A stretch of DNA of 37,215 bases. Origin: an uncultured Bacteroidia bacterium (GTDB lineage: Bacteria > Bacteroidota > Bacteroidia > Bacteroidales > UBA932). The position numbers and the translations under genes are program-made. Location of the stretch: contig CACZCQ010000018.1 of the NCBI GenBank assembly GCA_902779765.1, positions 1 to 37,215 of the forward strand. Reading direction: 5' to 3'. Shown here one piece after another: positions 1-37,215 of the stretch; position 1 is the stretch's first letter; every line of letters begins with the position of its first letter. A model generated the notes under the pieces. It made no database searches, was not told the origin of the DNA, and saw nothing but the letters and a program-made list of their open reading frames with translations.

Positions 1-890
1 CCTTTGGACAGGCAGTCCACGAACATGTTCAGGATTGTCTGGAAAGACTTGAAATCCTTGTCTTTCTTGCGGAAACCCCACGAATCGTTTATGGTCATGC
101 AGGTCTCCCACCATCTGCTTTCCGGACGAACGACCGGGACGCCGAGTTCGGGGGTGTCATAGTCTCCGTTACCCTGGATCCGCGAGTTTATGACCACGTC
201 CGGATTGTCCTTGCGGAGCATAGCCACTATCCCTGGAGCATCCCATTCCTCGGAAGAGAACTCCCAGTCACCGTCGAACCAGTAAAGGTCGGGACGGTAC
301 GAGTTGTTGAGCTCGCGCAGCTGGGCGCTGTTGAAGTCCAGGAAATGCTTCCAGCGGGCAGGCTCCTTATGGATGTCGTAACGCGGAGGGCCAGCCCTGA
401 AGACATTCGGATAGTCCTCCCGGGGCCAGTCTATCAATGAATAATAGATGCCGAGTTTCAGTCCTCCCTGTCGGCGGACTTCTTCGACGAAGGGTGTGAG
501 TACGTCGCGTCGGGCGGCGGACGACTTCACGGCACTTACATCTCCTGCCTTGGTATCCCACAGAGCGAAACCGTCATGGTGCTTGGATGTGATCACGGTA
601 TATCTCGCCCCGCTCTCCTTGATGAGAGACACCCACTCCGCAGGGTCGTATCTCTCCGCCGTGAAGTCTGCTTCCTGGGCGAAGTAGTCCTCCATGCTCA
701 CCGTTCCGTTGTGGAAAGCCCAGCTTTCCGACCAGTCTCCGCGGGAATATATCCCCCAATGGATGAATATGCCCAGTTTGGCCTCGGAGAACCATTCCAT
801 CCTCCCGGCTTTTTCCGGTTCCTGGGCGTGCGCACCGAAGCAAAGGGTGGCCAAGGCAAGTCCGGACAAGATAGTTTGCAGGTTATTCAT
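1..890 (-). CDS. Alpha-L-fucosidase, GH29 (3' part outside window)
   Basis: The reading frame is open from an ATG at 890 to the window edge, giving the first 296 residues. A Sec signal peptide (about residues 1-22, ending AHAQ) is followed by a GH29 catalytic barrel: EAKLGIFIHWG near 37-46, SKHHDGFALWD near 102-112, LGIYYSLIDW near 146-155. YWFDGDW at 203-209 contains the expected nucleophile Asp206, and WETCMTINDSWG near 261-272 is the typical GH29 block. The family hydrolyses terminal alpha-L-fucose from glycans; the signal peptide places it in the periplasm or at the surface. The gene is divergent from the outer-membrane protein gene at 962. The C-terminal part, including any accessory domain, lies outside, so linkage specificity cannot be judged. 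Family assignment is firm. Confidence 0.93.
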   Translation of the reverse strand, partial: MNNLQTILSGLALATLCFGAHAQEPEKAGRMEWFSEAKLGIFIHWGIYSRGDWSESWAFHNGTVSMEDYFAQEADFTAERYDPAEWVSLIKESGARYTVITSKHHDGFALWDTKAGDVSAVKSSAARRDVLTPFVEEVRRQGGLKLGIYYSLIDWPREDYPNVFRAGPPRYDIHKEPARWKHFLDFNSAQLRELNNSYRPDLYWFDGDWEFSSEEWDAPGIVAMLRKDNPDVVINSRIQGNGDYDTPELGVPVVRPESRWWETCMTINDSWGFRKKDKDFKSFQTILNMFVDCLSK

Positions 891-903
891 AAGTTCCGTA
901 TTC

Positions 904-932
904 TTGTTACAATTCAAAAATAATTATATTTG
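904..932 (+). promoter_or_regulatory. Candidate promoter of the 962 gene
   Basis: TTG (904-906), 18 bp, then TATATTTG (925-932), matching the Bacteroidota -33/-7 pattern. The ATG of the outer-membrane protein follows 30 bp later, leaving a short leader. Confidence 0.55.
915..922 (-). promoter_or_regulatory. Candidate -7 box of GH29 gene
   Basis: Read on the minus strand this is TATTTTTG, matching the Bacteroidota -7 consensus TAnnTTTG, 25 bp before the GH29 start codon. No clear TTG was seen at the -33 distance, so it rests on one box. It lies back to back with the forward promoter, 2 bp away. Confidence 0.45.
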
Positions 933-961
933 TATGATTTTACCATTAAAAATCAGGTACT

Positions 962-1711
962 ATGAAAAAGATCTTGCTTTTGTCCGTCCTTTTCTGCCTG
1001 GCAGTGAGTGCCACGGCCCAGGAGCCGGGTTGTTTCAACCATCTTGCAATCGGTGTCAAGGCGGGTACCGCAGGTGTCGGAGCTGAACTGGCTGCACCGA
1101 TCGGACCTTTTTTCCAGGTACGCGCCGGTTATGCGATGGTACCTCCGATATCAATCAACAGGGAGGTCTCCGTTCCCGAGCATCCGGGAAACCAGGGTTC
1201 TGACAAGGGCGAATGGACTGTCAATGCCAAGGCTACTCCCAACCTTTCCAATGCGGAACTCCTGCTCGATATATTTCCGATGGAACACAGCGGATTCCAT
1301 ATCACGGCCGGTATGATGTATGGCCCGAAGAACGCTGTCAAAGTGCACGGCAGCAACTTCCCTGATGATTACAACATAGCCGGATTGAATGTGGACGATT
1401 ATCTTGTCAAGGCCCAGAATGGAAACATAGATGGTTATGTAGGTTTGGATGCCCTCCGGCCCTATCTTGGCGTAGGTTTCGGACGTGCCGTCCGCACGAA
1501 CCGTACCGTGTGCGTGACCTGCGACCTGGGTGCCGTCTACTGGGGCAAGCCAGGACTCTTCGCTCCCGGTGAGGATGTTTTCGGAGACTGGGAAGATGTG
1601 CGAATCACTTCAGGAGCACTTAACGGACGGGACGAAGGCTTGATCGACAAGGCCGAGAAGCTGGTCGTCTATCCGATGATCAATGTACATGTATTCTTTA
1701 ATCTGTTTTAA
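962..1711 (+). CDS. Putative outer-membrane beta-barrel protein, unknown function
   Basis: A 249-residue exported protein. A Sec signal peptide (about 1-19, cleavage after ATA) precedes glycine- and aromatic-rich alternating segments such as GPFFQVRAGYAM and LRPYLGVGFGRA. The chain ends in Phe (VHVFFNLF), the usual terminal residue recognised by the BAM machinery. These traits indicate a small outer-membrane barrel, but I recognise no named family. A CVTC pair near residues 181-184 is unusual for a barrel strand and could form a disulfide. Nine bases separate the stop from the downstream lipoprotein ATG, so the two are probably co-transcribed and may act together at the outer membrane. The barrel reading is inference; the gene itself is secure from its promoter, start and conserved architecture. 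Confidence 0.7.
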   Translation: MKKILLLSVLFCLAVSATAQEPGCFNHLAIGVKAGTAGVGAELAAPIGPFFQVRAGYAMVPPISINREVSVPEHPGNQGSDKGEWTVNAKATPNLSNAELLLDIFPMEHSGFHITAGMMYGPKNAVKVHGSNFPDDYNIAGLNVDDYLVKAQNGNIDGYVGLDALRPYLGVGFGRAVRTNRTVCVTCDLGAVYWGKPGLFAPGEDVFGDWEDVRITSGALNGRDEGLIDKAEKLVVYPMINVHVFFNLF

Positions 1712-1720
1712 TTGACTGCT

Positions 1721-2614
1721 ATGAAAAAGTTCTGGCTTGTTTTAGCGCTGGCCGCCACCCTTTCACTGGTATATTCCTGTACCAAGGAGAAGAAGGAGCC
1801 GAAGAAGGAAGATGTCACTCCTACTCCGACACCTACCCCGACACCTACTCCGACGCCCACCCCGACTCCGACTCCCGAGCCTACTCCGACTCCCGAGACG
1901 GTCAAACTGGTCGTTACCGGAGACAGTTCCGTGAAATCCATAGAACTTACCGAGTCCGGTACATACCTGATCTGCGAAGTCAACTCCGACAAGGAGACGG
2001 TCTATTCATTCGGTAATTATACTGTTGATTCAGAAGGACAGTACATCCTTGGAAAGGATGCAGTCCTGACTTACGGCCACTCCGGTTCTCCGGTCAACTT
2101 CACTCTGAAGAAGAATGACGGCAAGACCGTGACCGGTTCGGCGACTCCCCAGAAGAGTACCTATACCTCCGGAAATGCGGTAAAACTGTGCAAGACCTGG
2201 ACTATCGCCAAAACACGTGTAACCATTTCAGGCAGTGTCAATGCCGGGGCCGATTTTGACGGTTGCAACCTCGAGGAGATCGCGGCTTTCGCCCGAAAGC
2301 AGGGTATCGAGGTTAAGAAGGACTTCACAGGAATCAGCATCAGCAGCATAACCGTCACGCCTACGGGTTCTGCGATCATCCTGTTCAGCACCGGACGTAT
2401 GGATGTGGCCGACTGTGATATGTCAGCCGTCGACAAGGGTTCCGTCAAGTTCAAGTGGCATGATGTATCCGCCCTGGGTTATGAATTGACGGGAGGTACC
2501 GCGAGTGTCGCTTTCAAGGATGATAAATGTGCCCTGACAGTAGGGTCGGAATTCACGAAAGATTCGAAGAAATACACTCTTTCCGTGGTATTCACCCTCG
2601 CAGAGAAGAAATAA
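1721..2614 (+). CDS. Lipoprotein with Thr-Pro repeat spacer, unknown function
   Basis: A 297-residue lipoprotein. The ATG at 1721 was chosen because it directly begins a lipoprotein signal (MKKFWLV...) with lipobox LVYSC and lipidated Cys20; a TTG nine bases upstream would only add three residues. After the Cys comes a Lys/Glu-rich stretch, then residues 33-58 consist of Thr-Pro dipeptides with two Glu substitutions, a rigid extended spacer of the kind that lifts a domain off a membrane or wall. The remaining ~240 residues look beta-rich (many Val/Thr, alternating patterns) and match no family I know. Two Cys (near 188 and 230) may form a disulfide. It is likely in an operon with the upstream barrel protein, and it converges on proC, whose stop lies 7 bp away. 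Confidence 0.75.
   Translation: MKKFWLVLALAATLSLVYSCTKEKKEPKKEDVTPTPTPTPTPTPTPTPTPTPEPTPTPETVKLVVTGDSSVKSIELTESGTYLICEVNSDKETVYSFGNYTVDSEGQYILGKDAVLTYGHSGSPVNFTLKKNDGKTVTGSATPQKSTYTSGNAVKLCKTWTIAKTRVTISGSVNAGADFDGCNLEEIAAFARKQGIEVKKDFTGISISSITVTPTGSAIILFSTGRMDVADCDMSAVDKGSVKFKWHDVSALGYELTGGTASVAFKDDKCALTVGSEFTKDSKKYTLSVVFTLAEKK
1817..1894 (+). repeat. Hexanucleotide-type tract encoding (Thr-Pro)n
   Basis: Thirteen six-base units (ACN CCN, with two GAG-containing units near the end) run in frame. Third codon positions vary between units, so it is an imperfect repeat kept at protein level, though still prone to length change by slippage in steps of two residues. Confidence 0.85.
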
Positions 2615-2620
2615 TTATCC

Positions 2621-3388
2621 CTATTTCCAGATCCTGAGGCCCTGGATCACGGCATTGGAGAAACCAGCCTCTTCCATGGCGTTGAGACCACGGATGGTAA
2701 TCCCTCCGGGAGTGGTCACCCTGTCGATTTCCTGTTCAGGATGAGTGCCATGGGCGTCTGCCAACGCGGCGGCGCCCTTAACTGTCTGCAGGGCGGCCTG
2801 CAGGGCCTGCCTGGGATAAAGCCCGAGCTCGATCCCGCCTTCCATGGTGGCACGTACATACCGCAGGGCGAATGCCGTTCCGCAGGATGCGACCATCATT
2901 CCGGCTCCCAGTTGTTTCTCATCCACGACCATCGATTTCCCTACGGAACTGAACAGTCCGTTCACGGTCCGGAGGGTACCGGAGTTTCCTGATACCTCGT
3001 TGATGAAGGTCATGCTCTCGCCGATCTCTATGGCCAGGTTGGGGATAACCGTATACACGCCGGCGAGATTGAACCCATCGGTCCATTCCTTCAGTGTGGA
3101 TGCCGGGATCCCGGCAGCGAGGGATACGAGGATCTTCTCCTTCATCAAAGGAAGAAGGGGAGTGAGGACCTCCTTCAGAAGCCAGGGCTTCACTCCCATT
3201 ATTACGACATCGGCTCCTTTAACCGCCTCGGCATTGTCCAGGGTGGAGGCTATGCCTGATGAAGAGAACTTTTCCAGGGTCTCCCGGTGCCTGGCCGTGA
3301 CGGTAATCCTGGCTTCCGGACAGAACCGGGAGAGTCCAAGGGCAGTGGCGCCGCCCATGTTGCCGGCGCCGATAATCGAAATATCCAT
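2621..3388 (-). CDS. proC: Pyrroline-5-carboxylate reductase
   Basis: The 255-residue product begins with a Rossmann nucleotide-binding motif, GAGNMGG at 7-13, and continues with VIMGVKPW (~68-75) and LVSLAAGIP (~93-101), both typical of ProC. The C-terminal half carries the dimerisation helices with the conserved Thr-rich VTTPGG turn near 225-230. The enzyme reduces 1-pyrroline-5-carboxylate to proline with NAD(P)H in the cytoplasm, the last step of proline synthesis. Length matches the family. It starts 6 bp after the stop of the M28 peptidase gene on the same strand and is presumably co-transcribed with it. Confidence 0.93.
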   Translation of the reverse strand: MDISIIGAGNMGGATALGLSRFCPEARITVTARHRETLEKFSSSGIASTLDNAEAVKGADVVIMGVKPWLLKEVLTPLLPLMKEKILVSLAAGIPASTLKEWTDGFNLAGVYTVIPNLAIEIGESMTFINEVSGNSGTLRTVNGLFSSVGKSMVVDEKQLGAGMMVASCGTAFALRYVRATMEGGIELGLYPRQALQAALQTVKGAAALADAHGTHPEQEIDRVTTPGGITIRGLNAMEEAGFSNAVIQGLRIWK

Positions 3389-3394
3389 AAGTAT

Positions 3395-4972
3395 CTAGTT
3401 CCTGGGAATCTGCATCCTGTTCATTGCGGCTGCGGCGTTGACCGGAATCCTGCCGGGATCGTTGGCAGCGCAGATGGCCAGCCATGCTACGATGGTCGCA
3501 TCGATCTTGAGGTCACCCAGGGAAAGACGCTCGTAGGTGTCCATGATCGTGTGGTACGTACGGTTGTACTCCAGCACATCCTGGATGAACTGGTATGCCG
3601 GCAGTCCGACCCTTGAGAAGGAAGTATGGTCCGTGCCTCCGGTGTTCCTGGGCGAAATATAATTGAATCCGAGGGACTCGATGGGTTTCTTCCAGGCTTC
3701 GAAGAAGGGGACGGCAGCATCGTTCCTCTCCAGATATATTCCGCGGAAACGGCCGGATCCGTTGTCCATGTTGAGGTAAAGGGCGAATTTGTCGAAGCCG
3801 GGGAGCTTCTTTTCACCCTTGTAGAGATTCTGCTCCAGATAACCCCTGGAACCGTAGAGACCTTGCTCCTCTCCTCCCCAGAGAGCCAGACGGATGGTCC
3901 TCTTGGGCTTGACTCCAAGTTCCTTTAGAATACGCATGGCTTCTACCATGACTATGCACCCGGATGCGTTGTCTGCGGCACCGGTACCTCCATGCCAGGA
4001 GTCGAAGTGGGCGCCCAGAAGGACGATCTCATCCTTCAGCTTGGAATCCGTGCCGGGAATCTCGGCATATACGTTATGGACCTCCTGGTCATCGGTGAAC
4101 TTGTTGATGAGTTCGAGCTCCATTTCGACTTTCTGGCCGCTTTCGATCAGGCGTACCATGCGTCCATGGTCCTCGACAGGCATCAGGATTTCGGGTGTGG
4201 GCTCAGGATCACCGACTTTATAGGTTGCGCCCGTGCTTGAAGGAACGTTGAAGGTTCCGCGTCCCGTCACTACGCAGAGCGGCTTTTCGGCGGCAAGGAG
4301 CTCATTGGTAAGCTGACGAAGCTCCATCATGGCAGCCATCGCACTCCTGTCGAACGGCTGTCTCTGGCCACCCATCCTGGGAGGACCGGCAGGGGATATG
4401 GCACTCTGGACCCTGTTGTCCTGTGTCAATGCTTCCAGCTGTTCCTCAGTGTATCGGGAAGCCAGGGGGGCGAAGCTTATATTATAGGTCTGGGTGGAGG
4501 GAAGAAGCAGGATCTTGCCTGCAATCTTGCCGCGGTACTGGTCCAGGTCTTCCTTCTTCGTGACATTGAATATCATGCACTCTCCTTTCACGAGGCCATT
4601 GGTACTTCCTGACCAGGCCTTCGGGTTGACGGTAAATGCGCAGTAATATGGGCTGGTCATGGCGGCATAGGTCTTCACGACATCCCAGCCGCCCCTTGTG
4701 AACTCATAGGCAAACTCGGCACGGGGATTCGACAGGCCGATCTGGTTCAGTTTGTCAATCACCAGGGTTTCGGCGCGGCGCTTCTGCTGCGAAGCCGTGA
4801 GCCTTGAGCCGAGATAATCGGTAAGGTACTGGGAGAGCTCTTCGACCTTTGAATTGTTCAAGCCCTCATCCTTGATCCTGGTGGCAAGTTCCGGGGATTC
4901 GGCCACCTGGGCAAAAACCGAGCTGCAGCAGAACACTGTTGCAAGCATCAAAAGAAATAAACCTTTTCTCAT
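3395..4972 (-). CDS. Exported M28-family zinc peptidase with PA-like insert
   Basis: The 525-residue protein has a signal peptide (about 1-21, ending VFAQ), so it works in the periplasm or outside. The C-terminal catalytic domain holds the five M28 zinc ligands: His322 (AHFDSW), Asp334 (AADNAS), Glu369 in GGEEQG with Glu368 as general base, Asp403 (NMDNGSG) and His474 (RTYHTIMD). Residues ~100-300 form a protease-associated-type region interrupted by a Met/Arg/Gln-rich stretch around 195-230. Members of this family remove N-terminal residues or dipeptides from peptides; the exact specificity cannot be read from sequence. It lies between a small unknown gene (37-bp gap) and proC (6-bp gap) on the same strand. 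Joint transcription with proC could link peptide-derived amino acids with proline metabolism, but that is speculation. Confidence 0.9.
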   Translation of the reverse strand: MRKGLFLLMLATVFCCSSVFAQVAESPELATRIKDEGLNNSKVEELSQYLTDYLGSRLTASQQKRRAETLVIDKLNQIGLSNPRAEFAYEFTRGGWDVVKTYAAMTSPYYCAFTVNPKAWSGSTNGLVKGECMIFNVTKKEDLDQYRGKIAGKILLLPSTQTYNISFAPLASRYTEEQLEALTQDNRVQSAISPAGPPRMGGQRQPFDRSAMAAMMELRQLTNELLAAEKPLCVVTGRGTFNVPSSTGATYKVGDPEPTPEILMPVEDHGRMVRLIESGQKVEMELELINKFTDDQEVHNVYAEIPGTDSKLKDEIVLLGAHFDSWHGGTGAADNASGCIVMVEAMRILKELGVKPKRTIRLALWGGEEQGLYGSRGYLEQNLYKGEKKLPGFDKFALYLNMDNGSGRFRGIYLERNDAAVPFFEAWKKPIESLGFNYISPRNTGGTDHTSFSRVGLPAYQFIQDVLEYNRTYHTIMDTYERLSLGDLKIDATIVAWLAICAANDPGRIPVNAAAAMNRMQIPRN

Positions 4973-5009
4973 AAGTCCGTATTATATAAAAGTGAATATT
5001 CAATAACTG

Positions 5010-5351
5010 TCAACCTCTCCTCGGTTCGATCAAGGGCTTGTCCCAGAAGATCGTCCCGCCGTTGTCTCCGGCAAGGGTATCCGCTTCTTCGCGCAGGATC
5101 TCCATCAGGCCTGCCTCACGCTTCCTTGACCTCCTGCCGTCCGCTTCGTAAAGCACCTTGGAGAAATATGCGTCGTAGGATATCGCGAAGTCGTCTTCAG
5201 AGCGGTGAGGAAAGAAATTGACGGCCAGCTCGTATTTGATACGGCCGGCATCTGAGTCGGATATCAGCATTACGGCGGCAGCTTTCCGCTCCACTCCGCT
5301 GAAAGAGCCGGAGGCTTCGAAATATTGTTCGTATACGTTGATAGTGGCCAT
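5010..5351 (-). CDS. Small conserved-looking protein of unknown function
   Basis: A 113-residue cytoplasmic protein beginning MATINVYE. In-frame upstream starts exist at 5369 (ATG) and 5372 (TTG), but they abut the candidate -7 box at 5370-5377, so a transcript would begin at or after them; the ATG at 5351 is therefore preferred. There is no signal peptide or membrane segment. The first half alternates hydrophobic and polar residues (beta-like); residues ~60-95 are charged and helical with an RRSRKRE cluster. I recognise no family. It is the first gene of a possible three-gene minus-strand unit with the M28 peptidase and proC. Confidence 0.6.
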   Translation of the reverse strand: MATINVYEQYFEASGSFSGVERKAAAVMLISDSDAGRIKYELAVNFFPHRSEDDFAISYDAYFSKVLYEADGRRSRKREAGLMEILREEADTLAGDNGGTIFWDKPLIEPRRG

Positions 5352-5369
5352 TTCCCGCAGCGATTCCAT

Positions 5370-5377
5370 CAAATATA
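5370..5377 (-). promoter_or_regulatory. Candidate -7 box for the 5351 gene
   Basis: Minus-strand TATATTTG fits TAnnTTTG and sits between the ppdK terminator and the small gene. No TTG at the -33 distance was found, so support is from the -7 box and position only. Confidence 0.5.
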
Positions 5378-5424
5378 AGAATAATCAGCGAGATTGTTCG
5401 CTCCTTCAGGATTTAAATAAAAAT

Positions 5425-5455
5425 GAAGGAGTCTGTCTTCGTGACAAACTCCTTC
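5425..5455 (-). terminator. Rho-independent terminator of ppdK
   Basis: Arms GAAGGAGT/ACTCCTTC (8 bp) continue after one mismatch into TGTC/GACA around a five-base loop. On the minus strand the hairpin is followed by ATTTTTATTT, and it begins 20 bp after the ppdK stop. Confidence 0.85.
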
Positions 5456-5475
5456 TAAAATCGCTGGCGATCAGC

Positions 5476-8199
5476 CTACTTGCTCTGCTCGATGGCGGCC
5501 TGTGCCGCGGCGAGGCGGGCGATGGGCACGCGGAACGGTGAGCAGGAGACGTAGTCTACGCCGATCCTGTTGAAGAAGCGGATGGAATCGGGATCACCAC
5601 CATGCTCTCCGCAGACACCACACTTGAGGTCGGGCCTCTTCGAACGGCCACCCTGGATACCGAACTCGACCAGTTTTCCGACGCTCTTGACATCGATGGT
5701 CTGGAACGGGTCGGAGTCGAGGATCTTGTTGCCGAGATAGTCACCCATGAAGGTTCCGATGTCGTCGCGTGAGAAACCGAAGGTCATCTGGGTGAGGTCG
5801 TTGGTGCCGAATGAGAAGAATTCAGCGGCACGGGCCATCCTGTCGGCTGTCAATGCAGCACGCGGGATCTCGATCATAGTACCGAACTTGTAGTCGATGT
5901 TCTGAACCTTGATTCCTTCGACCTGGGCCTTTACACGGTCGCAGATAGCTTTCTGGAAGCTGAGCTCACGGGCTGAGATGGTCACGGGGATCATGATCTC
6001 GGGCATGGGATGGTAGCCTTCGAGAAGGAGTTCGGCGGCAGCCTCGAAAATGGCCTTGTACTGGGTCTCGGCGATCAGCGGGAAGCTGACGTGCAGACGG
6101 ACTCCGCGGTGTCCCATCATCGGGTTGACCTCGTGGAGGGCCTCGCCGCGCTTCTCGATCTCTTCGACGGTGACGCCGAGTTCACGGGCGATCTCCTGCT
6201 TCTTTTCCTCGGTCTTGGGGACGAACTCATGGAGAGGCGGGTCAAGCAGACGGAATACGACAGGTTTGCCGTCCATGATCTTCATGGTGCTCTTGACCGC
6301 GGCCTTCATGTAAGGCTCGAGATCCTCGAGAGCAAGCCTGCGCTCCTCTTCGGTGTCGCAAAGGATCATCTTGCGGAGCTTGGAGAGAGGCTTCTCGGAA
6401 TGTGCTCCGTAGAACATATGCTCGATACGGAAGAGTCCGATACCCTCTGCGCCATAGCTCAGGGCCTTGGCAGCATCTTCGGGAGTGTCGGCGTTGGTCC
6501 TGATGCCAAGACGGCGGAACTTGTCGACGATCGTCATGAACTTCTTGAAGAGAGGATTCTCGGAGGCGTCCATGGTGTCGATCTTGGTACCGTATACCAG
6601 ACCCTTCGATCCGTTGAGGCTGAGCCAGTCACCCTCGTTGAAAGTCTTGTCGCCGTTGAAGGTGACGGTCTTGTCTTCGAGATTGATCTTCATGGCCTCG
6701 CATCCAACGATGCAGCACTTGCCCCATCCACGGGCGACGAGTGCGGCGTGGGAAGTCATTCCACCACGGGTGGTAAGGATTCCGGCTGCGGCACGCATTC
6801 CCTCGATATCTTCGGGAGAAGTCTCCTCACGGATGAGGATGGCCTTCATTCCGTTTGCTGCTGCTTCCATGGCGGCCTCGGAGGTGAACACTATCTGGCC
6901 GACTGCTCCACCGGGGGAGGCGGGAAGGCCGACAGCGAGTACCTTCGCTTTCTTTTCTGATGCGGGATCGAGGATGGGATGTAGGATTTCGTCGAGCTGG
7001 GAAGGGGAGACCCTCATCACAGCGGTCTTCTCGTCAATCATCTTTTCCTCTACCATGTCCATGGCCATCTGGAGGGCGGCGAGACCGGTACGCTTGCCGA
7101 TCCTGCACTGGAGCATCCAAAGATGACCTTCCTGGATGGTGAACTCGATGTCCTGCATGTCACGGAAGTGCTTCTCAAGGTTCAGGCGGATATCGTCCAG
7201 CTCCTTGTAGACTTCAGGCATTGCGGTCTCGAGGGACTCCAGATCCTTGTTCTTCTCGGTCTTGGTGGCCTCGTTGAGGGGGTTGGGAGTACGGATACCG
7301 GCAACCACATCCTCGCCCTGGGCGTTGATGAGCCATTCTCCGTAGAACTTGTTGTCTCCGTTGGCAGGGTTACGTGAGAAAGCGACACCGGTAGCCGAGG
7401 TATTGCCCATGTTACCGAATACCATGGACTGGACATTCACTGCGGTACCCCAGTCATCAGGAATCTTCTCGATCCTCCTGTAAGCGATGGCCCTCTTGCC
7501 GTTCCAGGACTTGAAGACACCTCCGATCGAGCCCCAAAGCTGCTCCTTCGCGGTATCGGGGAATTCCACTCCGAGGACTTCCTTAACCTTGACCTTGAAT
7601 TTCTCGCAGAGTTCCTTGAGTTCGTCGGCAGTGATCTCGGTATCTGACTTGTAACCCTTCTGCTCCTTGAGCTCCATCATCATCCTGTCGAGCTGCTGGC
7701 GGATTCCCTGGCCGTCGGCCGGTTCGATACCCTCGGCCTTCTCCATGACGACGTCGGAGTACATCATGATGAGGCGCCTGTAAGCATCGTATACGAACCT
7801 GGGATTGCCGGTCTTCTGGATCATTCCGGGCAGGGTCGCTGAGCAGAGTCCGATATTGAGGATGGTATCCATCATACCGGGCATGGAGCTTCTTGCGCCT
7901 GAACGGCAGCTCACGAGAAGCGGATCGGAAGGATCTCCGAATTTCTTGCCCATTATGGTTTCCGTGGCCTTCATGGCCTGGGCCACCTCTTTCTTAAGAT
8001 CTTCGGTGTAGCCGCCGCCCAAGGAATAATACTCGGCGCAGCATTCGGTAGTGATGGTGAAACCTGCAGGAACAGGCATTCCGAGCTTGCTCATCTCAGC
8101 AAGGTTGGCACCCTTGCCACCGAGCAGTTCCCTCATCTGGCCATCACCTTCAGCGGTCTTTCCGCCAAAACGATAAACCCTTTTCTTCTTGTCGAACAT
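5476..8199 (-). CDS. ppdK: Pyruvate, phosphate dikinase
   Basis: The 907-residue protein has the full three-domain PPDK layout. The N-terminal ATP-grasp nucleotide domain contains GGKGANLAEM (27-36) and CRSGARSSMPGMMDT (98-112). The central phosphohistidine swivel domain has GGMTSH with catalytic His484. The C-terminal PEP/pyruvate barrel ends with CGVCGEHGGDP, where Cys863 is the expected catalytic acid. It interconverts pyruvate + ATP + Pi with PEP + AMP + PPi in the cytoplasm; in anaerobic Bacteroidales it can work in glycolytic or gluconeogenic direction. It is somewhat longer than the ~874-residue clostridial enzyme. It is monocistronic, with its own consensus promoter upstream and a strong terminator downstream. 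Confidence 0.97.
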   Translation of the reverse strand: MFDKKKRVYRFGGKTAEGDGQMRELLGGKGANLAEMSKLGMPVPAGFTITTECCAEYYSLGGGYTEDLKKEVAQAMKATETIMGKKFGDPSDPLLVSCRSGARSSMPGMMDTILNIGLCSATLPGMIQKTGNPRFVYDAYRRLIMMYSDVVMEKAEGIEPADGQGIRQQLDRMMMELKEQKGYKSDTEITADELKELCEKFKVKVKEVLGVEFPDTAKEQLWGSIGGVFKSWNGKRAIAYRRIEKIPDDWGTAVNVQSMVFGNMGNTSATGVAFSRNPANGDNKFYGEWLINAQGEDVVAGIRTPNPLNEATKTEKNKDLESLETAMPEVYKELDDIRLNLEKHFRDMQDIEFTIQEGHLWMLQCRIGKRTGLAALQMAMDMVEEKMIDEKTAVMRVSPSQLDEILHPILDPASEKKAKVLAVGLPASPGGAVGQIVFTSEAAMEAAANGMKAILIREETSPEDIEGMRAAAGILTTRGGMTSHAALVARGWGKCCIVGCEAMKINLEDKTVTFNGDKTFNEGDWLSLNGSKGLVYGTKIDTMDASENPLFKKFMTIVDKFRRLGIRTNADTPEDAAKALSYGAEGIGLFRIEHMFYGAHSEKPLSKLRKMILCDTEEERRLALEDLEPYMKAAVKSTMKIMDGKPVVFRLLDPPLHEFVPKTEEKKQEIARELGVTVEEIEKRGEALHEVNPMMGHRGVRLHVSFPLIAETQYKAIFEAAAELLLEGYHPMPEIMIPVTISARELSFQKAICDRVKAQVEGIKVQNIDYKFGTMIEIPRAALTADRMARAAEFFSFGTNDLTQMTFGFSRDDIGTFMGDYLGNKILDSDPFQTIDVKSVGKLVEFGIQGGRSKRPDLKCGVCGEHGGDPDSIRFFNRIGVDYVSCSPFRVPIARLAAAQAAIEQSK

Positions 8200-8247
8200 A
8201 ATTGATTATTGATTTTTTGTTGATTATTGCCGTTTTGGAACAACTTG

Positions 8248-8278
8248 CAAATTTACTAAAAATGATTTGTTATAGCAA
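8248..8278 (-). promoter_or_regulatory. ppdK promoter
   Basis: On the minus strand: TTG (8278-8276), 20 bp, TAAATTTG (8255-8248), followed 49 bp later by the ppdK ATG. The -33 box lies inside the last codons of phoH, so ppdK can be expressed independently of the upstream genes. Confidence 0.75.
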
Positions 8279-9643
8279 CTTCGAGGCTATGTCGGAAAGC
8301 TCGCTTCTCTCACCGATCCTGAGGAATATGTGCTCGAACAGTTTCTGTCCGTCCATTTTCTCTCCCAGATGCGTGAGACCGTTGGACCACTGGTCCAGGT
8401 AGGGCTGGTCGATCTGGAATATGTCTCCAGTGAAGACCATCTTGGTACCTTCACCGGCCCTTGTTATGATCGTCTTGACCTCGTTGGGGGTAAGGTTCTG
8501 CGCTTCGTCGCAGATGAAATAGACGTTTCCGAGACTCCGTCCCCTGATGTACGCGAGAGGGGAGATCAGGAGTTTCTCCTCCTTCAGCATGGCGTCTATT
8601 TTCATGGCCTCCTTGCTGGTGGACCTAAACTGACCCCGTATGACGTTGAGGTTGTCCATCAGAGGCTGGACGAAAGGACTCATCTTGGTCTTCTGGTCTC
8701 CTGGCAGGAACCCGATCTCCTGGTTGCCCAGGACGACGGTAGGTCTGGTGAGGATTATCTGGTCATAATCCCTGGCCTGCTCCAGGGCGGAAGCAAGAGC
8801 GATCAGGGTCTTTCCCGTGCCGGCTCCGCCGGTCATTGAGACAAGCTTTATGTTCGGGTTTGTACAGGCGTCGATCGCGAATCTCTGCTCGTCGTTCTTC
8901 GGCCTGATGCCATAGACGGATTTGTTCTTTACGAGGACCACTTTTCCCAGATCCTCATCGAAACGGGCGCAGACCATGTCGCTGCCGTTCCGGATCTTGT
9001 AAAGCTGGTTCGGGCGGGGACGTTTCCTGGACAGCGCCTCCCAAGAGACGGAGGTCTCGGGTCCGTAGACGAGTTCCTGGATATCCTGAGGGTCCACATC
9101 GTCCAGGATCTGCACCTCCTTGTTGGAATTCTCGATCTTCTCCTCTTCGACCCTGTCGGTCATGTAGTCCTGGACTTCCATTCCGGCGGCCTTGGATTTC
9201 ATCCTGAGGTTTATGTCCTTGGTTACCAGGGCCACGAAGCGGCCGGGATTGTTGTCCCGTACCCAGATGGCTGTGGACAGGATCCTGTGGTCGGGAATGT
9301 CGTCGAAGAACAGGTCCTTCATCTCCTCGGGGAAAGGATGGTTGGGCTCTATCTTGATGTTTCCCAGGCCCTTTGCGATCGGAACCCCGTTCTGGCCGAA
9401 GGAGCGGCCTTCCGTGATCCGGTCTATGTCGCGCATGAATCCGCGGGCATTGTACGCCAGCTGGTCATTGCCTTTCTTGAACTTGTCCAACTCCTCGATC
9501 ACAGCGATCGGAATGACCAGGTCGTTGTCCTTGAATTTCCGTATAGCCTTGTAATCGTGCAGGATGATATTCGTATCCAGGACGAATATCTTCGGCTTCC
9601 TGTTGCCGCGGACTGCAACGAGTCCCTTAGTGTATCTTGCCAT
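8270..9643 (-). CDS. PhoH-family protein with N-terminal PIN domain
   Basis: A 457-residue two-domain protein. Residues ~18-150 form a PIN nuclease domain: FVLDTN with Asp23, IEELDKFK near 49-56, and LVTKDINLR near 139-147 supply its acidic metal-binding residues. Residues ~245-440 are a PhoH ATPase with Walker A GGAGTGKT at 272-279 and a Walker B-like FICDEAQN further on. This is the PhoH2/YlaK architecture, which in studied homologues couples ATP-dependent RNA unwinding with sequence-specific RNA cleavage. It is cytoplasmic. It follows the PurL-like gene by 13 bp on the same strand, implying co-transcription. The family call is firm; RNA as target is from family knowledge. Confidence 0.92.
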   Translation of the reverse strand: MARYTKGLVAVRGNRKPKIFVLDTNIILHDYKAIRKFKDNDLVIPIAVIEELDKFKKGNDQLAYNARGFMRDIDRITEGRSFGQNGVPIAKGLGNIKIEPNHPFPEEMKDLFFDDIPDHRILSTAIWVRDNNPGRFVALVTKDINLRMKSKAAGMEVQDYMTDRVEEEKIENSNKEVQILDDVDPQDIQELVYGPETSVSWEALSRKRPRPNQLYKIRNGSDMVCARFDEDLGKVVLVKNKSVYGIRPKNDEQRFAIDACTNPNIKLVSMTGGAGTGKTLIALASALEQARDYDQIILTRPTVVLGNQEIGFLPGDQKTKMSPFVQPLMDNLNVIRGQFRSTSKEAMKIDAMLKEEKLLISPLAYIRGRSLGNVYFICDEAQNLTPNEVKTIITRAGEGTKMVFTGDIFQIDQPYLDQWSNGLTHLGEKMDGQKLFEHIFLRIGERSELSDIASKLL

Positions 9644-9656
9644 ATATGGTTATTGG

Positions 9657-10829
9657 TCAATCTTCTCCTTCGGAAGTCTGGCTGCTGAGCAGCGACTGGA
9701 GTATGTCGGATATTCCGCCACCCCGTCCTGACTTGACCTTGACGCTGCCCGTCCCGGGCACCGGATGTCCTATCGGGTAGTATGCGATGTCCTGCAGCAG
9801 GAACTCGGCATCCGCATAGTCATAGTCGATATCCTTTATCTGGATGAGCGCCCCCGGTATCTCCGAGAACAGCACCCTGATGCTCCTGTCTTCGTCGTAA
9901 GCGTTCATCAGCCCGCTGACATCGATGGATGCCCCGACGTTTTCCTGGCACATCGCCTTGATTGCAGGGAGGAGGCCGCCGTCGCCGACCGAGACTCCGG
10001 ACAGCACTACCTTGTCTTCCACGAACTCCCTGACTATCTCGAAGCAGTCTATGAAATAGTCACCGTCGCCTATCTCGGGGGCGGTGTCGCCGTTCTGGCC
10101 GAAAGCCTGGCACAGCAGGGAGTTGCCTAGCCTGAAATCGCAGCTGTCGAACGGAATGAATATCAGCCAGCTGTCGGGATCCGCAACAAGTTTGTCAGGC
10201 ACCGCCCTCCTGCGTCCGATGACTGGATGTATGCTTCCGAAAGGAGCATTGCCGGGGAGGTCGATCTCGTCTTCCGGATCTATCTCTTCGTCAGGGTCTT
10301 CCGGCTTTTCCGTAGCCGCCACCTTGAAAGCGACCTGGCATACCCTCTCGCTTTCCGTGTATGAATATGAATTCAGGCAGATGCCCAGGGAATCGATATA
10401 GTCGGCAGCAGCCTCTACCGAAGAGTAGAACGCGGCCATGCTGCCGAGAGCCTTGTTGTTCCAGCGCCATTTCGCGAGCAGGGTGAGATCGCCCAGCCTG
10501 AAATGACCCTTCATCCACATCGTATCCAGCAGGGCCTTGGCTATCCGGCTTTTCGTGAATCCTTCCGGGAAGGTCAGGGGACAGTTCCTCGGGGTGCCGA
10601 CCAGTGCGGATGTCCTGGTGAGATATTCCTGTACATCCTGGCTGTTGAACTGGTCGGTAGCTGGGCAAGGGTCGGTGCTCTCGTCCACGATGGGTTCATA
10701 TTCCTCGAAAATGGCGGATTCTTCCGGTTCCCGCTCAAGGCATCCGTCCAGGATGTCCGCAGGGGTGAACCGCCTTGGAATCCCGTCGATGATGTATTCA
10801 GAGTGTAATGCCGAGGTTTTTTCTTTCAT
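9657..10829 (-). CDS. PurL/PurM-like (AIRS-fold) protein, probably not an active FGAM synthase
   Basis: A 390-residue protein. The ATG at 10829 was chosen because the candidate promoter lies just upstream of it, and the longer frame would start before that promoter. Residues ~110-165 (LAKWRWNNKALG..., then LGICLN) and ~218-355 resemble the second AIRS-like half of PurL: FRLGNSLLCQAFGQNGDTAP at 232-251, SVGDGGLLPAIKAM at 280-293, VLFSEIPGALIQI at 319-331. The glutaminase domain and the first, catalytic ATP-binding half of PurL are absent; the first ~100 residues and the acidic linker at 178-191 match nothing I know. Real FGAM synthase is ~1200 residues in related organisms, so this looks like a repurposed paralogue that may bind a nucleotide. 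It is the promoter-proximal gene of a phoH operon. Fold assignment rests on motif recall. Confidence 0.7.
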   Translation of the reverse strand: MKEKTSALHSEYIIDGIPRRFTPADILDGCLEREPEESAIFEEYEPIVDESTDPCPATDQFNSQDVQEYLTRTSALVGTPRNCPLTFPEGFTKSRIAKALLDTMWMKGHFRLGDLTLLAKWRWNNKALGSMAAFYSSVEAAADYIDSLGICLNSYSYTESERVCQVAFKVAATEKPEDPDEEIDPEDEIDLPGNAPFGSIHPVIGRRRAVPDKLVADPDSWLIFIPFDSCDFRLGNSLLCQAFGQNGDTAPEIGDGDYFIDCFEIVREFVEDKVVLSGVSVGDGGLLPAIKAMCQENVGASIDVSGLMNAYDEDRSIRVLFSEIPGALIQIKDIDYDYADAEFLLQDIAYYPIGHPVPGTGSVKVKSGRGGGISDILQSLLSSQTSEGED

Positions 10830-10847
10830 TCCGTTAGAATATGTCTG

Positions 10848-10878
10848 TAAATTTAAGTATTTTTGATTTGAGTTCAAA
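10848..10878 (-). promoter_or_regulatory. Candidate promoter of the PurL-like/phoH operon
   Basis: Minus-strand TTTG (10878-10875), 19 bp, TAAATTTA (10855-10848): one mismatch from consensus in the last -7 base. The ATG at 10829 follows 18 bp later. It overlaps the region needed for folC transcription on the other strand. Confidence 0.55.
10858..10865 (+). promoter_or_regulatory. Candidate -7 box of folC
   Basis: TATTTTTG fits TAnnTTTG and lies 32 bp before the folC ATG at 10898. No good TTG is present at the -33 distance. It interleaves with the divergent promoter at 10848-10878. Confidence 0.45.
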
Positions 10879-10897
10879 AAACTGGGACCAAGGTAGA

Positions 10898-12247
10898 ATG
10901 GGAAAATATTCAAAGGCAGCATACAACCGGAAGATAGAAGCGATATTCGTCAGGTTCCCGTCCGTCCAGAAGGTTCCCTTCGGGGATGCCTACAAGCCGG
11001 GCCTGGAACATATGATGAAGTTTTCCGGCTTGTTGGGCGATCCGCACAAGGAGTACAGGACGATCCACATTGCAGGCACTAACGGCAAGGGGTCGGTGGC
11101 CAACATGCTGGCTTCGGCACTTGCCGCTGCCGGGCTGAAGGTGGGACTGTATACATCGCCCCATATCGAAGACTTCAGGGAGAGGGCCAGGATCCTCAGT
11201 CCTCCTGTGCTGATTCCGGAAGAATACGTCTACGACTTCCTCTGCCGCTATGAGGAAGATATGGACACCCTGGACCTGTCGTTCTTCGAGATTACCACCG
11301 GACTGGCTTTCAAGTGGTTCGCCGATGAGAAGGTGGACGTGGCGGTGATCGAGACCGGCCTCGGAGGGCGGCTCGACAGTACCAACATAATCACTCCGGA
11401 CCTTTCGATCATAACCAGCATCGCCCTTGACCACTGTGCCCTTCTCGGGGATACCCTGGAAGCCATTGCTGCGGAGAAAGCCGGGATATTCAAACCAGGC
11501 GTGCCGGCTCTGGTAGGGGAGTACCTTCCCGAGACCCGTCCGGTGTTCGAGTCCAGGGCCCGTGAAACCGGGAGCACGTTGGTATGTGCCGAAGAAACCG
11601 GACCTTCCCTCGGTGGCAGGACTGAAGGGATTCTCAATGAAATGGACCTTCGCGGCAGATACCAGGCCAAGAATCTCAGGACCGTGCTTGCAGCCGTGGA
11701 CATCCTCAAAGAATGCCCTTTCTATTCCGGACTTGACGATACGGAGGCTGTCGTCGATGCGCTCGAACATACAGCGGAGAGGGCAGGCTTCCACGGCCGC
11801 TGGGAGAGGATTTCCGACCATCCGACCGTCATCGCCGACATCGGCCACAATCCGGCTGCCTTGAAAGGAAATTTCGCTCAGCTTGAGGAAATGATGGCGA
11901 CCGGGGAATATTCCTCACTCATAATCGTATATGCCATCATGGCGGACAAGGACCTGGCGGGAATTATGCCTCTGATGCCTTCCGGTGCCACCTACATATT
12001 CACCAATCCCAAGACGCGGAGGGCTATGCCCGAGGAGGAACTAACCGCCCGCTACAAGGCTTTCTGCGAGGAGGAAGGCCGCCCGGATGACAAAGTTTTC
12101 CATACCCCTTCCGTACGTCAGGCCCTTCGGAAAGCATTCGGCCTGGACAAGGGAGGCAATCCCCTGATCTATGTCGGCGGAAGCACGTATCTCGTGTCCG
12201 AGGCCGTCCGGGAAATGGGAGAATCCAAGTCCTTGCAAGGTTTTTGA
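10898..12247 (+). CDS. folC: Bifunctional folylpolyglutamate/dihydrofolate synthase
   Basis: The 449-residue Mur-ligase-type enzyme has its P-loop GTNGKGS at 60-66, then YTSPHI and DFRERARI substrate-loop motifs, ETGLGGRLDSTN, and SIALDHCALLGDTLEAIAAEK. These are classic FolC blocks. It adds glutamate to dihydropteroate and further glutamates to folates, using ATP, in the cytoplasm. An earlier in-frame ATG at 10841 lies upstream of the -7 box at 10858-10865 and adds residues not typical of FolC, so the ATG at 10898 is preferred. The giant macroglobulin gene follows after 17 bp and is probably on the same transcript. Confidence 0.95.
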   Translation: MGKYSKAAYNRKIEAIFVRFPSVQKVPFGDAYKPGLEHMMKFSGLLGDPHKEYRTIHIAGTNGKGSVANMLASALAAAGLKVGLYTSPHIEDFRERARILSPPVLIPEEYVYDFLCRYEEDMDTLDLSFFEITTGLAFKWFADEKVDVAVIETGLGGRLDSTNIITPDLSIITSIALDHCALLGDTLEAIAAEKAGIFKPGVPALVGEYLPETRPVFESRARETGSTLVCAEETGPSLGGRTEGILNEMDLRGRYQAKNLRTVLAAVDILKECPFYSGLDDTEAVVDALEHTAERAGFHGRWERISDHPTVIADIGHNPAALKGNFAQLEEMMATGEYSSLIIVYAIMADKDLAGIMPLMPSGATYIFTNPKTRRAMPEEELTARYKAFCEEEGRPDDKVFHTPSVRQALRKAFGLDKGGNPLIYVGGSTYLVSEAVREMGESKSLQGF

Positions 12248-12264
12248 AGTAGAGGACAATCGTT

Positions 12265-15200
12265 ATGAAAACCAGGATAATAGTTTCGGTGCTCGCAGTT
12301 GCAGCCATCTGCGCGGCGGCCATTACATCGCAAGCTTTTATGAAGACAGATAAGAACCCGACCAAGGACGCGGAAGGCCACGTCCTGACTTCCCAGTGGA
12401 AGGCTTACAACGCAGCCCTGAAAGCAGACCAGCCGAAGAAGATGGCCGAAATCCTGGAATCGATCAAGAAGGAGGCAAAGGCCAGAAGGTACCACTGGGA
12501 CTTCTACGACGCTGCCGTCAAAAAGGTCGAGGCGGAGTCGATGAGGAACTGGAAACTGCATCAGGAGCTTCAGGACAAGCTGTCCGCCGAAATAAAGGAA
12601 TATGGTGAACCGATAGTCAGTTATGCTTACCGCAGGGATACTGAAGGAGGCGGACTTATAGATTTTGTCCTGACAAATCGCGTCCGTCTGGAGGCGGGGA
12701 AGAACACTCCGTTCTATACCATGACCTTGGGTCAGATGAACAACCTTCTGAATTCTTTCATCAAAAATGACTATGAGTATGCCCTTTGGTCGGAGCGCCT
12801 CTATTCGTCGAATGATTCCAAAGTTGTATCTGCCTTGAAAGACTGTCTCGGTGATTCCTATCCGTCGGCAGCCTGGCTCGAATTCCAGGAAGTCGGACAA
12901 ACGGACTGGGACAGCCGCAAGGAAGCGGCACAGGCCTTTGCAAAGAAGTACGAAGGGAAAGCGGTATCCTTGTTCGCAAAATCGCTTCTGTTCGATCAGA
13001 GGAAGATGGAGCTCGAAGCGGACAATGCCGGAGAAGATGCTTTCAAGACCCTGTATTCCGAGATAAAGGAAGCCGAGAAGGAACGCAGGTCCTATACATC
13101 CGGAGTTGATTCCAGGATTGCTTCCACCATCAGCGATTTCAAATACCAGATGGAGAGCCTTGAGCGCAAGGATATCTCCATCTCCTTCATAGACAAAGAG
13201 ATAGTGTTGGCTTTCCGCAACCTTGACAAGGCCGATGTCAGCATGGTTACTGACACCAAGGATGCCAAAACGATACTCAGGCAGACGGTCATCAATCCCA
13301 AGAGGAGTTTTTATGTCCTTGATACCGTGAAACTGGCCATCCCGAGGTGCGATGACGGTGACTATGTGGTCAAGGCCGTCAACGGGAAGGTCATGGACGA
13401 GGCCATATACTCTCCCAAGACCCTTTCCATTGCCGTAAGGGAAGACTCCGAAGGCTGGAAGTTCTATGTGGCCGACTATCTGACCGGACGCCCCTGCGAA
13501 ACAGTTGACCTCAAGCTTAACTTGTCGGGAAATACCGTTGCCGAGACCGGCGGAGTGGTGGTGGATGGCTTTACCCCGCTGCCCGAAAAGATCACCAAAG
13601 CCCTTGGCAAGGATGCTTACTATTCGCTCGAGGCTTCCCTGAGGGATCCCGATGGCTTCCTGCGCAAGTCCAAGCCCCAGAGTCTCAGGAATCAGAGATA
13701 CTACGAATCCAAGGACGAGGAAGGTGTCTACTGCAACTTGTTCACCGACAAAGGGGCATACAATCCTGGCGAGACCCTGAAGTTCAAGGCCGTGCTGTAC
13801 GGAGGCGACATGAACAGGAGTCTCCACACCTTTAAGGCAGGGGAAAAGGTGGTGGCGAAACTCTTCAATGCTGAAAGGAAGGAGGCCGGCACTCTCAACC
13901 TTTCCACGAACGATTTCGGTTCGGTGGCGGGAGAGTTCCTGATTCCCGAAGGGGAGAGGAACGGCCGCTTCCGCCTGGAGATTGTCCAGGGCAGGACCCT
14001 GGCGTCCACAAGCGTTGTCGTGGATGAGTTCATCCTTCCTACCTATGACCTTGTATTCGACAGCGTTGACAGCCTCTATTTCATGGGTGACGAGCTCGAG
14101 GTCAAGGGCAGGCTCACAAGCTACAGCGGTCATCCCCTCGATGCCGCAGAACTTACCTATACAGTTGACAGCAGGGGAGAGAGGATATCCTCGGGGGTAG
14201 TCCCGCAGGGAGCGGACGGAGCATTTGCAATCCGTTTCCAGACAAAGCAGGACCGCTATTGGTACAGCGTCAAGGTAAAGGTCAAGGATGCGACGGGGGA
14301 GACAAAGGAATATTCAAGGTCGGTGTACGTCCTGAACTATCTGAACCTCAGCCTCAATCTCGAGAATGCCGATAAAGGGGACGTGTGTGTCACTACCGGT
14401 TCACGCTATCCTGGTGACCGCCTGCTTTCAGGGGACAAGGCGACAGTCTTGTTTACCGTGACCAACAGCGAGGGTGTCAAGGTACCGGTTCCGGTCAGTT
14501 ACGAACTTAAGGATTCCGAAGGCAAGGTGGTAGTAACCGGAAATGCGGTTTCCGGAGAAAGCAAGGGAATTGCAGTCCCGAAGTCCGGATTGTATACCCT
14601 TGTCGCCAAGGCTTCTGTCAAGGCTACGGATGGGAAGGTAATATCATCCGAAGAAAAACTTACGATCCTCAGGGTCGGGGAAGATGATGATATACTCCAG
14701 GCGGATGTTGAGAACTTCTTCAAGCTTGTCGGCCCTTGCTCGGACGGTTCGCTCAAGGACGGAGAGGATATCCATGTCAAGATGGGCGCCGGCAAAGGCC
14801 CTGTCTGGGCAGTTGCGACGCTGTTCGGGGACAGGAGGCAGCCGCTTTCACGCAAGCTGGTCCCTCTGGACGGCAAGGCAGGGGAGAAGGGTTCCATCAC
14901 CGACATCGTATTCGATTACAAGGCTGAGTATCCCGACGCCTTGTATCTGATGGTGTTCTATTTCCGCAACGGCTCCCATTACACCTTCAGCAGGGAGTTC
15001 AGGAGGGAGAAGGAAGAGTTGGTGCTTCCTTTGGAGTTCTCATCCTTCGAGGACAAGGCCCTTCCCGGAAAGGAGTATTCAATGATTATTAAATCCCTTG
15101 CCGGAGCGGAGGCTCTTGCGGCGGTCTTCGACAAGAGTTCCGAGACCATAGCTCCGAACAGGTGGAGTATCGTCAGGCTGACGGACAGGGGAGCGCAGGG

Positions 15201-17553
15201 CGTTTCTTGCCAGGTCCAGGACGGCGGTATCGGAAATGCCATAAGGATAGGTTATTCGGGCAAGAACGCCATGTTCAAGACAAGGGCTGCCGGAGCGGTT
15301 ATGGAGGAGGTGCAAGTGGAGTATTCGATGAATTCGATGGAGCTGGCCGATGCAGCAGCTCCTATGGCGATGAAGGCGGAAACTGGAGAAGCCTTATATG
15401 ATGATGCCGTTTCAGGGGAGATCGCTGACGAGGTCGAAGTACGTTCAGACTTCGCCACCAGCCTGGCTTTCGAGCCTTTCCTAAGGACAGGACCGGATGG
15501 AACAGCCGAGCTCAAGTTCAAGACTTCGGACAAGCTCTCGACATTCGTGGTCCAGGTTTATGCCCATACACCCGAGATGCTTAACTCCTTGATGAGGAAA
15601 GAGATGGTGGTATCCGTGCCGGTGAAGGTCGCCGTGGCGGAACCGAAATACCTTTACAAGGGAGACAAATTCGTGCTTCACGCCACAGTTTCCAGCATGT
15701 CTGAAATCCCGGTCACAGGGACCGTAGTGCTTCAGGCCTATCCATCTGCGGAATACAAGGATGCCAAGCCGTTCTCCACTGTTTCCAGGAAGGTGACAAT
15801 CCCTGCCGGAGAGACCGTCCCGGTGGAATTCGATGTCGATCCCAGGGATTATGATGAACTTGGACTCAAGGTGGTTTTCGCCGACAAGGCCAAGACCTTC
15901 TCGGATGCAGTATTCGTATCCCTTCCCGTCCTCGAAGCCGAACAGACCCTGACAGAATCCCATTCTGCGGTTTTGCTTCCTGGAATGGACAAGGAGGCTC
16001 TGATCCGCAGGCTTCGGTCCGAATTCACCGGAACCACGGCGAACGGAGCTGAATACAAGGAGATAGACATCCGCCAGATGCTTCTGGATGCCATACCGAC
16101 CAAGGTGGAGCCTTCCGGCAAGGATGTCCTGTCTCTGTCCGAAGCGTTCTATGTCCGCAAGGTGGCGGCCAAACTGGGTTCTTCACTCGAGACCGTCATG
16201 CCGGATTCCGAGCTGATCGCCAATGTATTCGCCTGCCGCAATGCCGACGGAGGCTTCGGTTGGTTCCAGGGTATGCACTCCTCTCCGGTGATTACGGCGG
16301 TCATACTCGAGCGCTTTGCCAAGATGAGGGATGCCGGAATGGCAGTCGAAGGTTTCGACCCCGTACCTTCCGTGAAATATCTCGACCGCAACCAGTTCAT
16401 CCACGGCGATTCGTGGCCGTACTGGTGCGGCTGGCTGTCTGTGGCACAGTATGTTTACGTCCGTTCGATGTATGCTTCTGTCGCTTTCGATGTCTCGAGA
16501 GAGACCAGGAGCGAGGCGAGTGAGTATTCCAAGAACTTCAAGGAGTTCAAGAAATATATCAAGGACTATCTTGTACCGTCCAAATCCGACGGTCGCGGCC
16601 TGAACGGGCAGATCCTCGCCAAGGCGCGCAGGATAAAGACGCTTGTCAACCTTGTCCATAACGAAGGAGGACTGCAGCTTGCATCGTCCTGGGGAATGAA
16701 ATTCCAGGCGGATTCAAAGATGAGATCTTCAATTTCAGCGGACGTGGCTTCGCTTTACGAATATGCCGTAGAACACCGTGACGGCGGTTGGTACTATCCC
16801 AATGCCGTCATGCCCTGGCGCGGCCTCCTGGAAAGCGAGTTGTACGCCCATTCGCTGCTCTGCGACCTCCTCTCGGCCCCTGAGCTTGTCGAAGGGCCCG
16901 AAGGCAAGCGCATCGCCGACGGAATCCGGATCTGGACGATGCTTCAGAAAGAGACTCAGCAATGGGCTGACGACCCGGCATATGTCGATGCAATCAACTC
17001 CGTGATGCAGGGTGGAGAGGATGTTCTGTCCACCAGGGTGGTCCTGATGACGAAGAACTACAGGAAGCCATTCTCGGAGATCGTAGCTGCCGGGAACGGG
17101 TTCACCATCGAGAGGCATTTCTACAAGGAGGTACTCGGAGAAGATTCCAAGGTAGGAAGGCTGGAGATATTCCCTGGAATGAAGCTGTCCGTAGGCGACA
17201 AGGTCGTTGCCGAATACAGGATCTGGAACCAGGAGAACCGCAGTTTCGTGAAGCTGACGGCTCCTCGCGAGGCCGCCTTCAGGCCGGTGAACCAGCTCTC
17301 CGGACACGTCGGATGGTGGATGAGGCCGATAGGCGGCGGGTATTCAGTCACCCCGCAGGGCTACCGCAACGTCAAGACCGATTGCACTGAATATTACTTC
17401 GACGTATATCCGGAAGAGAACACCACTGTCACGGAGGAATTCTTCATCACCCAGGAAGGCGCTTTCACGGCTCCCGTGGTGACGGTTGAATCACTCTATG
17501 CCCCTCACTACCGTGCAAACGACAAGTTCGGGGGAAAGCTGGCTGTAAGGTAA
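12265..17553 (+). CDS. Alpha-2-macroglobulin-family protein lacking the thioester
   Basis: A 1762-residue exported protein with an N-terminal Sec signal (about 1-24) and no lipobox, so probably periplasmic. A helical Lys/Glu-rich segment (~30-320) precedes macroglobulin-type beta domains; GAYNPGETLKFKAVLYGG near 497-514 is an MG2-type motif and LPTYDLVFDSVDSLYFMGD near 590-608 another MG-domain start. SDFATSLAFEPFLRTGPDG near 1059-1077 corresponds to the A2M core block, and NADGGFGWFQG near 1326-1336 to the helical thioester-domain barrel. Where the CxEQ thioester would be expected, the protein reads GKDVLSLSEAFYVRKV; no Cys-x-Glu-Gln occurs. It therefore cannot trap proteases covalently by the standard mechanism. 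It follows folC by 17 bp and converges with the esterase gene, 3 bp away. Its real partner is unknown. Confidence 0.88.
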   Translation: MKTRIIVSVLAVAAICAAAITSQAFMKTDKNPTKDAEGHVLTSQWKAYNAALKADQPKKMAEILESIKKEAKARRYHWDFYDAAVKKVEAESMRNWKLHQELQDKLSAEIKEYGEPIVSYAYRRDTEGGGLIDFVLTNRVRLEAGKNTPFYTMTLGQMNNLLNSFIKNDYEYALWSERLYSSNDSKVVSALKDCLGDSYPSAAWLEFQEVGQTDWDSRKEAAQAFAKKYEGKAVSLFAKSLLFDQRKMELEADNAGEDAFKTLYSEIKEAEKERRSYTSGVDSRIASTISDFKYQMESLERKDISISFIDKEIVLAFRNLDKADVSMVTDTKDAKTILRQTVINPKRSFYVLDTVKLAIPRCDDGDYVVKAVNGKVMDEAIYSPKTLSIAVREDSEGWKFYVADYLTGRPCETVDLKLNLSGNTVAETGGVVVDGFTPLPEKITKALGKDAYYSLEASLRDPDGFLRKSKPQSLRNQRYYESKDEEGVYCNLFTDKGAYNPGETLKFKAVLYGGDMNRSLHTFKAGEKVVAKLFNAERKEAGTLNLSTNDFGSVAGEFLIPEGERNGRFRLEIVQGRTLASTSVVVDEFILPTYDLVFDSVDSLYFMGDELEVKGRLTSYSGHPLDAAELTYTVDSRGERISSGVVPQGADGAFAIRFQTKQDRYWYSVKVKVKDATGETKEYSRSVYVLNYLNLSLNLENADKGDVCVTTGSRYPGDRLLSGDKATVLFTVTNSEGVKVPVPVSYELKDSEGKVVVTGNAVSGESKGIAVPKSGLYTLVAKASVKATDGKVISSEEKLTILRVGEDDDILQADVENFFKLVGPCSDGSLKDGEDIHVKMGAGKGPVWAVATLFGDRRQPLSRKLVPLDGKAGEKGSITDIVFDYKAEYPDALYLMVFYFRNGSHYTFSREFRREKEELVLPLEFSSFEDKALPGKEYSMIIKSLAGAEALAAVFDKSSETIAPNRWSIVRLTDRGAQGVSCQVQDGGIGNAIRIGYSGKNAMFKTRAAGAVMEEVQVEYSMNSMELADAAAPMAMKAETGEALYDDAVSGEIADEVEVRSDFATSLAFEPFLRTGPDGTAELKFKTSDKLSTFVVQVYAHTPEMLNSLMRKEMVVSVPVKVAVAEPKYLYKGDKFVLHATVSSMSEIPVTGTVVLQAYPSAEYKDAKPFSTVSRKVTIPAGETVPVEFDVDPRDYDELGLKVVFADKAKTFSDAVFVSLPVLEAEQTLTESHSAVLLPGMDKEALIRRLRSEFTGTTANGAEYKEIDIRQMLLDAIPTKVEPSGKDVLSLSEAFYVRKVAAKLGSSLETVMPDSELIANVFACRNADGGFGWFQGMHSSPVITAVILERFAKMRDAGMAVEGFDPVPSVKYLDRNQFIHGDSWPYWCGWLSVAQYVYVRSMYASVAFDVSRETRSEASEYSKNFKEFKKYIKDYLVPSKSDGRGLNGQILAKARRIKTLVNLVHNEGGLQLASSWGMKFQADSKMRSSISADVASLYEYAVEHRDGGWYYPNAVMPWRGLLESELYAHSLLCDLLSAPELVEGPEGKRIADGIRIWTMLQKETQQWADDPAYVDAINSVMQGGEDVLSTRVVLMTKNYRKPFSEIVAAGNGFTIERHFYKEVLGEDSKVGRLEIFPGMKLSVGDKVVAEYRIWNQENRSFVKLTAPREAAFRPVNQLSGHVGWWMRPIGGGYSVTPQGYRNVKTDCTEYYFDVYPEENTTVTEEFFITQEGAFTAPVVTVESLYAPHYRANDKFGGKLAVR

Positions 17554-17556
17554 TTA

Positions 17557-18759
17557 TTATCCCTTGGCTTCGACCTCGACTTCCACGCAGCAGGGGAAGG
17601 AGTATGCCGGGTCATTCCTGGTATACAAGGTCTTCTTGAGCAAGGCGTCGGATTTTTCGAGCTTGCCTTCGAACAGGGTCTTCTCTCCCTGCTTGACCAC
17701 GACCGGCTTGGTCAGGTCGACGAGTTTGTCGTTCAGGAATATGCGGACCTTGGTATAGTCGCTCTCAAGGACGGTGACAGTGTTGTCCTTCACCTCGACC
17801 TTCAGGACCTTCCCTTTCTTGGCTTCGCTTTTCTGCACGCCGAGCCAGTAGGAATATTCCTTTACCACATCGCCCTGGCACCAGACCACCTTGCTGGGAT
17901 AAGGATTGCGGGTATACTTCGCCATCCATGGAAGGGCCTTTGCATCCTCCAGGTCCATCCAGTGAGGTTTTCCTGCAACTATATGACCTTCATGGATATA
18001 ACCTTCCGGATCGTTTTTCTGGAGTTTGTCCATTTCCTCGATCTTCTCCGCGCAGACCTTGTTGCGGTCGTAAGCTGAATCCTCTGCTCCGCACCAAATC
18101 ATGAAAGGCAGGTTGCGAAGGCTCAGGAGGGACACATCCCCGGGATGCCCGGCCATCATCGAAGCCGCAGCCCAATGGTCGGCCATGCGGGGGGCGATGC
18201 GCCATACTCCGTCACCACCCGCAGAGTAACCCATTAGATAGACCTTGTTGGGATTCACGCTCAGGTAGGTCACGGCCATATGGATGATCTCTTCGTAGAA
18301 AGCGTCGGATTCGGGACGGAAATGAAGGTCCCAGGTATTGGTGATAGCCCTAGGGCAGAGATAAACACCCTCGGAAGGCTGGTACAGTTTCTTCTGGTTG
18401 TTCCACTGCCCGTTGTTCTCGGCCGCAGTAGTCCCTCCACCTCCGTGAAGTGAAATATACAGCGACCTGCCGTCTGACGGCTTGCTGCCGAAGATGGTCC
18501 ACCAGATGGGCATCGTGTTCTGCCCCATTACTATCTTTTCCTCCTTGAACACCTTTGCAAGGGCCGTGTGGACCGAGTCCCTCCACTGTCCTTCAAGGGT
18601 ACTGGTGTTGGCGACGTACTCGTCTTGATGCTTGGGTTTCTGGGGTTCTTCCTGTCCCTGGCCCCCTCCGTTGCCGGGGTCATCCCCGTTGGAGTTTTCA
18701 GGGTGGCAGGCGGCTATGAACGCGATGCCAAGGGCCATCATCAGCATTTTCTTGATCAT
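17557..18759 (-). CDS. Lipoprotein alpha/beta-hydrolase (esterase-like)
   Basis: The 400-residue lipoprotein has lipobox IAAC with Cys18 and a low-complexity Gly/Asp/Gln/Pro/Lys spacer to about residue 46. The hydrolase core shows the oxyanion-type SLHGGGG at 103-109 and the nucleophile elbow GYSAGG at 177-182 (Ser179), followed by WCGAEDSAYD with a candidate acid Asp and AGKPHWMD with a candidate His. This resembles the esterase/PHB-depolymerase-like hydrolases secreted by gut Bacteroidales. The substrate is unknown; a carbohydrate ester or peptide ester is plausible. The C-terminal ~80 residues form a small beta domain (KVRIFLNDKLVDL). It is expressed away from the tRNA gene and converges with the macroglobulin gene. 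Confidence 0.82.
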   Translation of the reverse strand: MIKKMLMMALGIAFIAACHPENSNGDDPGNGGGQGQEEPQKPKHQDEYVANTSTLEGQWRDSVHTALAKVFKEEKIVMGQNTMPIWWTIFGSKPSDGRSLYISLHGGGGTTAAENNGQWNNQKKLYQPSEGVYLCPRAITNTWDLHFRPESDAFYEEIIHMAVTYLSVNPNKVYLMGYSAGGDGVWRIAPRMADHWAAASMMAGHPGDVSLLSLRNLPFMIWCGAEDSAYDRNKVCAEKIEEMDKLQKNDPEGYIHEGHIVAGKPHWMDLEDAKALPWMAKYTRNPYPSKVVWCQGDVVKEYSYWLGVQKSEAKKGKVLKVEVKDNTVTVLESDYTKVRIFLNDKLVDLTKPVVVKQGEKTLFEGKLEKSDALLKKTLYTRNDPAYSFPCCVEVEVEAKG

Positions 18760-18790
18760 GATAAAATGTTTAAATCAATCGTTGGCGGCG

Positions 18791-18798
18791 TAAAGGTA
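18791..18798 (-). promoter_or_regulatory. Weak candidate -7 box of the esterase gene
   Basis: Minus-strand TACCTTTA differs from TAnnTTTG in its final base and lies 31 bp before the start codon. No -33 box was recognised. Confidence 0.3.
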
Positions 18799-18816
18799 GC
18801 AATTTCTTCTGTTTTT

Positions 18817-18847
18817 TTTGCGGAATTGAAAAACTGTCGTACCTTTG
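18817..18847 (+). promoter_or_regulatory. tRNA-Val promoter
   Basis: TTTG (18817-18820), 19 bp, TACCTTTG (18840-18847): a full match to the Bacteroidota consensus. The tRNA begins 22 bp after the -7 box, so a very short leader is cut off during maturation. Confidence 0.88.
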
Positions 18848-18869
18848 CAATCCCAAAGGGAAAAACTCT

Positions 18870-18944
18870 GGAAGCATAGCTCAGCTGGTTCAGAGCACCT
18901 GCCTTACAAGCAGGGGGTCACTGGTTCGAATCCAGTTGTTTCCA
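18870..18944 (+). tRNA. tRNA-Val (anticodon UAC)
   Basis: A full cloverleaf can be folded: acceptor GGAAGCA/TGTTTCC, D stem GCTC/GAGC, anticodon stem CCTGC/GCAGG with loop CTTACAA (anticodon TAC, reading GUA-type valine codons), T stem ACTGG/CCAGT with loop TTCGAAT. The length is 75 nt with discriminator A. The 3' CCA is not encoded (CAC follows), so it must be added by the CCA-adding enzyme. Confidence 0.97.
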
Positions 18945-18952
18945 CACTGAAA

Positions 18953-18985
18953 AAGAGGCACTTGCAGTTATTGCAGGTGCCTCTT
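18953..18985. terminator. Bidirectional terminator between tRNA-Val and LRR lipoprotein gene
   Basis: A 14-bp stem, AAGAGGCACTTGCA with TGCAGGTGCCTCTT (one G-T pair), surrounds the loop GTTAT. It has T-rich bases on both sides: CTCTTTAT forward, CTCTTTTTC in reverse. It can end the tRNA transcript and the convergent LRR gene whose stop is at 19004. Confidence 0.88.
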
Positions 18986-19003
18986 TATCGTATTCGGCCT
19001 ATT

Positions 19004-19513
19004 TTATTTTTTCCAGCCTGTGGGAAATATGAAGTCACCGTTATTCTGGGGGTTATAGATAAAGTACTCCAGAAGGGTGTTCCTGGATACATCTAGGGAG
19101 GTCAGGTTGTTATTGTTGCACTCGATCTTTTTCAACTGGGTGTTCTTTGATAAATCCAGGGAGGTGATGTTGTTGTGGCTGCAAAGGAGATCCTCCAATT
19201 GTGTGTTCTTGGATATGTCCAATGAACTGATACGGTTGTTGGTGCAATTGAGCCTGGTTATCGCCGTGAAATACTCTATTCCTTTCAACGATGTGATACC
19301 GGCACCTTCGCAATAAATGATTTTCACGGCAGCGGCTTCCTGCATTGAGATTATTCCGTCGTTATTGGTGTCGAAGTTATCGCAGCAATACTTCAGAAAG
19401 ACTGCATCCTCTATCTTTTTGCTGACATTTTCACCCTCTTTGATGACGTTCTCTTTCTGGCAGGATACGAATAATGCGCAAACTGCAACGAATAAAACAA
19501 GTATCTTTTTCAT
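19004..19513 (-). CDS. Small leucine-rich-repeat lipoprotein with EF-hand
   Basis: A 169-residue lipoprotein from the ATG at 19513; the longer open frame upstream reads through a promoter and hairpin and is not credible. The lipobox is FVSC with Cys18. Residues 48-59 fit a calcium EF-hand loop: Asp48, Asn50, Asp52, Gly53, Ile55, Glu59. From ~75 to 152 there are about four LRRs of ~21 residues with the pattern N-x-x-[IL]-[ST]-S-L-D-[ILV]-S-[KR]-N-T-x-L, the internalin/BspA-like type. The array is short for this class and ends in FPTGWKK. Such proteins are surface-exposed and bind proteins or matrix; the ligand is unknown. It is monocistronic, with a terminator shared with tRNA-Val. Confidence 0.8.
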   Translation of the reverse strand: MKKILVLFVAVCALFVSCQKENVIKEGENVSKKIEDAVFLKYCCDNFDTNNDGIISMQEAAAVKIIYCEGAGITSLKGIEYFTAITRLNCTNNRISSLDISKNTQLEDLLCSHNNITSLDLSKNTQLKKIECNNNNLTSLDVSRNTLLEYFIYNPQNNGDFIFPTGWKK

Positions 19514-19538
19514 TTCCGTAAGATTATTATCAAATTTG

Positions 19539-19573
19539 TCCGTCAGGCAACAACAGCAGTTCTCCCTGACGGA
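19539..19573 (-). promoter_or_regulatory. Inverted repeat in 5' leader of the LRR lipoprotein gene
   Basis: Perfect 9-bp arms TCCGTCAGG/CCTGACGGA are separated by 17 bp and lie between the -7 box and the start codon, near the expected 5' end of the mRNA. It may be a stabilising leader hairpin or an operator. No U-tract follows it, so it is not a typical terminator. Confidence 0.65.
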
Positions 19574-19575
19574 AA

Positions 19576-19583
19576 CAAAGATA
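19576..19583 (-). promoter_or_regulatory. Candidate -7 box of the LRR lipoprotein gene
   Basis: Minus-strand TATCTTTG matches TAnnTTTG and is 62 bp before the start codon. A clear -33 TTG was not found. Confidence 0.55.
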
Positions 19584-19597
19584 GGAAATAAATCATT

Positions 19598-20065
19598 ATG
19601 GAACCGCAGATTAACGCTCACAACAAGGAAGAATATCCTCCCATGCACACGGCGGAGCATATCCTGAATGCTACGATGGTCAGGATGTTCGGCTGTCCGA
19701 GGTCGAGGAACGCACATATCGAGAGGAAAAAGTCCAAATGCGATTACGAGTTGCCGGCATGCCCGACAGATGGCCAGGTGGCAGGAATCGAGGCTAAGGT
19801 CAACGAGGTTATCAGCCTTGGACTTGACGTGACGATCGAGTACATGCCACGGGATGAAGCCGCGAAGATAGTCGACCTTAGCAAGCTGCCCGAAGACGCT
19901 TCCGAAACTCTCCGAATCGTCCGTGTCGGTGACTATGACGCCTGCGCCTGCGCCGGAGCGCATGTGCGCAATACATCGGAGATTGGTACGTTCAGGATTC
20001 TCAGTCACGACTACGAGAATGGACGCTGGAGGGTCAGATGGAAAGTGACAGGAACGGAGGCATAG
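19598..20065 (+). CDS. AlaX-type alanyl-tRNA editing protein
   Basis: The 155-residue stand-alone editing domain has both zinc/active-site motifs of the AlaRS/ThrRS second additional domain: HTAEH at 17-21 and CAGAH at 118-122. The MHTAEHIL context is typical of AlaX proteins. These cytoplasmic enzymes deacylate Ser- (and Gly-) tRNA(Ala), protecting translation. There is no AlaRS synthetase core, and the length fits the short AlaX class. The start ATG at 19598 lies 14 bp from the divergent -7 box of the LRR gene; no forward consensus promoter was recognised. The FKBP gene follows after 5 bp. Confidence 0.88.
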   Translation: MEPQINAHNKEEYPPMHTAEHILNATMVRMFGCPRSRNAHIERKKSKCDYELPACPTDGQVAGIEAKVNEVISLGLDVTIEYMPRDEAAKIVDLSKLPEDASETLRIVRVGDYDACACAGAHVRNTSEIGTFRILSHDYENGRWRVRWKVTGTEA

Positions 20066-20070
20066 AAGGA

Positions 20071-20490
20071 ATGGGAAGGAAAGGGAATAAGACGAATGCC
20101 TATAGGGAGGCAAACGAGGCCTTCCTTGCCGGGAAGGCCCGGGAAGAGGGCGTGGTAGTCCTCGAAAGCGGTGTGATGTACCGGAAAGTTAAGGAAGGAT
20201 ACGGCACCAGACGGCCTTCACTCTCGGGAGTCGTCTACGTCCATTACACCGGGCGGCTGATAGACGGAACGGTCTTTGACACGACTGAGGGACAGCCGTT
20301 GCCGGCCCTGTTCATAATAAGGGATCTTATCGTTGGATTTCAGGCGGCCCTGGTCAGGATGCACGAGGGAGACAGGTTCGAGGTCTATATCCCTGCCAAG
20401 TGGGGCTATGGTTCCATGAAACTGGACGGCATCCCCGCCCACAGCACTCTAATATTCGATATCGAGCTCGTCAAGATCGAGCGGGTCTAA
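20071..20490 (+). CDS. FKBP-type peptidyl-prolyl isomerase
   Basis: A 139-residue cytoplasmic protein. The ATG at 20071 is preferred because GGAGG at 20056-20060 gives a Shine-Dalgarno-like site ten bases upstream; an in-frame ATG at 20038 would overlap the AlaX gene. After an ~25-residue charged, helical N-terminus the FKBP fold appears: VYVHYTGRLIDGTVFD, VGFQAALVRMHEGDRFEVYIP, KWGYG and STLIFDIELV. The usual active-site Trp after VI-x-G is Phe here (VGF). It catalyses cis-trans isomerisation of X-Pro bonds and may act as a chaperone. There is no signal peptide, unlike many Bacteroidales FKBPs. It is co-transcribed with AlaX. Confidence 0.9.
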   Translation: MGRKGNKTNAYREANEAFLAGKAREEGVVVLESGVMYRKVKEGYGTRRPSLSGVVYVHYTGRLIDGTVFDTTEGQPLPALFIIRDLIVGFQAALVRMHEGDRFEVYIPAKWGYGSMKLDGIPAHSTLIFDIELVKIERV

Positions 20491-20544
20491 AGGATGACAG
20501 TGCTGAGCCATGAATAATAATGAGTGACCAACAGGTGACTGTCA

Positions 20545-20595
20545 GGGAAGGAAAGCATCCTTATCCTTCCCACAAGGCAACCACAGGTTGCTTTT
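20545..20595 (+). terminator. Tandem hairpins ending the alaX-fkbp transcript
   Basis: Hairpin one pairs GGGAAGGA (20545-20552) with TCCTTCCC (20564-20571). Hairpin two pairs GCAACC (20577-20582) with GGTTGC (20586-20591) and is directly followed by TTTT, so the second is the likelier termination point. The T run is short. Confidence 0.55.
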
Positions 20596-20740
20596 AGGAC
20601 AGGAAAACTGCACAATCCTTCCCTTACGTCAACCTTCAATATTCCAAAAGACGGGAATATGCCACCACCGGAATAATTGAACTTGGCTTTTAGTTGATAG
20701 CGTGTTGCGCAACTTCTTGATTTATAGTAAATTATAAAAA

Positions 20741-20774
20741 AAACAGCTAGGGCTTAACTCCACCCTGGCTGTTT
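20741..20774 (-). terminator. Rho-independent terminator of the GH127 gene
   Basis: A 12-bp stem AAACAGCTAGGG/CCCTGGCTGTTT (one G-T pair) encloses a ten-base loop. On the minus strand it continues as TTTTTTTTATAA, a strong U-tract. The GH127 stop lies 81 bp upstream in transcription direction. Confidence 0.85.
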
Positions 20775-20806
20775 GCTTAATTGATTGATAATAAGTTGTT
20801 TGCGCA

Positions 20807-20842
20807 CCACGGCCACCCGGCCACGGCCACACGCTGCCACGG
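20807..20842. repeat. GC-rich direct repeat CCACGGCCAC
   Basis: Two exact 10-bp copies (20807-20816, 20821-20830) are spaced by CCGG, and a partial copy CCACGG follows at 20837. They lie in the 3' untranslated part of the GH127 transcript. The origin is unclear. Confidence 0.6.
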
Positions 20843-20854
20843 CAGCCATCAGGC

Positions 20855-22957
20855 CTATTTCTCCGTGGTGGGGAAGATCGTCAGGCGCAGGGTGGTGCTG
20901 CCGTAAGGCACGAGGTCTATGTACTCGACCTTGCCTTCTGTCTTGAATTTCTCCGGCAGGGCAGGGGTGAATCTATTCTCCTTGAGCGTCCAGCCCTTTA
21001 CTCCGATGACGGGGACACGGATCTTGAGCGGAACCGTCTCGAGGTCGAAGGGGAATCCTTCGGCTCCGGTCGTTTCAACCTTCAGGTCCTTGAGCCCGTC
21101 CTTGACGAGGGCATAGTTCCACTTCCCTGCGGGAGTCATCGACCAGCTCTTGAAATCAGGATTGGCGGATACCTTGCCGGCAAGATTGTCGTAGATGGCG
21201 GGATCCTCCTCGACATCGGCGGGAATTGCATAAGAATATACGACCGGTCCGCGCTGGACGGATGACCCGATGACCGGATTGTCCACGATCTCGATTTCCA
21301 TAGGGAGGTCCACGGTGAAGGAGTCTCCGGTCTTCCACTGCTTGCTAACGGTCTTGAATCCGGCTTCCTGGCCCTTCACCCATCCCGGGATGCGGTAGGT
21401 GAAATCCATGTCGCAGGCCTTGGCGTATGGCTTGCCGTTCTTGAAGAAGCTGAATTCGAAGCGTACCTGCTCCTCGAAAGGATAGGCGGTCTTCTCCTCG
21501 ATACGGACCGTTATTCCCTTTCCGAGGTCATATTCCACTGAGGAGGGGCCATACAGGGCGGCGACGGGCTGGCCCTTGCGGTCTTTCATCCACATGCGGG
21601 CCACATAGTTCGGGAAGTAACGGTGCAGGTTACCGATACAGCATTCAGTCTCGTGGATCGGACGGTACTGCATCCAGGTAAGACCGTATTTGAACCTGTT
21701 ATGGTTGGAATTGCCGGTTGCGATGAACTGGTTGGGGCAGGAGAAATACTGCATCGTCTTGAAGTCCTTGGTGATGGCACCGAAACCGCCGTTGAATATT
21801 CCTTTCTCTATCCTGTCGGCCCACTGTCCGTCTCCTGTGACCATCAGGTAGTAGCCCATCGTCCAGGTGTAATCGGAGATGTCGCAGGTCTCGTGGCTTG
21901 CCAGAGGATCGTTGCCCGCGAGGGCTTCCGAGGAAGAATTGATTCCGTCGATGAGCATGTTCGGAGCTTCCATCTTCTCCTCAGCGTGAAGGGCGGCCTG
22001 GAGATACTTTTCCTCGCCGGTATAGGCGTAGAGAAGGAGGGGAACCTTCAGGAGCTCGTTCATCGTTACTCCGTGCATATGGAATTCACTGTCGTCAAGG
22101 GCGGTTTCCTGGGTCATGTTGGATTCGCCTCTCTCCCAGGCGTTGACCGCCAGGTCGAGGAGGGCCTGGTTGCCTGTGAGGGCATAGGTCCAGAGCATAC
22201 CTTCGACGTTGATGACGTAGCGGTCCTGTGCCAGTTCATCAAGTGAATATGACAGGTAGTTCTTCTCAAGGGCTTCGGGGATGCGGGGATCGCCGGTCGC
22301 TTCATAGTAGGCCTGGACAGCACGGAAGAACACTGCGAAAGGCCAGGCCATGGAGCCGGTGTCGGGGCCGAGACGGCCTTCGGAACGGTCTGCCATGAGG
22401 ATCCTTGCCTGACGGGCCATGCGCTCCTGCATCCTGGCCTGCATCTGGGCGAAACGCTGCTGGGCCTCAGGGTCTGCGGATACCTGTGCGTCGAAGTTCC
22501 TCGGACGGCGGCCGCGCTGAAGCTGTGCCATCGCTTCTTCCTCTGTCATTCCTGCTTTAGCGGGAAGGGGATGGGCGAGGACATATTCGATGTTCTCCTG
22601 CCAGGTGTCCAGGAAGTTCTTGTCATCCAGCAGGAAACCGAGACGGGTGATGCCGTCAAGGTAGTAGGCGGTCTGTTCGAAACGCCACCAGTCGGCTCCG
22701 CGGGATTCGGAATCACGCTTTAGCTCTCCGGCCCAGAGGACAGTGTTGAACGGGTAGGCCATGGCCTCGGGGTGACCTGCCAGGCCGTCACGCTGGCGTT
22801 CGAGTATCTCCTTCAGCCAGCCTTCAGGCTGGATCCTGTCGATCATTCCTTCTGCAAAGACGGCGTGAGGGGCGACGGGGACACTTGTGTCCGCTTTCTT
22901 GCCACATCCGGCGAGCAGGAGAAGCAGGCCGGCCAGGATTAAAAGACTCTTTTTCAT
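20855..22957 (-). CDS. GH127-family (DUF1680) lipoprotein, putative beta-L-arabinofuranosidase
   Basis: The 700-residue lipoprotein has lipobox LLAGC with Cys18. The helical (alpha/alpha) barrel carries the zinc site known from GH127: Glu356 and Cys358 in SHETCD, and Cys439-Cys440 in HETECC, one of which is the proposed nucleophile. A beta-sandwich region from ~460 onward contains FTYRIPGW and RGPVVYSYAIP, both typical. The family releases beta-L-arabinofuranose from plant glycoproteins or arabinans; related GH146/GH142-like branches have other specificities, so the exact substrate is open. Residues ~135-196 form a Met/Gln/Arg-rich, probably helical insertion (QMQARMQERMARQ) that I do not associate with the family. 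It is divergent from the ThuA-like gene and carries its own terminator. Confidence 0.85.
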   Translation of the reverse strand: MKKSLLILAGLLLLLAGCGKKADTSVPVAPHAVFAEGMIDRIQPEGWLKEILERQRDGLAGHPEAMAYPFNTVLWAGELKRDSESRGADWWRFEQTAYYLDGITRLGFLLDDKNFLDTWQENIEYVLAHPLPAKAGMTEEEAMAQLQRGRRPRNFDAQVSADPEAQQRFAQMQARMQERMARQARILMADRSEGRLGPDTGSMAWPFAVFFRAVQAYYEATGDPRIPEALEKNYLSYSLDELAQDRYVINVEGMLWTYALTGNQALLDLAVNAWERGESNMTQETALDDSEFHMHGVTMNELLKVPLLLYAYTGEEKYLQAALHAEEKMEAPNMLIDGINSSSEALAGNDPLASHETCDISDYTWTMGYYLMVTGDGQWADRIEKGIFNGGFGAITKDFKTMQYFSCPNQFIATGNSNHNRFKYGLTWMQYRPIHETECCIGNLHRYFPNYVARMWMKDRKGQPVAALYGPSSVEYDLGKGITVRIEEKTAYPFEEQVRFEFSFFKNGKPYAKACDMDFTYRIPGWVKGQEAGFKTVSKQWKTGDSFTVDLPMEIEIVDNPVIGSSVQRGPVVYSYAIPADVEEDPAIYDNLAGKVSANPDFKSWSMTPAGKWNYALVKDGLKDLKVETTGAEGFPFDLETVPLKIRVPVIGVKGWTLKENRFTPALPEKFKTEGKVEYIDLVPYGSTTLRLTIFPTTEK

Positions 22958-22959
22958 CG

Positions 22960-22988
22960 TTGGGGGTAATCTTTTTACAATAAGTTTG
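22960..22988 (+). promoter_or_regulatory. Candidate promoter of the ThuA-like gene
   Basis: TTG (22960-22962), 18 bp, TAAGTTTG (22981-22988), then the ATG 42 bp later. The opposite strand has TATATTTA (23006-22999), a one-mismatch -7 box usable by the divergent GH127 gene. Confidence 0.6.
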
Positions 22989-23030
22989 TTATTTGGAGTA
23001 AATATAAGAATTATTGTTTATTTTTATGTT

Positions 23031-23942
23031 ATGAAACACCTTTGCAAATCATTCATCACAGGCATCATACTGGCTGCCGTTCTCATTACTTCATGTTCCC
23101 GCAAACCCTTGCCGGGTGTCATCATCACCGGACAGAACAACCATAACTGGCCGGTCAGCAGCGAGGCCATAAAGCTGATGCTGGACAACTCCGGATTGTT
23201 CCGGATGGATGTGGCGGTATCCCCTTCGGCGGGGGAGGACATGTCGTCCTTCTCGGTCGATTTCAGCAAGTACAGGTTCGTTGTCCTGGATTACAACGGA
23301 GACAGGTGGCCGGAGAGCATGGACAATGCCTTCCTTGAATATGTCAAGGGCGGCGGTGGCGTGATCATCTACCATGCCGCCGACAATGCCTTCCCCGAAT
23401 GGGAAGAGTTCAACAGGATCATAGCGCTAGGAGGCTGGGGCGGCCGCAACGAGGATTCCGGTCCTTATGTGTATTGGAAGAACGGCGGGCTGGTCAAGGA
23501 CATGACTCCAGGCCCCGGAGGCTCCCACGGAGCCCGTCACGAATATGTGATGAACTGCCGCGACCGGGTTCATCCCGTTCTGAAGGGACTGCCTGAAAAG
23601 TGGAAGCACGCGGAGGATGAGTTGTATGACCGAATGAGGGGCCCCGGGGATATCAAGGATCTTCTCTATACGGCCTGGGCTCCTGCAGAGAAGGGCGGCT
23701 CGGGACGTGAAGAACCCCTGGTTTTTACTGTCGGATATGGCAAGGGACGTATCATCCACATCATGCTCGGACATGCGGGTGGATCGCTTGAGGATAATCC
23801 TGCCATGCAGTGTACCGGATTCCAGGTGCTGATGCTGAGGTCGGCGGAGTGGTGCGCTACCGGCAGGGTGACCCAGGAGGTCCCCGCTGATTTCCCTACC
23901 GAGGCGGAAGTCTCGCTGCGCCTGGACTATAAACCCAGATAA
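23031..23942 (+). CDS. ThuA-like domain lipoprotein
   Basis: A 303-residue lipoprotein. The ATG at 23031 begins a lipoprotein signal (MKHLCKSF...) with lipobox ITSC and Cys22; upstream in-frame codons lie before the promoter. The core is the ThuA (trehalose-utilisation, class I glutamine amidotransferase-like) fold: VIITGQNNHNW near 30-40, VVLDYNGDRWPE, GGGGVIIYHAADNAFPEWEEF, and a C-terminal GKGRIIHIMLGHAG near 252-265. The GATase Cys is not obvious in its usual nucleophile position, as is common in ThuA-like proteins. Members occur in glycoside and keto-sugar degradation clusters; their chemistry is only partly established. Its divergent position from GH127 suggests a shared role in carbohydrate use. 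Confidence 0.82.
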   Translation: MKHLCKSFITGIILAAVLITSCSRKPLPGVIITGQNNHNWPVSSEAIKLMLDNSGLFRMDVAVSPSAGEDMSSFSVDFSKYRFVVLDYNGDRWPESMDNAFLEYVKGGGGVIIYHAADNAFPEWEEFNRIIALGGWGGRNEDSGPYVYWKNGGLVKDMTPGPGGSHGARHEYVMNCRDRVHPVLKGLPEKWKHAEDELYDRMRGPGDIKDLLYTAWAPAEKGGSGREEPLVFTVGYGKGRIIHIMLGHAGGSLEDNPAMQCTGFQVLMLRSAEWCATGRVTQEVPADFPTEAEVSLRLDYKPR

Positions 23943-24015
23943 ATGCAGAGGGGATGAGACGCATTCTTTGCATTTCGTTGTTTATTATTATAGCTCCGCT
24001 GCTTTAAACTGGATT

Positions 24016-24657
24016 ATGAAAGCTGAGGTTTCGGCGATATCACGATTGAGGATCGGCATTGACGGCGAAGGTGTCACCACACTGGTTGCTTTCATGCTCT
24101 GCCCGTTGGAATGCAGGTTCTGCCTGAATCCACAGACGCTGTCGCTCGATTATCCTTATGAAGAGTATACTCCGGAGAGCCTTTACGAGGAGTTGAAGAA
24201 GGATGAACTCTACTTCCTGGCCACCGGTGGCGGGATTACTTTCGGAGGGGGCGAGCCGCTGCTCAGGCACGGGTTCATCAGGGAGTTCAGGAAAATCTGC
24301 GGTCCTGGATGGAAGATCAACCTGGAAACTTCGCTGAATGTTCCAAAAGGGTTCCTTGAAGATGTCATTCCGGTCACGGATTCCTTCATCATCGATATAA
24401 AGGGCATGGACCCGAAGATATATTCGAGCTATACCGGAAGGGACAACGGGGCCGTACTTGACAACTTGAGAATGCTTTCGTCCAACGGACTGGCATCCAA
24501 GTGCGTCATCAGGATCCCGGAGATTCCCGGATTCAATGACCGGGATGCGCTGCTGGAAAGTGAAAGACTGGTCCGCAGCCTTGGTTTTGAGACTATTGAC
24601 AGATTAAAATACGATACTGAATATGCAGAGAGGAAAAGAAATATGCAGGATGCTTAA
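24016..24657 (+). CDS. Small radical SAM protein (activating-enzyme type), function unknown
   Basis: A 213-residue cytoplasmic protein. The ATG at 24016 directly precedes the conserved block (MKAEVSAISRLRIG); 16 extra in-frame upstream residues look non-conserved. Cys29-x3-Cys33-x2-Cys36 (CPLECRFC) binds the SAM-cleaving [4Fe-4S] cluster; GGGEP at 77-81 is the SAM amino-group motif; FIIDIKGMD near 135-143 and VIRIPEIPGFND near 166-177 resemble PflA/NrdG-type activases. There is no SPASM or other extra Cys cluster, and no glycyl radical enzyme is encoded in the window. Its last 35 bp overlap the Cys-rich small protein gene, a strong sign of coupled translation. The reaction is unknown: modifying or activating the small protein is the obvious hypothesis. 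Confidence 0.88.
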   Translation: MKAEVSAISRLRIGIDGEGVTTLVAFMLCPLECRFCLNPQTLSLDYPYEEYTPESLYEELKKDELYFLATGGGITFGGGEPLLRHGFIREFRKICGPGWKINLETSLNVPKGFLEDVIPVTDSFIIDIKGMDPKIYSSYTGRDNGAVLDNLRMLSSNGLASKCVIRIPEIPGFNDRDALLESERLVRSLGFETIDRLKYDTEYAERKRNMQDA

Positions 24658-24958
24658 GGAGATCCGTCGCAGGATCGCGAGGGAAAACGACATCGAATTC
24701 ATCACATCCGAATGCCGTCACAAGGGCTCCTGTGCCGGTACCTGCCCCAAATGCGAGGCTGAGCTGGCCTATCTGGAGGAACAGTTGGCTTCCAGAAAAA
24801 GACTTGGCAAGGCCGTGAGAGTCGTAGGTCTCTCGATGGGCCTTGCCACGATAGCTCCAGTATTATTTACATCCTGCAAACCGGATGAGCAGGATAGCAT
24901 AAAGGGACAATTGGAGGGTGATATAGCACCCGCCCAGGTTATCCAAAAGTCTGAATGA
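24623..24958 (+). CDS. Cys-rich small protein with hydrophobic segment, partner of radical SAM protein
   Basis: A 111-residue protein. The N-terminus (MQRGKEICRMLKEIRRRIA) is a basic amphipathic helix; then a Cys module Cys31-x5-Cys37-x3-Cys41-x2-Cys44 (context GTCPKCEAE) that could bind Zn or an Fe-S cluster; then a charged helix (LEEQLASRKR); then a hydrophobic stretch (~67-83) ending in LFTSC, which looks like a lipobox with Cys85; then a 26-residue acidic tail. From memory, similar Cys modules occur at the N-termini of other Bacteroidales proteins, beside comparable radical SAM genes; I cannot verify this here. The ATG at 24623 keeps the conserved-looking N-terminus; an alternative ATG is at 24650. 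The function is unknown. Confidence 0.75.
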   Translation: MQRGKEICRMLKEIRRRIARENDIEFITSECRHKGSCAGTCPKCEAELAYLEEQLASRKRLGKAVRVVGLSMGLATIAPVLFTSCKPDEQDSIKGQLEGDIAPAQVIQKSE

Positions 24959-24963
24959 TATTA

Positions 24964-25773
24964 TCAGGAAGGTCTCTTGTATCCTTCCCTGGTTGCCCGT
25001 TCGGACATCCTTTGGATACGTGTCTCAGTAGCCGGATGGTCGGAGAATATCTCCGAGACGGCTGAACTTGAGGCTGCCTGGGTACCTGCGGAAGCACCTC
25101 CTGTCGAGAGATTGAGCAGACGCTCGAATGCCGTAGCCATAGCCCAAGGATTCCTGCCGTGATCGACCAGGAACTGATAGCCATAGTCATCAGCCTGGTT
25201 CTCCTGCTTCCTTGAGAACTTGGCGCTGAGGAGGGCTTCTCCGATATCACCGAGCTGGGAAGCCGTAAGTACGGCTATCGTACCGCCGGTGGCGACGACT
25301 GCATCCCTGATGGCGGAATTGCGCAGTGCGGCCTGGAACTGTTTCTTGGAATGCTTGAGCGCGACGTGGCCTATTTCGTGTCCGACAACGCCGAGGACCT
25401 GGTCGTCTGTCATCTTGTCCAAAAGTCCGGCATAGATCCTCACGCTTCCGTCCGCACAGGCGAAAGCATTGACATCCTTGGTGTTGTATACCTGGAAGTT
25501 GAGAGGAATCCCGTCAACGGAAGTGATGCCTTTCGTTAGTTTGCGTACACGCTGGACATAAGGATTGCTCTCCGGAAGCACCTGGTTCTTGGCATCCAGC
25601 TGGGTGACATACTGGCCGACATATGCCTGGATCTGTTCGTCAGACAGGGATGCTGCCTGGGCTATCTTCATTCCACTTGAGAGAAGATAGGCGGCATTGA
25701 ACTGTTGTCCGCAGGAAACGAGCATCATTGCCGCGGCAATCATGGTGACTAGCTTTCTCATTTTCTTGTTCAT
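24964..25773 (-). CDS. M48-family metallopeptidase lipoprotein
   Basis: The 269-residue lipoprotein has lipobox LVSC with Cys21. The zinc motif HEIGH lies at 132-136 and the third ligand is probably Glu191 in SRKQENQADDYG; a hydrophobic helix (VVATGGTIAVLTA) sits between them as in M48C/LoiP-BepA-like peptidases. The C-terminal IFSDHPATETRIQRM motif is also characteristic. These enzymes act in envelope protein quality control, on the periplasmic side of the membrane. Translation may start at 25773 or at Met5 (25761); the first gives a better basic N-region. It is monocistronic under a full-consensus promoter. Its stop lies 5 bp from the convergent Cys-rich protein gene. Confidence 0.92.
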   Translation of the reverse strand: MNKKMRKLVTMIAAAMMLVSCGQQFNAAYLLSSGMKIAQAASLSDEQIQAYVGQYVTQLDAKNQVLPESNPYVQRVRKLTKGITSVDGIPLNFQVYNTKDVNAFACADGSVRIYAGLLDKMTDDQVLGVVGHEIGHVALKHSKKQFQAALRNSAIRDAVVATGGTIAVLTASQLGDIGEALLSAKFSRKQENQADDYGYQFLVDHGRNPWAMATAFERLLNLSTGGASAGTQAASSSAVSEIFSDHPATETRIQRMSERATREGYKRPS

Positions 25774-25783
25774 TTAATTATCA

Positions 25784-25814
25784 CAAATATAATTAATTTG
25801 GTAAAAAACGCAAA
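25784..25814 (-). promoter_or_regulatory. M48 peptidase promoter
   Basis: Minus-strand TTTG (25814-25811), 19 bp, TATATTTG (25791-25784): full consensus. It is 10 bp upstream of the start codon, so the leader is only a few bases and the mRNA may be almost leaderless. Confidence 0.8.
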
Positions 25815-25815
25815 T

Positions 25816-25846
25816 ACCGCACCATACAATCGCTGCAGGGTGCGGT
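25816..25846 (-). terminator. Probable terminator of the A2M-pbpC operon
   Basis: Arms ACCGCACC/GGTGCGGT form a perfect 8-bp stem with a 15-base loop. On the minus strand the sequence ATTTGCGTTTTTTA follows, ~100 bp after the pbpC stop. It ends 1 bp before the -33 box of the M48 promoter. Confidence 0.6.
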
Positions 25847-25947
25847 TTGTCTTGTTAAGTAAGTAGAATGAATTCTATGAATTCTGAAAACTTATACTAA
25901 TAACCAACTAAAACTACTAACAAGAACGTAAAAATTTGCTGCATAAA

Positions 25948-28176
25948 TTATGCCGAATCGACTGTAAAACTGACAGAAACGGAGTTTCCGTATTCATCAA
26001 CTGCAGTGAGCGTGTGTTTCCCGGGTTCCGGGGCCAGCAGGAGCTGGTGGATGAACCGAGTCTGTCCTACATATCCGCTGTCAAGATGCCAGAATACAGT
26101 GCTTTCCGGGTTGCGGTGAGCCAGATTGAATGTCACTCCCTTGACCGAACCGTCCAGCTGCCGGGGGATATAGATGACTTCACCTCCTTCCGGGTATATG
26201 AATTCCATCGGATCCGTGTCACCGTGAGAGGCGGATGTGCGTGGATTGTATTCCGGGTGGTGCTGGCGGTAATACCATTCCATTGCCGGGGGAAGGATGA
26301 AGGCCGCGGCCCCGTCGACGACCTTGTGGTATGGGCACGGAGCAGTCTTTACTGACTTTCTCGGGAGGAGAAGGGTGTCGAGATGGTCGCAGTGCAGACC
26401 GGCGAGATGGCCGGACTCACGGCAGACCTCCGCCACGGTGCCGTCCTGCCAGGCCGGTTCCTTGAACCATCCGTCCCTGGAATATGCCGTGTCTTCCTCC
26501 CTTGCCGGAAGGAGGTTGAATATGTCGAACATCACCGGCCCGGCCGTACGCGCTCCCACGAGTCCCGGAACGCCCTGCCCCTGGGCGTTTCCGGCCCAGA
26601 CTCCTACTGCATAGTCGGCTGTTACCCCTACCGCCCAGGCATCCCTGAAGCCGTAGCTCGTACCTGTCTTCCAGGCGACCTTCTTCAGGGACCTGACAAG
26701 GTGCCAGTCCATTTCGTCAGGGCGGTTGACTTCCTTGAGCGCATCGAAAGTGTACCACAGCGCGCATCTGTCAGTGAGTGGGAATCTTTCAGGCCTTCCT
26801 CCGGGAATACCGAGGTACGAGGACGCCATCCAGGAGAATATGGAGGTTATTTCAAGCAGGGAGCCTTCTCCTCCTCCGAGGATCAGGGAAAGCCCGTAAT
26901 ACGAAGCACTTCTGGGAAGGGTGCTCATCCCGCATTTTCTCAGTATGTCCAGGAATTTCGGCACTCCGAATCTTCTGAGCATATGTACCGATGGAACGTT
27001 CAGGGACCTCGAAAGGGCTTCCGAAGCCGGAACGGCTCCTGCGAACTGGCGGTTGAAATTCTGTGGGGAGAATCCGTTCAGGTTGACCGGGACGTCCGGC
27101 AGCAGGGTGTTTGGAAGTATCTCTCCTTCCTGGAGCATCGAACAGTACAGGATTGGTTTGAGTATGCTGCCGGTGCTCCTTGGAGCGCGCAGGATGTCAA
27201 CCTCGGATCCGGGACGCGACCTGTCAGGAGAAGAGTTTCCGACATATGCCAGGATCTCCCCGGTCCTTACGTCCATCACTACCGCAGCCAGGTCTTCGAT
27301 TCCCCTGGCCGAGAAATCTTCGTTCCATCTGTCGGCGACTGCCTGCACCTGTTTCTGGAAGTGGATGTCGATGTCGGTCCTGACCCTTTTGCCGGGGGAC
27401 GTTTTCCAAATATATTCAGTCAGGTGCCTGGCTTCCTGTGGAAGCTGTACCGGTTCGAGAGGAAGGGGCTCCCCGCAAGCCAGTTCCAGGTCGAGGGAGT
27501 CGATATGCCCCCTTTCGAACAATGTCCCCAGCAGGGCGTTCCGCTTCGCAAGGAGCTTGGAGCGGTTCTTGCCCGGGTGGATGTCCGCAGGTGAATTCGG
27601 GAGCACGGCAAGGGTCGCGGCTTCGCCCCACGACAACTCTTCAGGCGGCCTTCCGAAGTATCTCCATGAGGCTGCCTCCAGGCCTACGACATTCCCCCCG
27701 AACGGTGCGTGGGAGGCGTACAGTCCCAGAATCTCCTCTTTCGAGCAGCGGAGTTCCAGCCTGGTTGCGAGAACGGCCTCGATCAGTTTCTGTTTCAGGG
27801 TCCTTTCCTTTCCGCGGGACATGCGGATGACCTGCATCGTGATCGTACTTCCTCCGCTGGTGACCTTACCTGCCTTCAGGTTGCCGGCAGCGGCCCTGAT
27901 GATGGCGACCGGATTGACTCCGGGGTGGAAAGCGAACCACCTGTCCTCGAACTCTATCAACGCAGTCCGGAATTTGTCCGGGATCCTGTCCGAGGGCGGG
28001 AATCTCCATTGCCCGTCCCCGGCTATCCTGGCGCCTAGCAGTTCTCCGTTGCGGTCTTCGACGACGGTGGAATACCTGGTCCCCTTGAACAAGTCCCGGG
28101 GAAGGCACAGAAGGTAAGCAAGCAGCAGGGCGGCAGTGACGCCGCCCGCTATTATTGCCCGAACCTTCCTGTCCAT
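25948..28176 (-). CDS. pbpC: Penicillin-binding protein 1C
   Basis: A 742-residue bifunctional class A PBP. One N-terminal membrane anchor (~8-25) leads into the GT51 glycosyltransferase: catalytic Glu77 in EFEDRW and the GGSTITMQ motif at 108-115. The transpeptidase domain has Ser337-x-x-Lys340 (SILK), a SLN triad element, and KTGTS in WKTGTSYGFRDAW. A C-terminal beta domain (~650-742) matches the penicillin-binding C-terminal extension of PBP1C. It polymerises, and perhaps cross-links, peptidoglycan in the periplasm; PBP1C is thought to act in wall repair. It follows the thioester-containing macroglobulin by 3 bp, the conserved yfhM-pbpC arrangement. Confidence 0.96.
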   Translation of the reverse strand: MDRKVRAIIAGGVTAALLLAYLLCLPRDLFKGTRYSTVVEDRNGELLGARIAGDGQWRFPPSDRIPDKFRTALIEFEDRWFAFHPGVNPVAIIRAAAGNLKAGKVTSGGSTITMQVIRMSRGKERTLKQKLIEAVLATRLELRCSKEEILGLYASHAPFGGNVVGLEAASWRYFGRPPEELSWGEAATLAVLPNSPADIHPGKNRSKLLAKRNALLGTLFERGHIDSLDLELACGEPLPLEPVQLPQEARHLTEYIWKTSPGKRVRTDIDIHFQKQVQAVADRWNEDFSARGIEDLAAVVMDVRTGEILAYVGNSSPDRSRPGSEVDILRAPRSTGSILKPILYCSMLQEGEILPNTLLPDVPVNLNGFSPQNFNRQFAGAVPASEALSRSLNVPSVHMLRRFGVPKFLDILRKCGMSTLPRSASYYGLSLILGGGEGSLLEITSIFSWMASSYLGIPGGRPERFPLTDRCALWYTFDALKEVNRPDEMDWHLVRSLKKVAWKTGTSYGFRDAWAVGVTADYAVGVWAGNAQGQGVPGLVGARTAGPVMFDIFNLLPAREEDTAYSRDGWFKEPAWQDGTVAEVCRESGHLAGLHCDHLDTLLLPRKSVKTAPCPYHKVVDGAAAFILPPAMEWYYRQHHPEYNPRTSASHGDTDPMEFIYPEGGEVIYIPRQLDGSVKGVTFNLAHRNPESTVFWHLDSGYVGQTRFIHQLLLAPEPGKHTLTAVDEYGNSVSVSFTVDSA

Positions 28177-28179
28177 GGA

Positions 28180-31100
28180 TCAGTTGATGACCTTTGCAGT
28201 ACCGGAGGCCGTGGATGCATTGATACGGCTGTCATACATGGCTTCGCAGACAACTGCGGGCAGGATGAATTCTCCCTCATATGCGGCGCGCATCTTTATC
28301 CTGAACGTTTTGCTCGTGCCCTTCCTGAGGTCGAAGTGCCAGGTCACCCTGTCATCCCTGATGTCCATGTGGTCGACGATGCTGTCGGAACCACCCTGTC
28401 CGGTCATTCGCTCGTTGAATATCTCCCATCCCGAAGGTACTGCCTCCGTCAGGGCCAGGTGCGTGTAATCCCTGATTCCGCTTGTGTTACCGACGGTGAT
28501 AGTGACGGTGAAGTCAGTTCCCTGAGGTATCTCGGCGGGATTCAGTGCCTTGCCTTCCTCAGAAACATAGCTGACGTTGAGGCTGATGCCGCTGGCCCTG
28601 GCTTCAGTCCTGGAACCCGACTGGGGTACGATGGATGTAACCAGGGTGGCATAGATGGTTCCTTCGGAGTCATTGCGGATATCGGCTCCGCCGGAGGCGG
28701 GATCGAGGTTGACATTGCTGACAGACCTGGCGCTGCTGACCTGCATCACATTGGATCCCTGGGTCACCTCTGCCTTCAGCATGCCTGTATTGACTTTCCC
28801 TGCAAGGTCACCCATCGCCTTGGTGCAGAAAGCCGCTTCCTGCGTGGTGTACCAGCCCGAGGCCATGGATTTTGCAATTTCCTGGGCCAGGTCCATAGCC
28901 TCCGGAATATTGTCAACCAGCACTGAGGCTTCCATGGCTATGGCCTTGTCGCGGAGGGGCGATCCGTAAGTGCGGCCGCATTCGCCATATTCGGAGAAGT
29001 CTTTCTTCAGGTTTGTGATTATCTCCTTGGCTACGTTCTTCTTTCCTGCTGCCACATAGGCTGAGGCCAGCATCCAGGCCGCCTGGCTTGACAGATTGTC
29101 ACTCTCCTTGAGCCTGTTCATGGCTCCGCTCTCAGGTTCGCCCTTCAATGCGAGGGTGTATAACCTGTATGCCTGCTCGAGGTCTTTAAGGTCTCCGCCG
29201 TCGTTGTTGCGATAATCCTGGACACTCCTTTTCTGGAACCTGGACCAGCTGGCCTGGACACCCTTGCTGACACTGAAGCCGCTTTGGGAGGCCATCGCCA
29301 TGAACTGGCCGGCCATGGAACTGACCCAGTTGTCGGCATCGGAAGAGCCCGGCCAGTAAGCGAAGCCTCCATTTCCGAGTTGCCTCAGGTAAATCTGCTG
29401 GAGCAGTCCGGGTATGAGCTTGTCTGCTTCCTGGCGTTTGGCCTCGGGGAGCATGTCCCTGATTGCAAGGAGACTGATACCCCTGGACGCAATCTGCTCG
29501 CTGCAGTTGTAGTCATAGTCCTTCAGGAAGGAGAACATGCCTTCGAAATCTACCGAGGGGAAACTGGCGAGTTCGATGGTAGCCCACTGGTTTTCATCGG
29601 CCTTGAACGGAGTGAAACCGAAATGCTTCTTCTCACCCTTCCCGATCGCGACCCTGGTTACCTCTATAGCAGGAGGAGCAGGGTTCCGCACGGCGATCTC
29701 TATGGTCTGGGATGCCTTGTGCCCGTTCCCTTCAGCGGAAACCGTAACCTTGGCAGTGCCCGGTCCTTCTGCTTGCAGGTTGAATTTCACAAGCTGGTCA
29801 CCAGGACTGGAGAACCTTACTGGCATGGTGGATTCCCCGACGACCTTCAGAGGTCCTTCGACGCTGACCTTGACATCGGCGGACTTGACAGCGTCTTCAA
29901 GTGCGAATACATTGACGGGCAGGACCACTTTCTCACCGGTTCCCAGGACCCTCGGAAGGGTTGGAAGAACCATCAGGGGCGATCTGACCGGCACTGTCTT
30001 TTCGGCATTGCCGTAAACCGATTCGTCACCTGCCACCACCATGACCCTGACGCTTCCGATATACATTGGAAGCTTGACCTTGTGTGTGGCCGATCCGCTT
30101 ACGAGCGTGAACGGCCCCATGAACTTGACCACCGGGTTGAACCGGTTGTCTTTCTTGGCACCCACGACCACATCTTCGTCGCCGCCGATACTGAACATGG
30201 GTGAGAAGCGGCCGCTGTAGGCTCCGATCACATAGTCATACAGATCCCAGGTCTTGACTCCGAGCGCCTCCCTTTCGTACATCGCCTTCCAGGGATCGGG
30301 GGTCTTGAACCCTGTGAGGTCGAGCAGGCCTTCGTCCACTATGGCGAGGGTATATGTCATCGGCTTGTTGTTCTTCTCCTTTACCTTGATCCTGAATTCC
30401 TCTTCAGGGCGCAGCACATCCGGCATGCTGATCTCGGGAACGAGATGGGAATCCTTGTCATTCACCATTATCGGACGGACTCCGTACAGCCTTATGGGAA
30501 GGTCGTTGTCCGCCCTTTCATGTGGCTGTATCAGGGAAATATGGATATAGAAATTCGGAGCCATCTCAGGAGTCACCTTGAAGGTGTAGACCACGTCTTC
30601 CTCGCCGGATGACTTCACCCATTCCCTCGATATCACTTCCCTCGAATTCTCAAGGGAGACCAGGGCCTGGCCGCGTGAGGCTGAAGGGATATACACCTTG
30701 ACCTTTTCACCGACCTCGTAGCTTTCCTTGTCCGTGGAGAATGAAAGCATCGTCAGGGCATCGGGATCGGCCTTGGAGGACCTGCCCCTGTAAGCAGGCC
30801 AGTCCACATAGAGGATGTCACCGGAAAGATGGCCGCTGTCATTGTCACTGACCAGGACAAGATAGCGTCCCCAGTCGGGATAGTTGACCCTGAACGGGAT
30901 CTGGCAGGTGCCGGACGAAGACTTCAGTTCGCCGGTCGCTACCGGTTCCGCGGAAGGGCTGTTGACGTATGAATCCAGACTCTCGCTGCGGCTTTCCCAC
31001 CACCAGCTCCATTTGATCTTGTAGATCGAATATGACAGGTTGTCTCCGGCGACCTTTTTCCCGTCCTTGTCCACGACAGCGACTTCTATCTTGTAGTCCT

Positions 31101-33714
31101 TGTCAGTCTCGATGAAATGACTGTCTCCTTCCTGGGGAACCTTGACTCCCACGTATGCCTTGTATGGTGAATACGGTACCGTAACGGTGTTGAAACTGAA
31201 ATCTCCACCAGGTTCTTCCACCGTGGTCACTATGTCGGCGGTGAGCATTCCGGGTGCATTATCTGCAGGAGGCATGTCTGCGTTGACCGTAGCATGGCCG
31301 TCCTTGTCCAGGCGGGTGTCCACCAGTACGTGCTCGCTCTTGGAGAATTCTGACAATGGAGCCTGGAATGTATAGCCCTCGAATCCCTTGAAGGAAGCCG
31401 AACCGCTCCGAAGTGTCATGTTGACCTTCGCTCCGAGTCCTGAGGCGGGAGGTCCGGTAAGCCAGTTCGAAGTGATGCTGACGGGCTTGCTGCTCCCTCC
31501 GTCTATGGGTCCTTCACCCAAGTCAAGGTTGATCTTGAGCCTGTTGGGCTTGATGGATTCGATCTTCAGGGACTTGTGGAAAGTGGCGCCTCCGATCTTG
31601 AAGTATGCCATCCAGGTTCCGGTAGGATCGTCCTGCCTTGTGGGAATATCGAACAGATAGAAACCGTTCTTGGCGCTTCCGTTGATGATCTTGGTGTAGA
31701 ACTTCGATTCGGGAGTGTACAGCTCCATGACCGCAGGATGCCTGTCAGGGATAGTCCTGTCCTTGTCCTCGAGAATCAGGGTGACATGAAGTGTGTCTCC
31801 GGGTCTCCATACTCCTCTCTCTCCATAGATGAAAGCCTTCAGCCCTTTCTCGATGGTCATCCCACCTACGTCAAACCGGCTCAGGGTCTTCTCCTCACCC
31901 TGCGTGACCTTGAGATAGCTGGTGGCTCCTCCCCGTTTCGCAACGACCGCGAAGGGCCTGCCGGACAGGTCGACCTCTGCCATTCCGTCAGTTCCTGTCT
32001 TGGCGTAACCAATCTCGGCCAGCTGGTAACTGTAGACGTAAAGCTCGGCATTGAAGACCGGTTCGGCGGAGAGGATGTCGCTTACGCTCACCCACAGTTT
32101 GTCTCCACCGGAGTACTTGGCGATGACACCGAGGTTGGATGTCAGCAGGTTGACTGAAGGGAACCTGCTCTCTTCCATGTAATAGGAAGGCTTCGTGGGG
32201 TTGTCCCTGTCTTCCCATTCGTATTCGGACCAGTCGTGATAGGATTCGTAATAATACGGGTACGGATTATCCCAGACCTTGTCCTCTTCCTCCGTCAGTT
32301 CGACGGAAGAAATGTCCACCAGGTCGAGGGTAGGAGCGCCGCTCTTGAACGAGGCCGGTTTGCCGTAGACCGAATATTCCTGCCTGAAGGACAGCCTGAC
32401 GCGGTAGATTGCACCAGCTTCCTGCTTGAACAGACCGGAAAGGTCGACGCTGTAATCCTGCCACTTGTGAAGGTTCTTGGAAGGATCCGAGTCCAGCCTC
32501 AGGCATCTCTTGTAGACCAACCTTCCGCTCCTTCTAAGAGAGTTCTCCCCGTCAAGCCTGTTGTCCTGGAGGAAGGTTAGGACATTGTCCTCGTAGATCT
32601 GTATGACACTGATGTCAACTGCGTTGAGGTTGACGGCCTTGAAGGGCAGTATCAGTTCCTTGGAATTGGGAAGGATGGTTCCGGTGATCGGTATCTCCAC
32701 GGCGGGTTTCTCCTCTGCGGGCTCGAATGTCTTGGCGAAGTCATTGCCGAGCCTGGTGCCGTCATAGCTTCTGACCGCTCCCGATACTACCAGGTCGAGC
32801 GGACCATCCTCGGGAGACTCATAGAATATTTTCACCCTGGAGTTTTCCGCCTGGACGAAATACTGGCCAGCCCCCTTGAGGGTGAAAAGGCCCGAATCGT
32901 CATCTATGTCGGCTACAGGGTTCGAGAAGTAGATGTTGATGTACGGATCCTCCGCGTCTATCCTTTCGGCTCCAACGATCCTGAAACCTACGGTGGAGGG
33001 TATCGTGACCTCCAGTTTGGAATCGGTGACGAATCCGGTGTCGCCGGATTTCATCTTGATTTTCAGGATGTTGTCCTGGTCCGACCGGTTGAGCCCGACT
33101 ATGTCGAAATGGTAATGTAGCGGATCCTCCCCGGCGGTCACGGTCAGTTCGGCGGAATTGTCGGGGTATGAATATTCGACCATCTCCCGGACCTTCTCGA
33201 CAGGAAGCTCTTCGGTGAGGGCTATCGAACCTCCGACATTCGCCTTGGACGGATTGGCCGCAGTGATGGTGATGTCATCCAGCGAGAGCACGGCTTCCTT
33301 GATGGCGACCAGGAAACTGAATGTGAATCTCTTGAATTTCCTGGAACTGATTTTCTGGAGTTTGTCCAGACGGAGCCTGGCGGTGTACGACTGCCCGGGC
33401 TTCAGGGCCCCGCTCTCAGGGATGAACTCGATGGTATTGTCAGTCAGCCATCTCGAGGTTCCTTTCAGGGGTGGACTGAAAGTGAGTATCCCATCCTTGA
33501 TGTCCGCTCCGGCGGTGGCTCCCGGAATCGAAGATGCAAGTTCCACACGGATCGTGGACTTGTCGGAAATGATTCCGCCGGTGTGTGCCTTGATGAAGGT
33601 GGCGAATTCAGTGCTCTGTCCCTTGCTCTTGCCGTACCTGCTGCAGGAGAAACTGATTATGGCCAGCATGAATATGGTCACGACGGCCAGGATTCTATTG
33701 AATACAGGTTTCAT
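28180..33714 (-). CDS. Alpha-2-macroglobulin lipoprotein with thioester
   Basis: The 1844-residue lipoprotein has lipobox SFSC with Cys24. A string of macroglobulin beta domains follows, with GERGVWRPGDTLHVTLILED in the MG2-type region, then a bait-like variable region, the A2M block, and the helical thioester domain. The thioester motif CSEQ lies at residues 1404-1407 (bases 29494-29505) in the context DYNCSEQIASR, followed by GGFAYWPGSSDADNWVS as in active bacterial A2Ms. It is predicted to trap attacking proteases covalently after bait cleavage, guarding the periplasm. It is the first gene of an operon with pbpC (3-bp gap), matching the known functional pairing in Gram-negative bacteria. 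Its own promoter lies 20 bp upstream. Confidence 0.95.
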   Translation of the reverse strand: MKPVFNRILAVVTIFMLAIISFSCSRYGKSKGQSTEFATFIKAHTGGIISDKSTIRVELASSIPGATAGADIKDGILTFSPPLKGTSRWLTDNTIEFIPESGALKPGQSYTARLRLDKLQKISSRKFKRFTFSFLVAIKEAVLSLDDITITAANPSKANVGGSIALTEELPVEKVREMVEYSYPDNSAELTVTAGEDPLHYHFDIVGLNRSDQDNILKIKMKSGDTGFVTDSKLEVTIPSTVGFRIVGAERIDAEDPYINIYFSNPVADIDDDSGLFTLKGAGQYFVQAENSRVKIFYESPEDGPLDLVVSGAVRSYDGTRLGNDFAKTFEPAEEKPAVEIPITGTILPNSKELILPFKAVNLNAVDISVIQIYEDNVLTFLQDNRLDGENSLRRSGRLVYKRCLRLDSDPSKNLHKWQDYSVDLSGLFKQEAGAIYRVRLSFRQEYSVYGKPASFKSGAPTLDLVDISSVELTEEEDKVWDNPYPYYYESYHDWSEYEWEDRDNPTKPSYYMEESRFPSVNLLTSNLGVIAKYSGGDKLWVSVSDILSAEPVFNAELYVYSYQLAEIGYAKTGTDGMAEVDLSGRPFAVVAKRGGATSYLKVTQGEEKTLSRFDVGGMTIEKGLKAFIYGERGVWRPGDTLHVTLILEDKDRTIPDRHPAVMELYTPESKFYTKIINGSAKNGFYLFDIPTRQDDPTGTWMAYFKIGGATFHKSLKIESIKPNRLKINLDLGEGPIDGGSSKPVSITSNWLTGPPASGLGAKVNMTLRSGSASFKGFEGYTFQAPLSEFSKSEHVLVDTRLDKDGHATVNADMPPADNAPGMLTADIVTTVEEPGGDFSFNTVTVPYSPYKAYVGVKVPQEGDSHFIETDKDYKIEVAVVDKDGKKVAGDNLSYSIYKIKWSWWWESRSESLDSYVNSPSAEPVATGELKSSSGTCQIPFRVNYPDWGRYLVLVSDNDSGHLSGDILYVDWPAYRGRSSKADPDALTMLSFSTDKESYEVGEKVKVYIPSASRGQALVSLENSREVISREWVKSSGEEDVVYTFKVTPEMAPNFYIHISLIQPHERADNDLPIRLYGVRPIMVNDKDSHLVPEISMPDVLRPEEEFRIKVKEKNNKPMTYTLAIVDEGLLDLTGFKTPDPWKAMYEREALGVKTWDLYDYVIGAYSGRFSPMFSIGGDEDVVVGAKKDNRFNPVVKFMGPFTLVSGSATHKVKLPMYIGSVRVMVVAGDESVYGNAEKTVPVRSPLMVLPTLPRVLGTGEKVVLPVNVFALEDAVKSADVKVSVEGPLKVVGESTMPVRFSSPGDQLVKFNLQAEGPGTAKVTVSAEGNGHKASQTIEIAVRNPAPPAIEVTRVAIGKGEKKHFGFTPFKADENQWATIELASFPSVDFEGMFSFLKDYDYNCSEQIASRGISLLAIRDMLPEAKRQEADKLIPGLLQQIYLRQLGNGGFAYWPGSSDADNWVSSMAGQFMAMASQSGFSVSKGVQASWSRFQKRSVQDYRNNDGGDLKDLEQAYRLYTLALKGEPESGAMNRLKESDNLSSQAAWMLASAYVAAGKKNVAKEIITNLKKDFSEYGECGRTYGSPLRDKAIAMEASVLVDNIPEAMDLAQEIAKSMASGWYTTQEAAFCTKAMGDLAGKVNTGMLKAEVTQGSNVMQVSSARSVSNVNLDPASGGADIRNDSEGTIYATLVTSIVPQSGSRTEARASGISLNVSYVSEEGKALNPAEIPQGTDFTVTITVGNTSGIRDYTHLALTEAVPSGWEIFNERMTGQGGSDSIVDHMDIRDDRVTWHFDLRKGTSKTFRIKMRAAYEGEFILPAVVCEAMYDSRINASTASGTAKVIN

Positions 33715-33733
33715 ATCCGCTTGTTTATAATCT

Positions 33734-33764
33734 CAAAGATAATCATAGTTTCCTTTATATTCAA
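33734..33764 (-). promoter_or_regulatory. Promoter of the A2M-pbpC operon
   Basis: Minus-strand TTG (33764-33762), 20 bp, TATCTTTG (33741-33734), then the start codon 19 bp later. It fits the Bacteroidota pattern. Confidence 0.7.
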
Positions 33765-33791
33765 GGAAGATGCCGTTTCCTTTCAGGTCTG

Positions 33792-33804
33792 TGACAAATT
33801 GTCA
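33792..33804. promoter_or_regulatory. Inverted repeat (possible operator) upstream of groES
   Basis: TGACAA-A-TTGTCA is a perfect 13-bp inverted repeat with a single central base. It overlaps the candidate -33 TTG of groES. It does not match CIRCE (TTAGCACTC-N9-GAGTGCTAA). It could bind a dimeric regulator, but it is short enough to occur by chance. Confidence 0.5.
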
Positions 33805-33830
33805 GTCACCTTCGGATGGCACAGCCTTTG
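33799..33830 (+). promoter_or_regulatory. Candidate groES-groL promoter
   Basis: TTG (33799-33801), 21 bp, AGCCTTTG (33823-33830). The TTTG half of the -7 box is present but the TA half is not, so this is a weak match, perhaps for an alternative sigma factor. Confidence 0.4.
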
Positions 33831-33845
33831 ATTTCTACCATGTGC

Positions 33846-33863
33846 CTCCGGAAGAGTCCGGAG
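33846..33863 (+). promoter_or_regulatory. Leader hairpin of groES mRNA
   Basis: CTCCGG/CCGGAG form a perfect 6-bp stem with loop AAGAGT in the 5' leader, 33 bases before the ATG. It lacks a U-tract and does not cover the start region. It could stabilise the mRNA. Confidence 0.5.
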
Positions 33864-33896
33864 CCGTAGCATAAAACAACTAAATAAATCAATATC

Positions 33897-34163
33897 ATGA
33901 TCAGACCATTGGCAGACAGAGTCTTGATCGAGCCCAAAGAGGCCGAGACAAAGACAGCTTCGGGAATCTACATCCCCGACACAGCAAAGGAAAAACCCCA
34001 GCAGGGAAAGGTTATCGCCGTAGGACCCGGGAAAAAGGATGAACCTATGGAGGTGAAAGTCGGTGAGGAAGTCCTCTATGGCAAATATGCCGGAACCGAG
34101 GTGACCTTCGAGGAGAAGAAATATCTTATCGTGAAGCAGTCAGATATCCTGGCCATATTATAA
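33897..34163 (+). CDS. groES: Co-chaperonin GroES
   Basis: An 88-residue protein of standard GroES length starting [13 protein letters not shown]. It contains the mobile loop ([12 protein letters not shown], ~18-29) that contacts GroEL, the GKVIAVGPG strand, and the C-terminal [13 protein letters not shown]. It caps the GroEL ring during ATP-driven protein folding in the cytoplasm. It is first in the operon, with groL 19 bp downstream. Confidence 0.98.
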
Positions 34164-34170
34164 TAATTAA

Positions 34171-35805
<1,635 letters not shown>

Positions 35806-35830
35806 GACTCTTGCGAATATATCAACGAGG

Positions 35831-35867
35831 GGGACGACGGTTTTTGGACCGCCGTCCCTTTCTTTTT
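35831..35867 (+). terminator. Rho-independent terminator of groES-groL
   Basis: GGGACGACGG (35831-35840) pairs with CCGCCGTCCC (35849-35858) with one A-C mismatch; TTTCTTTTT follows. It begins 26 bp after the groL stop. Confidence 0.88.
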
Positions 35868-35915
35868 CGGTGTAAAATCCGTAAATTGCACAATAATCCT
35901 TAATAATTAATAACA

Positions 35916-36926
35916 ATGGTTATCGTCAACAGCTATGGATTGGCAGTGTTTCTCTGCTTCATAATCATGTTGTGCTGGGGTTCCTGGGGCAATACCCAGA
36001 AACTGGCCGCCAAGAGTTGGAGGTATGAACTTTTCTATTGGGACTATGTGATCGGAATGGTCTTGTTCGCTTTGCTGCTTGCCCTTACCCTGGGCAGCTT
36101 CGGCACCGACGGCGAGTCATTTTTCTACAACATAAGCCATCTTTCCTGGAAAAGCGTAGGCTGGATCCTGCTCGGAGGCATTATCTTCAATGCATCCAAC
36201 ATCCTGCTGAGCGCCTCGACCTCGATTGCAGGTATGTCGGTCGCCTTCCCTCTGGGAGTAGGGATCGCCCTGGTACTCGGTGTGGTGAACAATTACATTA
36301 CGAACAACAAGGGCAACGCGGTGCTTCTCGCAATCGGTGTGGCGCTGGTGGTCATTGCGATCGTATGCAACGGTGTTGCTTCAGGCAAGAAGGGAGAATC
36401 CAACATCAGCAAGGCCGACCAGAAGAAGGGAGTAATCCTCGCCCTCATCGCAGGTATAGTGATGTCATTCTTCTCATCATTCGTAATGAGGGGAATGGGC
36501 AACGTGACCGGGGAGGTTCCTTTCGTCCATCCTTATGCCACTCCTTATACGGCTTCTGTCATATTCACCCTTGGCGTCCTCCTGAGCAACCTGCTTTTCA
36601 ACACCATCGTGATGAAGAAGCCTTTCGTCGGGGAACCCGTAACCTACAGGCAGTATTTCGCCGGTAACGGCAAGACACATCTCGTGGGTATGCTCGGTGG
36701 CGCGATCTGGTGCCTGGGTACCGCGCTCAGCTATATCACTTCCAAGGCTGCCGGTCCTGCGGTTTCCTACGCCCTCGGGCAGGGAGCGCCGATGATTGCG
36801 GCCATCTGGGGCGTGTTCGTATGGAAGGAATTCAAAGGCTCGGGGAAGGGTGTATATAGCCTCCTGGCCCTAATGTTCCTGTTCTTCATAGCAGGTCTGT
36901 CACTCATAGTGCTCGCTGGAATGTAG
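35916..36926 (+). CDS. GRP-family (DMT superfamily) sugar transporter
   Basis: A 336-residue inner-membrane protein with about ten hydrophobic helices in two halves, as in glucose/ribose porters: for example CFIIMLCWGSWGNTQKLA in helix 1, AFPLGVGIALVLGVV in helix 4, and SYALGQGAPMIAAIWGVFVW in helix 9. The CWGSWGNT and QGAP motifs are what I associate with the GRP/RhaT-like group in Bacteroidales. The likely substrate is a monosaccharide by proton symport, but the sequence does not define it; such proteins are sometimes mislabelled multidrug permeases. It is separate from groL (terminator between) and ends 50 bp before the rRNA promoter. Confidence 0.78.
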   Translation: MVIVNSYGLAVFLCFIIMLCWGSWGNTQKLAAKSWRYELFYWDYVIGMVLFALLLALTLGSFGTDGESFFYNISHLSWKSVGWILLGGIIFNASNILLSASTSIAGMSVAFPLGVGIALVLGVVNNYITNNKGNAVLLAIGVALVVIAIVCNGVASGKKGESNISKADQKKGVILALIAGIVMSFFSSFVMRGMGNVTGEVPFVHPYATPYTASVIFTLGVLLSNLLFNTIVMKKPFVGEPVTYRQYFAGNGKTHLVGMLGGAIWCLGTALSYITSKAAGPAVSYALGQGAPMIAAIWGVFVWKEFKGSGKGVYSLLALMFLFFIAGLSLIVLAGM

Positions 36927-36975
36927 TACGGAGATATCAACAACGGGACTTGTTGAAAACTTTTTTCAAAAATAA

Positions 36976-37006
36976 TTTGCAGGTTTCGGAAAAGATACTA
37001 CCTTTG
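36976..37006 (+). promoter_or_regulatory. rRNA operon promoter
   Basis: TTTG (36976-36979), 19 bp, TACCTTTG (36999-37006), with an AT-rich run (ACTTTTTTCAAAAATAA) just upstream that resembles an UP element. It is a full consensus match and is followed by CACCCGC, common at Bacteroidota rRNA starts. Confidence 0.9.
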
Positions 37007-37007
37007 C

Positions 37008-37036
37008 ACCCGCTTCTGAAAAAGGGGCGGGTTTTT
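37008..37036 (+). terminator. Terminator-like hairpin at the rRNA start site
   Basis: ACCCGC (37008-37013) can pair with GCGGGT (37027-37032), followed by TTTTTA. The expected rRNA transcription start lies within or just after the left arm. The full stem thus forms only in RNA reading in from upstream, such as the transporter mRNA. Confidence 0.5.
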
Positions 37037-37158
37037 ATACCAAAAAAGTTCATTGACAAGATTGAAGGAAGTACAAGCAAGTACCGAGAACAAGAAAGAA
37101 CGAGAGCGTTGATTTCTTTAGAAACTGTCGGGGTCTAACTTAGATTTATAGTGTATAT
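37037..37158 (+). other. 16S rRNA 5' leader
   Basis: This is a transcribed spacer between promoter and mature 16S. It is purine-rich (AACAAGAAAGAACGAGAG) and contains no credible protein gene. It is expected to be removed by RNase processing. Confidence 0.7.
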
Positions 37159-37215
37159 ACAAAGAAGAGTTTGATCCTGGCTCAGGATGAACGCTAGCGG
37201 CAGGCTTAACACATG
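37159..37215 (+). rRNA. 16S rRNA (5' end only)
   Basis: The sequence contains AGAGTTTGATCCTGGCTCAG, the universal 16S 5' site, at 37166-37185, continuing GATGAACGCTAGCGGCAGGC and TTAACACATG. Mature position 1 was placed at about 37159 by counting back from that site. The GCTAGCGGCAGG stretch fits Bacteroidales. The rest lies beyond the window. Confidence 0.97.

Follow-up and report, generated by a model that had tools for sequence, protein, structure and literature searches.

We propose that a PflA-type radical SAM enzyme and the cysteine-rich protein whose gene overlaps its own belong to a large system of gut bacteria that is apparently undescribed. The pair was found in the window, that is, the whole stretch of 37,215 nucleotides that was analysed, and its relatives confirm that it is real, conserved and more than a chance neighbourhood; the two proteins almost certainly work as a functional pair. 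A short glycine motif, carried mostly by exported proteins, is probably where the enzyme introduces a modification, by a chemistry that we infer.

The radical SAM enzyme

Both open reading frames and their overlap lie where the preliminary description had placed them (Table 1), and its picture of a minimal PflA/NrdG-like protein with CPLECRFC and GGGEP holds. The cluster motif reads C29-x3-C33-x2-C36 and GGGEP occupies residues 77–81; a Pfam scan of the 213 amino acid protein matched Radical_SAM (65 bits) and Fer4_12 (32.5 bits) but revealed no additional cluster domain, and a SPASM domain was matched in neither Pfam nor NCBIfam. The best NCBIfam scores are those of glycyl-radical activases, every one under its cut-off: 124.5 bits against 174.35 for TIGR02494, and 89.4 bits against 231.75 for TIGR02493, which is far short. 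The only PADLOC matches of the enzyme were weak and viperin-like (E 0.008), and PHROGs yielded nothing beyond weak radical SAM matches.

Table 1. Features of the gene pair (positions in the window).
Feature	Position	Strand	Basis
PflA-type radical SAM protein, 213 aa	24016..24657	+	Radical_SAM match, AF2 model, fold match
CPLECRFC, CX3CX2C [4Fe-4S]/SAM motif	24100..24123	+	Translation; three Cys invariant in alignment A5
Asp16 codon, counterpart of the PflA glycine-peptide anchor Asp16	24061..24063	+	Invariant in 44/44; alignment to 3c8f
Asn38 codon, counterpart of the second PflA peptide anchor Asn38	24127..24129	+	Invariant in 44/44
Gene overlap enzyme/partner, 35 bp	24623..24657	+	
Cys-domain partner, 111 aa, proposed precursor/substrate	24623..24958	+	
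Five-cysteine N-terminal domain (C8, C31, C37, C41, C44), proposed adaptor/leader	24632..24799	+	Spacing, AF2
Signal-sequence-like segment ending in lipobox-like FTSC (C85)	24803..24877	+	Sequence, heuristic
27-residue tail predicted to remain after putative cleavage, predicted disordered	24875..24955	+	AF2 pLDDT
LEGDI, residues 97–101, proposed target Gly99	24911..24925	+	Copy of [LM]-x-G-[DE]-[VIP]

The AF2 model of the enzyme is confident (mean pLDDT 93.4), and its best solved fold match is 3cb8, PflA with AdoMet and a peptide substrate (TMq 0.87). Residues D16, N38, D127, K129 and R166 are invariant in all 44 aligned partner enzymes. In PflA, Asp16 and Asn38 hold the peptide around Gly734, as described in a passage of PMC9326890. 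The enzyme has, then, both the PflA fold and the glycine-peptide anchors; these two residues do not single out the tail motif described below, because E. coli PflA has both of them too.

A quick tree with 65 rows placed 52 of the 87 partner enzymes (a set made nonredundant at 80%, with sequences cut at 235 residues) in one group, for which SH-aLRT, the sole support measure used, was 96. This group stands apart from E. coli PflA, PflC, YbiY and YjjW, from two PflAs of the same order and from seven NrdGs, in a tree where long branches were flagged, above all that of the window genome's own NrdG. The wrongly picked frame NrdG_L156 was removed from the rows and NrdG_L016 was taken by coordinates.

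The genome from which the window comes comprises 2.48 Mb and is 97.75% complete. Across all of it there were no matches to PF01228 (Gly_radical), a profile that found matches in three of 14 control genomes, so that the lack of the usual activase partner, already pointed out for the window, extends genome-wide. The genome carries one NrdD, on contig C13, and directly behind it, overlapping the NrdD gene, lies a 166 amino acid frame that scores 116 bits (E 1e-33) against TIGR02826 (NrdG3), under the cut-off of 151.7. Assignment of our enzyme to NrdG was rejected on its separate clade and on this other NrdG3-like neighbour of NrdD, and assignment to PflA on the profile scores below cut-off and the genome without a PF01228 protein.

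The cysteine-rich partner

The module C-x5-C-x3-C-x2-C is present in the 111-residue protein as had been described (C31-x5-C37-x3-C41-x2-C44); what had been overlooked are C8, the signal-like stretch ending in FTSC and the tail motif LEGDI. The module recurs in 162 of 164 unique related proteins, a set from which L012 (a contig-edge fragment), duplicates and matches below 55 bits were left out. C8 is invariant in an alignment of 60 rows (A6) and nearly so in one of 79 rows (A4), and the G99 column is nearly invariant in A6.

The partner protein had no match in Pfam, NCBIfam, PHROGs or PADLOC. No profile of a known precursor family matched it or occurred in the profile lists of the 79 members, and it was rejected as a member of a known RiPP precursor family on that ground; it likewise lacks TonB_C in the Pfam scan and was rejected as a TonB energy transducer. 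When the Cys domain was compared by sequence with solved structures the best match reached only E 0.28, and a fold search with the small protein gave two matches, of E 6.8 and 9.8. Its AF2 model is modest (pLDDT 68.9, pTM 0.47), with two helices around the Cys loop and with pLDDT below 50 at residues 84–86 and 88–109 of the tail.

By a simple-rule heuristic of our own, the segment following the Cys domain in the 164 relatives is lipobox-like in 94, AxA-like in 53, otherwise hydrophobic in eight and without such features in nine. That two kinds of cleavage site follow one and the same domain suggests a real signal sequence, whose processing would release the Cys domain. The C-terminal parts differ widely. 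Among 79 members (78 nonredundant tails plus the window protein) we found TonB_C in 29, CarbopepD_reg_2 in 20, CarboxypepD_reg in 11, HIRAN in two and serpin in one, families that may share members; short tails also occur among the variants.

Conservation, adjacency and co-occurrence

Scanning a genome collection with a Cys-domain profile yielded at least 559 relatives, of which 79 loci were kept. The record titles of 74 loci name Bacteroidales/Bacteroidia or groups that we take to belong there (Equibacterium, Sodaliphilus), many of them from gut or rumen. Five titles are outlying, namely Paenibacillus (L070), Clostridia (L074, L075, L078) and Lachnospiraceae (L087); these MAGs point to misbinned contigs or transfer. 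An enzyme was present within the retrieved DNA in 65 of the 79 loci. It lies at most 100 bp from a Cys gene, or overlaps one, in 55 of these 65, is upstream of it in 59, and overlaps the nearest Cys gene in 25. The other 14 loci had no enzyme within the retrieved DNA, which contig ends do not wholly explain since seven of them span more than 10 kb.

At order level, the same five among 198 genomes have the domain (>59 bits) and the enzyme (E≤1e-40), adjacent or in one frame in every case, and none has just one of the two; the Fisher value is 4e-10, which, like all such values here, is not a true probability because related genomes are treated as independent. At E≤0.001 the domain profile marked 41 of the 198 genomes, 36 with weak partial matches (about 20–26.5 bits, in frames of about 470–660 amino acids) that were not counted as Cys domains; the sole such frame that was opened, L099, presumably resembles an iron-only hydrogenase. 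Within one family of 136 genomes, 45 have both, three the domain only, two the enzyme only and 86 neither. The five exceptions comprise contig ends or a short contig (G352, G355, G275), a domain without its start (G331) and a shortened enzyme (G249). The pair is patchy in the window's own genus, with a P0002 match in three of 37 genomes, many of which are incomplete. From the profile scan, the co-occurrence and the adjacency counts, conservation past close relatives, which had been suspected, is established.

A single Cys protein was present in 57 of the 79 loci and two to six in the other 22 (six in L092), all 22 with one enzyme or none within the retrieved DNA; genome G354 encodes nine Cys domains and one enzyme. 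The fixed ratio that the preliminary description had read from the gene overlap is contradicted by these counts.

No universal neighbour, and hence no third conserved component, emerged; the recurring neighbours are lineage-specific, with other sets in Bacteroides. Among near loci, the window's own included, ThuA recurred in 14 and M48 in 15. In the window (20855–25773) GH127-like and ThuA-like genes lie upstream of the pair and an M48 peptidase gene downstream on the other strand. Elsewhere in the window, a gene for an AlaX-like alanyl-tRNA editing protein (19598–20490; tRNA_SAD over cut-off) overlaps one for an FKBP-type isomerase (NCBIfam BamJ over cut-off) by 28 bp, and at 25948–33714 penicillin-binding protein 1C (TIGR02073 over cut-off) adjoins an 1844 amino acid protein that had no NCBIfam match and presumably resembles alpha-2-macroglobulin. 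Rfam and ARAGORN, run over the window, found a tRNA-Val only.

The tail motif

Once two tails shorter than 20 amino acids had been left out, the remaining 162 were reduced to 78 nonredundant sequences. In these the strict motif [LM]-x-G-[DE]-[VIP] occurs 55 times, in 42 of the 78 tails, against 3.9±2.0 in 500 shuffles (maximum 11), and at 19 times the rate seen in other frames of the loci (stop-to-stop, at least 250 amino acids, both strands). A looser form, with [LMIVFY], has 81 copies in 54 tails against 11.7 in shuffled ones, seven times the other-frame rate. The motif is absent in part, 36 tails having no strict and 24 no looser copy. A swapped control motif gave one copy where 5.8 were expected, and a reversed one nine against 3.7 (maximum 10), which is likewise somewhat high. 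An unseeded Gibbs sampler, run on 76 of the 78 tails, recovered L-x-G-D-V at 9.3–10.6 bits, compared with 7.3–7.5 bits for shuffled tails, in four runs each.

The five-residue motif was not found in the N-terminal domains of 121 proteins, a set in which the strict Cys pattern dropped L053 and one L081 frame and from which duplicates and matches below 60 bits were left out. Hydrophobic-x-G-[DE] without the last residue matches 75 times in these 121 Cys domains, where the Cys loop reads x-K-G-D-C, so that confinement to tails holds for the five-residue form alone. As a control, TonB_C proteins of ten genomes, of which seven have the system and three lack it, were collected with a profile built from Cys-domain TonB proteins, and 30 retrieved loci among the matches were used. 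The looser motif was present in all seven genes with a Cys domain (eight rows) and in two of 25 rows without one, rows that may not represent 25 separate genes.

The glycine of LEGDI invites comparison with the targets in E. coli glycyl radical enzymes, RVSGYA, RVCGYL and RVAGYS. Both kinds of site have hydrophobic-x-Gly; the residue that follows is acidic in the LEGDI-type motif and tyrosine in the E. coli enzymes. An export or sorting signal was considered for the motif and rejected, because three members without signal-like sequence (L102, L106, L081) retain it.

Fusions and rearranged loci

Physical association, held probable from the gene overlap, is supported by two gene fusions. In L096 the enzyme is fused to the Cys domain, and the next ORF, of 71 amino acids with its ATG 12 bases after the fusion's stop, carries the strict copy LIGDI and the loose copies IEGIL and LEGLI, so that motif peptide and Cys domain are encoded separately. 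In L102 a single protein of 642 amino acids runs from the enzyme through the Cys domain to HIRAN, with LQGDV, IEGEI and looser copies in the linker between the last two. The partner in L106 joins the Cys domain, LMGDI, serpin and HIRAN; PADLOC placed PDC-M03B matches in the HIRAN region of both L102 and L106. In L014 (768–2734) a divergent enzyme has the loose copies LMGVP and LMGDL in its own C-terminus and the Cys protein is bare; a DUF6794 protein is encoded next door. Motif and Cys domain can thus be parted and rejoined, which fits a substrate plus an adaptor.

Three loci, L103–L105, do not fit this arrangement, since their enzyme is accompanied by a bare Cys protein of 79–88 amino acids with no clear motif tail nearby. 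They resemble a mobile island in which the pair is put to a different use. Beside the Cys protein of L103 and L104 lies a DUF3800 protein (Pfam), and L103 also has a Sel1/LRR protein of about 1190 amino acids and, by eye, a relaxase-like frame. The enzyme of L018 (3949–4547) is in two overlapping frames in a MAG, a frameshift or an assembly error, and L088 (4321–4968) resembles it. The Cys protein of L113 (3422–4171) has its start, including C8, replaced, and no enzyme was found in that genome; it looks to have decayed after enzyme loss.

Proposed mechanism and alternatives

We propose that the enzyme, a relative of the activases with no PFL-type glycyl radical enzyme to serve, acts on proteins that bear, or are accompanied by, the five-cysteine domain. 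This domain would be the recognition or adaptor element that docks the substrate, and it probably binds metal or an Fe-S cluster. Acting in the cytoplasm on the flexible tail at L-x-G-[DE]-[VIP], the enzyme would most likely remove a hydrogen from the alpha-carbon of the glycine, the reaction that PflA carries out on RVSGYAV. Export would come after modification, since the signal-like sequence follows the Cys domain in most members, and signal peptidase I or II would then cut off the Cys domain. The mature product would be a 27-residue lipopeptide in the window and TonB-like or CarboxypepD_reg-like proteins elsewhere. The last chemical step might be cross-linking, oxidation or cleavage, among which we favour none.

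Where the preliminary description left the small protein as substrate, electron donor or scaffold, the choice can be sharpened to a Cys domain that may be adaptor or leader and a tail motif that may be the substrate. We lean towards this adaptor plus tail-substrate arrangement. For the whole proposal, a two-component protein-modification system, docked by the Cys domain and acting on the glycine of the tail motif, we hold the balance to be even, and the glycine as the very position attacked is plausible if somewhat doubtful. Further, though we hold it less likely than not, we suggest that an activase lineage now modifies the glycine alpha-carbon in L-x-G-[DE]-[VIP] of whole exported and some cytoplasmic proteins; on this tentative reading no glycyl radical enzyme would be served, the five-cysteine adaptor would be detachable, and the modification would be leader-guided, at protein level and new.

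Other explanations have to be weighed against this. The Cys domain could be a redox partner or auxiliary Fe-S module, the tails being cargo or membrane tethers and the true substrate lying elsewhere; near-invariant cysteines, the tail-less Cys proteins of L103–L105 and the enzyme-Cys fusion of L096 would suit such a role. We nevertheless think it unlikely, given that the motif accompanies the domain over many different C-terminal parts, that its copies in L096 lie on an ORF of their own immediately after the fusion, and that 22 loci have two to six Cys proteins but at most one enzyme, a ratio more in keeping with substrates than with an electron donor. Alternatively the Cys domain may itself be the substrate, for example for a thioether on its cysteines, with the tail motif a later sorting or protease site. 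Its cysteines are the most conserved feature, its Cys loop holds a G-[DE] step, and cysteine acts as sulfur donor in radical SAM thioether formation according to passages of PMC8939145. This reading is quite improbable, however, as the domain would be discarded after export in most members and as L102, L106 and L081 keep the motif without signal-like sequence, so that it is not a sorting site. Against it stands, too, an enzyme without the extra cluster domain that is usual in thioether-forming maturases.

A minimal glycyl-radical protein, whose tail would bear a persistent glycyl radical installed by the enzyme and in which the small protein would serve as a catalytic or spare-part subunit, would agree with an active site of PflA type in which Asp16 and Asn38 are invariant, and with the hydrophobic residue two before the glycine, as in RVSGYA. 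It is nonetheless very improbable, because the tail is short, predicted disordered and variable in relatives, with nothing to shield a radical, and most members are predicted to be exported. As for a conventional PflA or NrdG serving a glycyl radical enzyme that is encoded elsewhere, the similarity to PflA in sequence and fold is outweighed by a genome without PF01228, as far as the assembly is complete, by the NrdG3-like neighbour that NrdD has of its own, by the separate clade in the quick tree and by the TIGR02493 score of 89.4 against 231.75 bits; we practically dismiss it. Two findings would have counted against the preliminary description, a pair confined to close relatives and an enzyme clustering with PflA or NrdG orthologues that have their glycyl radical enzyme elsewhere in the genome; neither was obtained, since the pair is conserved, the enzyme forms its own clade and NrdD has its own NrdG3-like partner.

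If our proposal of a modified tail glycine is true, TonB-like, CarboxypepD_reg-like and lipopeptide products of many gut and rumen Bacteroidales undergo a radical modification that is predicted by none of the profiles in the scanned libraries. Glycyl-radical activases would be connected with peptide maturases, with the gene pair and the residue named, and a discrete adaptor domain would mark the substrates, which could therefore be listed from sequence.

Comparison with known systems

The pair was not found described among the open-access papers listed or in the profile libraries scanned. TIGR04133 and TIGR04134, which we take to be an rSAM/lipoprotein family pair, are absent from the profile match lists, and their names were not found in the open-access papers searched. 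With PflA (TIGR02493) and PFLE/PflC (TIGR02494) the enzyme shares the fold, CX3CX2C, the D16/N38 anchors and the minimal size; it differs from these activases in its own clade, in a genome without a PF01228 protein and in a constant Cys-domain partner. The TonB family (TonB_C, PF03544) is represented in 29 of the 79 Cys-domain members, whereas the motif is rare (2/25) among TonB_C rows that lack this domain, and the window protein is without TonB_C.

Radical SAM RiPP systems (epipeptide, proteusin and sactipeptide), as they appear in parts of PMC8326336, pair a radical SAM gene with one or several neighbouring genes for precursor-like products that have a conserved N-terminus and a variable C-terminus. 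Here too the maturase gene adjoins precursor-like genes (65/79 loci), and a conserved leader precedes a variable core with a recurring motif, the putative modification site. Unlike in those systems, the leader is a five-Cys domain with a signal-like segment, the enzyme has no SPASM match and the cores are often whole protein domains. The GG-leader RiPP clusters of Bacteroidales, as far as sections of PMC10352776 present them, likewise combine radical SAM enzymes and precursors in the same bacterial order, but they use GG leaders and PCAT transporters, unlike the window system; neither TonB nor glycyl occurs in the main text of that paper. Four features appear to be new here, none of them having been found described among the papers listed or in the profile libraries: an enzyme of this type acting in such a role, the five-Cys domain, a leader of signal type and cargo made of whole domains. 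The building plan itself, a radical SAM maturase with a leader-bearing precursor, is known already.
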